From IMG/VR virus record IMGVR_UViG_3300030106_002954, positions 1-45,089 of that record: a stretch of DNA of 45,089 nucleotides, one strand, 5' to 3'. This DNA is from a virus. The translations under genes and the position numbers were made by a program. This document shows, piece by piece, positions 1-45,089 of the stretch (position 1 is the first letter of the stretch; the number at the start of each line of letters is the position of its first letter). Under the pieces are notes generated by a model. The model saw only the letters and a program-made list of their open reading frames with translations, did no database searches and was not told the DNA's origin.

Positions 1-375
1 GGAGATATTATCTTCCTACTGCAGGTATAGCTAGAGACTTAAAACTTGGTGCTGGCAATATTGTTAAAGGAATTAGAGAAATGAATGGCAAATTCTTAGC
101 TACAGTTCAAGGTAGTGGTGTATGGCAAGAAACATCTAACTACGAAACTGAAGGTTATCTTATAACAGCTAACGCAGATTTCTTTACTGCTGAGAGAAAA
201 CAATGGGTAGAAGCTCAAATAGAAACACCAGATATAGCATCAGGACATACAGTAGAATTACATGTATCAGATGACATAGCAGGTATAACTTCCTCAACTC
301 ATTCAAGTTGGGATAAAGTTATTGATGCACAATCAGGTTCAGGAACTACAATAGCACAGGTAGATAAAATATCTA
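1..375. repeat. Left copy of the terminal overlap (circular junction)
   Basis: This segment aligns without gaps to 44715-45089. I count 13 mismatches, at 41, 75, 84, 104, 124, 125, 179, 212, 218, 224, 248, 249 and 250; the last 125 bases are identical. Six mismatches are synonymous in the tail-protein frame. The frame open at the right edge continues here in the same phase. Together this indicates a circular or circularly permuted genome of about 44,714 bp, with the ends assembled from two closely related strains. Confidence 0.85.
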
Positions 376-803
376 GATATGGTGCTATGAAGGTTGTACT
401 TAAATCTCAAGGTTCTACTACTGCACCTGAACTTAATTCAATTCAATATCGTGCATTAGCAAGACCAGAGTTAGTACTTGTACAGATACCAGTTAATCTT
501 AGTGATAGAGTAGAAAGACCATTTAGAAAACCTTTTACTGTAAAGAACTTAGGAGAAACAATATATCAATCATTAAAAAGTAAAGAAGGTACACCAGTAA
601 CATTAGAGATTTATGACCCTGCTGAAGTAATAAGAGGAGTTGTAGAAAAAATACAATATCCTATACAAGGTAATCCTAATTTTGGTAGTGTTACAAGGTA
701 TGCTATAATAACAATTCGTGGGACAAGACAGGAAATTTATGGTACAGTTACTTCAGGTAATGCTCCAGGAATAAATGCATATGGTATTATGAGATTTGGA
801 TAA
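3..803 (+). CDS. C-terminal part of the beta-propeller-like tail protein (rest at 43583-45089)
   Basis: The frame is open from the first full codon at base 3, so the ATG at 81 is internal and not the true start. Joined across the circular junction to 43583-44714 it gives 1935 nt, 644 residues plus stop. This C-terminal part (about 266 residues) looks like a beta-rich virion protein with alternating short hydrophobic strands, and no catalytic motif is visible. The N-terminal part carries an Asp-box and propeller-like repeats, so the whole is probably a tail or receptor-interacting protein. It lies directly before other tail-fibre-type genes. The function is inferred from position and repeat type. 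Confidence 0.75.
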   Translation, partial: RYYLPTAGIARDLKLGAGNIVKGIREMNGKFLATVQGSGVWQETSNYETEGYLITANADFFTAERKQWVEAQIETPDIASGHTVELHVSDDIAGITSSTHSSWDKVIDAQSGSGTTIAQVDKISRYGAMKVVLKSQGSTTAPELNSIQYRALARPELVLVQIPVNLSDRVERPFRKPFTVKNLGETIYQSLKSKEGTPVTLEIYDPAEVIRGVVEKIQYPIQGNPNFGSVTRYAIITIRGTRQEIYGTVTSGNAPGINAYGIMRFG

Positions 804-809
804 TAGAGG

Positions 810-815
810 TATAAT
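810..815 (+). promoter_or_regulatory. TATAAT box 8 nt before an ATG (possible leaderless promoter)
   Basis: A perfect TATAAT is followed by exactly 8 nt and the ATG at 824. No Shine-Dalgarno sequence sits at normal spacing and no good -35 is visible. Initiation at the usual distance would place the mRNA 5' end on or next to the start codon. The same arrangement recurs at 3606 and 4360. Confidence 0.45.
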
Positions 816-823
816 AAAATAAA

Positions 824-1837
824 ATGGTAGCAAGAGAAACAAATTTAGTAAACGCTTTTGAGACCACATTAGCTGCACAATTAGCTAGTGGTGGAAGCTC
901 AATGAATTTATCAGATGACCCAGGAGTAGATGCTCCTGCATATTTTGTAATAGACCCAGATAATGATAGTAATAGAGAGATAGTTCTTTGGTCATCAGGA
1001 ACTAACCATGCTGCAGCTACAGTTACAAGAGATGTAGATAGTAAGCATGGTACAGACCCAACACATGCTTCAGGAACAGTAGTAAGACTTGCTGTAGTTA
1101 AACAACATATAGAAGAAGCACATGATGCTGTTCAACAAGGTTTCGTATTAGAAGATGATGATGGTACAGAAGTAAGTGTTGCTCCCGCTGTTGCATCAGG
1201 TGTATATACAGCAAGAGAAGTTAAGTTTATTGGTTCAGGTATTACTACAAACTGGACTGATACAGATAATGGTACTGATGGAGACCCTTATGATTTAACA
1301 TTCACTAATGATGCAATAGGTAAACAATCAATATGGATACCTGCTGCAGCTATGTACCCTTCAAGTACAAATGGCTGTTCAGCATTGAAGCAAGTAGAAA
1401 TATCTGCTAACCAACCTGAATTAAAAGTTTTAGATTTCGCAGATGGTGCTGATTCATACGCACAATTCTCTATAGCAATGCCTTCATATTGGAATGAAAG
1501 TACTGTAACATTTAGGTCTTTCTGGACAGTTACAGGAACTAATACAGGAACAGTACAGTTCGCATTAGAAGGTCTAGCTAAAACAAGTGATGACGCTATC
1601 GGTGGGACTGCATTCTCTGCTCCTGGAGAACATACAGCTTTAGCACATAGTGGTACTTCAAATGACATAATGGTATCAGCAGAGAGTGAAGCTATTACTA
1701 TACAAGGTTCGCCTGCTGCAAATGATTTAGTTTACTTTAGAGTTACAAGAGATGTTTCAGGAGATACCCAAACAGGTGATGTAAGACTTATAGGAATAAA
1801 ATTATTCTATACAGTTGATGATGTACACGAGGCATAA
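824..1837 (+). CDS. Tail-fibre or adhesin-like structural protein
   Basis: 337 residues. The N-terminal ~100 residues look like a virion-attachment module seen in marine phage tail proteins, ending in a helix with the motif VVKQHIEEAHD. After a Ser/Gly-rich linker, the C-terminal ~150 residues begin with the motif SIWIPAAAMYPSS and form a beta-rich domain. I recognise that type of segment from marine phage fibres, where it probably contacts the host surface or carbohydrate. The gene follows the propeller-like tail protein and is followed by other small structural genes with 1-nt overlap. A TATAAT box sits 8 nt before the start. The role in adsorption is inferred. Confidence 0.7.
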   Translation: MVARETNLVNAFETTLAAQLASGGSSMNLSDDPGVDAPAYFVIDPDNDSNREIVLWSSGTNHAAATVTRDVDSKHGTDPTHASGTVVRLAVVKQHIEEAHDAVQQGFVLEDDDGTEVSVAPAVASGVYTAREVKFIGSGITTNWTDTDNGTDGDPYDLTFTNDAIGKQSIWIPAAAMYPSSTNGCSALKQVEISANQPELKVLDFADGADSYAQFSIAMPSYWNESTVTFRSFWTVTGTNTGTVQFALEGLAKTSDDAIGGTAFSAPGEHTALAHSGTSNDIMVSAESEAITIQGSPAANDLVYFRVTRDVSGDTQTGDVRLIGIKLFYTVDDVHEA

Positions 1838-2025
1838 TGTCAGGTCCTATATCTTTCGGTTATCAAGTTTCAGGGTTCGGTGCTAGTACACCTGTTTCTG
1901 CAGGAATCGAAGAAGGACTTCAAATTCTGCTATTATCAAGTGTAGGTCTTATAAGATTCAATGCTGAGAGTGATGGAGTAGCACCTCTATTAATGGGAGC
2001 ATTTGGAGAAAAGACAATAAGCTAG
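1837..2025 (+). CDS. Small hypothetical tail-region protein
   Basis: 62 residues; the ATG overlaps the stop of the upstream fibre gene by one base, so translation is probably coupled. The protein is Gly/Ser-rich with a short hydrophobic stretch near the middle (LQILLLSSVGLI) but no clear membrane anchor or motif. I do not recognise a family. Position between the fibre-like gene and another small structural gene suggests a minor virion component. Confidence 0.6.
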   Translation: MSGPISFGYQVSGFGASTPVSAGIEEGLQILLLSSVGLIRFNAESDGVAPLLMGAFGEKTIS

Positions 2026-2034
2026 GAGAAGAAT

Positions 2035-2367
2035 ATGGCAACATACAATTACAAGATACTAGGACAGACAGAAGCAAACGCTTCTGCTACTGCTCTATAT
2101 ACAGTACCGTCAAGTAAAGAAGCTATTGTTTCAACAATAGTTGTAAATGAACATGGCGGAGGTTCGTCTACTTACAGAATAGCTGTAAGAGAAGATGGCG
2201 ATACTTTAGCTGATAAGCACTATCTTGTTAAAGATGCAACAATAGCTGCTAATGATACAGTTACGCTTACATTGGGAATAACTTTGGAAGCAACTGATAT
2301 CTTAGAAGTATACGCATCTGACGCAGATGTATCTTTTAATGCCTTCGGTGTTGAAATAACACCTTAG
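2035..2367 (+). CDS. Small beta-sandwich-like structural protein
   Basis: 110 residues preceded by a good ribosome site (AGGAGAAG then ATG). The sequence alternates short beta strands with Asn/Ser/Asp turns, begins MATYNYKILGQ and contains a paired segment SSTYRIAVREDGDTLADKHY. Similar 100-120 residue proteins occur beside tail-fibre genes in marine phages. It is probably a minor virion or fibre-associated protein. No enzymatic motif is visible and the exact role is unknown. Confidence 0.6.
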   Translation: MATYNYKILGQTEANASATALYTVPSSKEAIVSTIVVNEHGGGSSTYRIAVREDGDTLADKHYLVKDATIAANDTVTLTLGITLEATDILEVYASDADVSFNAFGVEITP

Positions 2368-2386
2368 TAGTTAAGGAGATTTCATA

Positions 2387-3196
2387 GTGATAAGAAGATT
2401 ATTAGGTGATAACCAAGACTTTTCTAGGTCTATTAATGGTACTACTACTCGTTCAGCAGTTAATAGTGATGGAGCTTTTTCCAAAGTATCTGGAGCTAAG
2501 TTCTATGAAATATTAACTTGTGGAGGCGGAGGTGGTGGAGGCATTCTCCGTGGTGGTGGAGGAGGCGGTGGAGGTGTACAGATTTCTAAATGGAACTATA
2601 TCACACACGCAAACGAAGCTACTGTAGATGTTGGTGCTGCAGGAGGTAAACAAAACTCTGGTAGTACTACAACTGTTAATGGATTAGCAACTAACTTATC
2701 TACTGCAGGTGGGGGTAGAGGTGGTACTGGCGGTTGGTCAGGACACGGAGGTTCAAGTGGTGGTTGTGGTGGTGGAGCAGGAACACATGTTGGTTCAGCA
2801 GGTTCAGGTAATATTGGTGGCGATGGTGGTGCCGATAACTCAGATAACTATGCAGGAAATGGTGGAGGTATGGACTCTGACCTATCAGGAGATGATGGAG
2901 ACGCAGGAAATACTGGAGATGATAGAGGTGGTGATGGATATAGTGCAGACTCAACTGGCTACGGATGTGGTGGCGGTGGAGGAGGTTGGGATGGCTACGG
3001 TACAGGTGGTCAAGCAGGTGGTACTAGATATGGTGCCACAGGTAGACATAATAACTCTTCTGGAGCTAATTCAGGTGGATATGGTAGTGGAGGCGGTGGC
3101 ATTCATAATAATGGCAATGACGGTATTATGAATGGAACAGCAGGAAGGGTAGTTTTTGAATACCTTAAACCACACTCAGGATATACAGGTAGCTAA
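2387..3196 (+). CDS. Glycine-rich tail protein
   Basis: 269 residues from a GTG start with an AAGGAG ribosome site 8 nt upstream. From about residue 45 the protein is dominated by Gly runs (up to eight in a row) and GG-x-GG repeats with Ser, Asn and Asp, ending in a short strand segment FEYLKP. The composition recalls glycine-rich receptor-binding proteins such as T4-type adhesins, where poly-Gly segments pack as polyglycine-II helices and surface loops contact the host. Here that is inference from composition and from the tail-fibre neighbourhood. The low-complexity DNA (ggtggtgga) creates long spurious frames on both strands. Confidence 0.7.
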   Translation: MIRRLLGDNQDFSRSINGTTTRSAVNSDGAFSKVSGAKFYEILTCGGGGGGGILRGGGGGGGGVQISKWNYITHANEATVDVGAAGGKQNSGSTTTVNGLATNLSTAGGGRGGTGGWSGHGGSSGGCGGGAGTHVGSAGSGNIGGDGGADNSDNYAGNGGGMDSDLSGDDGDAGNTGDDRGGDGYSADSTGYGCGGGGGGWDGYGTGGQAGGTRYGATGRHNNSSGANSGGYGSGGGGIHNNGNDGIMNGTAGRVVFEYLKPHSGYTGS

Positions 3197-3603
3197 TGGT
3201 AGACCACCCAGATAAAGATACAGCAAAGCAAATAGTAGAACTAGATGACAGTAATATAGTTGTTAATGTCACTATTGGAGATAGTGATGCTTATGATAAA
3301 AAAGTAGCTGATAATCCTAGTAAGACTTATCTATTCCATGATATAGCTATGACAGGTTTTGGTTCATATCCTCTTAATGATACTGTTAGCATAGGTCACA
3401 GATGGGATGCAAGTAAATCAAAGTTCTTTGCTACTGATGAACAGAAAGCATTCGATACATGGGTGCATGAAGATGAAGCATCTGCAGGAACTGTTGTTCA
3501 ATGGGTTCCACCTACAGAAAAGCCTACTCCTCCAGAAGGTAAAGACTATTGGTGGAGTGGTGAAGTAGACGATTGGGTCTTAGAGGATTTACCCTCAGAG
3601 TAA
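3196..3603 (+). CDS. Hypothetical protein, possibly tail-fibre assembly
   Basis: 135 residues; the ATG overlaps the preceding stop by one base. It has an N-terminal beta-rich half (IVVNVTIGD), an acidic helical middle, and a C-terminal Pro/Trp-rich tail (PPEGKDYWWSGEVDDWV). That layout resembles tail-fibre assembly chaperones and similar proteins encoded after fibre genes. The gene follows the glycine-rich tail protein, which fits. No decisive motif is present, so the assembly role is a guess from layout and position. Confidence 0.55.
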   Translation: MVDHPDKDTAKQIVELDDSNIVVNVTIGDSDAYDKKVADNPSKTYLFHDIAMTGFGSYPLNDTVSIGHRWDASKSKFFATDEQKAFDTWVHEDEASAGTVVQWVPPTEKPTPPEGKDYWWSGEVDDWVLEDLPSE

Positions 3604-3605
3604 TT

Positions 3606-3611
3606 TATAAT
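3606..3611 (+). promoter_or_regulatory. TATAAT box 8 nt before an ATG (possible leaderless promoter)
   Basis: A perfect TATAAT lies exactly 8 nt before the ATG at 3620. The spacer AGGTGGAG resembles a ribosome site but is too close to the ATG to act as a normal one. It matches the geometry at 810 and 4360. Confidence 0.4.
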
Positions 3612-3619
3612 AGGTGGAG

Positions 3620-4357
3620 ATGAATCAATTCAAATTTTACCCAAGAGAAGGGTTCGATAGTATTGCTGCTTTATTTCCTATAGAGAGAGCTAACAAGTTT
3701 CTTCCTGAATGGTTTAAGAAAATAGGTAGAGGAGATTTAGTAGGAACATTACTTGATAATGATGATGTTCAAACTATCAGAAGATGCCCTGCTATTATAG
3801 ATTATTTATCATCAGGATATATACTACAGGCATATTCAGATATGGTATTTAATAGCCATGAAGACCATGTACATTGGAATATTGGTGTTGTTAATGCAAA
3901 TATTGGACTGCATCCAAATCAATTAATACAACAACATAGTCCTAAACAAACAGAGGGGGTTCCATTAAATACAGCTCCTACTGGAGAAGCTCTCAAGTTA
4001 ATCAATCCCTTTCACATGAGACTTCCTGAAGGTTGGTCTATGCTTTTCTTAGACCCTTACTATCATTTCAGAGGAGACGGAATGAAGTTCTTACCTGCAA
4101 TAGTAGAGTTAGATAAGAGATGGCAAGTTAATTTTCCTTTTGAATTTGTCAATGATAATATGGATTTTACTATAGAGGCAGGTACACCATTGCTACACAT
4201 GATACCTTTTAAGAGAGAGAAAGAACCTAAGTTAGTATCTAAAGAATTTTCAAAAGAGGAACTAGCTTTTGAAGTAGCACAGAATACATACGCTCATGCA
4301 GTCTTTAATAAAGATTATAAAGATATAACAGATAAGTTAGAGATTCCAGAAGGATAA
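3620..4357 (+). CDS. DUF6065-like protein
   Basis: 245 residues from the ATG at 3620; an in-frame GTG at 3614 is the alternative, but the TATAAT-N8-ATG layout favours 3620. The sequence shows the pattern I associate with DUF6065: RCPAIIDYLSSGY near residue 60, a middle LINPFHMRLPEGWS, then a hydrophobic FLPAIVELDKRW and the segment EAGTPLLHMIPFKRE near residue 190. The C-terminus is acidic. Members occur in phages and bacteria and I know of no assigned reaction. It stands between tail genes and the microprotein/lysis region. Confidence 0.6.
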   Translation: MNQFKFYPREGFDSIAALFPIERANKFLPEWFKKIGRGDLVGTLLDNDDVQTIRRCPAIIDYLSSGYILQAYSDMVFNSHEDHVHWNIGVVNANIGLHPNQLIQQHSPKQTEGVPLNTAPTGEALKLINPFHMRLPEGWSMLFLDPYYHFRGDGMKFLPAIVELDKRWQVNFPFEFVNDNMDFTIEAGTPLLHMIPFKREKEPKLVSKEFSKEELAFEVAQNTYAHAVFNKDYKDITDKLEIPEG

Positions 4358-4359
4358 GC

Positions 4360-4365
4360 TATAAT
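4360..4365 (+). promoter_or_regulatory. TATAAT box 8 nt before an ATG (possible leaderless promoter)
   Basis: A perfect TATAAT with an 8-nt spacer (CCATTATC) lies before the ATG at 4374. No ribosome site is present in the spacer. This is the third instance of the same geometry. Confidence 0.45.
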
Positions 4366-4373
4366 CCATTATC

Positions 4374-4514
4374 ATGGATTATTTAATAGGATTTCTAATA
4401 GGATACCTTTGCCAAAAGTTTTTTAATTGGTTAAGGATACTAGCTGATATTAAGATACCAGATAAATATGAAGCAGAAGATTGGGATTGGCTATCTACTA
4501 ATGACCCAGAATAA
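4374..4514 (+). CDS. Small membrane protein, 46 aa
   Basis: A 46-residue protein beginning with one hydrophobic segment (MDYLIGFLIGYLCQKFF), followed by an amphipathic stretch and an acidic Trp-containing tail (EAEDWDWLSTNDPE). It overlaps the following gene by 14 nt. The layout fits a single-pass phage membrane peptide, perhaps part of lysis or superinfection control, but there is no family evidence. A TATAAT box sits 8 nt before the start. Confidence 0.6.
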   Translation: MDYLIGFLIGYLCQKFFNWLRILADIKIPDKYEAEDWDWLSTNDPE

Positions 4515-4686
4515 CGGCTATACCAATAAAGAAATGCTATACCTCATAAAGGAGGATGTTACAAATTTACATGAAAGGATTGATTTCCTACATGAAAAGA
4601 TTAATAAAGCTCCTACAAGACAAGAAGTTGTTGGCTGGTTAGTAGCAATAACTAGTGCAGCAGCATTTTTAAATAGTATAATGTAA
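4501..4686 (+). CDS. Coiled-coil protein with C-terminal membrane anchor (XhlA-like)
   Basis: I use the ATG at 4501 (61 residues); a longer in-frame reading from 4468 would run through the upstream gene. An amphipathic helix with heptad pattern (LHERIDFLHEKINK, residues ~20-33) is followed by a C-terminal hydrophobic segment (VVGWLVAITSAAAFL). This is the plan of haemolysin XhlA-type phage proteins, which act with holins at the membrane. Family assignment is by layout only. Confidence 0.55.
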   Translation: MTQNNGYTNKEMLYLIKEDVTNLHERIDFLHEKINKAPTRQEVVGWLVAITSAAAFLNSIM

Positions 4687-4691
4687 TTATT

Positions 4692-4733
4692 ATGTGTCCG
4701 AATTGTAGTGATTGTGGGTGTGGAGGCTCATGA
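4692..4733 (+). CDS. 13-aa Cys-rich microprotein
   Basis: ATG to TGA, 13 residues (MCPNCSDCGCGGS), containing a CxxC followed by C-x-C. It begins just after the preceding stop and its TGA overlaps the next ATG (ATGA). The overlapped coupling and the four cysteines suggest a real metal-binding microprotein, but it is so short that chance cannot be excluded. Confidence 0.35.
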   Translation: MCPNCSDCGCGGS

Positions 4734-4873
4734 GTTATATAAAGAATACAAAAGAATATGACGATATATTCATCTTACCTGATGGGATACTAGAAGACGT
4801 ACCTAAAGCTAAGTTTATAGATGAATCAAAAGACTTTGAGGATGACGATTGTGGAGATAGTTGTAAGTTATAG
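4730..4873 (+). CDS. Small acidic hypothetical protein, 47 aa
   Basis: 47 residues, starting at the ATGA overlap with the Cys-rich microprotein. Sequence features are an acidic C-terminus (FEDDDCGDSC) with a CxxxC pair and no membrane segment. I do not recognise a family. The next gene starts 8 nt downstream on GTG. Confidence 0.5.
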   Translation: MSYIKNTKEYDDIFILPDGILEDVPKAKFIDESKDFEDDDCGDSCKL

Positions 4874-4881
4874 GTGAACAA

Positions 4882-6540
4882 GTGTTACATAAATTTAATA
4901 CACTTGTAAGAATCCTTATAGTAGCTTTATTAATATTCCCTACACCAGTATACGCAGAGACTACGACAGAAACTGAAACATTTGATGGAGAGAATGGTGC
5001 ATTAGTTACTGACCTGGGTGTTCCTAATGGTACTTTAGCTATTGATAATGATGATGTATCTACTAGAAATGACCAGAACTGTTGTGGTGTAGGTGGACAA
5101 TACTTCTTTAGCTTAAAGGATAGCTCTCAAGGTGGGAATGCAGCAGTATCCTATACCTTTACCCTACCATCAGACCATGACATAATTGAGATAGGTTTCA
5201 GAATGGCAGGAGTAAATAGTAATTATTCAATTCAATATAACTATTCAGATGAAACAAATGAAACTTCTAATTACAATGCACAATCAGGTTCAAGTTATGA
5301 GGATATAACTAAAGCTATTACTGATAAATATATAGTTAGCTTTGTTGTTACTGTATCTGATTGGTCAGGTATTGATACTATTTACTGGAAGTATGATTCC
5401 ACTCCACCTACTACAACTACAACACTTAGTCCTATAGATATAGAGAGGAATAATAACTTTGCAGAAACAGGTGTTCTTGAAACAAATGAAGAAAGAGAAG
5501 TTAGAGAATATAATAATGCTTTGGATTGGGAAAGAGATAAAAACCAATCCGAAACTGGTTATTGGGAATTAGATTCTGAACGTAGAGATAGGGAAGCAAG
5601 AGAAGCAGCAGAAGCTGAAGCTGCTCGTATTGCTGAGGAACAACGTATAGCTGCTGAGTCTGAAGCTAATCAACTTGAAACTGGTTACTACGAAACTAAT
5701 GCAGAGAGAGCTGATAGGGAAGCTAGAGAATATCAGGAGATGTTAGATAAAAACTTTGCTGAGACTGGATATTATGAAACTGATGATGAGCGATTAGCTA
5801 GAGAAGATGCTGAAGAGGAAGCTAAAATTAAAGCTGAAATAGAAGCAGCATTAGAGGAATCATTAAACTTAGAAGTTGAATTAAATGATGAAGAAATAGA
5901 AGAACTCGTTGAAGTTATTCAAGAGATTGAAGAAGTCCTAGAAGAATTGGATGTCGAAGTTGTAGAAGAAGTTATTGAAATTAAAGAAGTTGATGTTGAA
6001 GTAATTAAAGAAGAGTTAACTCCTGTTACAACAACTACTACAACTACAACAACAACTACTATCCCTCCACCTACTGAAGAGATAGCTGAACTTACTGAAG
6101 AGGAACAAGAAGTTGTTCAGGAAATAGTTGATAAGGTAGAGGAACTAGATACTTTAACTGAAGAGGAACAGGAAGTTGTTGCTGAAGTATTAGGTGTTGA
6201 GACTGAGGAGCTAGAGATTGTAGCTGAACTTGTAGAAGAGGAACCTGCTGTAGCTCAGGCTGTTGAAGAGTTTGTTGAGAGGGCAGCACAAGATGATAGT
6301 GATGACTATACCTTAGCTGATGCTGTTGTAGAGGTACAGTTAGAGGAATTTATAGCTGACCCTATAGCTGCTTTTACTGATATAAAGATAGAACCAATAG
6401 AACTTAGAGAAGTTATAGAGATAGGTAATGATATGACTACTGACCAGAAAGAGAAAGCTCAAGAAGTTGTAGTACCTGTTATCATAGTCTCGCAAATTAT
6501 AGCAACAAGCTCTATAATACCTATTAGAAGAATAAGATGA
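4882..6540 (+). CDS. Secreted repeat protein with signal peptide, Thr runs and C-terminal anchor-like tail
   Basis: 552 residues from a GTG start. Residues 1-25 form a signal peptide ending VYA with likely cleavage before ETTTE. Residues ~30-175 look like a beta-sandwich domain with a CC pair. After a Thr-rich linker come four copies of a ~30-70 residue unit with the core [FQ]xETGxxE[TL][ND]xER. These are followed by very acidic Glu/Val helices split by a run of nine or more Thr, and a C-terminal hydrophobic stretch ending in IRRIR. The protein is probably exported to or through the cell envelope and possibly membrane-anchored. Long Thr runs are common in exported proteins of marine Acidimicrobiia (my recollection). 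Function is unknown; receptor masking or lysis support are guesses. Confidence 0.7.
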   Translation: MLHKFNTLVRILIVALLIFPTPVYAETTTETETFDGENGALVTDLGVPNGTLAIDNDDVSTRNDQNCCGVGGQYFFSLKDSSQGGNAAVSYTFTLPSDHDIIEIGFRMAGVNSNYSIQYNYSDETNETSNYNAQSGSSYEDITKAITDKYIVSFVVTVSDWSGIDTIYWKYDSTPPTTTTTLSPIDIERNNNFAETGVLETNEEREVREYNNALDWERDKNQSETGYWELDSERRDREAREAAEAEAARIAEEQRIAAESEANQLETGYYETNAERADREAREYQEMLDKNFAETGYYETDDERLAREDAEEEAKIKAEIEAALEESLNLEVELNDEEIEELVEVIQEIEEVLEELDVEVVEEVIEIKEVDVEVIKEELTPVTTTTTTTTTTTIPPPTEEIAELTEEEQEVVQEIVDKVEELDTLTEEEQEVVAEVLGVETEELEIVAELVEEEPAVAQAVEEFVERAAQDDSDDYTLADAVVEVQLEEFIADPIAAFTDIKIEPIELREVIEIGNDMTTDQKEKAQEVVVPVIIVSQIIATSSIIPIRRIR

Positions 6541-6827
6541 TAAAGAAATTAATAGACATAATATTTAATATACTTGCTCTGCCATATCACATAGTTGTGA
6601 ATATACCCAGAGCAGTTAAAGCATTTGCTAAGTGGTTCATAGAAGCAATAAAAGAAACAATCGCACAGACATTTACACTTTTGGGCTTCTTCATCGCTTG
6701 GCTAACTTTAACTGGTACTGCTAAAGACATAGTGGGTGTAGCTATATTAGGTTCTATTACTTTATGGCTTATTACTATAGGACTTAGAAAAGAAAAGAAA
6801 CCAAAAGAACAATCTACTAGTAGATGA
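6537..6827 (+). CDS. Membrane protein with two to three hydrophobic segments
   Basis: 96 residues, overlapping both neighbours by ATGA-type junctions. The N-terminal helix (IIFNILALPYHIVV) is amphipathic to hydrophobic; two clear membrane segments follow (FTLLGFFIAWLTLTG, residues ~47-61, and ATVAILGS-like stretch to LWLITIGL, ~66-82). The C-terminus is basic. A class-II-holin-like topology is possible, but a better holin candidate lies at 10241. It stands directly before the ferredoxin gene. Confidence 0.6.
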   Translation: MIKKLIDIIFNILALPYHIVVNIPRAVKAFAKWFIEAIKETIAQTFTLLGFFIAWLTLTGTAKDIVGVAILGSITLWLITIGLRKEKKPKEQSTSR

Positions 6828-7075
6828 AGGTATGGATAGACCAGCACATCTGTACAGGAGATGGTATCTGTGAAGAGATAGCTCCTGATGTATTTGTTGG
6901 GTTGGATGATGGACTTTTTTATGTTAAAGACGGTGACCATATTTATGCAGAATCAGAGGGTAATAAAGAAGGTGCTAAAGGTATTGCCACAATTCCTGAA
7001 GGATTACTCCCAGATGTTATTGAATCAGCAGAAGAATGTCCTGGAGAATGTATAATGATAGAACCAGGAGAATAA
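6824..7075 (+). CDS. Actinobacterial-type [3Fe-4S] ferredoxin
   Basis: 83 residues. The N-terminus (MKVWIDQHICTGDGICEE) is the classic start of small actinobacterial ferredoxins of the kind that serve cytochromes P450. Cys10, Cys16 and Cys72 (followed by Pro73) are cluster ligands, and Asp13 occupies the place of the second Cys of a [4Fe-4S] site, which predicts a [3Fe-4S] cluster. Cys76 is an extra residue. A loop around residues 38-60 makes it somewhat longer than the usual 63-70. It is overlapped by the membrane-protein gene upstream and abuts SNase downstream. It would carry electrons in the cytosol of the infected cell; the redox partner is unknown. It is an auxiliary metabolic gene candidate. 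Confidence 0.85.
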   Translation: MKVWIDQHICTGDGICEEIAPDVFVGLDDGLFYVKDGDHIYAESEGNKEGAKGIATIPEGLLPDVIESAEECPGECIMIEPGE

Positions 7076-7417
7076 ATGAAATATTATTATGGAGTTGAGA
7101 TACTTAGAGTAGTAGATGGAGATACAGTAGATGTTAGAATTGATTTGGGTTTTGATGTGTGGCATAAATGTCGTGTACGACTTGTGGGCATCAACGCTCC
7201 TGAGTCTCGAACCAGAGATAAAGAGGAGAAAGAACGAGGGTTGGCTGCGAAACAGTGGCTTATTGATAGATTAGATGATGAATCAGTTGAGTTACATTCT
7301 CAAGGAAAAGGTAAGTATGGTAGAGTACTTGGAGAACTTTATATAGATGAAACAAATATTAATCAAGAGATGATAGAAGTAGGACATGCAGTATCTTACG
7401 ATGGGGGTAAGAGATAA
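7076..7417 (+). CDS. Staphylococcal-nuclease-like endonuclease
   Basis: 113 residues, SNase fold. The metal loop VVDGDTVDV (residues 12-20) is followed by RLVGINAPES, with Arg35 and Glu43 at the same numbers as the catalytic residues of the Staphylococcus enzyme, and by YGRVLG with Arg83 matching Arg87. There is no signal peptide, so it should act in the cytoplasm, cleaving DNA or RNA with Ca2+. The likely role is host nucleic-acid breakdown or processing. It starts right after the ferredoxin stop and overlaps the next ATG by one base. Confidence 0.85.
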   Translation: MKYYYGVEILRVVDGDTVDVRIDLGFDVWHKCRVRLVGINAPESRTRDKEEKERGLAAKQWLIDRLDDESVELHSQGKGKYGRVLGELYIDETNINQEMIEVGHAVSYDGGKR

Positions 7418-7923
7418 TGCTACAAAAGATAAGAGAGAATATTGCATTTATAGCTGTAGCTGTTGGTCTTATGGGTTCAGTTGGTGCAGGTATCCAACAA
7501 ACAACACACATCGTAGATTCAATTCTATCCGTAGATGAGAGAATGTATTATCTTGAAGAACAATTCTATCAGCTACAAGAATCAACTATGGTTTCAAATG
7601 ACATAGCAATTCTATATGAAAAGGTATATCAACTTGAATCAGCTAACTATGAGAATGAATATCTATCAGAAAGAGTTTTATTATTAGAAGAGAACTATGC
7701 CGACTTACAACAAAAAATGTATGACTTGGAATATTTATCAGAACGAGTTACATACTTAGAAGCTAATCAGTATGCAGACACAGGCGATGGAAGTGGTATA
7801 GATGAATGGGAGTTTGACCAACTTAAAGATAGAGTATTGATATTAGAGACACAATGGGGTGAAAAATGGTGGAAGTTTGACGATTTCGACAATCGTTTGG
7901 ACTGGTTAGAGAGTAATAGTTAA
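7417..7923 (+). CDS. Membrane-anchored coiled-coil protein
   Basis: 168 residues. A hydrophobic N-terminal segment (IAFIAVAVGLMGSVGAG, residues ~8-25) is followed by a long coiled coil with repeated L-xx-RVxxLE heptads (for example YLSERVLLLEENY and YLSERVTYLEANQ), ending in an acidic, Trp-rich tail. Anchor plus periplasmic- or wall-facing coiled coil is the plan of spanin-like or lysis-accessory proteins, but no family match is claimed. The gene sits between SNase and two microproteins. Confidence 0.6.
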   Translation: MLQKIRENIAFIAVAVGLMGSVGAGIQQTTHIVDSILSVDERMYYLEEQFYQLQESTMVSNDIAILYEKVYQLESANYENEYLSERVLLLEENYADLQQKMYDLEYLSERVTYLEANQYADTGDGSGIDEWEFDQLKDRVLILETQWGEKWWKFDDFDNRLDWLESNS

Positions 7924-8027
7924 TGTCAGAATATATCCTAACTGCTTACTGCGAGAAATGTCTTACACCATATTGGCAAGACTACGATAAAAGTTTTTTG
8001 TGTCCGACTTGTATTGGAGGTGAATAG
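7923..8027 (+). CDS. 34-aa zinc-ribbon microprotein
   Basis: 34 residues starting on a TAATG overlap. Two CxxC knuckles (YCEKC and LCPTC) are separated by 17 residues, the minimal layout of a zinc ribbon. It could bind nucleic acid or another protein. The AGGAGG-like sequence at its 3' end serves the next small gene. Confidence 0.55.
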   Translation: MSEYILTAYCEKCLTPYWQDYDKSFLCPTCIGGE

Positions 8028-8029
8028 TA

Positions 8030-8110
8030 GTGGAAATTTTAGCTATAGCTCTATTCGGTGTGGTAGGATTAATATTTGGTAAGATAATAAAATATATATT
8101 GGAGGAATAA
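8030..8110 (+). CDS. 26-aa single-pass membrane peptide
   Basis: GTG start 10 nt after a TTGGAGG ribosome site. The peptide is nearly all hydrophobic (ILAIALFGVVGLIFGKII) with a Lys-Tyr and acidic C-terminus. Its TAA overlaps the ATG of the DUF5675 gene. It is probably a small membrane protein of the lysis cluster. Confidence 0.5.
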   Translation: MEILAIALFGVVGLIFGKIIKYILEE

Positions 8111-8694
8111 TGGAATTAGAAGTATTAAGAATAAGTAGCCAACATGATTCAACATCAGGAATACTATTTGATGTTACTAATGGACAGCGTAAATTTCTTT
8201 GTTATACACTTGAAGATGAACAGAGAGATGTAAAAGTATATGGAGAAACTAGAATACCCCCAGGAACTTATACATTGTCGTTAAGAACTTCTGGTGGATT
8301 TCATAATAAATATACAGCTAAATATGGAAATATGCACAAAGGTATGATATGGGTTATGGATGTACCAGGATTTGAGTATATACTATGGCATACAGGCAAT
8401 ACCGATGAATCGACGGCAGGTTGTTTGCTGCTAGGAGACTCTCAAACAAGTAATCTTGTACAAAAGGATGGTTTTGTAGGCTCATCTGTTAATGCATATA
8501 AAGCTGTTTATCCTTATGTAGCTGCTGCCATAGAGAATGGACATGTAGAAGTGACATATATAGATTACGATGGAGATATTAATACTAGTGACAATAGCAG
8601 TATAAATACTAATGACATATTAGAAAAGTTAAGCGATATTAGTGGAAAAATTATTGCAATAGATGGTAAACTATCTGGTAGGAGATTTTTTTAA
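8110..8694 (+). CDS. DUF5675 protein, L,D-transpeptidase-like wall enzyme
   Basis: 194 residues. The first ~140 residues follow the DUF5675 pattern: CYTLEDE near residue 31, GETRIPPGTYTL near 48, HKGMIWVMDVP near 76, then ILWHTGNTDESTAGCLLLG near 95-113. The His and the Cys of the HTGN...TAGC segment are the likely active-site pair, by analogy with YkuD-type L,D-transpeptidases. The last ~40 residues are a Ser/Asp-rich linker and an amphipathic helix. There is no signal peptide, so export would need the holin. It may cut or remodel peptidoglycan; the reaction itself is not proven for this family. Confidence 0.7.
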   Translation: MELEVLRISSQHDSTSGILFDVTNGQRKFLCYTLEDEQRDVKVYGETRIPPGTYTLSLRTSGGFHNKYTAKYGNMHKGMIWVMDVPGFEYILWHTGNTDESTAGCLLLGDSQTSNLVQKDGFVGSSVNAYKAVYPYVAAAIENGHVEVTYIDYDGDINTSDNSSINTNDILEKLSDISGKIIAIDGKLSGRRFF

Positions 8695-8695
8695 T

Positions 8696-10234
8696 ATGCC
8701 AAAATATGTACAATTTACAAAAAGTAGAAAGTTTGGGTTTGATGACAAAGACTTTTTACCAGAATCAGATGAACATAAATATACTCAATCTAACGAGGAA
8801 AAACTAAGAGCTCTGGAAAAAGCAGTTGGAGAAGGTGGTGATGTGCTTCCAGATTATGATAGAGAGGGTATGCCTAGTAAACAATTTACTGGAGATGACA
8901 GACCTGCGAGTCCAGAATATTCAAAATATGTAAAAGTTAGTGATAGTGACTTTAAGAAAGTACATAACTTAGTAAGTCCTGGCGATACTACTTATAAAGA
9001 AATTAATTTATCCCAACTTGATGAAGCTATAGAACTTCGTGAGTCAATTGTAGGTGGAGGGAAATCTTTTAGAGAAGGTTTTTATGAAGCTGGAGGTGTA
9101 GGTATGGAGGAATACAAATCTGGTATAAGTGATTTTAAGGGTTCAAGTAAAGGTACAAGAGTTGATGCTGGTACTGCAAAAGCAATACAAAAAGAATTAA
9201 AAATATTAAAAGAAGTTAAACATTCAACTATTGAAGAAATAAATAAACTAAGTGGAATATCTCCAACAGATAAAAATGTCGTTATTGATTTGACTACTGA
9301 AAGAGAAATAAGAAGTTTTGCTTTACGACAAGGAATTATAAAAGATTACAACTCTCCCGATGTAAATAAATTAAGCGGTGTTGCTGATTATTTTACAATC
9401 AAAAAGAAAGAAGGGAAAGCAATGGCTCAAATTATACAAGATTATAAATATGATTATTCTGTATATGAACAAGGTTCAACAGATTTTCCAAAAGGTGCTA
9501 ATCCAGGAAGAGATTTGGATGTATATAGAGCTATAGGTCACATGCATGGGACTAGGTTATCTATTGAAGAAAGAACTAGTGCAGAGAGAGTACATACTAA
9601 TTTAGGAAGGACTGGAGGACAAGCAGATATTCAATATGGAGAATCTCAAGAATTAGGTAAAGGTTATATACATGGAGCAGGTGCTAAAGATGCTCAACTA
9701 TTGGGAAGAGTATTTCGTCCTGAAGTAGTAACTCAAATTAGTGGTGGTACAGAAATAGAAAAGATTCCTTATAATTTAGATGATTATACTAGACAAGCAA
9801 AAAGTTTATTAGGACCAGGAGCTGATGAACATATAAAACTTTTAGAAGATATGTCACATGCTGAAAAAAGAGGTTATAAATTTATTGTAGATGAAAGTGG
9901 TTTAAAACGTCCTGATATGAGTGATGTTAAATGGCAGACTACTTTTGCTAGATTTAAAGATATTGAAAGAGAAGCTATAGCAAGAGCTCAATTTGAAAAA
10001 ACTTTTGAAGATGTTAAAGTAGGAGAACTTAAAACAGAAACTGGGTCACCTATATTTCAAACATATGCAGAAAGAAAAAAAGCAGGTACTCATTATGGTG
10101 GAGAAAATTATAAAGTAGCAGATATAGAACTTCCTAAACCAAAAGACTTTGAAATTAATATTAAAGGTGCCATTGCAGGTATGGCTGGTTTATCAAGAAT
10201 TGTTTCTGGTGGTGGAAGTGGACTTAAAAAATAG
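8696..10234 (+). CDS. Large hypothetical protein of the late unit, 512 aa
   Basis: I place the start at the ATG at 8696 (MPKYVQFTKS), just after the upstream stop; a longer frame from 8663 would overlap DUF5675. The protein is charged and mainly helical in its first 270 residues, with a possible mixed alpha/beta part near 280-390 (DVYRAIGHMHGTRLSIEER). It ends in a Gly/Ser-rich basic tail (IVSGGGSGLKK). No family is recognised. Followed by the holin gene 6 nt downstream. It might be an internal virion or toxin-like protein; this is open. Confidence 0.6.
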   Translation: MPKYVQFTKSRKFGFDDKDFLPESDEHKYTQSNEEKLRALEKAVGEGGDVLPDYDREGMPSKQFTGDDRPASPEYSKYVKVSDSDFKKVHNLVSPGDTTYKEINLSQLDEAIELRESIVGGGKSFREGFYEAGGVGMEEYKSGISDFKGSSKGTRVDAGTAKAIQKELKILKEVKHSTIEEINKLSGISPTDKNVVIDLTTEREIRSFALRQGIIKDYNSPDVNKLSGVADYFTIKKKEGKAMAQIIQDYKYDYSVYEQGSTDFPKGANPGRDLDVYRAIGHMHGTRLSIEERTSAERVHTNLGRTGGQADIQYGESQELGKGYIHGAGAKDAQLLGRVFRPEVVTQISGGTEIEKIPYNLDDYTRQAKSLLGPGADEHIKLLEDMSHAEKRGYKFIVDESGLKRPDMSDVKWQTTFARFKDIEREAIARAQFEKTFEDVKVGELKTETGSPIFQTYAERKKAGTHYGGENYKVADIELPKPKDFEINIKGAIAGMAGLSRIVSGGGSGLKK

Positions 10235-10240
10235 TATACT

Positions 10241-10522
10241 ATGTTAGAGAAGTTTAAAAGAACAAGAAACTCTGATGGGACATTCAAGAAGGATGTGGTG
10301 TGGACCCCTTGGAATGAAGCATGGAGTTATAAAATGAGTGATGAACTTAAAGACATGTTAGAACGTGTCATATGGACTTTCTTGGAGGCGTTTATTGCTT
10401 CCTTGACTATCGCACCATTAGTCGGTGTTGATGCAGAAGTCGTTCAGCTTGCGTTGTTATCTGGAGGAGCAGCTGCTCTTGCCGTGATAAAAGCGTACGC
10501 CAAAAAACAAATTAGTAAGTAG
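10241..10522 (+). CDS. Putative holin, r1t-like
   Basis: 93 residues. A charged N-terminal region is followed by LERVIWTFLEAFIASLTI (residues ~40-58), a short polar turn with GVDAEVV, and a second hydrophobic helix (LALLSGGAAALAVIKAY), then KKQ. The LER-x2-xTF-x-xA motif before the first membrane segment and the small-residue-rich second one are typical of r1t-type holins of actinobacteriophages. It would form the inner-membrane hole that triggers lysis. It lies beside the DUF5675 enzyme, while the other wall-enzyme candidate is on the opposite strand at 13193. Confidence 0.75.
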   Translation: MLEKFKRTRNSDGTFKKDVVWTPWNEAWSYKMSDELKDMLERVIWTFLEAFIASLTIAPLVGVDAEVVQLALLSGGAAALAVIKAYAKKQISK

Positions 10523-10527
10523 GAATA

Positions 10528-11502
10528 ATGGCTAAAGCTGACCCACCTAAGAAGAAAAAGAATAAGAAAAAACAAGCTGGTTTAATAGCTAGTGGTACAG
10601 CTGCGTCACGTACTTCTAGTTATTTTGATGTAGTTGATAAAATTACAAAACGTCCAAAACCGTATTCTAGAATGCCGCATGGAGGTTCTTATGCATTTAA
10701 GACTGGTTCTAAAACTTTTGGAAAAACATGGGTTAGAAGTGTTGATATGATTAAAGAAGCAGGTAATCCTAAAGGATTAAGGGCAACTACTTTTAACTTT
10801 AAACAGGGGACTCTTGGGCATAAACTTGTTGGTGGTAAGTCTTTAATATTTAAGGAACAAGGTTCTGCAACTATTAAGCAAATTGGTGATTACTGGAAAA
10901 GACTTGATGCTTATGCGGATATAATGGGTGGTTATAAAATACGGGGTATACGAGGTGTGACCCCTTGGGCTCTTGCTGAATATCGAGCAATAGATGCAAA
11001 ACATGGTAAAATACCAGCAAAACCAAGAATAAAATCTAAATATAAATTTACTAATGTTGTGATTGGTGGGGGTAAAAAATATCCTGAATTAAAACCTGGT
11101 AGACCAATAGGTGGTCATTTAGGTTCGCTTAAAAGACCTGTAGTATCTGTGCATAAAGATTGGGCATTTGTAGCTACAAATGAACTGCCGTATCCAGACA
11201 CTAAATGGAGAAAAAAATGGATAGGTACACAACATGTACCTCAAGGTAGTAGGTTAGGACAAGCTATTACAAGTAGAGGTACACCTGAGGTAGCTAAAAT
11301 GGTTAGAAAAGCTAAACCTGTATTAAAAGCAGTAGGTAAAGTTGGTACTGGATTATCTGGAGTAGGTACTGCATGGGCTGCATATGATGCTATAAAATGG
11401 GCTCAACAATGGCATGAAGAAAATCCAGGAGCTGTTCTTAAACTAAAAGAGGAAGCAAAGTTTCAACCAGGTACATCAGGAAAGTATGGAGTTGATTACT
11501 AG
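10528..11502 (+). CDS. Basic hypothetical protein ending in GKYGVDY
   Basis: 324 residues with a Lys-rich start (KADPPKKKKNKKKQ) and high overall basic charge. A small-residue-rich helix (VLKAVGKVGTGLSGVGTAWAAYDA, described here as ~residues 275-298) could be membrane-active. Its C-terminal seven residues GKYGVDY are identical to those of the next gene, in partly different codons. It might be a DNA-associated virion or ejected protein. No family is recognised. Confidence 0.55.
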   Translation: MAKADPPKKKKNKKKQAGLIASGTAASRTSSYFDVVDKITKRPKPYSRMPHGGSYAFKTGSKTFGKTWVRSVDMIKEAGNPKGLRATTFNFKQGTLGHKLVGGKSLIFKEQGSATIKQIGDYWKRLDAYADIMGGYKIRGIRGVTPWALAEYRAIDAKHGKIPAKPRIKSKYKFTNVVIGGGKKYPELKPGRPIGGHLGSLKRPVVSVHKDWAFVATNELPYPDTKWRKKWIGTQHVPQGSRLGQAITSRGTPEVAKMVRKAKPVLKAVGKVGTGLSGVGTAWAAYDAIKWAQQWHEENPGAVLKLKEEAKFQPGTSGKYGVDY

Positions 11503-12002
11503 TGGCTAAAAGATATAAAGGACAAAAGCAACCATTTGATGCTACTACTCAAGGATTAGGTCGTAATGAAATGGTACGTAGAACTCATCAGCATGAGATT
11601 TTAGCTACTAAGAAATATGAACAATCTTTACAATATGATTTAAAGGGAAGAAAGATGTATGATTGGGTATCTTCACATCAATCAAATCCTTGGATTGTTC
11701 GTGACCAATTAAGAAGTGAAGCAAAAAAAATGTGGGATACAGCTGGTTCTTTTGAACAGGGGACACAACCAATTAATAAAAAAAGTATAGTAAAAGATTA
11801 TAAAGATTTATCGGGTAAAAAAAGACCTGATAATGTTATATTTTGGGCAGGAAGAGAACTAAAGAAAAATATAGGTAAGGGTATTAAAAGTAGTCATGAT
11901 AAATCATGGTATTCAAAATCTCAAAAGAAACATGGATTTACTGGTAAACATTATTTAGACTTAAGTGTTAATAAAACAGGTAAATACGGAGTTGATTACT
12001 AA
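11502..12002 (+). CDS. Basic hypothetical protein ending in GKYGVDY (tail shared with upstream gene)
   Basis: 166 residues from a GTG start overlapping the upstream TAG. Lys/Arg- and Tyr-rich, mostly helical, without recognisable domains. It ends TGKYGVDY, repeating the C-terminal tail of the preceding protein. The shared tail suggests a common binding or sorting signal. Its stop overlaps the start of a 20-residue basic peptide gene. Confidence 0.55.
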   Translation: MAKRYKGQKQPFDATTQGLGRNEMVRRTHQHEILATKKYEQSLQYDLKGRKMYDWVSSHQSNPWIVRDQLRSEAKKMWDTAGSFEQGTQPINKKSIVKDYKDLSGKKRPDNVIFWAGRELKKNIGKGIKSSHDKSWYSKSQKKHGFTGKHYLDLSVNKTGKYGVDY

Positions 12003-12064
12003 TGCCAATTACTAAAAAAGGTAAGAAGAAAGCATATAAAGTAAAAAAGAAACGTAGATACTAA
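12002..12064 (+). CDS. 20-aa highly basic peptide, last rightward gene
   Basis: ATG overlapping the previous TAA (TAATG). Of its 20 residues (MPITKKGKKKAYKVKKKRRY), eleven are Lys or Arg. A nucleic-acid-binding or packaging role is possible. Its stop (12062-12064) overlaps, on the other strand, the stop of the SET-domain gene (12061-12063), so the two units converge with no space for a terminator. Confidence 0.45.
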   Translation: MPITKKGKKKAYKVKKKRRY

Positions 12065-12360
12065 ACATAATACCATTCATAGGTAACTGTAAGTTCGTCT
12101 CCTTGTTTGATATCTTTTGTTGTAGATAAATAGAAACTCATGTCTGTTTCGTATAGTTTGCAATTAGGTTCATCGCTATGATTAATAAAGCCTCCTAAAG
12201 GTGTTCTAATTACACCATTCTCGAAAGCTTTACTTGTATTTTTGACATGAGTAATACCCAATACTTTAGATTTTTTTATGTCTTTTTCAGTAAAGAGTCC
12301 TTGTCCATTTATTTTTGATGATTTTATTTTAAGATAAGTTGGTAATGGTTTATAACTCAT
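12061..12360 (-). CDS. Minimal SET-domain protein, putative lysine methyltransferase
   Basis: 99 residues from the ATG at 12360, which overlaps the upstream gene by 11 nt; a longer frame exists but would overlap further. The SET landmarks are in order: the SAM-site motif INGQGLFTEKDI, then GGFINHSDEPNC (the NHS signature, where side chains bind cofactor), and GDELTVTYEWY (the C-terminal knot with the catalytic Tyr). Pre- and post-SET zinc regions are absent. It should transfer methyl groups from SAM to a protein lysine; the target is unknown, with the ribosome or a phage protein as possibilities. It is the last gene of the leftward unit. Confidence 0.8.
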   Translation of the reverse strand: MSYKPLPTYLKIKSSKINGQGLFTEKDIKKSKVLGITHVKNTSKAFENGVIRTPLGGFINHSDEPNCKLYETDMSFYLSTTKDIKQGDELTVTYEWYYV

Positions 12361-12988
12361 CAGGATATGACCAAGCTTCTTCAGGATTAAAGTATGGTCC
12401 ATTCTTAGGCCATTTCCATACTTCAGCTATACTTGACAAGTCTGGTTTAGTATTTCCTTCTCCAAATCCATGATGTATCATACTTCCTACACTTCTTACA
12501 AAGTTATATGTAACTTTATTTTTGTTGAATGCTTTGAAGTATTTTACTTCAGTTAACAATTGAAGTCTTTTTATCCATCTTAAAGTTTGTATTCTCACTT
12601 CTTGTGGTCTTGACTTCTTTAATTTACGTACCATAAACAAGCCAGTCTTATTCATTTGTTCATGTAGTCCCCAACTATAGTGGTCATTAGCTAACAACGA
12701 CCCTTCCTTGAGAAGAATAGATGGTGAATGTGTAAATAGTACTGTCATACTTAAGTCATCTCTATTTACAACATATTTGGCAAAGACTTCTTTACCCTTT
12801 GGTGTCAAGCCTAGAAAACGCTTGCCCCCAAATTCACTAAGTTTGTCTGTATTATCGTATAATAAAGATTGCTCCATCTCTTTTCTTCTATCTTCATCAG
12901 TTGTATCGTAAGTTGCTACAGTCGCATTTCTTACACTTCTAGGTACAAATCGTGTATTAACGCCATTTGTATGTATTGTTGATTGCAT
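12350..12988 (-). CDS. Hypothetical protein, 212 aa
   Basis: Start with a good ribosome site (GAGGAG then ATG). The protein is basic, with an internal run of helical segments (VRIQTLRWIKRLQLLTEVKYFKA is residues ~130-152) and a C-terminus rich in Trp and Pro (WKWPKNGPYFNPEEAW). A winged-helix-like segment is possible near the middle, but I cannot assign a family. It is followed by the SET-domain gene with overlap. Confidence 0.55.
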   Translation of the reverse strand: MQSTIHTNGVNTRFVPRSVRNATVATYDTTDEDRRKEMEQSLLYDNTDKLSEFGGKRFLGLTPKGKEVFAKYVVNRDDLSMTVLFTHSPSILLKEGSLLANDHYSWGLHEQMNKTGLFMVRKLKKSRPQEVRIQTLRWIKRLQLLTEVKYFKAFNKNKVTYNFVRSVGSMIHHGFGEGNTKPDLSSIAEVWKWPKNGPYFNPEEAWSYPDEL

Positions 12989-12990
12989 TT

Positions 12991-13203
12991 TTACTCCTCT
13001 TCATTTTTTTGATGCACTTCTTCCCATTGTGTGTTGTAATCATGTACAAATTGAGTTATTAACTCATCAACTTTCTCTACATTAGGTACTTGTTGTAATG
13101 TAGGATTACCTAATACACCTATAAGATTTACTGCCCAGTTTCTTAATAACATAGGCTGGTTAAATATATTTTCTGGTGTATTTTCTTTCTCTTTATCTTT
13201 CAT
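12991..13203 (-). CDS. Small helical acidic protein, 70 aa
   Basis: I choose the ATG at 13203 (MKDKEKENTPENIF); the longer frame would overlap the lysozyme-like gene over 60 nt. The chosen start still overlaps its stop by 11 nt. The protein is helical with an acidic C-terminus (EEVHQKNEEE) and one moderately hydrophobic stretch (LLRNWAVNLIGVLG). Function unknown. Confidence 0.55.
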   Translation of the reverse strand: MKDKEKENTPENIFNQPMLLRNWAVNLIGVLGNPTLQQVPNVEKVDELITQFVHDYNTQWEEVHQKNEEE

Positions 13204-13606
13204 GATGTCCTTTCCAGCAGTGCTTGCTGCTATTCCAATGGTACCAACCATCATTATAGACTAGCCACGCAGCTACTGCAGTCGATTCTTCAGGATTGTA
13301 TCTATTAGTTTTTATTTTTAGTTTCGGAGTTAACCATAACCATGTATCGTCATTAAATTGCCAAAGACCGACATCACGTGTACCGTTTCTATTCTTACCA
13401 ACAGCCCATGACTTACCTCGGCTTTCGCAATAAATTATTTTCAAGGCTTTGATTGTATCTTCTTCCTTAAAATATTTACTAACTAAAGGCTCCCATTCTT
13501 TTACTTGCTCTACTTTATATCGTGTATCTAAACACTGGATATAGTTAGCTATGTCATTAGTAGTAGGCGGCACTATTAAAACACAGCTAACTAGTATCCC
13601 AAACAT
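13193..13606 (-). CDS. Lysozyme-like transglycosylase with signal peptide
   Basis: 137 residues. Residues 1-14 are a hydrophobic signal-like segment (FGILVSCVLIVPP). The core has the goose-lysozyme/SLT pattern: ALKIIYCESRGKSWAVG, where the Glu of CES is the expected catalytic acid, then NGTRDVGLWQFND and a C-terminal aromatic segment (AAWLVYNDGWYHWNSS). It resembles the small lysozyme-like modules found in actinophages and resuscitation-promoting factors. It should cleave peptidoglycan glycan strands. It is unusual in lying on the early strand with its own signal, away from the holin. Confidence 0.75.
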   Translation of the reverse strand: MFGILVSCVLIVPPTTNDIANYIQCLDTRYKVEQVKEWEPLVSKYFKEEDTIKALKIIYCESRGKSWAVGKNRNGTRDVGLWQFNDDTWLWLTPKLKIKTNRYNPEESTAVAAWLVYNDGWYHWNSSKHCWKGHHER

Positions 13607-13923
13607 TAGTTCTTAGCTAACTTTTCTCTTTTGTTGTGTCTATTATTACCACGTCTTTTAGTCATCTTATTATCATCAGGTTTACTAATTAAGTAGTACA
13701 AGAAATGACCTTTTTGTTTTGCAGGTAATGTACATATATCCCAACCTTCTGCTCTTAAGTCGTGAAGTACTCCACCAAATCTCGTACATAATAAATCAAA
13801 TACAAACTCTCCATTACTAATAGGTTCTTCTTCTCTTTCAGTAATTAGTACATATTTAATTAGTTGTGTCTTGTTTTTAACATGACTAGGAATTTTCTTT
13901 CCTCTAAATGTATTAACTATCAT
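13606..13923 (-). CDS. Winged-helix/HTH protein (HTH_55-like)
   Basis: 105 residues. The central part (FVFDLLCTRFGGVLHDLRAEGWDI, about residues 42-65) followed by a beta hairpin (GHFLYYLI) is the winged-helix pattern of HTH_55-type phage proteins. The last 20 residues are Lys/Arg/Asn-rich. It probably binds DNA as a regulator or replication accessory. It abuts the lysozyme gene and is overlapped by a zinc-ribbon gene. Confidence 0.65.
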   Translation of the reverse strand: MIVNTFRGKKIPSHVKNKTQLIKYVLITEREEEPISNGEFVFDLLCTRFGGVLHDLRAEGWDICTLPAKQKGHFLYYLISKPDDNKMTKRRGNNRHNKREKLAKN

Positions 13924-14062
13924 TTTTTGTTACTCTCTTTCTTTTAATAATGATTGCATATTTTGGACAACCCATGTTCAAACATGCAATACCTTTCTTT
14001 TTGTCTGTTGATGTCCATTTACTTAATGGACTTTTACACTGTTTACAGCGTCTATCTATCAA
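13913..14062 (-). CDS. Zinc-ribbon protein with TTG start, 49 aa
   Basis: A 49-residue frame starting on a TTG that overlaps the upstream TGA (TTGA), with a purine-rich GTGGGGGA before it. It has RRCKQCKSPL near the N-terminus and ACLNMGC in the middle (CxxC and CxxxxC), followed by a basic tail. A small zinc ribbon that could bind nucleic acid. It overlaps the winged-helix gene by 11 nt, keeping the operon gap-free. Confidence 0.6.
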   Translation of the reverse strand: MIDRRCKQCKSPLSKWTSTDKKKGIACLNMGCPKYAIIIKRKRVTKNDS

Positions 14063-14580
14063 ATCCCCCACTCTTCTGGAATATCAGAAGAATTAAGCCA
14101 CCACGATTTACGCCACTTTCCAGTATGTCCGCCACAAACAGCAGGGTCATTAGTTGAACATACAAAGTCAGGACTTCTTTCGGACTTTTTATTGTTCCGA
14201 TTGTCGTATACCTTTGATTTACACCAAGGACATGTTAAATCCTCACGATACTTATTCTGTTGTTCCACTTTCTCTACCACCTTATCTACAATACTGCCAG
14301 CATTTTCTACGCCAGGAGTAATATCATTTACTTCTCCCATTATAGCAGAGACCTTTGTGAATAAGTCTTGTTGTTCATGTTCTACTCCTATTTCTAAAGT
14401 TCTTTCTATACAATTTAAGAAAGAATCTACTTGTTTATCATTCCAACTATCTTTATCCGTTGGATAGTTTTTGAATGTTGCGTACTTATTAGCTGTTCCA
14501 ATTACTTTATCTATATGTTCTTTAGATAAGCCTTCCACCATCTTAAGAACAAGATTAGTTAATGTTTCTTTATTACTCAT
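14059..14580 (-). CDS. Recombination-associated hypothetical protein with C-terminal zinc finger
   Basis: 173 residues. The first ~110 are helical and resemble the charged accessory proteins next to annealing recombinases; the C-terminal ~60 hold CPWCKSKVYDN and a VCSTNDPAVCGG segment, giving a four-Cys zinc finger. Its start follows the stop of the Rad52-like gene directly. By position it may help load the annealing protein or bind ssDNA. That role is inferred only. Confidence 0.55.
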   Translation of the reverse strand: MSNKETLTNLVLKMVEGLSKEHIDKVIGTANKYATFKNYPTDKDSWNDKQVDSFLNCIERTLEIGVEHEQQDLFTKVSAIMGEVNDITPGVENAGSIVDKVVEKVEQQNKYREDLTCPWCKSKVYDNRNNKKSERSPDFVCSTNDPAVCGGHTGKWRKSWWLNSSDIPEEWGI

Positions 14581-15044
14581 TAGAATGGTGCTTCATCGTC
14601 TGAATAATCATCGATTGTTTTACCGTTACCATCTAATGCTGCAGAAACTGTAGCCTCTTCTTCTGATTGTTTGCTACCAGACCAGAGTTCTACTCCTAAT
14701 CCGAATCTCATGCATGCTCTTTTGAATGCGTCTGATTCAGCGTCTTTTAGATTAGTACCATCGTTAAACTTTTTATTGTTTAACTTAAAGGTATCTATAT
14801 CTCCAAATCCTTGGTATGTTCCCATACCTTCTATGGTTATAGTACCTTTAGCACCCACTATTCTTGATTCGCCTTCATGTTTACCAAGAATAGGTTCACA
14901 TTCCCAGCTATATACAACCCCACTATCACGTAGTCTTTCTACATAATGTGCGTGAGGTACATAGTCTCCAAACTTTCCAGCTGGAGCTTTTCGAACTAAC
15001 TCCTTTGGAAATGGAGCTAACAATTTCTTGAATTTTTCATTCAT
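14580..15044 (-). CDS. Rad52-like single-strand annealing protein
   Basis: 154 residues with the Rad52/Rad22 (Sak-type) signature: KAPAGKFGDYVPHAHYVERL near the N-terminus, GMGTYQGFGDID, and LKDAESDAFKRACMRFG near residue 100, the conserved helix of the family. After a linker it ends in an acidic tip DDEAPF, like the C-terminal peptide of SSB proteins. It should anneal complementary single strands during replication or recombination. Neighbours (Mre11-like upstream, zinc-finger partner downstream) form a recombination cassette. Confidence 0.8.
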   Translation of the reverse strand: MNEKFKKLLAPFPKELVRKAPAGKFGDYVPHAHYVERLRDSGVVYSWECEPILGKHEGESRIVGAKGTITIEGMGTYQGFGDIDTFKLNNKKFNDGTNLKDAESDAFKRACMRFGLGVELWSGSKQSEEEATVSAALDGNGKTIDDYSDDEAPF

Positions 15045-15077
15045 AATATCTCCTCTTCATATTCTAATCTATTAGTA

Positions 15078-15117
15078 GGACAGATAATCCAATCCCGAAG
15101 GGGGAAAAAATCTGTCC
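15078..15117 (-). other. Intercistronic hairpin
   Basis: GGACAGAT and ATCTGTCC form an 8-bp outer stem; an inner CCC/GGG stem is closed by a short loop. A T6 stretch on the leftward strand lies inside the stem-loop rather than after it, so a classical terminator is doubtful. It may act in mRNA processing or stability between the annealing-protein gene and the gene upstream. Confidence 0.5.
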
Positions 15118-15118
15118 G

Positions 15119-15250
15119 TTATCTTCTTGACAATGTCTCTATGCGATGAGTTCCTCTAACTAGTACTTTCTTAAAGGTTTCGCCTTTATATTCGTACACT
15201 AGATAAACTTTATCTCCATAGTATTCTATTGCAATAAGATTCTTGTCATA
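15119..15250 (-). CDS. Small hypothetical protein, 43 aa
   Basis: 43 residues from the ATG at 15250 (MTRNLIAIEYYGDKVYLVYEY...), basic with a beta-hairpin-like first half. The better ribosome site (GGATAGGAT) precedes a different ATG at 15263, which opens a 17-residue frame. So either initiation is at 15250 without a good site, or a one-base change separates a natural start from this frame. Coding potential looks real but the start is uncertain. Confidence 0.4.
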   Translation of the reverse strand, partial: YDKNLIAIEYYGDKVYLVYEYKGETFKKVLVRGTHRIETLSRR

Positions 15251-15278
15251 GTTAATTGACATATCCTATCCAATTGTT

Positions 15279-16337
15279 CTATACATCATCTAATTTTACC
15301 AGATATTCTGCTGTTACACCAGTACCTGGCTTACAAAACAACAACCATTGGCATGGTCTTCCCATGCTAGCTAGCTGTTCTAATGCATATGTATTATAAC
15401 TTTCAGTACTTCCATTAGCCCAAAGCCTTATATCATTGATATACATAGTAGTTGGAGTATGAAAATGACCACAAACTGCGTAGTCAAAGTCAGGCATTAG
15501 CTTATTAGCTGCTAATGTCTTCCAACCTTGTAGCTTTTTACCGAATCCATACCAAGGAAATCCTTGAAATCCTCTTACGTTGTCTCCGTGCCATATAAGA
15601 AACCTACATTTCTTACCTAAATTAGCTATATCAAACCAATGATTATCGCCAGTACTGTCTGGTATTGTCCATTTTATTCTTTCTTCCTTGTCATATATCA
15701 ATGACATAATGCTTCCTAACATTCTGTCAGCATTAGAATCTGGGTGATAGTCTTTTCTACTACGTCCACCTAAGTGTCCGTGGTTACCAATTACCCAATG
15801 AACATCTACTTCATTAAAGTTAGCAAGTAATATGTCAAAGAATTGTGTCATTATTCTTGGACCATCTAATGTTACTTGCTTATACAAAGAACTATCGATT
15901 AGGTGTGATTGACCAGGGAATATAAGTTCGCCCTCTATTATGTCCCCAGCCCCGAATACAGCTATTTTAGAGATAGGATGAGCTTGTCGCTGTATATTGG
16001 TCAGCTCTACTATCTTATTAGCGTATGCTATTACACGTTTCTCTGCTACTTCTGAGTTATAATCTGGTGTTACCTTTGCTAATTGTATATCAGATAGTAC
16101 AGCTATAGCTATTTCTTCGTTCTTTGTCTTCTTTACCCTGTTTGGTTTAGGGATTTTAGGCTTATCCCAAAGCTTTAAGTTAACAGATACAGCTTCATAA
16201 ACAGCGTCAATCATATCTTCTTTACGATTCTTTGCTTTGTCAAGTTGCTTAAGTAGCTTTATATTGTCAGCTTTAAGGTCTTGTATTTGTTTACTTTCTG
16301 CCTCTGCCAAGATATCGTCTATGTTTTTACTCATCAT
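15279..16337 (-). CDS. Mre11/SbcD-like metallophosphoesterase
   Basis: 352 residues. After a helical N-terminal ~70, the calcineurin-like motifs follow in order: LSDIQ, GAGDIIEG, VIGNHGH, IWHGDN and CGHFHTP, giving the Asp, Asn and His ligands of a two-metal site. Phage members of this family act as DNA exonucleases or endonucleases with recombinases. It lies in the same cassette as the Rad52-like protein. Two consecutive ATG codons (16337, 16334) are possible starts, overlapping the upstream gene. Confidence 0.75.
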   Translation of the reverse strand: MMSKNIDDILAEAESKQIQDLKADNIKLLKQLDKAKNRKEDMIDAVYEAVSVNLKLWDKPKIPKPNRVKKTKNEEIAIAVLSDIQLAKVTPDYNSEVAEKRVIAYANKIVELTNIQRQAHPISKIAVFGAGDIIEGELIFPGQSHLIDSSLYKQVTLDGPRIMTQFFDILLANFNEVDVHWVIGNHGHLGGRSRKDYHPDSNADRMLGSIMSLIYDKEERIKWTIPDSTGDNHWFDIANLGKKCRFLIWHGDNVRGFQGFPWYGFGKKLQGWKTLAANKLMPDFDYAVCGHFHTPTTMYINDIRLWANGSTESYNTYALEQLASMGRPCQWLLFCKPGTGVTAEYLVKLDDV

Positions 16338-16560
16338 CTAACCTATTTAAGTAACGTCTCATAGCACTTTCTGATACCTTTATACCAAAGTTTTCTTCTA
16401 ACAATCTGCATACAACAAATGGTTTCATACTTACTTTGTCTTTAATTACCCTGTCTTTAAGAGCAATCCAGAAAGGTTGTGCTTCTGGAGTTATTTGCAT
16501 CTCCACATAGTTTCCTTTCTTTCCATGCTCTGCTTCTTTTAGCATATCATCTATATCCAT
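16327..16560 (-). CDS. Small HTH-like protein, 77 aa
   Basis: 77 residues. The C-terminal half (VCRLLEENFGIKVSESAMRRYLNRL) looks like a helix-turn-helix. The N-terminus IDDMLKEAEH is nearly repeated in the next gene product (IDDILAEAES), suggesting a shared peptide signal. It might be a regulator or a partner of the phosphoesterase downstream, with which it overlaps by about 11 nt. Confidence 0.6.
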   Translation of the reverse strand: MDIDDMLKEAEHGKKGNYVEMQITPEAQPFWIALKDRVIKDKVSMKPFVVCRLLEENFGIKVSESAMRRYLNRLDDE

Positions 16561-16696
16561 ATAAAAGATATTAGCAGAATATAAATGAGTGTAAACGTTT
16601 TAGAAAGAATATAGATTAGAAGAAAGAACGTCGCTTAAGGTGAGAAAGGAGAACCACCCATACTGTTGCCAGTACTTACGACGCTCTTCCTTACTC

Positions 16697-18235
16697 CTAT
16701 TGTAGTCGATTTAATTCTAATGCAAACCTTTTAACTTCATCTATATCAGCTAATCTAGTTATTCCATTTTGCTTCATAATCTGTTGACATTCTTGTAATA
16801 AGTTAATTTCATTATTATTTCCTAATCCAAATACATACATATCTGATACCCATATTCTTTTAGGAGGCATATTAGCTAACCATCGAAGTGCTGGTCCATC
16901 TACTAAGTTTCCACCACCAGAATGTTCTTCTAGATATTCTTGTGTAACTCTTTTACCATTCTTACCTATTATTCTTAAAGTACCAGAATTTCTACGAAAA
17001 CTTTTATGGTTATACATAGCTATAGTTACAGCTGGTAATTGTTGCATAATTTCAAGAATATCTTCTCCAGAAAAATTCATTGAACCTGATGCGTCAATTA
17101 ATATTGTTCCACCATATACTCTTTGGTTCTGTTTAAATACCTTCTTATCTACGCACCACCTATTCATATACTTAGGATTAGTTCCATAATCTTGAGGTCT
17201 ATATTTTCTACCTTGTTTAATTTGTCCTTGTAAATTAACCTCTCGTGGTCCTTCAATAATATCCATATTGCCCCACCTACCTTTATAACCATCTGCGTTT
17301 GAATAGTTTATTTTTCCCCTAGAACCTGCTCGCTGTATTCTATCAGCGAGTTCTTGTTTAGTTCTTTGTAATGAAGCTTCTAATGTATCTTGTTTATGTG
17401 AATTATAATCATCTCCATCACACTCTGGGTCTTCACAATCTTTATCTGAACATCTAGGTTTACTTTCAGACATATTAGCAAAAGAATTATTCTTAGCTTT
17501 TTGAGCTAGTTTCTTTTGTCTTTCTTTTTCAAGTACCTCTTCAGGTTCAGGACGTTCACTAAAATCATCTCTAAGAAGATTTAGTTCTTTAGCTACAACT
17601 CTAGTTTTTCTATAACTAGGTTTGTAATTATAAGATGCAGTACTACTCTTACCTTTTCTAACTAGCCTATTATAGAATTTTTTGTATTTAGATATACACC
17701 AATCTATTTGGTCTATTCTTAACCTTGTTAAAATTGGTTTTAATTCATCGTACAAATCTAGGAATTGCAAATACTCAGGATTATCAGGTTCATCTCTTTT
17801 GTACCATGTCGATGAGAATTCCTCTACTTTCCATGTTGAAGCTAATAAGTAACATATTATTTGAAATTGACTAGCTGTATATATTATTTGTAATGCTAAG
17901 TCCTTAGCTTTATCTGGACACATAACCCAGTCTTTTATACCCATACCTTTTTGAGCAAGTAAGAAACCTATCCTTGCTTCTTCAACAACTTCGACAGCTA
18001 CTTCTGATTCATCTTCTCCTAATTTACCCATAGTTTTTGGACTCCATTTAACGTGTCCAAGTTCATGTCTTCTTATTTGTTTATCATGATAATAGCCACA
18101 TAACATACATTTATTTCCAACAGGAACATACATTTCTTTTGATAAGTTAGAAGTTCGTGGTCGGTCAGTATCTTCAAATACTTTCCAACCACCTTCTCCT
18201 GATACTATTTCTGGAAATGGATATCTTTTATTCAT
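16697..18235 (-). CDS. CobT-like protein: zincin-like N-terminus plus VWA domain
   Basis: 512 residues. Near the N-terminus a CxxC (43-46) precedes RRHELGHVKW, where HELGH (57-61) fits the HExxH zinc-peptidase motif, followed by VEEARIG (~84-90), whose Glu fits the third ligand of gluzincins. The middle is helical and charged. A VWA domain starts at ~375 with TILIDASGSM, the MIDAS DxSxS (Asp381, Ser383, Ser385). Its upstream neighbour is a MoxR-type AAA+ ATPase. In such pairs the ATPase drives the VWA protein in metal insertion or remodelling of a target. Phage pairs are often named CobS/CobT, but no cobalamin role is implied here. Confidence 0.75.
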   Translation of the reverse strand: MNKRYPFPEIVSGEGGWKVFEDTDRPRTSNLSKEMYVPVGNKCMLCGYYHDKQIRRHELGHVKWSPKTMGKLGEDESEVAVEVVEEARIGFLLAQKGMGIKDWVMCPDKAKDLALQIIYTASQFQIICYLLASTWKVEEFSSTWYKRDEPDNPEYLQFLDLYDELKPILTRLRIDQIDWCISKYKKFYNRLVRKGKSSTASYNYKPSYRKTRVVAKELNLLRDDFSERPEPEEVLEKERQKKLAQKAKNNSFANMSESKPRCSDKDCEDPECDGDDYNSHKQDTLEASLQRTKQELADRIQRAGSRGKINYSNADGYKGRWGNMDIIEGPREVNLQGQIKQGRKYRPQDYGTNPKYMNRWCVDKKVFKQNQRVYGGTILIDASGSMNFSGEDILEIMQQLPAVTIAMYNHKSFRRNSGTLRIIGKNGKRVTQEYLEEHSGGGNLVDGPALRWLANMPPKRIWVSDMYVFGLGNNNEINLLQECQQIMKQNGITRLADIDEVKRFALELNRLQ

Positions 18236-18968
18236 CTTCTTCAGTAATTAAATCTGATTCATCTATATCATCAGATAACATTATTGCGTCTAATAAATCA
18301 TCGGACCTTTCTCCAAATATTAATAAGCCAGCTTCCTCTTTATCTACACCTTTAGCTATTAGTTCAAAGAATTCTCTCCAAGCTCTTACAGATAATCTTT
18401 CTTCTGTATCTTGTGATAAAGAAGTATCTTCAACTATCTTTTTCCAACTATCTGGAAATATTTCTAAGGCTTTTGGATGTACAGTATCTACATTAATCTT
18501 AACAGGGAACCTATCTTTAAGTGCCATTGGTAAGCTCTCAGGTAGAGAGTTTGTAGTAGCTATAACAGTAAATCCTTCTGCTGGTTTTACAGTTTCTTTA
18601 TTATCATTGTTCAATGTTAATTGTGCAATGTCTTTGTCATCTAATATAGCATGTAAGAATGTCATTGCGTCTGGAGATGCGTGGTCAATCTCGTTAATGA
18701 CTAACCTTCCACCATTACGCCATGCCTGGATAGCAATACCATCATGCCATTCAAAACCACCATCTGCACTTGGTTTATAGAAACCTTCCAAGTTAGCTGA
18801 AGCTGTATCTTCAGTCATGGTTATTTGATATACATTAGGGTCTCCGTCCATGTTATATCCTATATTATTTGTGGCTGCTGCATATGTTTTTCCAGTTCCT
18901 GGAGGACCATATAACAATATCCTATCTGCATTTCCAATAGCTGCAGCTACTAATTTCCAACAATCCAT
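18228..18968 (-). CDS. MoxR-type AAA+ ATPase
   Basis: 246 residues from the ATG at 18968, chosen because AAAGGAG lies 7 nt upstream and the ATG overlaps the previous TAA. Walker A is GPPGTGKT (21-28), Walker B LVINEID (89-95), sensor 1 ATTN, and an arginine-finger-type LKDRF follows. The acidic C-terminal tail (DDIDESDLITEEDE) may contact the VWA partner, whose gene overlaps by 8 nt. MoxR/CobS ATPases form rings that use ATP to remodel or insert cofactors into targets. The substrate of this pair is unknown. Confidence 0.85.
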   Translation of the reverse strand: MDCWKLVAAAIGNADRILLYGPPGTGKTYAAATNNIGYNMDGDPNVYQITMTEDTASANLEGFYKPSADGGFEWHDGIAIQAWRNGGRLVINEIDHASPDAMTFLHAILDDKDIAQLTLNNDNKETVKPAEGFTVIATTNSLPESLPMALKDRFPVKINVDTVHPKALEIFPDSWKKIVEDTSLSQDTEERLSVRAWREFFELIAKGVDKEEAGLLIFGERSDDLLDAIMLSDDIDESDLITEEDE

Positions 18969-19276
18969 TAAATGCTCCTTTCGTTGGGTATATAACGACA
19001 ATAGATATCTATCTCTCCATCATCGTTCTTTCTTTGTTTAATTTCGAATCTACCTTTATCAGCTAGATGTCGAATGTTTGTTTGTGTCATATTTTCTATA
19101 TTGGATTTGACACCTGATATCCAATTGTCTGTTGTAGCTATTATGTACCATTCTGTTGGTGTAGATAATAAAGTTTTTACTTTATTATCAGTTAATATTG
19201 TTGGTTGTTTACCACTTCTATTAACACCAGCTAATGGTGGTATAGCTCTAACTATCTTTGTCTTCTTTATTGTCAT
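18968..19276 (-). CDS. Hypothetical protein, paralog of the 20200-20586 product
   Basis: 102 residues. Shares with the product at 20200-20586 the stretches PT(I/L)LTD(N/D)KVxxLLS(T/K)P, MTQ(T/A)NIRHL and a C-terminal Y/ICRYIP-like end (IYCRYIP here, IYCRWLP there). The shared core is mixed alpha/beta, perhaps a winged-helix. They look like two paralogs kept in one operon. It directly precedes the MoxR gene. No family recognised. Confidence 0.6.
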   Translation of the reverse strand: MTIKKTKIVRAIPPLAGVNRSGKQPTILTDNKVKTLLSTPTEWYIIATTDNWISGVKSNIENMTQTNIRHLADKGRFEIKQRKNDDGEIDIYCRYIPNERSI

Positions 19277-19781
19277 GATTGTTTAACCAATTTTCTACAT
19301 TATCTCCTATACTATCTGCGTCTTCCATAACGTTATTAATAACTTTATCTCTAACAGTAACTTCGTTATCTTTTAGATATGCAGAGATTGAAGTTGGGTC
19401 ATTAAAGAAGAAGTCTGTAAATGCACCTTGGTCTATTAAATACTCCCTGAAACTCTCAACTGTTTCATAATCGTATCTATCTAGTTTATCTTCTTCTGAT
19501 GCCATATTAATTACCTGATGAAAACCAGTTAATACTTCCATCTTTCTAGCTGAATCTATTAATTTAGCTTGGCTTATTGCGTCCATAATAGTCATAGCCT
19601 CTACTTCGTATTTTGTAGATACTAATTCAGTATCATCTGGAAAATCTACTGTTTGACCTTTGAATAGATTATTCATTGTATCTTCAGTAAACCATACAAG
19701 TGTAACGTAGTATGTTCTTAAGTTCCTCGGACTAACATTAATCAATTCATGTAGTTCGCTTTGTTTATCTTCCTTATTCAT
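19248..19781 (-). CDS. Hypothetical acidic protein, 177 aa
   Basis: 177 residues from the ATG at 19781, with AGAAAGGAG as ribosome site; the longer open frame to 19868 runs through the tRNA-like element and is rejected. The protein is acidic and largely helical (for example TIMDAISQAKLIDSARKMEV near residue 72). Its end overlaps the following gene by 29 nt. No known motif. It starts 24 nt downstream of the tRNA-like element. Confidence 0.6.
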   Translation of the reverse strand: MNKEDKQSELHELINVSPRNLRTYYVTLVWFTEDTMNNLFKGQTVDFPDDTELVSTKYEVEAMTIMDAISQAKLIDSARKMEVLTGFHQVINMASEEDKLDRYDYETVESFREYLIDQGAFTDFFFNDPTSISAYLKDNEVTVRDKVINNVMEDADSIGDNVENWLNNHDNKEDKDS

Positions 19782-19805
19782 ATTTCTCCTTTCTATAAGA
19801 AACTG

Positions 19806-19882
19806 TGGAGGTGGGGGGAATCGAACCCCCGTATATAGATTTGAAAAGGGATTAACAAATCTATGCATACCTGGACACCCCC
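19806..19882 (-). ncRNA. tRNA-like element without D arm (resembles tmRNA tRNA-like domain)
   Basis: On the leftward strand: acceptor 5' strand GGGGGTG pairs all seven bases with CACCTCC (one G-U), then discriminator A. The T arm is GGGGG-TTCGATT-CCCCC, matching the T-loop consensus. There is no D stem: an 11-nt linker (TCCAGGTATGC) replaces it. Instead of an anticodon arm there is a 9-bp helix (ATAGATTTG/CAAATCTAT) with a 12-nt loop. No CCA is encoded. Acceptor, D-like linker, one long helix and T arm is the layout of the tmRNA tRNA-like domain with its P2 helix capped. Alternatives are an armless tRNA, a decoy, or a captured host tmRNA fragment. Confidence 0.6.
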
Positions 19883-19883
19883 A

Positions 19884-20051
19884 TGCTATTAATTAAATAA
19901 ATAGCACGCAACATATAAATTTTATAAGGGAAGTTCCATTAACCCACTTGTATTTTTTTCATCAATATACAAGAACCTATATGCTGCGTGCTATCTATTT
20001 TCAGTGACTAGTTCACAGGGCAGTTAACTAGTTCTTACTTATAGATAGCAC
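19884..20051 (-). ncRNA. Chain of mutually exclusive stems upstream of the tRNA-like element
   Basis: Four arms alternate in orientation. On the plus strand: TGCTATT (19884-19890), ATAGCACGCAACATAT (19901-19916), ATATGCTGCGTGCTAT (19979-19994, overlapping GTGCTATCTAT 19988-19998) and ATAGATAGCAC (20041-20051). Neighbouring arms pair with each other, so stems of 7, 16 and 11 bp compete. In the 16-bp stem the one non-Watson-Crick pair is A-C on the plus strand but G-U on the leftward RNA, favouring leftward transcription. A small inner hairpin (CTTGTAT/ATACAAG) sits in the loop. It could be an attenuator, switch or a separate RNA domain. Confidence 0.55.
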
Positions 20052-20052
20052 T

Positions 20053-20058
20053 ATTATA
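20053..20058 (-). promoter_or_regulatory. TATAAT box upstream of the structured RNA
   Basis: Leftward TATAAT with a weak TTTAAC at 16-bp spacing. Initiation about 7 nt downstream would transcribe the stem chain and the tRNA-like element. The surrounding 15 bases on the plus strand (20045-20059) match the terminase promoter region at 24986-25000 at 14 positions. Confidence 0.4.
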
Positions 20059-20062
20059 ACAG

Positions 20063-20203
20063 TTATAGATGGTTGTTAAAATCATCTTCATTAAATGATT
20101 TATTACATTCATCACAAAAGTAAAAAGAATTTATACTATCCCATCTTAAATCTTTTTTCTTTTCACAATTACATTTAAGTTGAAACTCTTTATAAAATGT
20201 CAT
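20063..20203 (-). CDS. Zinc-finger microprotein, 46 aa
   Basis: 46 residues with KCNC near residue 11 and YFCDEC near residue 29, giving two Cys pairs, followed by a C-terminal FNNHL. The layout fits a small zinc finger. Its ATG overlaps the upstream TGA (ATGA). It ends just before the TATAAT box of the RNA element. The product may be a regulator; no family is claimed. Confidence 0.6.
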   Translation of the reverse strand: MTFYKEFQLKCNCEKKKDLRWDSINSFYFCDECNKSFNEDDFNNHL

Positions 20204-20586
20204 TCTTCTTCCTCGTTTGAGTGTGGTAACCATCTACAATATATACCGACTAGACCCTCTTCAGTTTTTCTTTGTACTATATCAAACTCTCCCATGCCAG
20301 AGAGATGGCGAATATTTGCTTGAGTCATTTTCTTAATGTTACTTACTGATTGTCCTCCTGCCTTAAACTCTTTATTCGCACCTATTAAGAACCATGTATT
20401 AGGTTTTGATAATAATATTTCTACTTTATCATCTGTTAACAAAGTAGGTTTTGAACCTCTTATTCCTACTCCTTCTCTCATTGAATGTGCTTTAGGTGGA
20501 ACAGCAGGTTCTATAATACTTGGGTTGTTTGGGTTGCTCTTTCCTAGAACATCTTCTAAATACTCTTTGTCTATATACTCTTTCAT
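20200..20586 (-). CDS. Hypothetical protein, paralog of the 18968-19276 product
   Basis: 128 residues. The C-terminal ~85 residues align with the product at 18968-19276 (PTLLTDDKVEILLSKP, then MTQANIRHL and IYCRWLP); the N-terminal ~35 residues are a charged, Pro-rich extension. The paralogs flank the structured-RNA region. The conserved core is probably an alpha/beta or winged-helix fold. No function recognised. Confidence 0.6.
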   Translation of the reverse strand: MKEYIDKEYLEDVLGKSNPNNPSIIEPAVPPKAHSMREGVGIRGSKPTLLTDDKVEILLSKPNTWFLIGANKEFKAGGQSVSNIKKMTQANIRHLSGMGEFDIVQRKTEEGLVGIYCRWLPHSNEEEE

Positions 20587-20744
20587 TATTCCTCCTCTTG
20601 TACTTCTGTAACTGTATAATCAGGCAAGTCATACCCTGAATAACTAACCCAAGCCTCAATTACTTCGTTTCTTAATGCTTTATTTGTATTACTTTTTATA
20701 TACATAACAGGTGGCTTTTCAAATTCAACTTTATATCTAGCCAT
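20586..20744 (-). CDS. Small hypothetical protein, 52 aa
   Basis: 52 residues with AGGAG-type ribosome site (GGAGAAATA then ATG) and TAATG overlap with the downstream gene. Starts MARYKVEFEKPPVMY and ends in an acidic EVQEEE. Probably a compact alpha/beta protein. No family recognised. Confidence 0.55.
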   Translation of the reverse strand: MARYKVEFEKPPVMYIKSNTNKALRNEVIEAWVSYSGYDLPDYTVTEVQEEE

Positions 20745-20872
20745 TATTTCTCCTCTGCATAATGAAAAACTTGATTGTCATTTATATCAATCACTTTTAT
20801 TTCTATCTCTCTATCAAATTTACTTTTAATGTGCTTAATAAATTCAATCATTTCAATTTCATACAATTCCAT
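20744..20872 (-). CDS. Small hypothetical protein, 42 aa
   Basis: 42 residues, GAGGAAGA ribosome site, TAATG overlap at its 3' end. One long charged helix (YEIEMIEFIKHIKSKF) followed by a beta strand (EIEIKVIDI). Part of a tightly packed microprotein cassette (20586-21136). Function unknown. Confidence 0.5.
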   Translation of the reverse strand: MELYEIEMIEFIKHIKSKFDREIEIKVIDINDNQVFHYAEEK

Positions 20873-20958
20873 TATTCTTCCTCTAACTTTCCTCTACGCT
20901 TTTCAAATAGTTCTAAATTAGCCCAGTCTTCATTTGTATAGTAATAAATAGTTTCCAT
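20872..20958 (-). CDS. Microprotein, 28 aa
   Basis: 28 residues with TAATG overlap to the next gene. Tyr-rich start (METIYYYTNEDW), then a charged helix ending in EEE. It has its own ribosome site (GAGAAATA). Included because spacing, site and overlaps match its neighbours. Confidence 0.45.
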   Translation of the reverse strand: METIYYYTNEDWANLELFEKRRGKLEEE

Positions 20959-21065
20959 TATTTCTCACAATCGCATTCTATTGGTAATGCGTATGGTGGA
21001 TAATCTACACCTATTGTGCAACAAATATCTTCTTTGCTAATCTCATAGATATTAAATGTTTTCAT
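20958..21065 (-). CDS. Cys-containing microprotein, 35 aa
   Basis: 35 residues from the second of two adjacent ATG codons, which has better spacing to GGAAGA. Contains a CC pair and a C-terminal CDC (IECDCEK). Possibly metal-binding. Its stop overlaps the next gene's ATG. Confidence 0.45.
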   Translation of the reverse strand: MKTFNIYEISKEDICCTIGVDYPPYALPIECDCEK

Positions 21066-21136
21066 CATTCTTCCTCTTCTAGCCATGAATTATGTACAAT
21101 TGAACCGTCAGATGTATAAGATACTCCGTCATTCAT
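21065..21136 (-). CDS. Microprotein, 23 aa
   Basis: 23 residues overlapping the upstream gene by 8 nt and the downstream one by one base. Starts MNDGVSYTSDG and ends in EEEE. Its terminal codons also provide the next ribosome site (GAGGAAGA). Weak but consistent with the packing of the cassette. Confidence 0.35.
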   Translation of the reverse strand: MNDGVSYTSDGSIVHNSWLEEEE

Positions 21137-21362
21137 GACAATCACAACCTTGTCCTATGAGTTCAGGAGTATAATCTTCTTTGAGTGTAAAAGCTCCTAC
21201 ATGTTCGCCGTGTCTTACACAACCTAATAACATTTGATTGTCTAAATTTATAGCTATTTCTATATTTATATAATCACGAGGCGAAGTTCCGCTTGGTCGT
21301 TCTTCAACACATAATTTACAATGTAAATAACTAACAATATGTTCTGATAAAACTTCTTCCAT
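21129..21362 (-). CDS. Small zinc-finger-like protein, 77 aa
   Basis: 77 residues with HCKLCVEE near residue 14, CVRHGEHVG near 48 and a C-terminal GCDCHE. Cys and His spacing suggests one zinc site. Between them is a beta-rich core (NIEIAINLDNQMLLG). It lies between a 73-residue helical protein and the microprotein cassette. Function unknown. Confidence 0.55.
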   Translation of the reverse strand: MEEVLSEHIVSYLHCKLCVEERPSGTSPRDYINIEIAINLDNQMLLGCVRHGEHVGAFTLKEDYTPELIGQGCDCHE

Positions 21363-21583
21363 TATTGTTCCTCGCTTCTATTATGTCTATGTACAGCTTT
21401 ACTTATTTGGTATTCTATAGCTTCGTATAGCATTGATGCAAATCCTGCAACTTGTTCAGTTGCTTTTTGTGCATTGCTCCAACTATCTAAGTCGTTTAGT
21501 GTCCATTTAATAACTCCTATTAAATCTTCTCTATTAAGCATTTCTAGATTTTCATCTAAATCGAATTTAAGTTCAGATTTCAT
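21362..21583 (-). CDS. Small helical protein, 73 aa
   Basis: 73 residues, acidic N-terminal part (LKFDLDENLEMLNREDL) followed by helices and a basic His-rich end (AVHRHNRSEE). Ribosome site AAAGGAAAAA upstream. The start codon follows the structured intergenic region. No family recognised. Confidence 0.5.
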   Translation of the reverse strand: MKSELKFDLDENLEMLNREDLIGVIKWTLNDLDSWSNAQKATEQVAGFASMLYEAIEYQISKAVHRHNRSEEQ

Positions 21584-21945
21584 TTTTTCCTTTCTTTTCT
21601 AACTATTTTTATAAATAGCTTGTAAGATACAACAGTGATAGCAGACTCTCGTTTATCTATCATTCTCGTGTACACATAGCTCCTGCTATATCCTATAAGC
21701 TACCTACTGTATCACTGAGCTTATAAGGACTTGCAATTTATTACGACATTAACCTTATATTTTAGCGTTCCTAATAACATGTTAATTAGTAGGCTCTTTT
21801 GTGATATAATAGGTAGTGTGTAACATACTAAGTCTGTCGCTTAATATAGCACGCTATGCTAAGCTCTTTTCTTTTAATTGTGTCAGCAATTAATATGCTA
21901 CACACTAACTATCGCTAGTTAGTGTATCCTTTCACTCCAGAGAAT
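21584..21945 (-). other. 362-nt non-coding region with several long-range stems
   Basis: No convincing gene. On the plus strand GTGTGTAACATA (21816-21827) pairs with TATGCTACACAC (21894-21905), 12 bp with one mismatch that becomes G-U on the leftward RNA. ACACTAACTA-TCGC-TAGTTAGTGT (21902-21925) is a 10-bp hairpin sharing four bases with that stem. Further arms are CAGTGATA/TATCACTG (21633/21710), ATAGCAG/CTGCTAT (21638/21683) and CCTATAAGCT/AGCTTATAAGG (21692/21718), which partly exclude each other. A TATAAT occurs at 21805-21810 on the plus strand. It could be a 5' leader or a separate RNA. Confidence 0.5.
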
Positions 21946-22122
21946 TTATTCCTCTTCGTTTAGAATTTTTTCGATATCATCTATGCCTAGTACTAACTCA
22001 GTAAGAGTTATAAGCATTTTATGTAATGCCTCTACTCCGTTTGCTAGATTTTTGATACCTTCCAATACATGTAGATTAACTTCATGTTGCTCATACATAT
22101 ATCTATCTCTTTGAGATGCCAT
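21946..22122 (-). CDS. Small helical protein, 58 aa
   Basis: 58 residues, ribosome site GGAGAAACA then ATG. Almost entirely helical with regular leucine spacing (LEGIKNLANGVEALHKML) and an acidic end (ILNEEE). Likely a short coiled coil. It sits between a structured region downstream and an acidic protein upstream. Confidence 0.55.
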   Translation of the reverse strand: MASQRDRYMYEQHEVNLHVLEGIKNLANGVEALHKMLITLTELVLGIDDIEKILNEEE

Positions 22123-22135
22123 TGTTTCTCCTTAT

Positions 22136-22555
22136 TTATAATTGACTTTCATTAAAGAAATCTTTATCGTTTTCTGATAGTTCTTCTTTTATAGTAGTTA
22201 CAATATTTTCAACTGATATTTCTTCTTTTATAGTAGTTACAATACTTTCAAAATGTCCGTCTAATATATCAGTAAATGCAGTAATTAATACATTTGCGTC
22301 TATATCTTTATCTTCTATAACTTGTTTAGTATCGTTATCTATAACTTTAATATCAAAGTAATCATTGAAATTATGTATTATTTCCCAGGTTGCACTTTTT
22401 CCATTTGCATGTAAAACAAATTTAGCTCCCCCATGATGCTTTGTATCATCGTGTTCTGGTATTATAACTAAATCTTTTATCATGTCGTCTCTCATTATCG
22501 TCGGCATGTAATCTAGAATTGCTCCAGCTGAATTAGTATTAGTTTCAAATTTCAT
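22136..22555 (-). CDS. Acidic hypothetical protein with a 13-residue tandem repeat
   Basis: 139 residues. Near the C-terminus IVTTIKEE[IL]S occurs twice with a 13-residue period, coded by a 39-nt tandem repeat (22176-22212 and 22215-22251 on the plus strand, two mismatches). The remainder is mixed alpha/beta with His-rich loops (EHDDTKHHGG). Such a fresh duplication suggests recent change. Function unknown. Confidence 0.55.
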   Translation of the reverse strand: MKFETNTNSAGAILDYMPTIMRDDMIKDLVIIPEHDDTKHHGGAKFVLHANGKSATWEIIHNFNDYFDIKVIDNDTKQVIEDKDIDANVLITAFTDILDGHFESIVTTIKEEISVENIVTTIKEELSENDKDFFNESQL

Positions 22556-22568
22556 GTTTTTTCCTTTC

Positions 22569-22685
22569 TATTTTTATATTTTCGAAACACTTAAGATATA
22601 TGATATCAGTGCTTACTGATAACATATGTTGAGAAAATAGAGAAGGTAGTAAGCCGAAACTTACTACCTAATCTACTATTATGAG
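22569..22685 (-). other. Intercistronic region with two hairpins
   Basis: Two hairpins lie between the SSB-like gene and the acidic gene. GGTAGTAAG and CTTACTACC (22652-22675) form a 9-bp stem with a 6-nt loop. TATCAGT-GCTT-ACTGATA (about 22604-22621) forms a 7-bp stem flanked by further complementary bases. Neither has a clear T-tract on the leftward strand. They may separate or stabilise the two messages. Confidence 0.45.
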
Positions 22686-23099
22686 CTACTCTTCTTCAGA
22701 AGAATATTCAAAGCTATTGTCATTCTTGACTGGTGCTTTCCATATGTCAAGAATATTTAACTCATTTTTATATATAGTTATTCCATTCTTTTCATAGTTA
22801 TTGGATTGTAACTTAGCTCTAATCATAAGCCTACCAAATGGTCTTGGTTGTTCTGGTTTATGATTAGCTTTCAGAAATTCTTCAATTTCTTCAACCAATT
22901 CATTACCATATGCAACACAAGTTTCACTTGCTTGCTTATTTTGTCTGCCGTCGAGAATAAATTTTATACCGTTCATATATTTATTCCCTGTTTTAGCTAC
23001 ATCAACTCTAGGACTTCCGTCCTTAGTAACTGTTGTTAATGCACCTGTTAATATCACTTCGTTTACGTTCTGAAGTGTACCTGTGTATTGTTTAAGCAA
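22686..23099 (-). CDS. SSB-like OB-fold protein with TTG start
   Basis: 137 residues from a TTG with AGAAAGGAG 7 nt upstream. The first ~115 residues follow an OB-fold pattern: NEVILTGALTTV, a variable loop, SETCVAYGNELVEEIEEF, then GRLMIRAKLQSNNYEKNG and a last strand NELNILDIW. A Ser/Glu-rich acidic tail ends it. This is consistent with a phage ssDNA-binding protein supporting replication and the Rad52-like annealing protein. Sequence similarity to known SSBs is weak, so the name rests on fold pattern and context. Confidence 0.55.
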   Translation of the reverse strand: MLKQYTGTLQNVNEVILTGALTTVTKDGSPRVDVAKTGNKYMNGIKFILDGRQNKQASETCVAYGNELVEEIEEFLKANHKPEQPRPFGRLMIRAKLQSNNYEKNGITIYKNELNILDIWKAPVKNDNSFEYSSEEE

Positions 23100-23149
23100 T
23101 GATTGCTCCTTTCTTGTCGTTAGACATTTTTAATTTTTTTATCTTTTTT

Positions 23150-23189
23150 AATATGGGGGAAGATTTCCCAGGGGGAAATCCCCCATATT
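23150..23189 (-). other. Bulged hairpin, TTTCCC/GGGAAA family (copy 1)
   Basis: Plus-strand reading: AATATGGGG pairs with CCCCATATT; a three-base bulge (GAA) lies on the left side; then GATTTCCC pairs with GGGAAATC around a 3-nt loop. It follows the stop of the 48-residue gene directly on the leftward strand. It lacks a T-tract there, so it is not a standard terminator. Confidence 0.65.
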
Positions 23190-23191
23190 AT

Positions 23192-23338
23192 TTATTTAAC
23201 TGTAACCTTTTCTCTAGGATACAAATAAGTATAAGTTTTAATTATTTTATTTTTATCTGCGTTATCTTTCGCATAGGATTTCTTAAATTGTCCATTAATA
23301 AAAACAAAATAATATTCATTAAATGGTTTTTGTTTCAT
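23192..23338 (-). CDS. Small basic protein, 48 aa
   Basis: 48 residues with AAGAAAGGAAAAA before the ATG. Lys/Tyr-rich (for example YYFVFINGQFKKSYAKDN), possibly a beta-hairpin protein. It is bounded by structured elements: a long-range stem upstream and a bulged hairpin just after its stop. No family recognised. Confidence 0.55.
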   Translation of the reverse strand: MKQKPFNEYYFVFINGQFKKSYAKDNADKNKIIKTYTYLYPREKVTVK

Positions 23339-23356
23339 TTTTTCCTTTCTTATACA

Positions 23357-23429
23357 TATTAGCAAGCACTTACTGGAACTTTAATTACCTTAGTTTAACT
23401 AATGGTGTCCGCCTAAGTGCTAGCTAATA
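23357..23429 (-). other. Long-range stem upstream of the 48-aa gene
   Basis: TATTAGC-A-AGCACTTA (23357-23372) pairs with TAAGTGCT-A-GCTAATA (23414-23429): 15 of 16 positions, with one central A-A mismatch. The 41-nt loop contains a TTAGTTTAACTAA palindrome. This stem sits right before the ribosome site of the 48-residue gene. Similar stems occur at 19901, 21816 and 23927. Confidence 0.5.
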
Positions 23430-23519
23430 TATACTATATAATTGGATATTGTTCTGTTCGTGCCGATTTTATAGTGTGTACTCTACTAGGAACTGTTTTA
23501 TATATTAACTTTCATTAAA

Positions 23520-23550
23520 GTCGGCTAACTTCCCAAAGGGAAAGGCCGAC
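23520..23550 (-). other. Bulged hairpin, TTTCCC/GGGAAA family (copy 2, divergent)
   Basis: GTCGGC pairs with GCCGAC; a TAA bulge on the left precedes CTTCCC, which pairs with GGGAAAG (one bulged A) around an AAA loop. It follows the stop of the 31-residue gene on the leftward strand. Only a short TTT follows, so termination would be weak. Confidence 0.55.
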
Positions 23551-23551
23551 A

Positions 23552-23647
23552 TCAAATTTTATCTATTATTCTCCATAGATATTTATATATATAAATATAA
23601 TAAATATAACTTAATTTTTTACCTTTTCGTACGTCTTTTAATTTCAT
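23552..23647 (-). CDS. Microprotein, 31 aa
   Basis: 31 residues, basic start (MKLKDVRKGKK) followed by a Tyr/Ile-rich stretch (YIYYIYIYKYLW) that could be a short membrane segment. Ribosome site AAGAAAGG 7 nt upstream. It is flanked on both sides by the bulged hairpins. Coding is supported by ribosome site and position only. Confidence 0.4.
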   Translation of the reverse strand: MKLKDVRKGKKLSYIYYIYIYKYLWRIIDKI

Positions 23648-23658
23648 AATAACCTTTC

Positions 23659-23698
23659 TTAAAGAGGGAAATTTCCCCTAAGGGAAATCCCTCTTTAA
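23659..23698 (-). other. Bulged hairpin, TTTCCC/GGGAAA family (copy 3)
   Basis: TTAAAGAGGG pairs with CCCTCTTTAA (10 bp); an AA bulge on the left; ATTTCCC pairs with GGGAAAT around a 4-nt loop. On the leftward strand it lies between a stop codon and the next ribosome site, with no T-tract. Its outer helix differs in sequence from the other copies while the pairing is kept. Confidence 0.65.
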
Positions 23699-23704
23699 AT
23701 AATA

Positions 23705-23845
23705 TTATTTATCGTAAAAGTCCCAAGAATGAAATGTATCAAAGTCACATATGTATCCTTGAACTCCGTTTCGTTCAGTCGCAAATCGTATTTGGTATTT
23801 CTTATCCAATACCTTACAATCACAATCGTCGACTACAGTATCCAT
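23705..23845 (-). CDS. Small hypothetical protein, 46 aa
   Basis: 46 residues with AAGGAG upstream. Starts MDTVVDDCDCKVLDKKYQ and ends in an aromatic tail (FDTFHSWDFYDK). The CDC pair and a later Cys could bind metal. Hairpins of the same family flank it at 23659 and 23861. No known family. Confidence 0.55.
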   Translation of the reverse strand: MDTVVDDCDCKVLDKKYQIRFATERNGVQGYICDFDTFHSWDFYDK

Positions 23846-23860
23846 AATCACGCTCCTTAG

Positions 23861-23902
23861 TATAATTGGGGAACTTTCCCCAGAGGGAAAGCCCCAATTA
23901 TA
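23861..23902 (-). other. Bulged hairpin, TTTCCC/GGGAAA family (copy 4)
   Basis: TATAATTGGGG pairs with CCCCAATTATA (11 bp); an AA bulge on the left; CTTTCCC pairs with GGGAAAG around a 4-nt loop (CAGA). On the leftward strand the hairpin is followed by AAGGAG and the ATG of the 46-residue gene, so it lies in the 5' leader. No T-tract follows. Confidence 0.65.
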
Positions 23903-23926
23903 TAGCGTGACTATTTATATTATAAA

Positions 23927-24014
23927 TAACTTGTAACACACAATACATATCAACTGATAGATGTTGATACCTTTCCGTCCCTACCAACCATTCTAATTTA
24001 TGTGTTACAAGTTA
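23927..24014 (-). other. Perfect 14-bp long-range stem with inner hairpin
   Basis: TAACTTGTAACACA (23927-23940) pairs perfectly with TGTGTTACAAGTTA (24001-24014). The 60-nt interior contains a TATCAAC/GTTGATA hairpin (23948-23969). No gene was found in 23903-24050. The element sits just after the terminator at 24051-24099 on the leftward strand, so it may start a new transcript or be a stable RNA. Confidence 0.55.
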
Positions 24015-24050
24015 CTTACAATTAGTCGTCATTAATTTATTACATCTTAC

Positions 24051-24099
24051 TAAAATTAAAAAAAGCAGTATGTTCCCCTGAATAAGGGGAACAATACTG
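24051..24099 (-). terminator. Intrinsic terminator for the leftward zinc-finger transcript
   Basis: On the leftward strand: CAGTAT-T-GTTCCCC pairs with GGGGAAC-ATACTG around a 7-nt loop, followed directly by CTTTTTTTAATTTT. Strong GC stem plus T-tract is a classical rho-independent terminator. It starts 2 nt after the TAG that closes the in-frame extension of the zinc-finger gene. Confidence 0.75.
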
Positions 24100-24172
24100 A
24101 CTAGGTAAACTGTGTATTCGGTTGCCAAGTTACACCAACTCCGAACTTATTCAATAGACTTGAACTAGTAGT

Positions 24173-24343
24173 TTATGCTACTAGTTTTTCCCCGCAAGGG
24201 GAACACAAGTCGGAACTCCACTTTTCAATAGTGTCGAAGTCCTGAAACTTCTTGCTAAAGAAAGAAGTTAGATACTTAAAGTTTGTACCTAGCTTTTTAG
24301 TGGAATTACATTTCCGACAAGTGTATGTTTTGGCTTCAGCCAA
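24173..24343 (-). CDS. Zinc-finger protein with TTG start, 56 aa (possible 23-aa extension past the stop)
   Basis: 56 residues from a TTG, chosen because AAGGAGGT lies 5 nt upstream. It has YTCRKC at residues 7-12 and LCSPC at 46-50, a zinc ribbon with a long spacer rich in Lys, Phe and Ser. It is the first gene of the leftward unit, so an early regulator is plausible. The TAA stop lies in the 6-nt loop of a 9-bp hairpin (AACTAGTAG/CTACTAGTT). The same frame stays open for 23 more codons (including LLNKFGVGVTWQPN) to a TAG at 24101-24103, next to a terminator. The extension may be read through, bypassed, separately started, or a remnant. Confidence 0.65.
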   Translation of the reverse strand: MAEAKTYTCRKCNSTKKLGTNFKYLTSFFSKKFQDFDTIEKWSSDLCSPCGEKLVA

Positions 24344-24373
24344 GATACACCTCCTTTTTATGTAATTATTCTT

Positions 24374-24431
24374 ATATTGTTAGGATTTCATTCTTAAATC
24401 CCTGAGGGGATTTATGAAATCCATACAATAT
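24374..24431 (-). other. Long hairpin in the leader of the zinc-finger gene
   Basis: On the leftward strand: ATATTGT, GGATTTCAT and AAATCCC pair with GGGATTT, ATGAAATCC and ACAATAT, 23 bp in three helices separated by internal loops, closed by CTCA. It lies about 30 nt before the AAGGAGG ribosome site. It may protect the message or control translation. Confidence 0.6.
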
Positions 24432-24563
24432 ATAATTACTTAAAAGGACTGTATCAAACATACAGTTGAGGAAATTAATGAGACTGGTACAACTTATAAG
24501 TATCAACTTATTCAGGATAAGACACTATGAATAGTGTATTAGTATATTGTTACATACTCAGAT

Positions 24564-24644
24564 ATATGGAATAGAATTAAACTATATGGTGTCTATTTAA
24601 TTTTATATCATTATATATTTTAACCATTCCTTTCTATTCCATAT
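24564..24644. other. Perfect 13-bp stem enclosing 55 nt
   Basis: ATATGGAATAGAA (24564-24576) pairs perfectly with TTCTATTCCATAT (24632-24644). The loop is AT-rich. It directly abuts the multibranched element starting at 24645, suggesting one composite structure. Size and plan match the stems at 23357 and 23927. Confidence 0.55.
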
Positions 24645-24744
24645 TAGACAAGCTCTGCTTGGCTTTGATTAGGTAAGTAGCCAACTTGTTTGGCTCCAGC
24701 TCTGCTGGTTCTTTGACTTACCTATATCAATCTGAGGTTGTCTA
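24645..24744. ncRNA. 100-nt multibranched structured element
   Basis: Closing stem TAGACAA/TTGTCTA at the exact ends. Inside, a 13-bp two-part helix (TTGAT and AGGTAAGT with ACTTACCT and ATCAA, 24665-24730) encloses two hairpins: AGCCAA-CTTGT-TTGGCT (24679-24695) and CCAGC-TCT-GCTGG (24696-24708). A third hairpin CAAGC-TCT-GCTTG (24649-24661) has the same loop and inner pairs as the second and competes with the closing stem. The strand is not settled; leftward reading puts it in the leader of the early genes. It resembles no RNA family I can name. Confidence 0.6.
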
Positions 24745-24968
24745 TTTATATACGTATGTAGAAAAAAATATGATGGTAATTCTATATAACGTAAGTAGGG
24801 ATTGGCTTTCTTGGACATAGCGGGCTACCTATATAGAGAAGGTTGATTAAGAATTTTGGACAGTTCTTGGGTACTTAGTTTGTGTTACTGCTGTATCGTA
24901 CTACCGATTCTAAGCTTTTGGCCCCCCGATGGCCCCTTTACCTGTGACTGTTTAATGACTCCTAATAT

Positions 24969-24998
24969 TTGTAATATAGAGTACAATAGCACTATAAT
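24969..24998 (+). promoter_or_regulatory. Promoter upstream of the terminase gene
   Basis: TTGTAA (24969-24974), an 18-bp spacer and a perfect TATAAT (24993-24998). Initiation near 25005 gives a leader of about 30 nt before the terminase ATG, with AAGG about 11 nt before it. The -10 is embedded in ATAGCACTATAATAA, nearly repeated at 20045-20059. Confidence 0.6.
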
Positions 24999-25034
24999 AA
25001 AATCTACGCAACAATCTACGAAGGTTTAGACTTT

Positions 25035-26942
25035 ATGCCAAATTTGATATGTACAGCTCCTAATTGCAGGAAACGCTTAACAGGGAAGCAACGTAAGTTC
25101 TGTTCTGAACAATGTAACAAAAGAACCTGGGCTCAAACCAAGAGACATAACCAGAAGGTTGAGGAGAAACCTATCAATCAAGACTTCAAAGCTGAAGAAG
25201 GCGACTACGCAAGTGTACGTAGAGGCAAACACTATGACGAATTTAGAGCTTTATATGCAGAATCCCTAGCTAACGGAGATATAAACGTTGCGGGGGTAGC
25301 AGCAGTGTTGGACACCAGTTCAGCAACTGTCTCTCGCATGCTCGCTGCATACAAGATAGATATTCAAACGGAAGTTGCAGCCGAAGGCTGGGAGTTATCT
25401 GATGATACTAAATCAAATTTAGAAAATTTTTCTAGCTTTCGCTCTAAGTATTTCGCGACAGAGACTGGGGAGAAGTATGAAACTGCAGATTTTCACGAAA
25501 ACTGGATTAGTAGTATACTTAAAGCAATAGATGAAGGAAACGAATTATTAATATTAAGCCCCCCAAGACATGGAAAGACAGAACTATTAATACACTTTGC
25601 TGTCTACCAGATAATGTTAAATCCAAACATCCGAATTATGTGGGTAGGTGGGAATGAAGACATTGCGAAGAATGCTGTCAGTTCAGTACTTGACCATCTT
25701 GAACAGAATGAAAGACTACAAGAAGACTTTTGTGCTCCAGGGAAGAACTTTAAACCCGATAACAGGTCTGGTAAGAACTGGTCGCAGAATCAATTCACTG
25801 TTGGCACAAGAACCGTCCCAGGAATTAAATCTCCTACAATGGTGGCTGTCGGGAAAGGTGGCAAAATCTTATCGAGAGATTGTGACCTTATCATTGCAGA
25901 CGATATTGAAGACCATCAAACGACTATGCAACCTGGTGCTAGGGAGAACACTAGGCAATGGTGGACGACTACTCTATCGAGCCGTAAAGAGGAACATACG
26001 GCAGTAGTAGTTATAGGTTCAAGACAACACTCAGATGATTTGTACCATCACTTACTAGCAAACGATAGCTTTGAATCTATTGTTGAGACAGCACATAAAG
26101 TAGAATGTACTATCCCTGACCACTTAGTTGATGAACATCAAGATTGTTTACTCTGGCCTTCTAAGAGAACTATGAGATGGTTAATGTCTAGGCAACAGGC
26201 AGCAGAGACAACAGGTGGTAGGCAGATATACGAAATGGTTTATTACAACCAAGCCTTTGTAGAAGGCACACAAATCTTTTCTATTGACATGATTGATGAT
26301 TGTATGAGACCAGACTTAGTAATTGGGCAGATACCAGGTAGCTTATATTTAGTTGCAGGACTTGACCCAGCTAGTTCTGGATATCAAGCTGCAGTACTAT
26401 GGGGAGTGAATGCTTATAGAGGTGAGTTATTCCTTATAGACCTAGAGAATAGACAGGGTGGGGGAGTGAAGCATGCACTACAGATTATGTCTGACTGGTA
26501 TCACAAATATGATTTGGCACATTGGGTTATTGAAGAGAATGGATTTCAATCTGCTATACGACAAGATGATAAGATAAAAGAATTTGTTTTAAGAAGTGGA
26601 ATAACTATGCAGGGGCATGTTACTGGAAAAAATAAACACGACCCTATGTATGGTGTAGGTTCTATGGCTAATCTCTTTGAAAATAATAAAATCTATTTAC
26701 CTACAGGAAATTCTGAAAGTCTTGCTAAAGTTAATGCTTATAGAACACAATTATTGTATTTTGATGGAAAGCCTGTTTCTCAGCGAAATAAGGAAAAAAC
26801 TGATATAGTTATGGCAGGATGGTTTCCAATGAAAGTTTTTAGAAGAATGAATAAAGAGCAAGCTGCGAACATGGGTCTAGACTATGACGCTAGCTTCCAG
26901 GAGTATGATTACGATATGACAAATGAGGCACCGTGGGGATAG
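25035..26942 (+). CDS. terL: Terminase large subunit with N-terminal zinc finger and HTH
   Basis: 635 residues. Residues 1-30 form a zinc finger (Cys6, Cys11, Cys23, Cys27). Residues ~80-110 look like an HTH (VAGVAAVLDTSSATVSRML). The ATPase follows: LLILSPPRHGKTELL is Walker A, DLIIADDIED Walker B. The C-terminal nuclease begins with VAGLDPASSG, whose Asp is the usual first metal ligand. The enzyme cuts and pumps DNA into the prohead. No separate small terminase gene is seen next to it, so the N-terminal finger and HTH may do the DNA recognition. The portal gene overlaps by 10 nt. Confidence 0.85.
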   Translation: MPNLICTAPNCRKRLTGKQRKFCSEQCNKRTWAQTKRHNQKVEEKPINQDFKAEEGDYASVRRGKHYDEFRALYAESLANGDINVAGVAAVLDTSSATVSRMLAAYKIDIQTEVAAEGWELSDDTKSNLENFSSFRSKYFATETGEKYETADFHENWISSILKAIDEGNELLILSPPRHGKTELLIHFAVYQIMLNPNIRIMWVGGNEDIAKNAVSSVLDHLEQNERLQEDFCAPGKNFKPDNRSGKNWSQNQFTVGTRTVPGIKSPTMVAVGKGGKILSRDCDLIIADDIEDHQTTMQPGARENTRQWWTTTLSSRKEEHTAVVVIGSRQHSDDLYHHLLANDSFESIVETAHKVECTIPDHLVDEHQDCLLWPSKRTMRWLMSRQQAAETTGGRQIYEMVYYNQAFVEGTQIFSIDMIDDCMRPDLVIGQIPGSLYLVAGLDPASSGYQAAVLWGVNAYRGELFLIDLENRQGGGVKHALQIMSDWYHKYDLAHWVIEENGFQSAIRQDDKIKEFVLRSGITMQGHVTGKNKHDPMYGVGSMANLFENNKIYLPTGNSESLAKVNAYRTQLLYFDGKPVSQRNKEKTDIVMAGWFPMKVFRRMNKEQAANMGLDYDASFQEYDYDMTNEAPWG

Positions 26943-28735
26943 AGAACCTAGACATAAAAAACTATAAAGAGATAGTTGATAACGCAACTCAACTTGTATC
27001 AGGTAAGCCTACTAAGAATAGGCAAGTACAGAAAGCTAGGATAAAAGCAATACTCAATGGTGGTGCTGACGGTATGAAGGCTTTACTTGGAAACAAGATG
27101 GAGACCTCAGATGCAGACCTTTTACCAGCACCTAATATGCTTCAGTCTGGTATAGATAGATTAGCTCAAAAGATATCAGGAGTACCTCAAGTAAAAGTAG
27201 ATATATTAAATCATAATACTTCTGATAGAGCAAAGGTAAGAGCAGAGAGATTAGAACGTATTGTTACTAGTTATGATGAGAAACAAAATCTTAATTTACA
27301 ATTAGCACAGGTTGCTAGATGGTTACCTGGCTATGGATATGCTGCTTGGATTATAACAACTAATACTGACAAAAATGGTTATATATATCCTACAGCAGAA
27401 CTAAGAGACCCTTATGATACATTCCCTGGAAACTTTGGACCAGACCAAGAACCAAGAGAACTAGCTGTACTTAGAAGAGTACCTAGATATAAACTAGCTC
27501 AAATCTATCCAGAGTTCGCTAAAGAGATTTTGAAGGTAGATGAAGATGATAATCAACAAGAAGCAGCTTTTGGTGCAGGTGGTCTTGGACAGGCTTATGA
27601 GAATGAAAAACAAAATAACTGGGAAGATAATACAGGTCAGGGTGTAAGAATAATTGAATACTATGACTTAGGTGGAACTTATATTATATTCCCTGAAAAG
27701 AATATGATTCTTGATTTCATACCTAACTTCTTAAGTACTCCACCATTTGTTTTTATGAAGAGAGTTTCTTTTGATGAACTCAAAGGACAGTATGACCATG
27801 TGATTGGTTTAATGGCTATGATGGCGAAGATTAATATTATGTCAGCTATAGCTATGGAAGACTCAGTATTTACAGAGACTAACATATCTGGTGAACTTGA
27901 ATCAGGTCAGTATAGAAAAGGTAGATTTGCAATCAACTATCTTGCTCCTGGTACTCAAGTAAGTAAGCCACAAAACAATATTCCTTACCAGCTCTTTCAA
28001 CAAGTAGATAGATTAGAGAGACAACTTAGAATGGTTGGTGGTTACCCAGTAACTGATGACTCTCAATCTCCAAACTCCTTTGTTACAGGGGCAGGACTTA
28101 ATGAATTGAATAGCACAATGTCATTAATGATTAATGAATATAGAGAAATCATTAGACATGGTTTACAGAAGATGGATGAAAAGAGATTAGAACTAGATAC
28201 ATTACTTGCTATACAGATACCTGAATTAAGTAAAAAACCTATACAGGGTTTCTATGGAGGGACTGCTTTCGCAGAGAACTATAGTCCAATAAATGATATC
28301 GGAGGAGACTATAGAACAAGACGTATTTATGGAGTAATGGCTGGTTTCGATGAACCACAGAAGATTGTTACAGGATTACAGTTACTTCAAGCTGGAGTTA
28401 TAGATGTAGAAACTCTACAAGATAATATTGATGGTCTTGAGAATATAGCTAAGGTACAAGAACGTATTAGAAAGAATAAAGCAGAGAATGTTTTATTTGA
28501 ATCTGTTCTTGCTAGAAGTGCTGAAGGAGACCCAGCAGCAACTATGGCTGTTATAGCAATATATGAATATCCAGCAGAGATGACAGAGATTTTAAGAATG
28601 TTCTATACTCCACAGGAGCCTCAGATGTCTCCTGAAGAAGAAGCAATGATTCAACAACAGCAACAAGAACAAGCTATGGTTGCACAAGGGCAAGAACAGC
28701 CACCTTCTATGGCACAAGCATTTGGAGGTGTCTAA
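26933..28735 (+). CDS. Portal protein
   Basis: 600 residues from a GTG start overlapping terminase. Placed directly after terminase and of normal portal length, mainly helical. Conserved-looking parts include a dodecamer-core region with LNLQLAQVARWLPGYGYAAW and a later SFVTGAGLNELNSTMSLM helix. The C-terminus is Gln-rich. It forms the ring at the head vertex for DNA entry and exit. The assignment rests on order, size and general pattern. Confidence 0.75.
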   Translation: MGIENLDIKNYKEIVDNATQLVSGKPTKNRQVQKARIKAILNGGADGMKALLGNKMETSDADLLPAPNMLQSGIDRLAQKISGVPQVKVDILNHNTSDRAKVRAERLERIVTSYDEKQNLNLQLAQVARWLPGYGYAAWIITTNTDKNGYIYPTAELRDPYDTFPGNFGPDQEPRELAVLRRVPRYKLAQIYPEFAKEILKVDEDDNQQEAAFGAGGLGQAYENEKQNNWEDNTGQGVRIIEYYDLGGTYIIFPEKNMILDFIPNFLSTPPFVFMKRVSFDELKGQYDHVIGLMAMMAKINIMSAIAMEDSVFTETNISGELESGQYRKGRFAINYLAPGTQVSKPQNNIPYQLFQQVDRLERQLRMVGGYPVTDDSQSPNSFVTGAGLNELNSTMSLMINEYREIIRHGLQKMDEKRLELDTLLAIQIPELSKKPIQGFYGGTAFAENYSPINDIGGDYRTRRIYGVMAGFDEPQKIVTGLQLLQAGVIDVETLQDNIDGLENIAKVQERIRKNKAENVLFESVLARSAEGDPAATMAVIAIYEYPAEMTEILRMFYTPQEPQMSPEEEAMIQQQQQEQAMVAQGQEQPPSMAQAFGGV

Positions 28736-28905
28736 TGGAAGAAGATAAAGACTTTTGGGATATTATAGATAATGAATATGGAGTATACGACACACTTGAC
28801 CCAAGTGTAAGTCCATTCCATAATTATGCATTTAGTATGTTCCAACCAGTTCCAGGTATCATTATTTTAATAAACGAGGACTTAAATGGCAAAGAAACGT
28901 GGTAG
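28735..28905 (+). CDS. Small hypothetical protein, 56 aa
   Basis: 56 residues starting on the last base of the portal stop and overlapping the next gene by 20 nt in another frame. Acidic N-terminus (MEEDKDFWDIIDNEYG) followed by a hydrophobic stretch (FQPVPGIIILI). No family. The overlap with both neighbours supports translation but not strongly. Confidence 0.45.
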   Translation: MEEDKDFWDIIDNEYGVYDTLDPSVSPFHNYAFSMFQPVPGIIILINEDLNGKETW

Positions 28906-29299
28906 AGGCGGTTATAGAAAACCTACTCCAACTAGAAAGAATGCAGTTAGTGGACCAGGAGCATTAAGTCAAAGAACTGATGGTGCTCAACCAGTTATGC
29001 GATTACCAGATGCAAAATATGGTGAGAGCAAAGCTTTTGAAGAACAGCAACAAGGTGCTCCATTAGGAGATAGTGGTGGAGCTAATGCTCCATTACCTTT
29101 ACAAGGACAACAAATGTCTCCTAATGTATTTGCTCCAACAGAAATACCAGGACAACCAATAACAGAAGGGGTACCTATAGGAGAAGGTGCAGGGCCTGCT
29201 TATGATGTAGAAAATAATGTTGATATATTACTATCTGCTATGTATTCAGTTAATCCCCATCCTCTTATTGCACAGTTAATTAATGGTAGAAGCGAATAA
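28886..29299 (+). CDS. Pro/Gly/Gln-rich post-portal protein
   Basis: 137 residues. The basic start MAKKRGRGGYRKPTPTRKN and a SGPGALSQRTDG segment form a type of protein I associate with the position right after portal in phages of Actinobacteria. The middle is Pro/Gly/Gln-rich and disordered; the C-terminal ~30 residues are helical. It may be a minor head protein or DNA-contacting adaptor. The function is not known. Confidence 0.6.
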   Translation: MAKKRGRGGYRKPTPTRKNAVSGPGALSQRTDGAQPVMRLPDAKYGESKAFEEQQQGAPLGDSGGANAPLPLQGQQMSPNVFAPTEIPGQPITEGVPIGEGAGPAYDVENNVDILLSAMYSVNPHPLIAQLINGRSE

Positions 29300-32200
29300 T
29301 GTGGTTAGGGCCAAAAGAAGAAGAAGATATAATAAAATCTTCAATAGCGAAACAAAATATACATACAAGTTATCAAGAATATTTTAAACAAAATCCAGAG
29401 ATAGTTGACTTAGCAATAGCACATACATCTTTTGCACCGATACTTCCTAAGTCTATGGTAGCTACTCTTGCTATGATGAAAATAAATCCAATGTCAGAAG
29501 CTGTAAGAGAGTTGTGTGATGAATATCAAACACAAGCTATGATAGATGAATGTGAAAGATGGGAGTATGCTAATCTAAAATTCGGTTCAGAGAAAACTAC
29601 TGATGATATGGTTATTTCTATACAGAGTGCTGCATTAGGTAATGCACAACTTGGAGTATGGGGACTGGGTGTTCTTGATGCAATTAGAGAAAGTTGGAAT
29701 AAATGGAATCCATTCCCAACTTCAGATATGCTTACAGCTCCATTAGGAACTATGCCTCCCTATAGAGCACAAGGTCGTGTATGGAGATATATACAAGATT
29801 TACATAGATATGATGACTTATTAGAGCAAGGATACTCTCCTGAAGTATCCCAAGGAAATGTAGCAGCTTTAGTTAGATATACACAGGTTCCTAAATTAGG
29901 AGACCCTAATAATACAACAGTAGAGGAAATGATTGAATATTATAATATATTCAAAGAGGGTATCAAAGAGGGTGGAGAGAATTATATCTGGGATGCAACT
30001 AAGAAAGTTGCTAGAGGAGATGCAGTAAACTTTGACAGGAGTAAAAAGTTTTTCTTTGAAAGTGTATTTGCTGAAGAAGACCCTAGATATCAAGAAATAT
30101 TAGTTAGATTAGGTGGAGACGAAGTACAAGCTAAAGCTGAGTATTATGCAAAAATAGGTACTCCAATTAAGAAAAGGGATGAGAATGGAGAATTAAATTA
30201 TCTTAGTGTTGAAAATCCAAATAAAATTAAAATATTTGCAGATAGAAGAACTAATTATGATGATACAAATGTAACAGAGTATGCTGCTTTGCAACACTTA
30301 GAAGAACAGAAATTAATGGATTATTCTTGGGGTAGGTATGAAGCTGGACAAATACATCAACCTGGAACAAAAGAGTTTCAAACAGTTTCTGGACTATTAG
30401 ATTTCACATCTGCATTACCAGCAGAATATATTACAGGAGGAATATTAAGTTTAGTAAAGTTAGGAAAAGCTGCTAGAGCTGTAGACCCTATAGCAAAAAT
30501 AATAAAAGTAAGAGCTAAAGATGGGAAAAAATTTCTTCATTCAATGGATGAAGCATTAGCTTATCAAGATGAATTACTTGATGCTAAAAGTTCAAAAGAA
30601 TTAGATAAATTAGTTGACGATAGTACAGGTGGAGCAAAGAAACTAATTCTTAGTGATGTCAATAAACAATACAAAGCTGATAGAAGATTATTATGGAAGC
30701 ACGGTTTAATTGGTGGTTGGAGACCAACAATTATGAAACAAACTCCATCACAAGTTACTAACTTACCAGAATCAATAAACGTTTTTAAGTCGATGGCCAA
30801 CGAAAAAAGTATTTCTACTTTAACATCGAATCCTGCATTAGCTAGATTGAACTTAGAACCAGAAGTTTGGCAATATATATCTAAAGAAGATGATTGGAGA
30901 AAAATACAAAGATTATTCAAAAATATGCTTGATGAAGGAGTTGAATCAGTACCTATGTTTAAAACAGGTAAAAGGCAAGTAGAACTTAAGACAATACAGC
31001 ATATAGATGCTATGCCTGGTGGACAGAGTTATTTATTAGGTAGAGTTTTTAGAGGCGTAGGAGCTTCTGATAACTTTACTATTAGAAGCTTGGGAGGTGC
31101 ATTAGGTGCATTACCTCATCAAGCAAAAGGAATAACAAAAGCTATTTCAAGAGGAACTCTAAGACTTATAAAACATTCAGACCCTGGAGTAAAAATAGTG
31201 CAACAAAATAGACCATGGAAAAAAACATTAGGTTCTGTAGATGGAATGAGTGAAGCATTCAAGTCTCTTAGGAATGAATATGATACTGGTATATCAGAAC
31301 TGGATAGAGTATTAGGTTTTAGTTCTTCTTTTAGGTCAGGATTAGACCCTTATTATAGAAAGATATTATCTATGATTCCCGAAGCAGGGTTGCCTTTAAT
31401 GAATAAAACATTAGCTACAAAACAACTTCTATCTCATTTGCAACAAGCTAGATATGAAGTTGGAAAAGCAGATAAAATTATAGAAGAATGGTTGAAGATA
31501 AAAGATACTGATTTTACAGGAATGAAAAAATTTGCATATCAACAAATGGAAAGAGATTCAAATTTAGTAATGACAAGAGCTTTAGAAACTGGAAATGAAA
31601 AAGCTATAGAAAAAGCGAAGCTTGTTAGACAACATGTCGAAAGCTTAACTGGAGAAGAACAGTTTGTAAGTTCTTACTTTAAGAGCAATGGTGCATCAGC
31701 ATCGGGAAAAATAGGAGAAACTCATCACATGCCATTTGTAGGTGGAAAAGTACAAGAATTTAAATTGGAACTTCTTACTGGAGAAGGAATGAAAACTAAA
31801 TATGTATCTATACAGATACCTTCTATGATGACACTAGCAGAAGCTGCAGATAATGTAGCTCCATTATTAAATCATAGAATGATGGATAGAGCTCAAAGTA
31901 AGTGGTTTGGATATATGGGAGAGGATTTAGGACATGGTGGAACTATAAAATCAATTGGAGAAAATCTAGTAAAATATGCTAAGACTGGTGGGAAAGAAGG
32001 ATTTTCACATACTTTTATTCCTACTAATAAAGTTATGAAAGATGCATTAACTACTACGTTAGATTTTTATACATCAAGTGTATTTAAACCTATCGTTCTT
32101 TTAAGACCAGCTTTCTTTACAAGAATATTTCTTGAAGAACAAGCAAGAGTATATGCAGCTGGGCTGAGTAGTTTTTGGAATCATCCAGCTGAATTGTTGC

Positions 32201-34995
32201 AATGGTCTATGTCTCATGGTCAAGATAAGAAAGCCTTTTGGAGAAAAATAAAAAGTATGGATGCAGATTTTTTAAATGATATAGAGTATATGGAAACTTT
32301 ACATCAAGGTTGGTCATTGAATAATATTCAAGGTTCAAGATTTAGTGCAGGAAAAGCTCTTCAATATCTTGATGTTAGACCAGGAGAGGCTAGTTATGCA
32401 GAAGGAATACTATTTGAATTATCAATGATGAGAAAAGACCCTTTCACGAGAAAGATTGCAGAACTTGGTTTTGAAGATGAAGGAGTTGAAGTAAAAAAAT
32501 GGTTAGCTTCTAAAGAAGGAATTAAATTAAGAAATGAATTATTTAAAGTAGGTGGTAATAAAATGGAAAAAGTTAAAAATAACTTAAATGAAGCTTACGA
32601 ATATGCAAAAGCTATTGAAGCTAGAATAAGAATTAGAACAGGACACCATCTAGAAGAAGGTATAGATTATTTAAGATATAATCCAGAAGAAGGAGTTAAT
32701 TTTGATAAAGCTAAATATTCATATAAAGTAGAAACACAATATGAAGGAAATCAATTTTTAAGAGATGCAATCTGGAATCCAGATGGACATTTTGAAGATA
32801 TAGGTAAGGATGGTAAAAGAATACTTGTTAAAAACAAAGATAATGAAAAAGTATTTATGCCTATATTAGAAAATGGTCAATTAAAAGGATTACATAGAAA
32901 AGATAGGGAAGCAATACTTAAAAGTATAAGAAGAAGAATTGATGAAGAGAATTTAAATTTAGGAATTGTTAAAAATCAAGTAGATGTATCTAAAGAACAA
33001 CTTCCTTTAGGGAAACTTCAAGAGAGTTTAGATTACTATATGGATGCTATTTTTAGAAATATGATGGAGAGACCGATTAACTACTTAAATAGAAGTAGCT
33101 CTTTTAAGCAATATCGATGGTTATATATACAAAGTAAATGGCATGAGTTACATCCTACATTACAAAAAAGATTTGTTAAAGAAGCTAAAGAGGCAAAGAT
33201 TCCTAAGAGATTTATAAAAGATTTAGAACTACAAATGCATAAAGGTGCTACAGGTGGAACAATAAAAGGAGATAAAGGTTATGAAGCAATTAATAATACT
33301 TCAAAAGCATTCGGATTAGAATCTACAAAAGCTTTATTATACGATATAACAAAGAGACATAAACTTTCTGATATGACAAGAAATATATTTCCTTTCCCAG
33401 AAGTATGGTTTGAAATGCTAACTACATGGCCGAAACTTCTTATAGAAAATCCTGTTTTAGCAAGAAAAGCACAGCTAGGAATAAAAGGAGCAAGGGGAGC
33501 AAATACAATTGGTTTTTCAGGAGATGGCTTCTTTGCTGAAGACCCAAATGGTTCAGGTCAAGAAATGTTTGTTTATCCAGCTGGTGGTTGGATGTCTAAC
33601 TTAATATTTGGACAAGATTCAAATGTAAAAATGTCTCCAAGGGCTTTTGTAACTGGAGTTAACCTATTAGGCCAGGGATTTGTTCCTGGACCTACTCCTA
33701 TGGCTGGTTGGGCTATAAATAAAATACTTCCAGAAGGCGGTGTTTATAATGAAATAAGAGAGGTTCTATTCGGAGATTTTGGTCCACCTAGTGGAGAGTT
33801 TGCATGGCTTCCAAGACATCCATCACTTATGAAATTATTTACTGCACTTGGATTCAGAGAAGGTAATGAAGATAGTGAAATATATCAAATGAGAGCTAGT
33901 ACTACTATTGATTTATATAAACTATTAAAAACTGAAAGAGCTGGTGATAGATTATTAAAAGCAGGAGATTTAGATAAATATCTAAAAGAAATTCCATGGA
34001 GAGGGAAAACTGCTTTTGACTTTAAAAAAGAATTACTTCCAGAGCATTTAGATGCTGCTTTATTAGAGTATGCAAAAGATAAAGCAAAACTTACTTTTGC
34101 TTTGAGATTCATAGCACAAGCTGTATTACCTACAGGATTTACTCCTAGATATTTTATTGAGGATAAAAATGGAAAAGTATGGGGAACACAGATATTAGCT
34201 AAAGAATATCAAAGATTATATGAATATCATAATGAAGACCACGTAGCAGCTTATAAGAGTTTTTATACACTTTATGGATATGAACATGGATGGCTAATGA
34301 CTTCTAAGACAGTAGCTAAAGGTGGAAAGAGAGCTTTTAGTCCTAGAGTATTGGAATGGGAAAAAGAAAATGAAGAAGTATTAGGTCAATTGCCTTTAAG
34401 TCATTATTACTTATTACCTGAAAATCCTTATGAAGATAGAAGTTATCAAGAAATTATGGCTCAATATGGCATGGGAGCAGTTGAGACTTTATCTCCAGAA
34501 GAGTTTCAAAAAGTTGTTAACGATACTATTGGATACTTTAGATATACAGCTTATAAATCTTTATATGAACGCTCAGCTTTACCTAGTAAATATAAAGACC
34601 AATTATTCAGAATAAGAAGAACGCAGTTAATGGATGAATTACCTGGATACGCTCAAAAAGGTGGATTAGTTAAAGCTCCTACATCAAAAGAAATATTAGA
34701 TGAGATGATAACTTTTTGGCCTAATCTTGAAATAGCTCAAACAACTGAAGCAGGAAAAGTATTTGTTAATGAGTTCCTTCCTTACTGGCAAAAGAATAGG
34801 CAGATATCTAGCTATTATGGTTCTGAAGATTGGTGGCTATCAAGTACTAATCCAATAGCTATAGTTATGAGAGCAAATATGCAAGCTTGGGCTAGAGAGA
34901 TTATACAAGAGAACCCAGACTTCGGTGCTATTTGGGTTAATATAGTATCAAGGATGTTTAGAGATGATTTTGAATATTTTGGAGTTGAAGATTAA
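29299..34995 (+). CDS. Giant virion protein, 1898 aa
   Basis: The largest gene, one uninterrupted frame whose ATG overlaps the preceding stop. Mostly helical and charged, without membrane runs typical of tape measures. No catalytic motif was recognised. Position among other large proteins, before scaffold and capsid, suggests an internal head or ejection protein, as in podovirus cores. A composite of several domains is possible: a Pro/Gly-rich region around residue 1400 (YPAGGWMSNLIFGQD) separates helical halves. Confidence 0.6.
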   Translation: MWLGPKEEEDIIKSSIAKQNIHTSYQEYFKQNPEIVDLAIAHTSFAPILPKSMVATLAMMKINPMSEAVRELCDEYQTQAMIDECERWEYANLKFGSEKTTDDMVISIQSAALGNAQLGVWGLGVLDAIRESWNKWNPFPTSDMLTAPLGTMPPYRAQGRVWRYIQDLHRYDDLLEQGYSPEVSQGNVAALVRYTQVPKLGDPNNTTVEEMIEYYNIFKEGIKEGGENYIWDATKKVARGDAVNFDRSKKFFFESVFAEEDPRYQEILVRLGGDEVQAKAEYYAKIGTPIKKRDENGELNYLSVENPNKIKIFADRRTNYDDTNVTEYAALQHLEEQKLMDYSWGRYEAGQIHQPGTKEFQTVSGLLDFTSALPAEYITGGILSLVKLGKAARAVDPIAKIIKVRAKDGKKFLHSMDEALAYQDELLDAKSSKELDKLVDDSTGGAKKLILSDVNKQYKADRRLLWKHGLIGGWRPTIMKQTPSQVTNLPESINVFKSMANEKSISTLTSNPALARLNLEPEVWQYISKEDDWRKIQRLFKNMLDEGVESVPMFKTGKRQVELKTIQHIDAMPGGQSYLLGRVFRGVGASDNFTIRSLGGALGALPHQAKGITKAISRGTLRLIKHSDPGVKIVQQNRPWKKTLGSVDGMSEAFKSLRNEYDTGISELDRVLGFSSSFRSGLDPYYRKILSMIPEAGLPLMNKTLATKQLLSHLQQARYEVGKADKIIEEWLKIKDTDFTGMKKFAYQQMERDSNLVMTRALETGNEKAIEKAKLVRQHVESLTGEEQFVSSYFKSNGASASGKIGETHHMPFVGGKVQEFKLELLTGEGMKTKYVSIQIPSMMTLAEAADNVAPLLNHRMMDRAQSKWFGYMGEDLGHGGTIKSIGENLVKYAKTGGKEGFSHTFIPTNKVMKDALTTTLDFYTSSVFKPIVLLRPAFFTRIFLEEQARVYAAGLSSFWNHPAELLQWSMSHGQDKKAFWRKIKSMDADFLNDIEYMETLHQGWSLNNIQGSRFSAGKALQYLDVRPGEASYAEGILFELSMMRKDPFTRKIAELGFEDEGVEVKKWLASKEGIKLRNELFKVGGNKMEKVKNNLNEAYEYAKAIEARIRIRTGHHLEEGIDYLRYNPEEGVNFDKAKYSYKVETQYEGNQFLRDAIWNPDGHFEDIGKDGKRILVKNKDNEKVFMPILENGQLKGLHRKDREAILKSIRRRIDEENLNLGIVKNQVDVSKEQLPLGKLQESLDYYMDAIFRNMMERPINYLNRSSSFKQYRWLYIQSKWHELHPTLQKRFVKEAKEAKIPKRFIKDLELQMHKGATGGTIKGDKGYEAINNTSKAFGLESTKALLYDITKRHKLSDMTRNIFPFPEVWFEMLTTWPKLLIENPVLARKAQLGIKGARGANTIGFSGDGFFAEDPNGSGQEMFVYPAGGWMSNLIFGQDSNVKMSPRAFVTGVNLLGQGFVPGPTPMAGWAINKILPEGGVYNEIREVLFGDFGPPSGEFAWLPRHPSLMKLFTALGFREGNEDSEIYQMRASTTIDLYKLLKTERAGDRLLKAGDLDKYLKEIPWRGKTAFDFKKELLPEHLDAALLEYAKDKAKLTFALRFIAQAVLPTGFTPRYFIEDKNGKVWGTQILAKEYQRLYEYHNEDHVAAYKSFYTLYGYEHGWLMTSKTVAKGGKRAFSPRVLEWEKENEEVLGQLPLSHYYLLPENPYEDRSYQEIMAQYGMGAVETLSPEEFQKVVNDTIGYFRYTAYKSLYERSALPSKYKDQLFRIRRTQLMDELPGYAQKGGLVKAPTSKEILDEMITFWPNLEIAQTTEAGKVFVNEFLPYWQKNRQISSYYGSEDWWLSSTNPIAIVMRANMQAWAREIIQENPDFGAIWVNIVSRMFRDDFEYFGVED

Positions 34996-36206
34996 TGGAT
35001 GAGAAAAAAAAGATATTAGAAAAGATATTTGGTGAAACATATGGTGAAGGATTTAGTGAATATAAATTACAGGAGGACCCAGAAAAATATGGTATTACCT
35101 CAGAACAAGCTGTACAAATAATAAGGGATTTTAATAATGATGAGATAGATAGTAATGCTTTTGAGGAATCACTAAGCGGTATTCAACCTACAGGTCCTTA
35201 CAATGAACCTTGGTTGGAAAGTGGTGAAGGCGGTAATATGCCCGAAGCACAATTAGAAATAATGGGTGCTGATGTTAGATATCAAAGAAATCCTGATGGA
35301 ACTTTAAAGAGAGACCCTGATACAGGGCAGCCAATAGCTCTTACTCAAGAACAATTACTAGACACAAATGTATTTGCACCAGGATTTTTAGATATTATTA
35401 GAGGAACTTTATATAATCAAACAGCTTCTCCTTTGCGTAGAAGACTTCTATTTGAAGCATTTCAAGCTGCAGGAATAGGAAAAGAAGAAGATTTTGTAGG
35501 TGCTACTCTAACTCCAGCAAGTATAGAACATATAGAAACAATACTTGAATATGCAAATGACAGATATGGTCATATTTATAAAGATAGTCCTGAATATAAA
35601 GAATTAACTAATACAGAATTAAATTATTTCTATCCTTGGGCATCAGAAGAAGAGTCAGATGATGTGAAGTTTTCATGGAATTTATTAGCTAGAGCATTAA
35701 CTGATTTTGCAATCGATGAAGAAGCTCAACAAAAAGCAAAAGAAGCTTTAGAGCATGAAGAGTATATGAAAGGAGTAGCTAAACAAGTAGCACCTCCTGG
35801 TCCAGATGAAATGGAAGAGATTATTAAATCATACTGGAAACAAAGTAATGTTAAAAGAGACCCTACAGATAAAGAATTATCAGATTTATCAGAATTTTTA
35901 GCAGAGAAATATAATCAAAAATATTTAGATTTGAAGGCTTTGGATGAAGCTGTAAGAGCTAATGAAATATATGCAGATTACAGATTATATAATTTAGAAG
36001 GTGAGATAACTGATGAATTAGATGCTGCTCCTGGAGGAACAGTGGCTGAAAATAGATTTAGATTACCAGCAGTTACTGAACCTTTATTTGCTCTACAAGC
36101 TGAAATTGATAAAGAGACAGCTACTGAACAAGAATTAATTCAAGCAGGGGAAGAAGCTAGAAAGAGACAAGCAGGTATATTATCATTCATGATAGCGGGT
36201 AGATAA
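34995..36206 (+). CDS. Virion-region hypothetical protein, 403 aa
   Basis: Starts on a TAATG overlap. Acidic and helical, with a central DILAEY-like region and a Gly/Pro turn motif (NPDGTLKRDPDTGQP near residue 100) recalling Ca2+-binding loops. It ends AGILSFMIAGR. No family. One of four co-translated large genes between the giant protein and the scaffold. Confidence 0.55.
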   Translation: MDEKKKILEKIFGETYGEGFSEYKLQEDPEKYGITSEQAVQIIRDFNNDEIDSNAFEESLSGIQPTGPYNEPWLESGEGGNMPEAQLEIMGADVRYQRNPDGTLKRDPDTGQPIALTQEQLLDTNVFAPGFLDIIRGTLYNQTASPLRRRLLFEAFQAAGIGKEEDFVGATLTPASIEHIETILEYANDRYGHIYKDSPEYKELTNTELNYFYPWASEEESDDVKFSWNLLARALTDFAIDEEAQQKAKEALEHEEYMKGVAKQVAPPGPDEMEEIIKSYWKQSNVKRDPTDKELSDLSEFLAEKYNQKYLDLKALDEAVRANEIYADYRLYNLEGEITDELDAAPGGTVAENRFRLPAVTEPLFALQAEIDKETATEQELIQAGEEARKRQAGILSFMIAGR

Positions 36207-37822
36207 TGGTAACAACTATAACTAAAGGAGATACTCAGTTTCATAGTGCTAGTCATAATGAGGAAAAAAAGAGAGAAGAGCGTCGCAAAAAAGCTGAACA
36301 AAGAGCCCAAGAAAGATTAGCTAAAGCTGAAGGTACTCCTAATGATATATCTAGTATTGTTTCAGATGTATCAAGATTAGAAGATTTATTTGAAAAAATA
36401 AACAAAGCTTTTCCTACAAGAGTAGATTTGGGAGAAAGATTGGGTTATCTTTATGAAATATTAGCTATGGACGATTTAGAATTACTTACTTTAGATGAAT
36501 ATAGAGGACAAAATATAGATAATGTTTTATCTAGAATAAATCAAGAAGCTTTAGAAATAGCAGATGAAATAAAAAAAATGGATATAGAAATCGAAAAACA
36601 ATTTGGTACAACTTATATTGATGCTCAAATGGATTTAGTTAATTTATATGATGCTGATGTAGAAAATCTTTCTGATTTACCTACTAATTTTATTAAGGAT
36701 AAAGAGTATTCAAAATATTTAGATGAAATAATAGAAGATACTGGATACACTCCTTCGCAATATCAATTAAAAAAATTAGCTAGATTAGAATCAACAAGTA
36801 AAAATACAAAACTTAGTATGGATGAACTAATATTAAATTTACGTAATGGTATAACAAAACATGGTGCATATCCATTGCACAATTTGTTAAAAGAATATGG
36901 TGCTAGTGAAGAATTTATTCAACAAGCTAAATATGATGTAGCAAAATGGACTTTTGAAAGTATTGATAGCATAGTTAAAGCTGACCAGAACCTAGAAGAT
37001 TTAGTAATGGATTACCATTTTGATTTTGCAAAAAATAAACTTAAAGAATTAGGATTATCTGATTTAGAAGTAGAAGATGTTTTTAAATCAAATAAATATT
37101 TTCAAACAAATTTAGCTTTTACTGACCCTGAATTGCGTGCAGATTTTGATGAGTTTCTTAAAAAAAATGCAGGAACTTCAATATTTGAACTTGAAGATGA
37201 ATTAAATAAAGTACCTGATAATGTACCTGATGAATTAGTAACAAATGAAATGGAATTAGAATTTGAACAAGCTGTAAGTGAAACAGCAAAATCTACTGAT
37301 ATGCCTGAAAGTGCTATAAAAGTAATGGGAATGAAATTTGGAGTGAAGGCTTTAAAAGTTCTATCAGTTTTAAGATTTGCTGAACCTGTAGAAGAAGCTG
37401 TAGAATATCTTATAGAACAAAAATTAGGTTATAAAGGTTTTGGATTACTATGGGCAAAGGCAGAAATTGCTAATTTATTTATGCATAATGTTTTTTCACA
37501 AGGAGTAGCAATGACAAAACCTAAAATGGCTCAAACTATGTTAATTGCTGAAGCTGTAGGAATAATTGATGAAGAAGAATTACCTCCATATTTTGAAAAT
37601 GTAGAAGAAGATATGTGGGATATTTATCAAAAATATGTTAAAAATTGGCACAAGACTTCTGCTTGGATGCATATAGACAATTTAGTTAGCAAAGTTAATC
37701 CTATTTTTAAAGACACGGGACAAGCAGAAAGCATAGCATTAGCTGGAATTAAGGGCTATGATTGGATAAAGAATATGTTTGGTGAAGAAGAGAAATACGA
37801 AAAAGTTTATGGAGGAAAATAA
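36206..37822 (+). CDS. Virion-region hypothetical protein, 538 aa
   Basis: Starts on a TAATG overlap. The first ~60 residues form a Lys/Arg/Glu-rich coiled coil (EEKKREERRKKAEQRAQ). The middle is acidic and helical. Near residue 365 there is a more hydrophobic helical region (SAIKVMGMKFGVKALKVLSV) continuing into LLWAKAEIANLF. This could be an internal or membrane-contacting ejection protein. Function unknown. Confidence 0.55.
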   Translation: MVTTITKGDTQFHSASHNEEKKREERRKKAEQRAQERLAKAEGTPNDISSIVSDVSRLEDLFEKINKAFPTRVDLGERLGYLYEILAMDDLELLTLDEYRGQNIDNVLSRINQEALEIADEIKKMDIEIEKQFGTTYIDAQMDLVNLYDADVENLSDLPTNFIKDKEYSKYLDEIIEDTGYTPSQYQLKKLARLESTSKNTKLSMDELILNLRNGITKHGAYPLHNLLKEYGASEEFIQQAKYDVAKWTFESIDSIVKADQNLEDLVMDYHFDFAKNKLKELGLSDLEVEDVFKSNKYFQTNLAFTDPELRADFDEFLKKNAGTSIFELEDELNKVPDNVPDELVTNEMELEFEQAVSETAKSTDMPESAIKVMGMKFGVKALKVLSVLRFAEPVEEAVEYLIEQKLGYKGFGLLWAKAEIANLFMHNVFSQGVAMTKPKMAQTMLIAEAVGIIDEEELPPYFENVEEDMWDIYQKYVKNWHKTSAWMHIDNLVSKVNPIFKDTGQAESIALAGIKGYDWIKNMFGEEEKYEKVYGGK

Positions 37823-37828
37823 ATAGAC

Positions 37829-39046
37829 ATGGCAGAGATAACCTACGGCCCTAAAGATACTCAGATTATAGATGTAGATGGAATACTTTACTTTTCTTAT
37901 AATGCTGAAGGAGTAACCTATGTATGGCAAGCTCCAGAAGGTTCTGAGCTTTGGGAATTTACTGATATGACTGAATCAGAATATAATGACCCAGATTTTC
38001 GTGATAGATATATATCTGATTTAGCTGATGCTGGATACTTAGATATGCGTAAAGTTGATTTTGAAAAAGCTTTTATTCCTGCTCAAGGAGAAGAGGAAGA
38101 AGATAGATTAGTTTTTGCTGGTAATGCAGAACGTATTGGTACAGGAACTGATTCAATATCTAGATTACTAGAAGATATAGAAGAATTAAAAATTAATGCA
38201 CCTTGGTGGAGTAATCCAGCTTATGTAGATAAATTTGTTACAACATATATAAATAACCCAGAGACTTGGCAAACAATTATGGCAAATGACCAAGAAGTTG
38301 CAGATATATTAACAGGGATGGGGATATCTGATGCTACTTACAATAGATATCTTGAAAAAGCAACAGATAGTATAGGTTTTGAAAATGCATATTTAGAGAA
38401 TTATGAATTTCTAAAAGATTATGTAAATCAACAAGGAGGCGAAGTAGATGACAAAGTACTTAGATATATAGCTAATGAGTGGAATCATGGTAGATTCTCG
38501 AAAACAAAAGCAATAAACCAAGTAGTAGGGATTATTGACCCTCATGCAAAGAAGACATTAGATGCTGGAGTAAAAGGTATTATGGATGGCACTAAGGTAA
38601 CAACGATTACTACTGATGAAGATACAGTTCAAGACTTAATGGATACGTGGTTACCTGAAAGTTTACATTTAAGTGATGAAGAAATATCTAAAGCTGCTGG
38701 TAAAATACGTAATAATTCTTCATATAAAAATCAATTAATTGAAGAGTTCAAAGATAAAAGATTTGCAATGTATGGGATGTATGATAGAGATATTGCTTGG
38801 GGTAATATTGTTAGTGGAAAACGAAGTTTAATGAAAGAAATGTGGGGACAAGATATTTCTGAAAGTAATGATGTATTACAATCAGTTATTAAAATGAATG
38901 ATACTGCTAAAGAAAGAGAATATTTAAGACGAAAAGGACTAGAAGCTGGTATTAAAAAGGTTACTGATGATTTAACTTCTGCTCAATTAGGAGCTTATGG
39001 ACAAGGTATTATTAAATCAGCTGGATTTAGGGAGACAAACGTATAA
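37829..39046 (+). CDS. Virion-region hypothetical protein, 405 aa
   Basis: ATG at 37829 with GGAGG 12 nt upstream. Begins with a beta-rich part (YGPKDTQIIDVDGILYFSY) and continues as an acidic helical protein. C-terminus basic. Co-oriented and tightly packed with its neighbours. No family recognised; a minor head or internal protein is likely. Confidence 0.55.
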   Translation: MAEITYGPKDTQIIDVDGILYFSYNAEGVTYVWQAPEGSELWEFTDMTESEYNDPDFRDRYISDLADAGYLDMRKVDFEKAFIPAQGEEEEDRLVFAGNAERIGTGTDSISRLLEDIEELKINAPWWSNPAYVDKFVTTYINNPETWQTIMANDQEVADILTGMGISDATYNRYLEKATDSIGFENAYLENYEFLKDYVNQQGGEVDDKVLRYIANEWNHGRFSKTKAINQVVGIIDPHAKKTLDAGVKGIMDGTKVTTITTDEDTVQDLMDTWLPESLHLSDEEISKAAGKIRNNSSYKNQLIEEFKDKRFAMYGMYDRDIAWGNIVSGKRSLMKEMWGQDISESNDVLQSVIKMNDTAKEREYLRRKGLEAGIKKVTDDLTSAQLGAYGQGIIKSAGFRETNV

Positions 39047-40122
39047 TGGTAGAATTTTTAGACCCAATTACTACAAAAGTTGAAACTGCTTTAGATTCTT
39101 CTCCATCAAATAATAATAATAATAATAATGGTGGTAATGGTGATGGTGATGGTACAGCTAAATATATGATTGTAGGACAACCTCCAAGTTATAAGGTAAT
39201 TAGAGATGATGATAATGGAACTTATGCATCAGAAGAATCTGCTCAAGAAGATGCTAATAAATTAAATGCTGCTTATTTGGAAAAGCCTGCTTCAGGTAGT
39301 CCTAATGCTCCTGTTGAAGGTAAAACTTCAGACGAACTTCAATTAGAAGCAGTTCAAGCATTATTTCCTTTTTTTCCTAAATCAGTACAAAGTGAATTTG
39401 CTGAATCTTGGGTCAAATATGGAGACCAAGAAATTGCATTAACTGCAACTAGAAATAGTAATGCTTGGAAAGAAGAATTTGGATACTTAAAAAGAGATGA
39501 TGGTTCTTTAATAATGTCAGAAATAGAAGCTATGAGTACTAAAGCTACCTATAAGGAATCATTAGCTGAAGTAGGTATTGCTGATTTTTCTGATTTTGAA
39601 GATAAGTTTAATGAACTAATAAAAGGTGAAGTATCAGCTATTGAGTTTCAAGATAGAATTGATAGAGTATATGCAGCTGTTAAAAATAATATTCCTCAAG
39701 TAGAACAATTATTTAGAGAAAGATACAATATTCCTATTGATGCACCTACTATATTTGGTGCATTAATTAATCCAGATATACAAGATAAAGTACTTGCTGG
39801 GGATATTAAAACACTAGGTATAGCTGGTGAAGCAGGAAAAGCTGGATTTACTAGAACATTTACACAATTTGAAACTTTAAGAAAAGCTGGAATTACTCAA
39901 CAACAAGCTAGACAACTATATGGACAAGCTGAAGATGTATTAGGAATGGGTATACAAACTGGAAGAGATATTGATATATCTACCATAGAAGAAGCTGCAA
40001 TGGGTAGTGCTCAAGCAGAACAAGAAATTCAACTATTAGCTGCTGAATCAAGAGGAATGTCTTCAGCTAAAGTAGGTGCTGCAAAAAAAGATAGAAAAGT
40101 AACTGGACTTATTGAAAGTTAG
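39046..40122 (+). CDS. Virion-region hypothetical protein with Asn/Gly/Asp run, 358 aa
   Basis: Starts on a TAATG overlap. Near residue 25 a microsatellite (aat repeats, then ggt/gat) codes seven Asn followed by GGNGDGDG, a flexible linker prone to length change. The remainder is helical. Last gene of the large-protein block; a TATAAT box lies 3 nt after its stop. Function unknown. Confidence 0.55.
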   Translation: MVEFLDPITTKVETALDSSPSNNNNNNNGGNGDGDGTAKYMIVGQPPSYKVIRDDDNGTYASEESAQEDANKLNAAYLEKPASGSPNAPVEGKTSDELQLEAVQALFPFFPKSVQSEFAESWVKYGDQEIALTATRNSNAWKEEFGYLKRDDGSLIMSEIEAMSTKATYKESLAEVGIADFSDFEDKFNELIKGEVSAIEFQDRIDRVYAAVKNNIPQVEQLFRERYNIPIDAPTIFGALINPDIQDKVLAGDIKTLGIAGEAGKAGFTRTFTQFETLRKAGITQQQARQLYGQAEDVLGMGIQTGRDIDISTIEEAAMGSAQAEQEIQLLAAESRGMSSAKVGAAKKDRKVTGLIES

Positions 40123-40124
40123 TG

Positions 40125-40130
40125 TATAAT
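40125..40130 (+). promoter_or_regulatory. Promoter for scaffold and capsid genes
   Basis: Perfect TATAAT preceded by TG, just after the stop of the upstream gene; no clear -35. It would start a transcript with a structured leader of about 190 nt before the scaffold gene, giving capsid genes their own strong expression. Confidence 0.55.
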
Positions 40131-40135
40131 AAATA

Positions 40136-40308
40136 TTAGCGTTGCGTGGTCCGCTTAGTAGACCTGCAATCAGCTTTCAGAGCCTGCGTAGAAAGCTTGT
40201 ATAGAAACCGCAGAGTAAGGACTTAGGGTCTTGTTACCCAACCTTAAGTCAAGTGTGAGGGGTAACACCACGGCTAGGTTCCACAGGCTTAGTCTGATAG
40301 GTTAATAC
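40136..40308 (+). ncRNA. Structured leader with H-type pseudoknot
   Basis: An AGCTTTC/GAAAGCT hairpin (40172-40197) is followed by a pseudoknot. GACTTAGGG (40220-40228) pairs with CCTTAAGTC (40242-40250; 9 bp with one G-U). TGTTACCC in its loop (40232-40239) pairs with GGGTAACA (40260-40267; 8 bp). Loop lengths of 3, 2 and 9 nt suit an H-type fold. A CACAG/CTGTG pairing (40282/40308) ends next to the scaffold ribosome site. It could set translation level or stability of the capsid message, or respond to a ligand. No known family recognised. Confidence 0.6.
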
Positions 40309-40324
40309 TGTGAGGAGGTACGAT

Positions 40325-40798
40325 ATGGACGAATTTGAAGCACCAGAAGGTTCTGGAGCTAAGGCAATGCGTGAAACCATTGATAGAAAGAGTGACGAGA
40401 ATGCTAAGTTATTAGCTGAATTAGAGTCTCTTAAAGCAGAAAAGATGGATGGAATTTTTAATGAAATCGGTCTTGATGTAAGCAAAGGTTTTGGTAAGGC
40501 CCTAAAGCAAGTATATGAAGGTGAAGCTTCAGTTGAAGCGGTAACCGAGTTTGCAAAAGCCGAGTATGGTTTTGAAGCAGGCAATGTGGCACAAGAGGAA
40601 GTCACACCCCCTGTTGAGGAACAACCTGTTCAGGATGATGCTAGAGCTAGAGTTGCAGCACTTGATGCAAATTCACAAAGTGACGTACCAACAGATGTTC
40701 TGGAGGATTTACAGAATATTATTGCAAAGGGTACTCCTAAAGACAGTATCCGAGCAAAACTTACTCTGATGGAAGACGAAAAGACATCTAAAAATTAA
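40325..40798 (+). CDS. Scaffolding protein
   Basis: 157 residues from the ATG at 40325, chosen because GAGGAGGT lies 6-7 nt upstream; a GTG at 40310 lies inside that site. Acidic and helical with a coiled-coil start (KLLAELESLKAEK), a Pro/Glu-rich middle and a charged C-terminal helix (DSIRAKLTLMEDEK). Size, composition and position directly before the major capsid gene fit a scaffold that guides prohead assembly. Confidence 0.75.
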   Translation: MDEFEAPEGSGAKAMRETIDRKSDENAKLLAELESLKAEKMDGIFNEIGLDVSKGFGKALKQVYEGEASVEAVTEFAKAEYGFEAGNVAQEEVTPPVEEQPVQDDARARVAALDANSQSDVPTDVLEDLQNIIAKGTPKDSIRAKLTLMEDEKTSKN

Positions 40799-40836
40799 TT
40801 AAGTACAAGCTAAACAACTAAATACGGAGGTATAAA

Positions 40837-41976
40837 ATGGCAAGCATAAGCTTGACGAATAGTACAATTTACTCCCAGAACGTTAACAACTTTACTGGTG
40901 AGTTATTTCGTGTTGGTGGTCAAAGGACTCCCTTCCTCTCTGCAATTGGTGGTTTAAATGGCGGTAAGGTATTACAGTCAACTTTCTGGCAAATTCAAGT
41001 AGCCGATAGTGCAACAATTTCTTCTGAACCTACTAAAGGTCAAGAAGGAGCTCAACCTACAGAATACTTAGGTAGAGATAGAGTTGCATTTACAGGCGTT
41101 ACTCAGGTTTTCCATAAGGGTGTAAAAATGTCTTACACAGCCATGGCAACTTTTCAACATCAAAATCCGTTTGATTTGAGTGCAAATATTATTAACTCTT
41201 CAGATGGTGATGGAACAGTTACAGCAGCTGACAAATTAGGTCTAGCTGGTGGTAACCCAATAGTTGATGAGTTCTCAGAGCAATTAACATTAGCTCTTGA
41301 GAAGTTGGCAAGAGAAGTTGAGTGGTTTGCATTCAACGGTACTTTTGCTGATGGTGCTAACACAACCCCTGGTTCAGGAACTAGAGAGATGCGTGGTTTG
41401 TATGAGTATCTACAGTTAAACAAGAACGCTAGCAATACTGCAGCTTCTGTTGCTAACGGTGGAAATGCTTATTACAACGACACAGATGGAGACGATTCAG
41501 GAACTAGACAAAAGATGACTTGGGACACAGTCGCTGGTGTCATGAAAAGAATGTATGATGCTCAGGCACCAATGATTCAACCAGTTCTTGTTGTTACTCC
41601 AGGGCAGCTTCTTTCTCTTAACAAAGAGCTAGTAGAAGCTACAAGTCCTGCAACTGCAATGAATGCAGCTATCCTTCCAAGAGATAGAAATATCGCAGGT
41701 GTTGATATCGATACAATCGTTACTCCTTTTGGAGCTATCGGATTGATGGTTATCGACCCTAACATAATGCCTAACTCTAAGGGTGCAGCTTTCTTGCTTG
41801 ACTTTGCTTTCATACAACCAGTTTTCACAAATATCCCAGGATATGGAACTGTGTTCGTAAGAGACTTAGACCAAGACGACTATGCAAGAGTTGGAAAAGC
41901 AGTGTATATGGAGATGGGAATAGACTTCGGTCCCCCAGGTTACCACTGCGTTATCCACAACGTTACACAAGAGTAA
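40837..41976 (+). CDS. Major capsid protein, SU10 (DUF5309) type
   Basis: 379 residues with an ideal site (GGAGGTATAAAATG). The N-terminus NFTGELFRVGGQRTPFLSAI is the hallmark of the SU10/DUF5309 capsid family with HK97-type fold; further family-like parts are the E-loop region (STFWQIQVADSATI), the long helix (QLTLALEKLAREVEWFAFNG) and the A-domain end (VFVRDLDQDDYARVGK). It forms the head shell. No separate prohead protease gene was seen. A hairpin follows the gene. Confidence 0.9.
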   Translation: MASISLTNSTIYSQNVNNFTGELFRVGGQRTPFLSAIGGLNGGKVLQSTFWQIQVADSATISSEPTKGQEGAQPTEYLGRDRVAFTGVTQVFHKGVKMSYTAMATFQHQNPFDLSANIINSSDGDGTVTAADKLGLAGGNPIVDEFSEQLTLALEKLAREVEWFAFNGTFADGANTTPGSGTREMRGLYEYLQLNKNASNTAASVANGGNAYYNDTDGDDSGTRQKMTWDTVAGVMKRMYDAQAPMIQPVLVVTPGQLLSLNKELVEATSPATAMNAAILPRDRNIAGVDIDTIVTPFGAIGLMVIDPNIMPNSKGAAFLLDFAFIQPVFTNIPGYGTVFVRDLDQDDYARVGKAVYMEMGIDFGPPGYHCVIHNVTQE

Positions 41977-41999
41977 TCTTGTAAAAATAGTTAGAACTT

Positions 42000-42023
42000 T
42001 GGGAGTTGCTCCACCAGCTCCCA
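42000..42023 (+). terminator. Hairpin after the capsid gene
   Basis: TGGGAG pairs with CTCCCA around a 12-nt loop, followed by the weakly T-rich TTGTTCTGC. It may attenuate or process the capsid transcript. A TGCTATAGT (extended -10 like) lies just downstream at about 42031-42039, so a new transcript could start before the next gene. Confidence 0.4.
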
Positions 42024-42064
42024 TTGTTCTGCTATAGTAAAATATATATTATGGAGAAAGATTA

Positions 42065-42394
42065 ATGGCAAACAAGATACAGAATGTAAAATATACAGGT
42101 AGTGCTACTGCATCACCTTCTATAGATTTACACTCTAAATTAGTATGTGGTTTCTTACCTGGTTCAGGTTGGAACGGAACAAGTATATCTTTTAAATGGT
42201 CTTCTGATGGAGCAGCCTGGAAAGATGTAAAAGAAACTGATGGTTCTACTGTAAGTTATACTGTAGCTGCTGATGATGTTACAAGAGTTGACCCTAGTGG
42301 TTGGGCTTTTGCATCAGGAGGATATTTACAAATAATATCAGGCTCTACAGAAGATACTAGTTCAGAAATTAAAGTCTTATTAAGAAGTAGTTAG
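42065..42394 (+). CDS. Small head/tail structural protein, 109 aa
   Basis: 109 residues, GGAG ribosome site. Beta-rich with Ser/Gly/Asp turns (SFKWSSDGAAWKDVKE), perhaps a decoration or minor virion protein by its place after the capsid gene. Its composition resembles the small protein at 2035-2367, but no sequence identity is claimed. No known family. Confidence 0.55.
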   Translation: MANKIQNVKYTGSATASPSIDLHSKLVCGFLPGSGWNGTSISFKWSSDGAAWKDVKETDGSTVSYTVAADDVTRVDPSGWAFASGGYLQIISGSTEDTSSEIKVLLRSS

Positions 42395-42402
42395 GAGCAA
42401 CA

Positions 42403-42579
42403 ATGAGTATGCTCTTAATGCTTAAAGAAGGTAAACTTCTATCACTAGAAGCTACCATTAGCGAAGCTATTGAATCATCTGTATCTTTGATTGAAGATGA
42501 ATCAGAGAAGAGTGCAGGTTATACAATGGCTCTATTTGGTGTATCTGCTTATGCTAAGGAAACTGAGAGGGTTGCTTAA
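42403..42579 (+). CDS. Small hypothetical protein, 58 aa
   Basis: 58 residues with AGGAG upstream and TAATG overlap with the next gene. Starts MSMLLMLKEGKLLSLEATI; helical and acidic in the middle, with a moderately hydrophobic end (TMALFGVSAYA). Possibly a minor head protein or membrane peptide. No family. Confidence 0.5.
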   Translation: MSMLLMLKEGKLLSLEATISEAIESSVSLIEDESEKSAGYTMALFGVSAYAKETERVA

Positions 42580-43583
42580 TGAGTACAACAATCGGTGGAA
42601 TAGTAGATAGAGTTTTTAGAGAGTATCTAGAACCTGCAGATGACTTAAATTCTTATACTGCAGTTAGTACAACTTTTAATGCCTCAGCAACTTCTGTATC
42701 CTTTAATGCAGATTTATTAACACAAGAAGAAGAAGATGTTATGGATGCTGGAACCATACTTGAGTGTGAACATGAATTGATGTATTGTACTGATGTTGAT
42801 ACAGTAAATAATACTGTAACAGTAGTTAGAGGTACTAGAGGTACTACAGCAGTAGAACATGTAGCTGGTAAGTTAATCAAAATAGCACCTGCTTTTACAC
42901 GTAAAGCTGTATTCGATGCAGTTTGTGACCAAATAGCAAATCTTTATCCATCACTTTATGCAGTAGAAACTGTAGAAAGTACTAGTGGTACTGGCTATAC
43001 ATTACTAGGAACATATGATTCTCCAGGTACTAATAACTATTTAGTAGCACCTATAAAAGCTTTATCTCAATATACAGATTGGTCTGCTGGTTCAGACCAA
43101 ACAGGTTTAACTTTCAAAGGTGTTGCTGTAGAAATGATTGATTTACCTAATCCATTTACGTATACAGACTCAACAAGTACAGAGAGAACAATAACTTATA
43201 CAACAGGACCAGATGTAGTACATGCTTTACAGTTTTCAGGTATAGCTGCAGGACATACAGTCTATGTAACATTCAAAAAGAAGTTTATACAACCTACAGC
43301 AGAGACAGATACATTAACAACTATAGGTTTACAAGACGAATGGGAACCTATTATTATGGCTGGTGCTGCTGCACAGATGTTATCTGGTAGAGATATACCT
43401 GCAGCTACTGCAGATTTTATAACAGACCAGTTAGCTATTGGCAGTTATCCTGTAGGTGCTTCATCAAATATAAGAAATGGGCTACTTTCTTATCAACAAA
43501 CATTATTAGACCAAGCAAAGAAAGATTTGAAGGCTAGATATCCAGAGCCAGTAGCTCTTAATCAAATAACATATCCTAGCTAA
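42579..43583 (+). CDS. Head-tail connector/neck-like protein
   Basis: 334 residues. The sequence has a beta-rich front with VTVVRGTRGTTAVEHVAGK (a motif common in phage adaptor and tail proteins), a helical part (TRKAVFDAVCDQIANLYPSL) like neck or adaptor proteins, and a C-terminal helix (YQQTLLDQAKKDLKARYP). Placed between capsid and tail genes, it is likely the head-to-tail adaptor. Assignment by pattern and order. Confidence 0.65.
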   Translation: MSTTIGGIVDRVFREYLEPADDLNSYTAVSTTFNASATSVSFNADLLTQEEEDVMDAGTILECEHELMYCTDVDTVNNTVTVVRGTRGTTAVEHVAGKLIKIAPAFTRKAVFDAVCDQIANLYPSLYAVETVESTSGTGYTLLGTYDSPGTNNYLVAPIKALSQYTDWSAGSDQTGLTFKGVAVEMIDLPNPFTYTDSTSTERTITYTTGPDVVHALQFSGIAAGHTVYVTFKKKFIQPTAETDTLTTIGLQDEWEPIIMAGAAAQMLSGRDIPAATADFITDQLAIGSYPVGASSNIRNGLLSYQQTLLDQAKKDLKARYPEPVALNQITYPS

Positions 43584-45089
43584 TGGTAAGACTAGCTACA
43601 CAAGCAGAGGTAAATGACCCTAAAAGAAAAGGGTATGACTTCAGAATAGATAATCAACTATATAGAGCTGCTATAAGTAATGAAGCTCCAATGCAAATAG
43701 AATCATCTGATGTACAGACACAAGATATAAATGTAAATCAAAATCCTGAAGACTTTACTAGAAATATAGGTCGTATATATTCAAGAAATAATTTCTCTGG
43801 TGGTAGTAATTTAGATATGGCTCATAAGAGAGGTATGAGTGAGAATGATACTACAAGATTTTGGGATAGTAGCGGGGTAGATGTATTTACTCAGAATAAG
43901 GGAACTCCGTATAGCTTAAAGATGTTATTTCAAACAGAGTTAGAACAAGCATTAAGTTCTTCTGATGGAGATAATGCTATGGCTATTGTTGAAACAAATA
44001 TTTATGTATCAGATGATACTACTTTATATAGGTCAACAGATGGAGGAGATACTTGGACTACAATATCAACTGGTTTAACTGCAGGTTATAATATTAAAGG
44101 TATGACTACACATGGAGATTTACTCTATGTTGCTGCTAATAATGGTTCAGCAGGAGAGATAGAACAATTAACTAATGTATCAACACCAGTATCTACACAA
44201 AAGATGTCAGCAGCTATTTATGATGGTATTTGGTCTGTTAAAGGATTAATACTTGTATCTGCTGGTACAACATTACATCAATATGATGGAGCTACAACTG
44301 TAGGTTCTGCTATAGAGACATTACCTTCAGGACAAAGTTGGACTGATGTAGTTGATGCAGGTGCAGTTATCTTAGCTGTTGCTAGTGATGGAAGGATATA
44401 CTCCATCAAAGATATAGCAGGAACATTCACAGCAAAAGGTACTACAGAACTAAAAGGTGAAGTAGCTACTTGTATTACTGAAACACAGGGAAAAATATTT
44501 TATGGTACAAAAGTGTCACAGACCGATAGTAAAGTTGTTGGTAGGTTATATAGTGCCGATATAGTGGTAGCTGATGACCTCTATGTTCTTGGTAATCAAC
44601 AGTTAATTAAAGAATGGAATATAGCATCTATTGATGCTAGTCCTTACAGATTGTATTCAACAAGAGATTCTGTCTATACAGGTATAAAGGAAACAGCTGA
44701 TAATTCTTATTTATGGAGATATTATCTTCCTACTGCAGGTATAGCTAGAGACTTGAAACTTGGTGCTGGCAATATTGTTAAAGGAATTGGAGAAATGGAT
44801 GGCAAATTCTTAGCTACGGTTCAAGGTAGTGGTGTATATCAAGAAACATCTAACTACGAAACTGAAGGTTATCTTATAACAGCTAACGCAGACTTCTTTA
44901 CTGCTGAGAGAAAACAATGGGTAGAGGCTCAGATAGAGACACCAGATATAGCATCAGGACAGGTAGTAGAATTACATGTATCAGATGACATAGCAGGTAT
45001 AACTTCCTCAACTCATTCAAGTTGGGATAAAGTTATTGATGCACAATCAGGTTCAGGAACTACAATAGCACAGGTAGATAAAATATCTA
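43583..45089 (+). CDS. Beta-propeller-like tail protein, N-terminal part (continues at 3-803)
   Basis: Open to the right edge, 1507 nt, and continuing in the same phase at base 3 of the window (full product 644 residues). After an extended N-terminus with RRx-like loops, repeats of about 40 residues appear, including the Asp-box RSTDGGDTWTTIS near residue 150, and LILVSAGTTLHQYDG and VILAVASDGRIYSIKD segments. These look like blades of a BNR or WD-type propeller. Such proteins form tail hubs or spikes that contact the cell. The ATG overlaps the connector stop by one base. Confidence 0.75.
   Translation, partial: MVRLATQAEVNDPKRKGYDFRIDNQLYRAAISNEAPMQIESSDVQTQDINVNQNPEDFTRNIGRIYSRNNFSGGSNLDMAHKRGMSENDTTRFWDSSGVDVFTQNKGTPYSLKMLFQTELEQALSSSDGDNAMAIVETNIYVSDDTTLYRSTDGGDTWTTISTGLTAGYNIKGMTTHGDLLYVAANNGSAGEIEQLTNVSTPVSTQKMSAAIYDGIWSVKGLILVSAGTTLHQYDGATTVGSAIETLPSGQSWTDVVDAGAVILAVASDGRIYSIKDIAGTFTAKGTTELKGEVATCITETQGKIFYGTKVSQTDSKVVGRLYSADIVVADDLYVLGNQQLIKEWNIASIDASPYRLYSTRDSVYTGIKETADNSYLWRYYLPTAGIARDLKLGAGNIVKGIGEMDGKFLATVQGSGVYQETSNYETEGYLITANADFFTAERKQWVEAQIETPDIASGQVVELHVSDDIAGITSSTHSSWDKVIDAQSGSGTTIAQVDKIS
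44715..45089. repeat. Right copy of the terminal overlap (circular junction)
   Basis: Gap-free match to 1-375 with 13 mismatches (about 3.5%); the last 125 bases are identical. Codon changes versus the left copy include Arg to Gly, Asn to Asp, Trp to Tyr and His-Thr to Gln-Val; the others are silent. Clustered and largely silent differences point to real strain variation, not random read errors. Confidence 0.85.

Follow-up and report, generated by a model that had tools for sequence, protein, structure and literature searches.

The window, by which we mean the whole stretch of 45,089 bases that was analysed, is a virus record with genes for a terminase and an SU10-type capsid protein, and it represents an AT-rich, uncultured phage without a close cultured relative. 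It contains a 77-nt RNA encoded in the same direction as the flanking minus-strand genes (Table 1). The preliminary description had placed a tRNA-like element at the same coordinates, which held, but had not given the strand, and the RNA was found to read on the minus strand. In RNA order, the element starts with GGGGGUG-UCCAGGUAUGC-AUAGAUUUG, followed by the loop UUAAUCCCUUUU and by CAAAUCUAU, and continues with AUAC-GGGGG-UUCGAUU-CCCCC-CACCUCC-A. The linker UCCAGGUAUGC contains a conserved GG and a G at a position comparable to that of G19 in the E. coli tmRNA.

Table 1. Features of the element and its immediate surroundings in the window. TLD, tRNA-like domain; nt, numbering within the RNA.
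Feature	Position	Strand	Basis
TLD-only (tag-less) tmRNA, whole, 77 nt; 5' end 19882, 3' end 19806	19806..19882	-	RF00023 50.1 bits; model R1 35.1 bits
Acceptor stem, 5' strand GGGGGUG, nt 1-7, with G3 of G3·U70	19876..19882	-	sequence, fold
D-loop-like linker UCCAGGUAUGC, nt 8-18	19865..19875	-	element comparison
P2 helix, 5' strand AUAGAUUUG, nt 19-27	19856..19864	-	fold, covariation in relatives
Loop UUAAUCCCUUUU, 12 nt, caps P2 where tmRNA has its tag-coding and pseudoknot domain	19844..19855	-	sequence, Rfam, fold
P2 helix, 3' strand CAAAUCUAU, nt 40-48	19835..19843	-	fold, covariation in relatives
AUAC linker, counterpart of GGAC	19831..19834	-	element comparison
T arm GGGGG-UUCGAUU-CCCCC	19814..19830	-	sequence, fold
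Acceptor stem, 3' strand CACCUCC, with U70	19807..19813	-	sequence, fold
Discriminator A73	19806..19806	-	sequence
Next downstream gene, same direction, ATG at 19781, preceded by AAGGAG	19248..19781	-	sequence, ORF list
Two long hairpins in the leader directly upstream of the element	19895..20051	-	region fold z -6.6

Structure and class of the RNA

The MFE fold of the element (-30.1 kcal/mol, z = -3.7) was matched in stability by none of 200 shuffled sequences. It reproduced the architecture given in the preliminary description: all 7 pairs of the acceptor stem form, the T arm matches the consensus, a 12-nt loop closes the 9-bp central helix (P2), and both D stem and anticodon arm are missing. 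The third acceptor pair is the G3·U70 wobble, and the fold adds an optional 4-bp GUAU/AUAC extension of P2. The length of 77 nt was likewise as described, and the discriminator is followed by CAG, so that CCA is not encoded, also as described. A search for the combination of acceptor stem and T arm gave a single match in the window and none in 100 shuffles, which excludes chance, and the RNA structure of the element is near certain.

tmRNA is the bacterial RNA for the rescue of stuck ribosomes. The element matched the Rfam tmRNA family RF00023 with 50.1 bits (gathering cutoff 47, E = 5.8e-17), a match that required the deletion of 304 model positions covering the whole tag and pseudoknot region, and this was the sole family to reach its gathering score in the Rfam scan of the window. 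A covariance model built from the elements of other phages, with the window element left out (R1), scored it at 35.1 bits. Several features of tmRNA are present, namely the 7-bp acceptor stem, G3·U70, A73, the T arm, the P2 helix and the missing D stem. No reading frame for a tag, with its resume codon and stop, is present, 12 nt suffice to close P2, and no pseudoknots occur between the P2 strands; because there is no tag frame, the element was not classed as a full tmRNA. It is almost certainly a tmRNA-type RNA of the TLD-only kind. A capped mini-tmRNA was one of the options raised in the preliminary description, and it is strongly supported by the Rfam match with its middle deleted and by the compensatory changes in relatives and the large phage class presented below.

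Neither a normal tRNA nor a full tmRNA model covered the stretch in the ARAGORN and Rfam analyses, and ARAGORN reported 0 tRNA and 0 tmRNA genes over the window. A tRNA that has lost its D arm is an extremely improbable reading: the element of a close relative, L319, reaches 29.7 bits with the Rfam tRNA model (cutoff 29), but there is no anticodon arm of 5 bp and 7 nt, the length and loop of P2 vary widely among the elements, and RF00023 alone attained its gathering score in the window. A permuted, two-piece tmRNA was also rejected, as the halves are in standard order and RF04321 gave only a sub-threshold partial match of 21.2 bits.

Conservation and surroundings in related phages

Relatives of the window phage were chosen by their terminase and then searched with a covariance model that lacked the window element. 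Matches were obtained in L317, L319, L320, L322, L324, L331, L334, L335, L338 and L339, in all of which the element is located upstream of the terminase gene on the opposite strand. It was present in 6 of the 6 covered relatives with a terminase identity of at least 87% and in 4 of 9 with an identity of 79% to 82%, and was not found in the searched loci, within a 10-kb range, at identities below 75%. This patchy presence marks the element as accessory. No DNA similar to the window region was found in the phage collection.

The acceptor and central stems were kept in the close relatives, and the compensatory changes that the preliminary description had suggested looking for were found in all helices, as exemplified by an acceptor stem of GGGCGUG/CACGUCC compared with GGGGGUG/CACCUCC in the window. 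Among the 10 distinct sequences of the relatives, 93.7% of the cells pair, both sides have changed in 16 of the 23 pairs, and cells with changes on both sides number 51, compared with 16.3 in shuffles, in an alignment that was fitted to the model and thereby favours the structure of the model. The covariation signal was abolished when the pairing was slid. The element of L319 has A3-U70 in place of G3·U70, which indicates that alanylation is not strictly kept.

The gene immediately downstream of the RNA, whose mechanical ORF start at 19868 falls inside the RNA, is also located 3' of the element in several relatives (a cluster of 7 loci). With its start codon about 25 nt away, the element sits in the leader of this gene, and another structured RNA is located upstream, an arrangement that would be consistent with a cis-acting role, in which the fold would direct cleavage of the operon transcript by RNase P and RNase Z or regulate the downstream gene. 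We consider such a role quite unlikely, since the neighbouring genes differ across phages and since mere cutting would not necessitate the retention of G3·U70 and of the AC before the T stem.

The nearer of the two upstream hairpins (of the GCAACATATAGG...TTGC type) was kept in L317, L319, L320, L322 and L324. Rfam returned only sub-threshold, chance-like matches for the hairpin region. A different conserved RNA (AGGAGUACCGUGCAACUGGCAACAGUGGGUUGUACUCCU...GCACGGU), pseudoknot-like when read by eye, was located upstream of the element in L334 (positions 3312-3460, minus strand) and also in L335, L338 and L339. It was further noted that a gene for a MoxR/CobS-like AAA ATPase (18228-19001), which is conserved in relatives, is adjacent to a gene for a 512-amino acid phrog_33218 protein (16697-18235), both on the minus strand of the window, and that a CobT-like gene is located near the element in phages GiJojo and pSt2308. 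The Pfam matches of the 49 scanned window ORFs included SET-domain, staphylococcal-nuclease-like and ferredoxin-like proteins, and no SmpB was found among them. A promoter scan gave fewer sites than in shuffles.

Tag-less tmRNAs in other phages and in cellular genomes

Many unrelated phages were found, by pattern scans and with the covariance model, to encode tmRNAs of about 63-95 nt that lack a tag and consist of the TLD only; together these form a large class. The searches were based on a 3'-end pattern, on an acceptor stem and T arm at tRNA-like spacing, and on a dedicated pattern, the last of which gave at least 120 matches in viral contigs and thus suggests that further members exist. After removal of tRNAs, at least 118 distinct sequences of the main type remained, mostly 77-80 nt in length, and an automatic parse assigned 94 of 118 a P2 helix with an asymmetric, mostly A-rich internal loop and a cap formed by a 3-bp hairpin. 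The window element belongs to a smaller subtype, with the linker GG-N-N-N-G-C as opposed to GG-N-UUCGAC in the main type, and its D-loop junction does not take the UUCGAC/GGAC form found in the latter.

Across 101 aligned elements, 96.7% of the cells pair, changes on both sides were seen in 650 cells compared with 205 in shuffles, and the covariation score was 0.62 compared with at most 0.08 for slid pairings. An alignment of 28 elements of mixed length made with MAFFT (A1) was set aside because P2 was misregistered, and a uniform 79-nt subset (A2) was aligned in its place. An exact 3'-end scan for one T-arm type yielded 43 contigs, which by our own reading contained 8 TLD-only, 22 full one-piece and 13 other forms; in a second T-arm scan, biased in that its query was taken from a TLD-only sequence, 16 of 19 were TLD-only. 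Clustering of 142 elements by their gene neighbourhoods gave clusters that track phage lineage and no shared partner gene among them, and the neighbours vary across phages, with capsid genes, helicase/primase, endonuclease VII and tRNA arrays among them.

Cultured carriers are the Streptomyces phages GiJojo, pSt2308, BRock, Alone3 and Shaeky and the Stenotrophomonas virus Jojan60. None of these six records annotates the RNA as such, no full-length tmRNA was found elsewhere in them, and the elements tested were missed by ARAGORN and called tmRNA by Rfam. They lie inside or adjoin tRNA genes, in Shaeky between those for tRNA-Phe and tRNA-Leu, and small hypothetical ORFs overlap them in GiJojo and Jojan60. 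The element is rare in cellular genomes: a scan of about 85,000 species with the dedicated pattern found 6 loci. Four of the 6 assemblies contained a full tmRNA of roughly 370-400 nt on another contig, with scores of 116-141 bits, and a fifth gave a weaker match to full tmRNA.

tmRNA genes are common integration sites, and the element might represent a fragment of a host tmRNA or the remnant of an attachment site, as the preliminary description had also proposed; a weak TLD-like match at the annotated attR of OQ658364 could be taken in its favour. This reading is already contradicted and highly improbable. The 5' acceptor strand is present and not the 3' end alone, P2 and acceptor covary across phages with compensatory evolution in every helix, the element is a separate gene at the tRNA arrays of cultured phages, and in the Mycobacterium assembly, which contains both, the mini form is clearly distinct from the full host tmRNA. 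Furthermore, no integrase was found among the PHROGs and Pfam matches listed for the 49 window ORFs (25 of 35 for PHROGs).

Several other RNAs were observed in the course of these scans. The match in the Pseudomonas phage OQ658364 (L398:1985-2054, 32.8 bits), which overlaps the attR, may be a true attachment-site fragment. Unannotated permuted tmRNAs were found in Pseudomonas phage SM1 (L397:3922-4313, about 54019-54410 in the record; RF04321, 118.6 bits), for which ARAGORN gave the tag ANDTSFDVRLAA, and in Synechococcus phage S-CRM01 (L406:1958-2179; RF01851, 74.3 bits), the latter of the cyanobacterial type. In one viral contig, a Pistol ribozyme (L027:5916-6012, minus strand; RF02679, 50.7 bits) and a TLD-only tmRNA are about 2.2 kb apart.

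Putative function and comparison with known systems

G3·U70 is the alanine identity pair and is read by AlaRS. In a scan in which the acceptor was not fixed, 63 of the 65 distinct elements in which 6 or more acceptor pairs form had G3·U70, and A73 was found in 67 of all 68 elements. The acceptor pairs 4-6 were variable, with compensation, and the retention of G3·U70 and A73 next to them argues for selection for recognition by AlaRS and for alanylation. The AC before the T stem, which corresponds to A334-C335 in E. coli, occurred in 42 of the 43 elements whose retrieval did not depend on it, with the caveat that they had passed a filter model built from seeds with AC. In E. coli tmRNA, A15, U17, G19 and A334 contact SmpB (PMC8363625), and the same paper cites a crystal structure of the ribosome carrying SmpB, EF-Tu and a fragment of tmRNA. 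The RNA thus retains the features that AlaRS and SmpB read and has dropped the coding of the tag; alanylation and SmpB binding are predicted from this comparison of identity and contact nucleotides.

We propose that the element is a phage TLD-only tmRNA, with P2 capped by a short loop, that acts as an alanylated, SmpB-binding decoy and blocks trans-translation (probability about 0.55). The RNA would be transcribed with the flanking minus-strand genes, trimmed by the tRNA-processing enzymes of the host and supplied with CCA. G3·U70 and A73 would then be recognised by the host AlaRS, leading to alanylation, and the charged RNA would be bound by SmpB and EF-Tu, as is the host tmRNA, and compete with the latter for SmpB, stalled ribosomes or both. 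Without a resume codon or tag, trans-translation would be stopped or diverted, and phage products would be neither tagged nor degraded. That the element acts in trans on the SmpB and trans-translation pathway is probable; that the net effect is inhibition is a somewhat more cautious suggestion.

According to PMC4131195 and PMC11915505, which cite Mao 2009, tmRNA in E. coli is inhibited by the TLD-only RNA of mycobacteriophage DS6A or by a molecule like it, whether or not the RNA can be charged, perhaps via titration of SmpB. The natural A3-U70 in L319 fits this inhibition by an RNA that is charged or not. Together with the kept AlaRS and SmpB features, the DS6A result favours a decoy, which is the best-supported function among those suggested in the preliminary description, although it leans on that published result.

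The main rival is an RNA that rescues ribosomes without tagging: the charged RNA and SmpB would take over the stuck peptide and help to free the ribosome or the peptide untagged, so that phage proteins are spared and ribosomes recycled, as proposed for mitochondrial tmRNA lacking a tag frame. The retained charging and SmpB-contact features would serve this purpose equally, and tag-less mitochondrial tmRNA persists with SmpB (PMC11915505). The element has neither a resume nor a stop codon with which to end synthesis, however, and the sole tested analogue inhibited tmRNA according to PMC4131195 and PMC11915505, and we consider a rescue RNA unlikely. The position of elements inside or next to phage tRNA arrays would also be compatible with a decoy for AlaRS, EF-Tu, the CCA enzyme or tRNA- or tmRNA-cleaving defence nucleases of the host. 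The tmRNA-specific GG loop, AC/GGAC and P2 exceed what AlaRS or EF-Tu would need, and there is no anticodon arm for anticodon nucleases, which makes these targets very unlikely.

More than 100 distinct sequences from many phage lineages, under strong structural selection, make up the class. There is an even chance, in our estimation, that tmRNAs that lack a tag and have a conserved, capped P2 form a widespread group of phage non-coding RNAs that has been overlooked and whose evolved role is to disarm or reprogram host trans-translation, which would make ribosome rescue a common point of conflict between phage and host. If the class does block trans-translation, ribosome rescue would be a routine phage target, and the cultured carriers make such a block testable at once. 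The class also supplies natural minimal candidate ligands of SmpB, and annotation based on ARAGORN overlooks it. The breadth of the class, the capped P2 and the occurrence in Streptomyces and Stenotrophomonas phages were unreported in the mostly open-access literature searched.

TLD-only phage tmRNA is an already published kind, of which DS6A is the sole named phage member in the literature found, and the window element is therefore a further member. Like the RNA of DS6A, which is likened here from its description in PMC4131195 and PMC11915505 (Mao et al. 2009) as a reported inhibitor of endogenous tmRNA in E. coli, it is phage-encoded, tag-less and consists of little beyond the tRNA-like domain, with P2 as the only addition. 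Of the 97,179 sequences in a 2025 tmRNA database, only 9 of the standard form have no tag (PMC11915505). With bacterial tmRNA (RF00023) the element shares the G3·U70 acceptor, A73, the T arm, the GG-containing D-loop-like linker and P2, but it lacks the tag frame, pseudoknots and resume codon and measures 77 nt compared with about 350-400. The tag-less tmRNAs of mitochondria and Mallomonadaceae plastids are similarly reduced and without a tag frame (PMC11915505), but serve the ribosomes of their own organelle, whereas the phage gene occurs alongside a host tmRNA. The permuted two-piece tmRNA known from Melnitz and other marine phages is likewise a tmRNA gene in a phage of an aquatic bacterium (PMC9004378), but it carries a complete tag in a permuted gene, whereas the window element is in standard order with only P2 between the acceptor strands.
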